Below are positions 1-14,851 of a stretch of 14,851 bases of DNA, one piece after another. The notes under the pieces were generated by a model. The model worked only from the letters and a program-made list of their open reading frames with translations. It ran no database searches and was not told the origin of the DNA. The stretch spans positions 1 through 14,851 of the forward strand of contig JACRGO010000145.1 in assembly GCA_016212295.1 (NCBI GenBank), given 5' to 3'. The position numbers were made by a program, and so were the translations under genes. Each line of letters starts with the position of its first letter. Positions within the stretch are counted from its first letter, which is position 1. This DNA comes from Nitrospinota bacterium (lineage in GTDB: Bacteria > Nitrospinota > Nitrospinia > JACRGO01).

Positions 1-40
1 ATCCAAAGGTGTCTCCAATGTCGCGCAAAAGATGAGGCAA

Positions 41-853
41 CTACACCGTAGCGCCAGGTTGGTCTTCGATTACCTGCGCATGACAAAAAACTCCTGCACC
101 CTTAATGGCGTGTGAGATATGGTAGAACAAATTTACCGTGTCCCCCTGGCCCAGGGCCTTGACCGCCCCGGTCAGCCGCTTAAGGGGTCCCGTGGTTTTC
201 CCGGCCAGGAGAAAGGCGGCCCACGCGCCAAGCGGGAACAGGATTATGCCTATGACGGCGGCCCAGGCCAAAAGGTCCCGCGTTTTTTCATTGAGGCCGC
301 TTTTGTCCATGGTGACCTCAACAAAGCCGATCAACGAGGAACCGGATTTATAGCCCAAGGCCGCGGGATCATTATTAGTGTAGAGCGGCTGGGAACCAAC
401 CGGGGAGAAAACCTGGAAGACATACTCGCTTTCAATGTGAAACGGGATTGTTTTATCCTTTAGCTGTTCATATTTTTTCTTCCAAAAAATGGTCTCGCTC
501 TCCTTGAAATCCTTTATATGCGCCTCTTTGCCTCTCTCGACCCATTTCAAAAGCTTGCCATCCTTGTTCCAGACGGAAACGGACATGACCCCGGCCTTTT
601 TAAAGACCGATTCCGCCGGGTCTTGAAGGACCTCCTCGTTTTCCGAAAAAATACCCACCCTGGCATTTTGGGCCAGCACCAGCGCCAGCAACTCCCCGTC
701 CTTAATGAAGGCGTCTTGCGTGGAGTTGATCTCGTGTCGTATGAAAAAAATGGTGAAGGCAAACGATATCGCCATGAAAAATAAAGCGAAATAAAGAAAA
801 ATCCTGGCCCTTAAATTTCTCCTGTGGCCGCTGAATAAATCCAGGAATTTCAT
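41..853 (-). CDS. Two-transmembrane sensor protein, cut off within HAMP
   Basis: The protein is 270 residues. A basic N-terminus precedes a transmembrane segment at about 16-38, an extracytoplasmic region at 40-190, a second transmembrane segment at 194-217 and the first part of a HAMP linker (PLKRLTGAVKALGQGD, 223-238). The stretch LAQNARVGIFSENEEV (59-74) is typical of the sensory region of membrane histidine kinases and diguanylate cyclases, but no kinase, GGDEF or methyl-accepting domain follows. From about residue 242 the sequence no longer looks like HAMP and stops at 270. The start is supported by a strong ribosome site (AGGAGGCAGGAG read on the minus strand) directly before the ATG. 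I infer a sensor whose output domain was lost by insertion, deletion or frameshift, or is split by an assembly join. The ligand is unknown. Confidence 0.7.
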   Translation of the reverse strand: MKFLDLFSGHRRNLRARIFLYFALFFMAISFAFTIFFIRHEINSTQDAFIKDGELLALVLAQNARVGIFSENEEVLQDPAESVFKKAGVMSVSVWNKDGKLLKWVERGKEAHIKDFKESETIFWKKKYEQLKDKTIPFHIESEYVFQVFSPVGSQPLYTNNDPAALGYKSGSSLIGFVEVTMDKSGLNEKTRDLLAWAAVIGIILFPLGAWAAFLLAGKTTGPLKRLTGAVKALGQGDTVNLFYHISHAIKGAGVFCHAQVIEDQPGATV

Positions 854-1110
854 GCTCCTGCCTCCTAAGCATTATTACTTTCAGAAATTTGCTTTGTCCG
901 CGCAAGTCTTTTAAGTCAATCGCATAGCACGGCATGAAATGCCAACACATTGTCTTTAAAATTTTACATAAGAACCCATTATATTATTTTCTTTCCCGGC
1001 ATTGCATCTTTTTTTTCTGGACAAACCGCCCTTTCTTGTTTTATGATATTAGCGCTTTGAAGGTGTCTTGAAAATTTGTAGTAATTACAAAGGGGAAGGA
1101 AGCAAACTAA
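854..1110. other. Divergent intergenic region between sensor and TonB receptor
   Basis: This AT-rich gap must hold the promoters of both flanking genes. I see a 5-bp inverted repeat GGCAT-GAA-ATGCC at 931-943, which could be an operator, and the ribosome sites of both genes at its edges. No convincing sigma-70 or sigma-54 promoter stands out by eye. Confidence 0.3.
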
Positions 1111-3102
1111 ATGAAATTTATTTATAGCTTTAAGAGCTTTAGGGCAAATCCTTTCTCCCTCCTCCAATTTACAATTTGCAATTTACAATCTACAATTTGC
1201 AATTCCCTTCGCCGTTCAGCGTTAATCCTTTTTATTTTCACCCTCCTTTCCCTCCACGGCCTCTTTATTGTCTCCTGCGCGGGCGAGATGACCACACGCG
1301 AGAAGGAAATGGCCATCCTCAGGATGTACTATAAGGAGGAAGAACTGTTTGTCGTCACTTCCACCAAGTCAGATAAATTCATTGACCAGGTGCCGGAGGA
1401 CATGATAACGGTCTCGGAGTCGGAGATCAGGGCCATTAACGCCCACACCCTGAGCGATGTCCTCTACCACGTGCCCGGGATCTCGCTGGACCTCAGGGGC
1501 GGCCCGGGGGCCGCTACCGTCCCCTCCATTCAAGGGTCGGATATGCGCCAGGTCCTGATAGTGGTGGACGGGGTCGTGCTGAACAACCTGGGGGCTTTCG
1601 CTGTGAACACAGGGAGCATACCGGTTAAGAACATCCGCAAGATAGAGATCATAAGGGGGCCGGCTTCATCCGTGTGGGGCTCTTCCCTGGGCGGGGTGAT
1701 CAACATCATCACAAAAGGGGACTGGCCCAACAAAAAACTTGAGGGCGCGGTCTCAGGCTCCTATGGAGAGGCGGACACAACCGACTCCTACGTGGAGGCG
1801 ACCGGCAAGGCGGGGAACATGAAGTATTATGTTGATTACAATAAACTCCGCACGAACGGGCTGACCGCCAACACCCCCAATGACGCGGACCACTTCTACA
1901 CAAAACTCAAATTTGACCTGTCCGACAATGTTGACCTCCTCTTCACCCTTGGCTACTTTAATGGAGACACTGGAGAGGGGGAAATGGTCCCTTATGATAT
2001 CTTCTTCCACAACTGGTATTCCCGCGTCTTTTCCACAATGGGCCTGGGCGTGGACCTGTGGCAGGGGGCGAGGTTCGATCTCGCCCTTAAGGAAATGGAG
2101 CAAAACTTTGAAAACGTTGATTTTCAGAGGAGCACAGGGACTGAAAACGCCAGGAATTTTCTCAAGGACAGCAACTATGGAGTTAACGCCAAGTTCTCCT
2201 TGGCGGCCGGGGCGCATCAACTGGTTACAGGCATGGACTACGACCACGGGCAATTGGAGTCCAATGCCTTCACTGAAGGAAACACCCACCTGCTGAAAAG
2301 ATGGGCCGCCTTCGTCAATGACACCATCAGATGGAATGACTTCACCTTTGTCCCCGGCTTCAGGTACGACCACGCGGACACAAGCGGAGGTTTTATGAGT
2401 CCTAGCATTGGGCTTACCTACCAGCCCATGGCCAGGCTCCTGCTCCGCTCCACGGTTGCAAGGGGTTTTAATATTCCGCCTCTTAACAGCACCTTTGGGA
2501 CCGGGCCTTGGTTTGTGCCCAATCCCTCCCTGACTATGGAAAAGATCCGGTCCTACCAGGTCGGGGTGGAGACCATCCTTGTTCCCTACGTCTGGCTCAG
2601 GACAGGGCTGTTCAGGCACGAGATAAGCGGCGCCATTACGTCAGAGACTCTCTCCGTGGACCCCTTCCAGTCGACCGTTGTGAATAAATCAAGCCAGAGG
2701 CGCCAGGGATTCGAGGCGGAGGCAAAGACCGTGAAGTTTTACAATATCACCCTGAACGCCGGGTTTGTATTCACTGACGTAAAGGACCTGGACACAAAAA
2801 CATACCTGGAGATGACGCCCAGGCACACAATTGACGTCGGGGCGCAATACAGCGACCCGCTTATCTGCCAGGCAACGCTCAAGGGGCATTATATATTGTG
2901 GACCCCCCATAGCCTTTTCCAGGGCAACTACGATTCCTTTATATGGGACCTGCACCTGTCCAGGGAGGTTTACGGAAGGGAATGGGGGGATGTGGAGCTC
3001 TTCCTCAGCGCCCGCAACCTCTTCAACTCCTCCCAATACCTTATAGAGTTTTGGAAGAACCCCGGGAGATGGGTGGAGGGAGGGGTGAGGGTGAATTTTT
3101 AG
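1111..3102 (+). CDS. TonB-dependent outer membrane receptor
   Basis: A 663-residue outer-membrane active transporter that would use TonB/ExbBD energy to import a scarce ligand. A hydrophobic signal core lies at about 35-55, ending in VSCAG, which fits signal peptidase I cleavage after SCA (a lipobox reading is also possible). A TonB-box-like stretch ELFVVTS is at 78-84. The plug domain (about 90-205) has the family hallmarks LSDVLYHVPGI, VVDGVVLN, IEIIRGPASSVWGSSLGGVINI. The rest is a 22-strand-type barrel ending in the expected terminal phenylalanine (GGVRVNF). Length is normal. The ATG has a ribosome site (GGGGAAGGA, 1092-1100). Oddly, residues 20-31 are encoded by an intergenic-type repeat, so the N-terminal extension before the signal peptide is longer than usual; no in-frame ATG exists between it and codon 60. 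The substrate cannot be told from sequence. Confidence 0.9.
   Translation: MKFIYSFKSFRANPFSLLQFTICNLQSTICNSLRRSALILFIFTLLSLHGLFIVSCAGEMTTREKEMAILRMYYKEEELFVVTSTKSDKFIDQVPEDMITVSESEIRAINAHTLSDVLYHVPGISLDLRGGPGAATVPSIQGSDMRQVLIVVDGVVLNNLGAFAVNTGSIPVKNIRKIEIIRGPASSVWGSSLGGVINIITKGDWPNKKLEGAVSGSYGEADTTDSYVEATGKAGNMKYYVDYNKLRTNGLTANTPNDADHFYTKLKFDLSDNVDLLFTLGYFNGDTGEGEMVPYDIFFHNWYSRVFSTMGLGVDLWQGARFDLALKEMEQNFENVDFQRSTGTENARNFLKDSNYGVNAKFSLAAGAHQLVTGMDYDHGQLESNAFTEGNTHLLKRWAAFVNDTIRWNDFTFVPGFRYDHADTSGGFMSPSIGLTYQPMARLLLRSTVARGFNIPPLNSTFGTGPWFVPNPSLTMEKIRSYQVGVETILVPYVWLRTGLFRHEISGAITSETLSVDPFQSTVVNKSSQRRQGFEAEAKTVKFYNITLNAGFVFTDVKDLDTKTYLEMTPRHTIDVGAQYSDPLICQATLKGHYILWTPHSLFQGNYDSFIWDLHLSREVYGREWGDVELFLSARNLFNSSQYLIEFWKNPGRWVEGGVRVNF
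1165..1204. repeat. AT-rich short tandem repeat inside a gene start
   Basis: Units of the type CAATTTACAATTTG are repeated about three times with variations. The same style of repeat occurs between genes elsewhere in the window, but here it is translated into the N-terminus of the TonB receptor. Confidence 0.75.
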
Positions 3103-3123
3103 GAAAAAAGGGAGGAAGGCAAT

Positions 3124-3160
3124 GAGGCACAAAGGCAGAAGGCACAGAGGGAAAGGCGAG
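3124..3160. repeat. GGCACAAAGGCAGAAGG-type intergenic repeat
   Basis: Degenerate GAGGCACAAAGGCAGAAGGCAC units begin shortly after the TonB receptor stop codon. The same family, in both orientations, reappears at 8162-8307. Confidence 0.7.
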
Positions 3161-3230
3161 AGGACGGAAGACAGAGTGGAAACACAAGTTCAAGCAATTT
3201 AAACGGTTTATAAGCAAGGCACAGGAAAAA

Positions 3231-3263
3231 AAATCTAAAATCTCAAATTTCAAATCTGAAATT
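3231..3263. repeat. AAATCTGAAAT-type repeat upstream of precursor peptide
   Basis: Degenerate repeats of AAATCT(A/G)AAAT and CAAATTT lie directly before the poly-G ribosome site of the small peptide gene. The last unit, AAATCTGAAAT at 3252-3262, is 33 nt from the ATG, exactly as at the regulator gene at 5064. Confidence 0.75.
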
Positions 3264-3284
3264 AAAGAAGGGGGGGGTGTATTA

Positions 3285-3380
3285 ATGGAAAGCAAGGGAA
3301 TTATTGTCATCGACCAGGGGATGGGGGAGTCCGTTATCGCGGGTTGTTGCCTAGGAGGAGGACTTATCAGAGTTGCTTAA
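3285..3380 (+). CDS. Candidate RiPP precursor peptide (31 aa)
   Basis: A 31-residue ORF. It starts MESKGIIVIDQG (1-12), reaches a Gly-Glu-Ser at 14-16 and ends with a small-residue, cysteine-rich tail: AGCCLGGG at 19-26, then Leu-Ile-Arg-Val-Ala-stop. The ATG follows a run of eight G (3270-3277) at 7-nt spacing, a usable ribosome site also seen before the regulator at 5064. A strong terminator follows within 60 nt and a radical SAM/SPASM maturase gene starts 204 nt downstream. Precursor, terminator, maturase is a layout known for RiPPs. I infer a leader of about 16 residues and a core containing Cys21 and Cys22, likely thioether or other C-X crosslink targets. It may belong to the group annotated as 'geopeptide', but that assignment is from memory. 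It could still be a chance ORF, since it is so short. Confidence 0.62.
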   Translation: MESKGIIVIDQGMGESVIAGCCLGGGLIRVA

Positions 3381-3433
3381 GCGCCAATTTTTTTTAGTTT
3401 CAAATAAAGAGTGAATTGAGTAATGATGCGTTG

Positions 3434-3472
3434 TTCCCGGTCCCGGATCACTCCGGGACCGGGGAGTTTTTT
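3434..3472 (+). terminator. Strong intrinsic terminator after the precursor peptide
   Basis: The arms CCCGGTCCCGGA (3436-3447) and TCCGGGACCGGG (3452-3463) form a perfect 12-bp stem with a TCAC loop, extended by a T-G and a T-A pair. Six T follow at 3467-3472. It lies between the peptide gene and the radical SAM gene, so partial read-through would give much more precursor than enzyme. Confidence 0.88.
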
Positions 3473-3533
3473 AACCCACACACATAAAAATTCCCCTCCT
3501 TGGAGGGGTGGCGCGGAGCGCCGGGGTGGGTTA
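3472..3533. repeat. Folded palindromic repeat element (copy 1)
   Basis: TAACCCA (3472-3478) pairs with TGGGTTA (3527-3533). Inside are two hairpins: CCCCTCC/GGAGGGG (3493-3508) and GGCGC-GGA-GCGCC (3510-3522). This makes a closed three-way structure. A second copy in inverted orientation lies at 14771-14810. It looks like a dispersed REP-like element. Confidence 0.8.
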
Positions 3534-3556
3534 CAAGAGTCAGTCAACACTTATCC

Positions 3557-3589
3557 TTGAACCCTGAACCCTGAACCGTGAACCATGAA
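3557..3589. repeat. GAACCCT heptamer repeat overlapping the maturase start
   Basis: Four to five units of TGAACC(C/G/A)(T) run in tandem. The last unit supplies the ATG at 3585 used as the start of the radical SAM gene. Confidence 0.8.
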
Positions 3590-4970
3590 AGAATCCCGCT
3601 ACATGAAAAAATACTCCATGCCGGATAAGCCGGGCGCCAGCCTCCTGTTCTCAACCAAGAAGGCGTCAAAGGTCCTGCTGAACCCCGAGTATATGGACAA
3701 GATGGACAAGGACCGGTTGGACCCCAAGGACAAGGCGACTCTTGCCGGCCTCGGCTTCCTGGTGGAGGACAGGCAGGAAGAGAAGAAGGAGATGGCCGGT
3801 ATCCTTGACAAGGCCAACCGCGAGCAGACCAAGGTGAATGCCGTGGTGGTCCTTAACCTCCAGTGCAACCTGGACTGCGTGTACTGCTTCGAGGGAAAGA
3901 TGAAGGGGAGCAGGTATATGACCCGGGACACGGCCGATCTGTTGGTGGAGTATTTCTCGAACAAGGCCTTGGCGGAAAAGAAACGGCTGGACATTACTTT
4001 TTATGGCGGGGAGCCTCTGCTTGCCCCAAGCTTCGCTCTTCTCAAGTCCATCTCGAAAAGATTAAGGGCGCGAGCCAGGGAAAAGGGGGCCGAATTCAGT
4101 TTTTTCCTTATCACCAACGGGACCCTTCTCACGCGAAAAAAGGTTGACGAGCTTGTTCCACTGGGACTCACCGGGGCGCAGGTCACACTCGACGGCCCCA
4201 GGGAGACCCATGACAGGGCCAGGCCCTACGTGAAAGGGAGGGGCTCATACAGCCGCATCATCCACAACCTCAAGGAGATAGACGGGAAGATCGAGCTCCA
4301 ACTCGGCGGGAATTACACGAAGGACAACTACAAGGAATTTCCGGGACTTCTGGATGATCTGGCGCGGGAAGGGATCACCCCGGACAAGGTGCATATAATG
4401 AGATTCTCCCCTGTGATGCAGACCAAGGGGGAGTTCTCCCTGCCGGATTTCCACGACGGGTGCATGTCCATCAATGAACCGTGGTTCAGGGAGGCGGACC
4501 TTTTCCTGAGGGAGGAGATTTTGAAGCGCGGCTACCCGATACCAAAGGTGAAGCCAGGCTCCTGCATGGTGGAGTTCACGAACGACTTCGTGGTCCATTA
4601 CGACGGGAGCATTTATAAGTGCCCGGCCTTTATCGGCAGGAAGGAATTGGCGGTGGGGAACCTGTGGGACGGGATCAAGGACTACCGGGAGTCCCACAAG
4701 CTTGGATACTGGAAAAAGGACGAGTGCCTGGACTGCGAGTATCTGCCTATCTGCTTCGGGGGATGCAGGTATATGAAGCTCATGCGGGACGGGAACTTCG
4801 ACGACGTGGACTGCAAGAAGGAGTATTATGACGCGGTCCTGGAATCGTACGTCCTCCAGGACATAAAGTACCAGGCAAGAGAAAAAGAAAGGGACAAAGG
4901 AACAAAGGGGCAGAGGGTGAAAGGCCAATGGCCAATGGCGAAGGGTAAAAGGCGGAAGACTGAAGGCTGA
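3585..4970 (+). CDS. Radical SAM/SPASM peptide maturase
   Basis: A 461-residue enzyme that should cleave S-adenosylmethionine at a [4Fe-4S] cluster to modify a peptide. The radical SAM motif is C94-NLD-C98-VY-C101, followed by the FYGGEPLL stretch, a GGEP-type SAM contact. The C-terminal SPASM domain holds the full seven-cysteine pattern C327-X13-G-X4-C346, C381-X2-C384-X5-C390-X3-C394 and C410, which would bind two auxiliary clusters. The N-terminal 90 residues (with YSMPDKPGASLLFST) could be the peptide-binding part. From memory it resembles proteins annotated as geopeptide radical SAM maturase. The likely substrate is the 31-residue peptide at 3285. The start is uncertain: ATG 3585 lies in a repeat and lacks a good ribosome site; ATG 3603 is an alternative. 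The last 30 or so residues (Lys/Arg/Gly-rich) are translated from repeat DNA and are probably not part of the enzyme fold. Confidence 0.93.
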   Translation: MKESRYMKKYSMPDKPGASLLFSTKKASKVLLNPEYMDKMDKDRLDPKDKATLAGLGFLVEDRQEEKKEMAGILDKANREQTKVNAVVVLNLQCNLDCVYCFEGKMKGSRYMTRDTADLLVEYFSNKALAEKKRLDITFYGGEPLLAPSFALLKSISKRLRARAREKGAEFSFFLITNGTLLTRKKVDELVPLGLTGAQVTLDGPRETHDRARPYVKGRGSYSRIIHNLKEIDGKIELQLGGNYTKDNYKEFPGLLDDLAREGITPDKVHIMRFSPVMQTKGEFSLPDFHDGCMSINEPWFREADLFLREEILKRGYPIPKVKPGSCMVEFTNDFVVHYDGSIYKCPAFIGRKELAVGNLWDGIKDYRESHKLGYWKKDECLDCEYLPICFGGCRYMKLMRDGNFDDVDCKKEYYDAVLESYVLQDIKYQAREKERDKGTKGQRVKGQWPMAKGKRRKTEG

Positions 4971-4979
4971 AGGCATGAA
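4887..4979. repeat. Purine-rich and GGCCAAT repeats at the maturase 3' end
   Basis: Degenerate GGGACAAAGGAAC and AAGGCTGAAGGC units enclose a direct repeat GGCCAATGGCCAATGGC at about 4922-4937. The DNA codes for the basic tail of the radical SAM protein, whose stop codon at 4968 falls inside it. Confidence 0.7.
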
Positions 4980-5010
4980 ACGGCCTTATATTTTATTTTT
5001 ATATTCCTTC

Positions 5011-5041
5011 AATCTGAAATTTGAAATTTGAAATCTGAAAT
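5011..5041. repeat. AAATTTGAAATCTG repeat upstream of the regulator
   Basis: The tandem units AATCTGAAAT, TTGAAATTTG and AAATCTGAAAT match the repeat before the precursor peptide (3231-3263). An upstream TTG at 5028 inside it could lengthen the regulator by 12 residues, but that extension looks like translated repeat. Confidence 0.75.
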
Positions 5042-5063
5042 ATTTAATAGGGGGGGATTGAAC

Positions 5064-6452
5064 ATGGCAAACATTCTTTTGGTTGACGATGATCCCGAAA
5101 CGCTAAAATCCTGCGGTTTGTACCTGAAATCAAGGGGGCACAATATCGCATGCGCAAAGAACGGACATGAAGGTTTTCGTATTTTTCAATCCGGGCCGTT
5201 CGATCTGATAGTTTCCGACCTGGTTATGGAGGGGATGGACGGCATAAACTTGCTGGAAAAGGTAAAGGAATCAGATCCACATGTGGGCTTTATAATTTTT
5301 ACCGCCTTCCCTTCAGTCTCATCAGCCGTCCGCTCCCTGAAATCCCTTGCTGACGACTATGTGGAAAAACCGCTCTTAAATATTGACGACCTGCATGCCG
5401 TCGTAAAAGTGGTGCTCAAAAAGGTCCAGGCGAGGATGGGCCGTGAAAATGAGGACCACGCCGGGACACCCTTGGACGGAAAATTGGTTGCCGATGGTTA
5501 CATGGAACCGGAAGAGTTCATGGGGTTCCTTGGAAAATCCCCCAGGATGAAGGAAGTTTACCGCTGTCTCAAGAAGATAGCCCCAACGGATTCCACGGTC
5601 CTTATTACCGGGGAAACCGGAACAGGCAAGGAACTGGCGGCCAAAACCATCCATGAGCTAAGCCCCAGGAAAAAACGGCCATTCGTTGCTGTCAATTGCG
5701 CAGCCATACCTGTATCTATTTTCGAGAGTGAACTCTTCGGGCATGAAAAGGGGGCCTTTACCAGCGCGGACAAAACAAGGACCGGCCTTTTTGAAGAGGC
5801 CGAAGGCGGCACCCTTTTTCTTGATGAAATAGGAGAGATTTCGCCGGAAACCCAGGTGAAGCTTCTCCGTGTAATCCAGGAAAGGGAGGTCCGGCGGGTT
5901 GGGGACTCCCACCCCATTAATATAAACGTCAGGATAATCGCGTCCTCCAACAAGGACCTGTTGGAGGAGATCCATAGAAAGAACTTCCGGAAAGACCTAT
6001 ATTACCGCCTCAATGTCATGTCCATCCACCTCCCCCCTCTTAGGGAAAGGGAGGGCGATATCCGCCTGCTGATGCAACAGTTTTTGTCCAGGTTCGGGGT
6101 TAAATTCCACGGGAAAGGTATCGATATGGCCGTTGCGGCGTGGAAAAGCGCCTTGGCCTATCCATGGCCCGGGAACGTAAGGGAGTTGATTAACGTCCTT
6201 GAAAGGGCGGTCCTCCTGGCCGATGGCCGCGCCGTCACAAGCCTGCCCCTTTGCGCCCCGGTGGACACAAACGCCGCCCGATGGTCCACCTTTAAAGAGG
6301 CAAAGCAGCATTGGCTTGAGCGGTTCGAAAGGGAATTCATTCTGGACAAGGTCAGGGAAAACGGCGGCAACATCGCGGCCACGGCCAAGGCCATTGGCCT
6401 GGACGTTAAATCCGTTTGGCGCAAGGTAAAAATCTACGGGATATTGGCCTGA
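5064..6452 (+). CDS. NtrC-family sigma-54 response regulator
   Basis: A 462-residue transcription activator. The receiver domain (1-120) has acidic pocket D8-D10, phospho-acceptor D52 (VSDLVMEGMDG) and the conserved Lys in VEKPL. The AAA+ domain (about 145-370) has Walker A GETGTGKE (183-190, K189), the sigma-54 contact loop GAFTSA (230-235) and Walker B TLFLDEIG (D254, E255), plus the NFRKDLYYRLN arginine region. A Fis-type helix-turn-helix ends the protein (NGGNIAATAKAIGLDVKSVWRKV). ATG 5064 is chosen because seven G (5050-5056) lie 7 nt before it and MANILLVDDD is the normal receiver start. The contact loop differs from the consensus GAFTGA by Gly to Ser. No kinase partner is adjacent. It could control the peptide or receptor genes nearby, but I see no sigma-54 promoter in front of them. 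Confidence 0.95.
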   Translation: MANILLVDDDPETLKSCGLYLKSRGHNIACAKNGHEGFRIFQSGPFDLIVSDLVMEGMDGINLLEKVKESDPHVGFIIFTAFPSVSSAVRSLKSLADDYVEKPLLNIDDLHAVVKVVLKKVQARMGRENEDHAGTPLDGKLVADGYMEPEEFMGFLGKSPRMKEVYRCLKKIAPTDSTVLITGETGTGKELAAKTIHELSPRKKRPFVAVNCAAIPVSIFESELFGHEKGAFTSADKTRTGLFEEAEGGTLFLDEIGEISPETQVKLLRVIQEREVRRVGDSHPININVRIIASSNKDLLEEIHRKNFRKDLYYRLNVMSIHLPPLREREGDIRLLMQQFLSRFGVKFHGKGIDMAVAAWKSALAYPWPGNVRELINVLERAVLLADGRAVTSLPLCAPVDTNAARWSTFKEAKQHWLERFEREFILDKVRENGGNIAATAKAIGLDVKSVWRKVKIYGILA

Positions 6453-6491
6453 GCCTTGGTCCTGTCCATTACAAATCCACATCCTTTAGCC

Positions 6492-6521
6492 TTGCTATTG
6501 CCATGATGGTTTTGATACTAT
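6492..6521 (+). promoter_or_regulatory. Possible sigma-70-type promoter of the chemotaxis operon
   Basis: TTGCTA (6492-6497) and TACTAT (6516-6521) are separated by 18 bp, each with two mismatches to the -35 and -10 consensus. They lie 42 bp before the first gene of the operon in an otherwise featureless 110-bp gap. This is judged by eye only. Confidence 0.27.
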
Positions 6522-6562
6522 TTCCCTTATAAATCCTCAAATTCATGGTAAAAATTTAATTA

Positions 6563-7321
6563 ATGGCCCGTAGAATAGCTTTCATCAATGAGAAAGGAGG
6601 GACCGGCAAAACCACACTCGTCCTGAATATTGGAGACTATATAGCGAGGCAGGGACAGAAGGTGCTGCTGGTGGACATGGACCCGCAGGGGCACATAGGC
6701 AAGTCGCTGGGGGTGGATGTGCAATGCGCCAGGTATTCCATATTCGACGTCCTTATTGAAAAAACATTGCCGCTCAAGGACGCCATCCTTCCCACTTGCA
6801 ACGGTAATCTGAAGATCGTGGTTTCAAATAAGCTGTTGACCGATCTCACCATCAACATCGCGAAGGACGCGGACCGGCATATAAAGTTGAAGGAGAAACT
6901 GGATGAAGTGGAAGGTTTTGATTTTATTCTCATCGATTCCCCTCCTTCCCTCGGCCTGCTTACGGTCAACATCCTTCTGGCCGCGGAGGAGATAATCATC
7001 CCGGTGAGCATGACTTATCTGGCGCTTGACGGTTGCGCCGAGATCATCAGTTCCATAAACCTTGTCCGTAAAAATTTCGGCCATGAGGGCATTCATATTT
7101 CAAAGGTCATTCCCACGCTTTACCGGGACACGCCCCTGGCCAATGCCGTGTTGAACCGCCTGATGGCCCACTTTGGAGAAAAACTTTCCAAAACCGTGTT
7201 GAGATTTGATGACAAAATAGACCAGTCCCAAAGTTTTGGTAAAACGGTATTTGAATTCGCTCCCAATTCCGAAGGGGCTGAATTGTTAGCCAATTTGGGG
7301 AAAGAGGTGATGAACTTATGA
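6563..7321 (+). CDS. ParA/MinD-family ATPase, chemotaxis-linked (ParC-like)
   Basis: A 252-residue P-loop ATPase of the ParA group. The deviant Walker A KGGTGKTT is at 11-18 with signature lysine K11, the switch LLVDMDPQGH at 35-44 and Walker B FILIDSPPSLG with D125. There is no N-terminal helix-turn-helix, as in the small ParA type. No ParB or parS partner is present. Instead the gene overlaps the next one, a CheW-domain protein, by 4 bp (ATGA), which implies translational coupling. By analogy with Vibrio ParC, it probably positions the chemosensory array in the cell rather than segregating DNA. The ATG lacks a clear Shine-Dalgarno sequence, but MARRIAFINEKGGTGKTT is the normal beginning for the family. 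It is the first gene of the operon. Confidence 0.92.
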   Translation: MARRIAFINEKGGTGKTTLVLNIGDYIARQGQKVLLVDMDPQGHIGKSLGVDVQCARYSIFDVLIEKTLPLKDAILPTCNGNLKIVVSNKLLTDLTINIAKDADRHIKLKEKLDEVEGFDFILIDSPPSLGLLTVNILLAAEEIIIPVSMTYLALDGCAEIISSINLVRKNFGHEGIHISKVIPTLYRDTPLANAVLNRLMAHFGEKLSKTVLRFDDKIDQSQSFGKTVFEFAPNSEGAELLANLGKEVMNL

Positions 7322-8157
7322 GTCAACAAGATATTCTAGGCCGCGACCCGCTTAAGGCCGACAGGGACAGCATCTGGATGAAGCCTGGCGTCCAGGCGGC
7401 GCCTCCTCCGCCAAGGCCCGCCCAGCCCCAAGCCGCGCCCCAACAAACGCATTCAACTGGGAAGGAAAAGGACTACTCGAAGGTGGTGCTGGACGAAGAA
7501 AGCCCCGGCGCGGTTTCAGCGGCGCCCCCAAGCAGAAGCATGGTGAAGGAAGGGCCTCCCTTGGTCTCCACCGGAAAAACCGGGCAGCAACCCAAGGCCG
7601 AGGAGGCCGGCCCATCGCCGGCGAAGGCCCAGGCCGAAGCTATGGCTAAATCCCATGCGGCGAATCTCCCGCGTGAGGCCAAGGATGATGAGAAAGGCAT
7701 CCAGGAAACGGTCCAACTGATAGGGTTCAAGCTGGGAAAGGAATTTTTCGGAATACGCATCATTAACGTCCAGGAGATTATCCGCCACCAGGACATTACC
7801 ATGGTGCCCAGGACCCCTGAATTCGTGGAGGGGGTCATCAGTCTGCGGGGCAGGGTCATTCCAGTTATTAATCTAAGGAAGAGATTTTCCATGGACCTTG
7901 GCGACAGGACCAAGGAGACAAGGATTGTCATAGTGGAACTGGACTGCGGGACCGTGGGATTCATAGTTGACGCCGTGACGGAAGTCACCAGCATACCGAA
8001 GGCGTCCATTGACCCGGCGCCGCCCACGGCAACCGGGGTCAGCAAGGAATATATCCAGGGTGTGGGGAAGATGGAAAACAAGTTGATGATCATCCTGGAC
8101 CTGAACCAGGTCTTGAGCAGGGAGAGCAAGCAAAAACTGAAACAGATGGTTGTATAA
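7318..8157 (+). CDS. cheW: CheW-domain coupling protein with long Pro/Ala-rich N-terminus
   Basis: A 279-residue protein. Residues 1-131 are low-complexity, rich in Pro, Ala, Gln and Lys (for example APPPPRPAQPQAAP) and probably disordered. Residues 132-275 form a CheW domain: LIGFKLGKEFFGIRIINVQEII, RTPEFVEGVISLRGRVIPVINLRKRF, IVDAVTEV. CheW links receptors to CheA, and a normal CheW is only about 150-170 residues. A disordered arm plus CheW-like domain, coded right behind a ParA ATPase, recalls ParP of Vibrio, which binds both ParC and CheA. The arm would then be a tether, but this role is inferred from layout, not from residue identity. Since no other CheW is in the window, it may also be the main coupling protein. 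Confidence 0.92.
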   Translation: MSQQDILGRDPLKADRDSIWMKPGVQAAPPPPRPAQPQAAPQQTHSTGKEKDYSKVVLDEESPGAVSAAPPSRSMVKEGPPLVSTGKTGQQPKAEEAGPSPAKAQAEAMAKSHAANLPREAKDDEKGIQETVQLIGFKLGKEFFGIRIINVQEIIRHQDITMVPRTPEFVEGVISLRGRVIPVINLRKRFSMDLGDRTKETRIVIVELDCGTVGFIVDAVTEVTSIPKASIDPAPPTATGVSKEYIQGVGKMENKLMIILDLNQVLSRESKQKLKQMVV

Positions 8158-8161
8158 GAAA

Positions 8162-8307
8162 AGAGGCACAAAGGCACAAAGTAAAAAACATATCGTGGAT
8201 TGCGAAGCGCGATGTACAAACAATGGTGTACTTTGTGCCTTCTGCCTCTGTGCCTTTGTGCCTTTGCCCCTCAGTGCCTCTGTGCCTTTGCTCCTCTGTG
8301 CCTCTTT
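8162..8307. repeat. GGCACAAAG repeats in both orientations
   Basis: Direct units GAGGCACAAAGGCACAAAG (8163-8181) are followed by many inverted units of CTTTGTGCCT and CTCTGTGCC (8230-8307). The two orientations could pair into a long imperfect hairpin in the transcript between cheW and the HEAT gene. Confidence 0.8.
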
Positions 8308-8325
8308 CTATTTAAAGGCCAAACA

Positions 8326-10251
8326 TTGGAATCCTTAACCGACTCCCTTATTAATTTGAAAGATCCGGACCCCGCCAAGCGGCGGGAGGCCGTGGAAAAC
8401 CTTGGATCCCAATGCGGTCATGGGGCAATCCTGGCCTTGGCCGAATGCCTGGAAGACCCCAACCGCGGGGTCCAGCAGGCCGTGGCGGACGCCCTGATCA
8501 ACATAGGCGGCAGGGAAACAGTGGAAGCGGTTGTGTTTAAACTGGACCATGACTCCTCGGTTGTGAGAAATCTGGCCTTGGAAGTGCTGCAAAAGGTGGG
8601 CGGCCAGGCCACGGACCTCCTTGTCCCCCTCTTGAAGCGCCAAAGCAACGATTTACGAAAGGCAGTGGCGGACATCCTGGGAGAAACAGGAGACGCGTCC
8701 TCGGTCCCCTCTCTCGTGGACGCAGTGGATGATCCGGACGGGAACGTCCGGGCCGCAGCCATCGATTCCCTGGGAAAACTCAGGGACACAAGGGCCATAC
8801 CGGTCCTTGTCAAACTGCTGAAGGCCAGGGAAACGTGGATACAGTTCAGCGCGGCAGAGGCCCTGGGAAAAATCTGCGACAGGGAAACCATGAAGGTACT
8901 CGTCGAAAAATTGCGGCACTGCGATGAAATCACTGCCTTCTCCATTGTGGAAGCCTTGGGAGAGCTAAAGAGCAAGGACGCCGTGGGTCCCCTGGCGGAC
9001 CTTCTTCCGAAGGCTTCCCCTGCCCTGCGGAATTGCGTGATCAAAACCCTGCTCCTTATATCGGAGGACCATGGATACGAGATCATCAGCCGTCTCGGCG
9101 GCAAGACCCTTTCCACATGCATTATAGACGCCTTGGGGGATGAGGACCCGGAAGTGAGGGAAGCGGCCCTGAAGGCGCTGGGACACGTAAGCTCCGCCGA
9201 GGCCGCTGTCCCTCTCCTGGATTATGCCCTGATCGCGGACAAGGACGAGGACAAAATGGCCTTGCTGAGGGAAGCGCTGAAAAGGACCGGGGCCGGCAAA
9301 AAGTTTCAATCCGTTGTGGAAAACCACGAAAAAATACTCCTCCTATCGATACAGGCCCTTGGAGACTTAAAGGAGGAACCGGCCGTCCCTTCATTGATCG
9401 CCGCCTTCGGAGCGGCCTCCGCTCCCATCCGGAAGGCCATAGTGCAGGCCCTCGGCAATTTCAAGACCGAGAACTCCTTTGATTTGGTTGTCGAGGCCCT
9501 TAACGACGTGGATTCCAATGTGAGAAAGGAGGCGATTTTTTCCCTGGGCAAACAGGGGTTCCCGGAGTCGGTGGAAATCGCGTTCTCCTTTCTGGATAAG
9601 GAACCTCATAAGGACATCAGGGACAGGGCTGTTGACTCCCTCCTGAAAATTTACAGGAGCGGGACCAGGAAGGAGGAAATTCTCAAGGGATTCATCCAAA
9701 GGCTTTCCTCCGAGGACGCGTCCTTCAGGGAATTGTGCGTGGGCGCCATCGGGAAAATCGATTTCCCGGAAAAAATAAAGCGTCTGGAATCGGCCCTGGA
9801 GGACCAGGAATGGAGGGTCAGAAACATGGCTGTCCATTCCCTGGGCGCTTTGGAGCCTGACCCGATGATATTTCCCCTTTTAAAAAAGGCGCTCTCGGAT
9901 GGGAGCGAAAACGTACGGATATCGGCCGTCCAAATGGTTTCCAAATACGAGGGGGAAGACGCGGTGGAGGTTTTGATTTCCAGCCTTAATGACCATAGCG
10001 CCTGGGTCCAATTCCATGCGGCTGAAGCCTTGGGTCTAAAGAAGGAAAAAAAGGCGGCCCCTTTCCTCCTGGCCTTGCTTAAAGACGGAGACGGTCCTCA
10101 GACAATAGCGGCCATTAAAGCCTTGGGGGAAATCGGCGACCGGCGGACCCTGGAAGCCATCAAGCCCTTTGCTTCCCATGAAGACCTCGAAATCAGCCAT
10201 GCCGCGGGCCAGGCCCTGGCGCGACTACAGACAACAGCCATTGGCCAATAG
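8326..10251 (+). CDS. HEAT-repeat protein of the chemotaxis operon
   Basis: About 641 residues made almost wholly of HEAT/PBS-lyase-type helical repeats, roughly 17-19 units of 30-38 residues. Recurring cores include VQQAVADALINIGG, LRKAVADILGETGD, NVRAAAIDSLGKL, IQFSAAEALGKI, EVREAALKALGHV, NVRKEAIFSLGKQG and WVQFHAAEALGL. Such solenoids are protein-binding scaffolds, here presumably for a chemotaxis protein, because the gene lies between cheW and cheR. I prefer the TTG at 8326 (MESLTDSLINLKD, with AAAGG 11 nt upstream). Earlier in-frame starts (TTG 8200, ATG 8212) would add a Cys/Leu-rich stretch that is just translated repeat (LCLCAFAP). The C-terminal Ile-Gly-Gln-stop comes from an ATTGGCCAAT repeat. 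No catalytic motif is visible. Confidence 0.86.
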   Translation: MESLTDSLINLKDPDPAKRREAVENLGSQCGHGAILALAECLEDPNRGVQQAVADALINIGGRETVEAVVFKLDHDSSVVRNLALEVLQKVGGQATDLLVPLLKRQSNDLRKAVADILGETGDASSVPSLVDAVDDPDGNVRAAAIDSLGKLRDTRAIPVLVKLLKARETWIQFSAAEALGKICDRETMKVLVEKLRHCDEITAFSIVEALGELKSKDAVGPLADLLPKASPALRNCVIKTLLLISEDHGYEIISRLGGKTLSTCIIDALGDEDPEVREAALKALGHVSSAEAAVPLLDYALIADKDEDKMALLREALKRTGAGKKFQSVVENHEKILLLSIQALGDLKEEPAVPSLIAAFGAASAPIRKAIVQALGNFKTENSFDLVVEALNDVDSNVRKEAIFSLGKQGFPESVEIAFSFLDKEPHKDIRDRAVDSLLKIYRSGTRKEEILKGFIQRLSSEDASFRELCVGAIGKIDFPEKIKRLESALEDQEWRVRNMAVHSLGALEPDPMIFPLLKKALSDGSENVRISAVQMVSKYEGEDAVEVLISSLNDHSAWVQFHAAEALGLKKEKKAAPFLLALLKDGDGPQTIAAIKALGEIGDRRTLEAIKPFASHEDLEISHAAGQALARLQTTAIGQ

Positions 10252-10360
10252 TCATTTGTCATTGATAAGCAGGAAGAGGCCCAATTGACGATTGACGAAT
10301 CACGAACCACGAACCACGATTGACGAATCACGAATCACGATTGACCACTGACCATTGATC
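10236..10360. repeat. ATTGGCCAAT and GACGAATCAC repeats
   Basis: The palindrome ATTGGCCAAT (10239-10248) spans the stop codon of the HEAT gene. From 10284 follow degenerate units such as TTGACGAATCACGAACCACG and CACGATTGACC. Unit length varies and there are no unique spacers, so this is not a CRISPR array. Confidence 0.8.
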
Positions 10361-10381
10361 AAGATAAAGCGGGAATAAGAA

Positions 10382-11227
10382 TTGGAAGAACGCAACCTGG
10401 AAATGAGCCTGGAGACCTTTAAAAATTTAAGGGACCTGATCTACGAAAAGAGCGGCATATATTTCGTGGAAAATAAAAAATACTTTCTTGAGAACCGCCT
10501 CTCCAAGAGGGTCCTGGAGAGAAACCTTAAAAGCTTTGAGGAGTATTATTTTTTCCTGAAATATGATCCCAGGAAGACGCAGGAATACCCTTTCCTCTAC
10601 GATTCCGTCACCACTAATGAAACCAGTTTTTTCAGGAACCCCCCGCAATTGGAGGCGTTTGAGAATTTTGTCCTGAAAGAGGTAATGGATAAGGCCAGGA
10701 ACCCGGGGCCGAAAAAATTAAGAATACTAAGCCTGCCCTGTTCAACCGGGGAGGAACCATACACATTGAGCATGATATGTCTGGAGAAGAAGCTCCCGGC
10801 CCAGGGCTGGGCGCTGGAGATTCAGGCAGGGGACATAAGCCCGGGGACCCTGGACTCCGCCCGCAAGGGCATATACGGCAAGAACTCAGTCCGTAACACG
10901 CCTCCTTATTACCTGAACAAGTACTTCACCCTCTCGGGAGAAAATTATATAATCAAGGACGAGGTAAAAAGGTTTGTGCAATTTGATTGCGTTAATTTGG
11001 TGGATTCGAGGAAAATAAAAATTTTCGGAAATTTTGACGTGATTTTTTGCAGAAATGTGCTAATCTATTTCGATGAAAAAATAAAGAGAAAGGTCGTTTC
11101 AGACCTCTACGACGCCTTGAAGCCGAACGGTTTTCTTTTTATAGGACACTCGGAATCGCTTCACAACATTTCAAGGGCGTTTAAACTGGTGAACTTCAGC
11201 CGGTCCCCCATATACAAAAAAGAGTGA
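10382..11227 (+). CDS. cheR: Chemotaxis protein methyltransferase CheR
   Basis: A 281-residue SAM-dependent enzyme that methylates glutamates on chemoreceptors during adaptation. The N-terminal helical domain begins FKNLRDLIYEKSGIYF and carries NRLSKRV and the VTTNETSFFRNP motif. The Rossmann domain has LSLPCSTGEEPYTLSM (SAM loop), GDISPGTLDSARKGIYG, then DVIFCRNVLIYFDE and LKPNGFLFIGHSESL, all typical of CheR. The length is normal. It starts with TTG at 10382, with GGGAA 7 nt upstream; ATG 10403 is possible but has no ribosome site. The stop overlaps the GTG of the next gene by 4 bp (GTGA). No methylesterase CheB is present in the window to oppose it. Confidence 0.95.
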   Translation: MEERNLEMSLETFKNLRDLIYEKSGIYFVENKKYFLENRLSKRVLERNLKSFEEYYFFLKYDPRKTQEYPFLYDSVTTNETSFFRNPPQLEAFENFVLKEVMDKARNPGPKKLRILSLPCSTGEEPYTLSMICLEKKLPAQGWALEIQAGDISPGTLDSARKGIYGKNSVRNTPPYYLNKYFTLSGENYIIKDEVKRFVQFDCVNLVDSRKIKIFGNFDVIFCRNVLIYFDEKIKRKVVSDLYDALKPNGFLFIGHSESLHNISRAFKLVNFSRSPIYKKE

Positions 11228-11610
11228 ACCCCATGCCGTCAAATATCCTGGTAGTGGAAGACTCAAGGACGACGAGGAAATTTCTCACGGTTGTCCTGAA
11301 AGGGGACGGATACCATGTGATCACGGCGGAAAACGGCATTGAGGCCCTGGAGAGGTTGAGTTCCATTAATGTCGACGCAATAGTAACGGATCTCAACATG
11401 CCCCAGATGGACGGCCTTGAATTTATTCGCGCAATAAGAGAGAATGATGATTACTCAAGAATCCCGATTCTTCTTCTGACCACGGAAGGAGAAGAGCGCG
11501 GCAGGAAACAGGGGCTGGAGGCCGGGGCAACCGCCTATATGGCAAAGCCCATTGAACCGGAAGTTTTCTTGGGCGCTGTAAAAAAACTGATAACAGTTAT
11601 TGGCCAATGA
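11224..11610 (+). CDS. Single-domain response regulator (CheY-like, first copy)
   Basis: A 128-residue receiver domain with no output domain. Key residues are E12/D13, phospho-acceptor D56 (IVTDLNMPQMDG), T86 and K108 (YMAKP). It starts at GTG 11224 overlapping cheR, or at ATG 11233. Its TTEGEERGRKQGLEAGA stretch and its Glu-Asp rather than Asp-Asp pair set it apart from the second CheY, and resemble receivers that act as phosphate sinks or with non-flagellar systems. Its exact target is unknown. The C-terminal Ile-Gly-Gln-stop is coded by the same ATTGGCCAAT repeat as in the HEAT gene. Confidence 0.92.
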   Translation: MNPMPSNILVVEDSRTTRKFLTVVLKGDGYHVITAENGIEALERLSSINVDAIVTDLNMPQMDGLEFIRAIRENDDYSRIPILLLTTEGEERGRKQGLEAGATAYMAKPIEPEVFLGAVKKLITVIGQ

Positions 11611-11611
11611 C

Positions 11612-11634
11612 TTCGCCCAAAGGGCGATAAATTC
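11612..11634. repeat. Small hairpin repeat CGCCC-AAA-GGGCG
   Basis: TTCGCCCAAAGGGCGATAAATTC lies between the two cheY genes. A near copy, CGCCCGAAGGGCGTTAAGTTC, is at 14583-14603. There is no T-run after it, so it is unlikely to terminate transcription. Confidence 0.5.
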
Positions 11635-11664
11635 AAAACAAAACTTTTTTTGGAGGATTGCGCT

Positions 11665-12045
11665 ATGCCGGCGGACACAAATATGAAGATTTTGATCGTG
11701 GATGATTTCGCCACCATGAGAAAAATTGTCAGGAACCAATTGGGCCAACTGGGTTTCAAGAACCTTGACGAGGCTGATGACGGCGCCACTGCGCTGCCAA
11801 AGGTCATGTCCGGAGGAGTGGACTTCATAGTCGCGGACTGGAACATGCCCAAGATGAGCGGACTTGACCTCTTGAAGGCCGTGCGCGCCGATGAAAATAC
11901 GAAGAACATTCCCTTTCTCATGGTAACAGCCGAGGCGTTGAAGGAAAACATCATCGCGGCCATTCAAGCGGGTGTTTCGGATTACGTGGTCAAGCCCTTC
12001 ACGGCCCAGGTCCTTGAAGAAAAAATAAATAAAATTTTTAAATAG
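11665..12045 (+). CDS. cheY: Chemotaxis response regulator CheY
   Basis: A 126-residue single receiver domain. The residues match canonical CheY almost one for one: D13, D14, phospho-acceptor D58 ([13 protein letters not shown]), T88 (LMVTAEA), Y107 and K110 (DYVVKPFTA). It also has the [12 protein letters not shown] helix-1 sequence of motor-binding CheY, so I infer that CheY-P acts on a flagellar switch. ATG 11665 is chosen because GGAGG (11652-11656) sits 8 nt before it; an upstream in-frame TTG at 11650 overlaps that site. The stop codon is 9 nt before cheX, and its final G begins the poly-G ribosome site of cheX. Confidence 0.95.
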
Positions 12046-12054
12046 GGGGTATAG

Positions 12055-12513
12055 GTGAAGGCTGAATATGTCAATCCTTTCTTAAACGGCACGGTAAATG
12101 TTTTGAAGACCATGGCGTTCGTGGACCCAAAACCGGGCAAGCCTTATGTGAAACAGGACAAGAAGGCGGTGGGCGATATCTCCGGAGTTATCGGCCTGAC
12201 AGGCTCGACCAAGGGGGCTGTTGTCGTTTCCTTTTCCAGGGAATGCGCCATGAAGGTCGTGTCCTCCATGATGGGGGAACAGTATACCGATCTTACCGAT
12301 GAAGTCCGGGACGCGGTGGGGGAAATCACAAACATGGTTTCAGGGGACGCCAGAAGGTCCCTGGCCGAATTGGGCGCTAATTTTGAAGCAGGCATTCCAA
12401 CGGTGGTCGTGGGCAAGGGGCACGAAATAACCTCAATGGGCAAAGGCCCTTGCCTTGCCATACCTTTCAAGGTGGATAATTTCGACATGACCGTTGAAAT
12501 CAGTTTCGAATAA
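12055..12513 (+). CDS. cheX: CheY-P phosphatase CheX
   Basis: A 152-residue protein of the CheC/CheX/FliY phosphatase group. The active-site motif E90-IT-N93 is seen in VGEITNMVSGDARRSL, with one such motif as in CheX (CheC usually has two). The N-terminus MKAEYVNPFLNGTVNVLKTM and the GLTGSTKGAVVVSFS strand are also typical. It should remove the phosphate from CheY-P and so reset signalling, replacing CheZ. The gene starts at GTG 12055 behind five G (12045-12049). The 4-nt spacing class and tight packing behind cheY suggest co-translation with its substrate. Confidence 0.92.
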   Translation: MKAEYVNPFLNGTVNVLKTMAFVDPKPGKPYVKQDKKAVGDISGVIGLTGSTKGAVVVSFSRECAMKVVSSMMGEQYTDLTDEVRDAVGEITNMVSGDARRSLAELGANFEAGIPTVVVGKGHEITSMGKGPCLAIPFKVDNFDMTVEISFE

Positions 12514-12557
12514 TACCGTGGAACTATAGTATCTCCGGGGTAGAAACGCGCCATTAA

Positions 12558-12628
12558 TCATCGCAAAGACGCAAGCAAAGAGCGCAAAGTTTTGGCCTCT
12601 CTTTGCGTCCCCTGCGCCTGCGGTGAAA
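12558..12628. repeat. CGCAAAGACGC-type repeat with hairpin
   Basis: Units of CGCAAAGACGCAAGCAAAGAGCG are followed by inverted units. GCAAAGAG (12575-12582) can pair with CTCTTTGC (12599-12606). It fills most of the 154-nt gap between cheX and cheA. Confidence 0.75.
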
Positions 12629-12667
12629 TAAGTTCATTTTTTTCATGATGGGGAAGGTCTTCTTCTC

Positions 12668-14485
12668 GTGGATGAATTAGAGGAAATAATTCAGGATTTT
12701 TTAGTTGAGACCGAGGAGCTGATCCAAGGGGTCGACCAGGACCTGCTGGATTTGGAAAAATCCCCGGACGACTTTGAACTCCTGAACAAGGTGTTCCGCT
12801 CCGTCCATACCATAAAGGGCGCGGCCGGGTTTTTAGGTTTTAACCAGCTGGTCACCCTGGTGCATAACACAGAAACCCTTCTAAATAAACTCCGGCTGGG
12901 CGAGCTTAGAATAAACTCCGCCATCAGTGACGCTGTCCTGGAATCCATAGACCTCGTAAAGATTATTCTCTCCGATATCAAGGAAAACAAGAAGGAAAAG
13001 GAAATCAATCTTACCGGTATCCTCTCCACTCTGGAGGGCCTGACCTTGGGCGTTGTAGTGCGCGCCGAAACAAAAGCGCCGGCGCCAAAGCCGAGGCCCA
13101 GGGAGGAAGTCCCCCAAAAACCAAAAGAAGCCAGGATAGAAGCAAAAGAGGAGCCAGTAGAGGCGCCGATGGAGCAAGCCGCGGAGCCGGACTTTCAGGC
13201 GCCGGTCCAGCGCGAACCGGCGGCTTCTCAAAGGCCCCCGTCCCAGCCCCAGCAAAAAACCATCCAGGAAAAAGCCCCTGCCTCCGCGGCGTCCAAGGAC
13301 CTCTCCGAGCAGACGATTCGCGTGGAAACCACTAAACTCGACCATGTCATGAATCTCGTGGGCGAACTGGTCCTGGGGCGAAACCGCCTGACCAATTTAT
13401 TGAGCAGATTCGAAGCCAGGAGAAATGGAAACGAGGACCTCGCCTCGACCCTTTCCGAGGTCACGGGTTTCATCAACTTGGTGACCTCGGACCTTCAATT
13501 GGCGGTGATGAAGACCCGCATGCAGCCGATTAAAAAGGTGTTTGGGAGGTTTCCGAGGCTGGTGAGGGACTTGGCCCGTGAGTTGAATAAGTCCGTGGAC
13601 CTTATATTGCGCGGAGAGGAAACGGAGTTGGACAAGTCCGTCATTGAGCAGATCAATGATCCGCTGGTCCATATCATAAGGAATTCCATCGACCACGGGA
13701 TCGAATCAAAGGAGCAAAGGCTGCTTTTGGGAAAACCGGACACAGGGACCATCAGGATGTCCGCTTATTACGAGGGAAACCACATAGTAATAGAGATCGA
13801 GGACGACGGCAAGGGAATTGATCCGGCCAGGGTGGCCGCCGCGGCCCTGAAAAAAGGGGTCCTGTCCCAGCAGGAGATCCAGGGAATGGATGAAAAGGAG
13901 ATCATCAATCTTATCTTCGCCCCGGGCTTCAGCACCGCGGAAAAGGTGAGCGATGTTTCCGGCAGGGGCGTGGGAATGGACGTGGTCAAGACCAACATCA
14001 CCAAGCTGAGCGGCATGATAGATCTCGTTTCCAAGGTGGGCATCGGCTGCACCCTTTATATCAAGCTGCCCCTCACCTTGGCCATAATGAACGCCCTCAT
14101 CGTCACCGCCGGAGAAGAAACCTTCGCCATCGCCCTGTCTTCAGTCGTGGAAATCACCAGAATCAAGACGGAGGAAGTGGAGTTCATAGACCAGAAGGAA
14201 GTGATAAAACTCAGGAACGCGGTTCTTCCCTTGATACGGCTGAAGGACCTCTTTGATCTCAAGGACAGCCCGGCCTCCGCTGATATGATCTATGTCGTTG
14301 TCATAGGCATCGCCGAGAAACGCATAGGCATCGTCGTGGAAAAATTGAAGGGCCAGGAAGAGATAGTCATTAAATCCATGGGAGATTACCTTTCCGAGGT
14401 CCCAGGCATCGCCGGCGCAACGGTCGGCGGCGACGGCAAGGTGATGCTCATCCTCGATATAGCGGCCATCTTTGAAAAAATCTGA
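12668..14485 (+). CDS. cheA: Chemotaxis histidine kinase CheA
   Basis: A 605-residue kinase that autophosphorylates and passes phosphate to CheY. The Hpt domain (1-105) has H47 in SVHTIKGAAGFLGF. Residues about 135-212 are a Pro/Ala/Glu/Lys linker in place of a recognisable P2 CheY-binding domain. The dimerisation domain follows (TIRVETTKLDHVMNLVGELV, about 217-290). The ATPase domain has an N box with N339 (IIRNSIDHGIES), G1 DDGKGID (379-385), FAPGFSTAEKVSDVSG, and G2 GRGVGMD (432-438). A CheW-like P5 domain ends the protein (from about 465; LPLTLAIMNALIV through GDGKVMLILDIAAIFEK). GTG 12668 is supported by GGGAAGG at 12651-12657. Without P2, CheY would dock less tightly, which suits a system with two CheY proteins. 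Confidence 0.97.
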   Translation: MDELEEIIQDFLVETEELIQGVDQDLLDLEKSPDDFELLNKVFRSVHTIKGAAGFLGFNQLVTLVHNTETLLNKLRLGELRINSAISDAVLESIDLVKIILSDIKENKKEKEINLTGILSTLEGLTLGVVVRAETKAPAPKPRPREEVPQKPKEARIEAKEEPVEAPMEQAAEPDFQAPVQREPAASQRPPSQPQQKTIQEKAPASAASKDLSEQTIRVETTKLDHVMNLVGELVLGRNRLTNLLSRFEARRNGNEDLASTLSEVTGFINLVTSDLQLAVMKTRMQPIKKVFGRFPRLVRDLARELNKSVDLILRGEETELDKSVIEQINDPLVHIIRNSIDHGIESKEQRLLLGKPDTGTIRMSAYYEGNHIVIEIEDDGKGIDPARVAAAALKKGVLSQQEIQGMDEKEIINLIFAPGFSTAEKVSDVSGRGVGMDVVKTNITKLSGMIDLVSKVGIGCTLYIKLPLTLAIMNALIVTAGEETFAIALSSVVEITRIKTEEVEFIDQKEVIKLRNAVLPLIRLKDLFDLKDSPASADMIYVVVIGIAEKRIGIVVEKLKGQEEIVIKSMGDYLSEVPGIAGATVGGDGKVMLILDIAAIFEKI

Positions 14486-14815
14486 TTCCAAAACCCACCC
14501 TTACTAAAAGTAAAATTGACGATTGGCCATTGACTAATGGCCTATTCTCCGCCGGCTCCTGGATTCTGGATCCTTTTTTAGTCCGCCCGAAGGGCGTTAA
14601 GTTCATGGTATAGGAATTTCCATTTTTTTAGTTTATAAATCAACGAGATGCTAAATGCAGGAGAGGAAAAAACTGAACGTCCAACATCGAACATCGAACG
14701 TCCAACATTGAAGAAGCTGTCTTGAAAAAAACATTAAGGCTTGCAAGCAAATAGCCGGAGAAATTCTTAACACACCCCGGCCTTCGGCCACCCCTCTCAA
14801 GAGGGGAATTTATAT
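14486..14815. other. Repeat-filled region after cheA
   Basis: No convincing gene is seen in the first 330 bases. It holds a 7-bp perfect hairpin GGCCATT-GACT-AATGGCC (14525-14542) not followed by T, a GGATTCTGGATCC unit with six T (14560-14579) that could be a weak terminator, the small hairpin CGCCCGAAGGGCG (14583-14595), and tandem CGAACGTCCAACAT units (14671-14711). The operon may end or continue here. Confidence 0.6.
14771..14810. repeat. Folded palindromic repeat element (copy 2, inverted)
   Basis: Read on the minus strand, this matches the element at 3489-3530: AATTCCCCTC, a short loop, GAGGGGTGGC, a second hairpin GGCC-GAA-GGCC and GGGGTGTG. Differences in the second hairpin are compensatory (GGCGC/GCGCC against GGCC/GGCC), so structure is kept. 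Confidence 0.8.
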
Positions 14816-14851
14816 ATGACGGCGCCTTTTCAACAGGCCATTATATTGTTA
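14816..14851 (+). CDS. Possible start of a gene running off the window
   Basis: An ATG at 14816 opens a frame of 12 codons (MTAPFQQAIILL) that reaches the window end without a stop. GAGGGG at 14801-14806 could serve as ribosome site, though it belongs to the palindromic repeat. It is too short to identify. A receptor, CheB or CheD gene would fit the context, but nothing in the residues shows this. Confidence 0.2.
   Translation, partial: MTAPFQQAIILL

Follow-up and report, generated by a model that had tools for sequence, protein, structure and literature searches.

A geopeptide-like Cys-Cys peptide gene between a TonB-dependent receptor and a radical SAM maturase in Nitrospinota

The geopeptide family is already in NCBIfam, with TIGR04229 for the peptides and TIGR04280 for the maturases; the open-access literature and few subscription journals that were searched held no paper using geopeptide names in this sense, nor did the open part of that literature offer a function for geopeptides. 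We analyzed a stretch of 14,851 nt from a Nitrospinota bacterium (contig JACRGO010000145.1, hereafter the window), in which a maturase scores above the TIGR04280 cut-off and a small peptide is recognised by TIGR04229 alone; what differs is that the peptide stays below the family cut-off and that there is a receptor–peptide cassette with the maturase set apart. CteB, the maturase of SCIFF (thermocellin), is a thioether-forming enzyme whose substrates are six-Cys peptides. It is the best relative of the window maturase both by sequence and by Foldseek, and shares with it the SPASM domain and an N-terminal leader-binding-like region, but the identity is only about 20% and the window enzyme reaches 106.3 bits against TIGR03974, below the cut-off of 425. 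PapB of the ranthipeptides makes Cys-Asp thioethers, as evidenced by a −2 Da change (PMC9413430). The window enzyme is a related SPASM maturase (141.8 bits against NF047865, below the cut-off of 340), but the window peptide has neither Asp nor Glu C-terminal to its core cysteines.

Receptor genes beside small precursors are known from two other systems. In methanobactin operons, a TonB-dependent transporter is genetically linked to a small Cys-containing precursor (PMC3621798). The window shares this linkage, and some MbnA cores have Cys doublets as well, but methanobactin is made with MbnB/MbnC whereas the window encodes a radical SAM enzyme. In some lasso peptide clusters, a TonB-dependent receptor adjoins the RiPP genes (PMC11006600), with the difference that these clusters use lasso chemistry, an isopeptidase and other enzymes. 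The new element is a peptide–receptor cassette with its maturase apart, which the open literature that was searched does not describe.

The maturase and the small Cys-Cys open reading frame

The radical SAM/SPASM enzyme (3585–4970, + strand) matched TIGR04280 with 624.7 bits (cut-off 400), residues 1–430 aligning to model positions 1–428 and all other families scoring far lower; by this assignment it is a geopeptide-type maturase. The initial annotation had described a radical SAM protein with an intact seven-cysteine SPASM domain, which was confirmed in an alignment of six sequences, where the Cx3Cx2C cysteines C94, C98 and C101 of the motif CNLDCVYC (residues 94–101, 3864–3887) and all seven SPASM cysteines (327, 346, 381, 384, 390, 394 and 410; domain at 4563–4814) are invariant. 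CteB was the nearest solved relative by sequence (E 5.5e-33), came first when the predicted model was searched with Foldseek, and was among the tied best VIA-align 2 rows (Z 22.1, 372 residues, rmsd 4.3). The CteB alignment starts at residue 4, or at residue 2 in entry 5wgg, and thus covers the leader-binding-like part (3585–3764), predicted as strand-strand-strand-helix-helix in a model with a mean pLDDT of 71.7 and a poorly modelled SPASM region. Wider searches with the maturase gave, in genome contigs, nothing closer than distantly related radical SAM enzymes of Bacteroidota and, by tblastn against plasmids, only identities below 30% among the matches listed; viral contigs yielded no close maturase, nor any receptor. 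Two radical SAM enzymes on another contig of the window's genome (C124) look like heme-biosynthesis types by sequence and were rejected as peptide maturases.

Upstream of the maturase lies the putative precursor gene (3285–3380, + strand), encoding the 31-residue MESKGIIVIDQGMGESVIAGCCLGGGLIRVA. As first described, the ORF has its own G-rich ribosome-binding site, AGAAGGGGGGGGTG (3266–3279), immediately 5′ of the ATG, and a Gly/Cys-rich C-terminus with the core motif AGCCLGGG (residues 19–26, 3339–3362), in which the cysteines are residues 21 and 22. The sole NCBIfam match was to TIGR04229, at 13.6 bits (cut-off 30). To place it among relatives, 77 genomes of the class were examined, including the window's own genome (G000) and that of a second species of the same genus (G002). 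Three intact peptides were found in G002, namely MEISGMEVLDSGIEDQHGTILGCCYGGPVLPPS (contig C251), MELEGMVVFDQGLTEADGVLGCCGAGPVALFA (C522; a ten-residue N-terminal extension is possible) and MEIQGMEIFNLGMKEKDGTILGCCDGYPVVIPV (C419). An HMM built solely from these three ranked the window ORF first of 487 window frames, with an E-value of 2.9e-4 window-wide, or about 0.07 when scaled to the genome. Alignment of the four peptides revealed E2, G5, G12, G20, C21 and C22 as invariant, so the MESKGIIVIDQG-like leader and CC core that the initial annotation expected in relatives do recur in all three. In all pairwise comparisons pN was below pS, with small counts.

On the strength of these intact, residue-sharing relatives and of pN < pS in every pair, the ORF is judged to be a real gene, as had been claimed. 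A profile of the four peptides recovered its members at E 4e-20 to 2e-14 (inflated, since the members built the model) and gave no credible match beyond them in the 77 genomes; the two genomes with credible peptides are the same two, G000 and G002, whose maturases exceed the TIGR04280 cut-off. Three of the four peptides matched TIGR04229 and no other family, all below cut-off (13.6 bits for the window, 20.3, and 14–15 bits). The earlier ‘geopeptide’ assignment therefore holds for the enzyme, well over its cut-off, while the peptide is geopeptide-like and the name is probable for it; the RiPP reading is supported by the TIGR04280 maturase, by TIGR04229 as the only peptide family and by the conserved relatives. 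TIGR04229 matches outside G002 were discarded as noise by score and context, and other GCCxGG pattern matches in G000, G002 and sister genomes, with counts near those of a reversed-pattern control, were not geopeptide-like ORFs.

Receptor–peptide cassettes and a maturase elsewhere

Missing from the initial annotation was that a TonB-dependent outer-membrane receptor gene (1111–3102, + strand; Pfam Plug and TonB_dep_Rec_b-barrel) belongs to the peptide unit as its upstream partner. The receptor is 38–45% identical to five receptors of G002; three of these precede an intact peptide gene and a fourth precedes a degenerate one. The distance from receptor to peptide is 182 nt in the window, 69 nt on C251, 519 nt on C522 and 26 nt on C419, so that all four intact peptides lie 26–519 nt downstream of a receptor of one subfamily, each on a separate contig. 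The fifth, degenerate copy is located 23 nt behind the first receptor of a tandem pair on C104; at the DNA level it can be aligned to the peptide genes of C251 and C419, but its stop has been lost and its frame enters the next receptor. This copy was missed by a protein HMM built without C104 and was identified by DNA alignment and position. The second receptor of the pair is the only one in G002 without a peptide behind it. At locus L090 (2705–690, − strand), loss of the stop has joined a geopeptide gene in frame to the N-terminal end of the TonB receptor that follows.

The strong terminator reported 3′ of the window peptide was borne out, with a 14-pair stem (3434–3465) followed by a T-run (to 3471, + strand) and folding as a hairpin, and comparable hairpins also occur 3′ of the peptides on C251, C419 and C522. 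Two points had gone unremarked: the terminator splits the peptide gene from the maturase gene, and the sole other close maturase, on contig C532 of G002, has no adjoining peptide. The latter is what the initial annotation had named as refuting its proposal, a homologous maturase without a small ORF upstream, and it holds for the G002 enzyme; against it, three intact peptides are encoded at other sites in G002, all of them following a receptor gene. Tetranucleotide correlations between C532 and the receptor–peptide contigs were 0.82–0.89, and composition gave no sign of contamination among the G002 contigs, though that genome is rated 6% contaminated. As all intact peptides lie behind receptors and the G002 maturase is elsewhere, the conserved unit is receptor–peptide–terminator, a linkage seen in two species of one genus; and as that maturase is on another contig with no peptide adjacent, one maturase probably acts in trans on several cassettes in G002. 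Precursors can accordingly sit far from their maturase, and searches centred on maturases alone would miss such genes.

These arrangements bear on a quite different explanation, in which the small ORF would be a cysteine-sensing leader peptide and ribosomes stalling on its pair of Cys codons would govern the terminator and hence maturase expression. The order in the window, a short Cys-Cys ORF, then a strong terminator, then a radical SAM gene, is what such a device would look like, but in G002 the peptide–terminator pairs come after receptor genes and no maturase lies behind them, leader residues and not Cys codons alone are conserved, and the peptide is recognised by TIGR04229, leaving this explanation highly improbable. 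With the terminator in place and no sigma-70-like promoter found between peptide and maturase in the window, expression of the maturase may depend on read-through or on a promoter that escaped recognition. Part of the terminator–maturase interval (3478–3530) belongs to a dispersed repeat, which matches G000 at 43 other places and has no match in G002. Intergenic gaps at 3220–3270 and 5010–5040 contain short A/T-rich repeats of the kind AAATTTGAAATCTGAAAT, and insertions of A/T-rich repeats may account for the wider receptor–peptide gaps in the window and on C522.

Possible chemistry and role of the peptide

We propose, with a probability of roughly 0.55, that the locus encodes a geopeptide-type RiPP with thioether links at its Cys-Cys core, that the receptor encoded upstream has the mature peptide as its ligand, and that one maturase serves several such cassettes. 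Translated downstream of the TonB-dependent receptor gene, the small ORF would give a precursor whose leader, conserved as ME..G..V.D.G, would be bound by the maturase; one or two cysteine thioether links would be made at the core; the mature peptide would be released after presumed leader removal and export; and it would be bound or imported by the receptor encoded directly upstream, as a self-made metal-carrier or signal. In G002 a single maturase would serve the several cassettes in trans.

The likely reaction, judging from CteB and PapB, is formation of a thioether from a core cysteine to a residue nearby, and the two adjacent cysteines could carry two links, one link and an unlinked thiol, or a metal-binding site. 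Because the window core lacks aromatic residues, an aromatic cyclophane would be an unlikely product. Neither G000 nor G002 yielded a C39 leader-cleaving exporter, which counts against the proposed scheme. That the upstream receptor recognises the mature peptide appears the most economical reading by analogy with methanobactin operons and some lasso clusters. It would give geopeptides a first function open to testing, with a candidate ligand encoded beside each receptor; if true, a ligand would be assigned to orphan receptors and a genetically encoded set of peptide–receptor pairs would be at hand. The nearest solved structures to the window receptor are Cir (colicin I receptor, the best by sequence) and BtuB, a kinship that does not name the ligand; an Rfam search gave no match, and so no cobalamin riboswitch to indicate one; and the structure model of the window receptor was too poor for use (pLDDT 53.7).

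The strongest rival, which we nevertheless regard as rather unlikely, is that the peptide is a geopeptide RiPP whose link to the receptor is historical or co-regulatory, through a shared promoter, and that it acts elsewhere, for instance in intracellular or periplasmic redox or metal-binding. The lack of a recognisable exporter is in keeping with this, as are the distant receptors that have no peptide and the finding that receptor and peptide identities across all pairs are uncorrelated (Spearman 0.18). Against it, adjacency in four intact cassettes on different contigs, together with a degenerate fifth, exceeds what inheritance of one operon would require to be retained. Among the distant receptors, one on plasmid pSD of Geobacter anodireducens (L199, 8884–10743), annotated as hypothetical, is 30% identical, and no geopeptide was detectable near it.

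Comparison of the C251 and C419 cassettes, the closest pair, yielded a dN of 0.29 for the peptides, whereas that of the receptors was 0.08, with dS similar in both (0.64 and 0.71, respectively); thus, the peptide changes faster than the receptor. Such rapid diversification of the core would suit a bacteriocin or toxin directed against relatives with the same receptor, the receptor being its entry route, and the colicin I receptor is indeed the best solved relative by sequence; Cir kinship, however, is found in many receptors for siderophores and B12, purifying selection still acts on the peptide, and neither an immunity gene nor an exporter could be recognised next to the cassettes, so that a bacteriocin seems improbable. 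Returning to the peptide as ligand of its receptor, we tentatively extend it to a cassette family in which each TonB-dependent receptor would be co-encoded with its own radical-SAM-crosslinked Cys-Cys peptide, matured in trans by one enzyme, the peptides being diversifying self-made metal carriers or signals.

Sister maturases and neighbouring genes

Sister maturases were observed in five genomes of the class (L058–L062), with about 180–294 bits to TIGR04280, below the cut-off. They share another conserved small ORF, unlike the window peptide, directly downstream (L058, 6819–6893; L059, 1844–1924; L060, 476–390 on the − strand; L061, about 4220–4300; L062, 839–922). It is exemplified by MKLQIVKKGDKSKQGKTLYCVWLV and has one Cys close to its C-terminal end; the four that were scanned had no NCBIfam match. 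Sister maturase and single-Cys ORF probably constitute an undescribed sister RiPP family.

The genes annotated around the window peptide are the receptor, the radical SAM enzyme and regulators. Divergent from the receptor is a sensor-kinase fragment with sCache_4 and HAMP domains (41–853, − strand), cut near the contig end, which shares 22% identity (E 2e-7) with the kinase that diverges from the receptor–peptide pair on C251. A divergent sensor kinase beside the receptor in both places would fit sensing, weak as the similarity is, and the kinase is possibly part of receptor regulation. At L063 (3907–6187), a G002 receptor–peptide pair has divergently oriented genes for an ABC substrate-binding protein and a histidine kinase on one side, and a gene for an AraC-type response regulator on its downstream side. 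Further along the window, downstream of a sigma-54 response regulator, a chemosensory cluster extends from 6563 to 14485, comprising a ParA-like ATPase, CheW, a HEAT-repeat protein, CheR, and CheY-like and CheA-like proteins.
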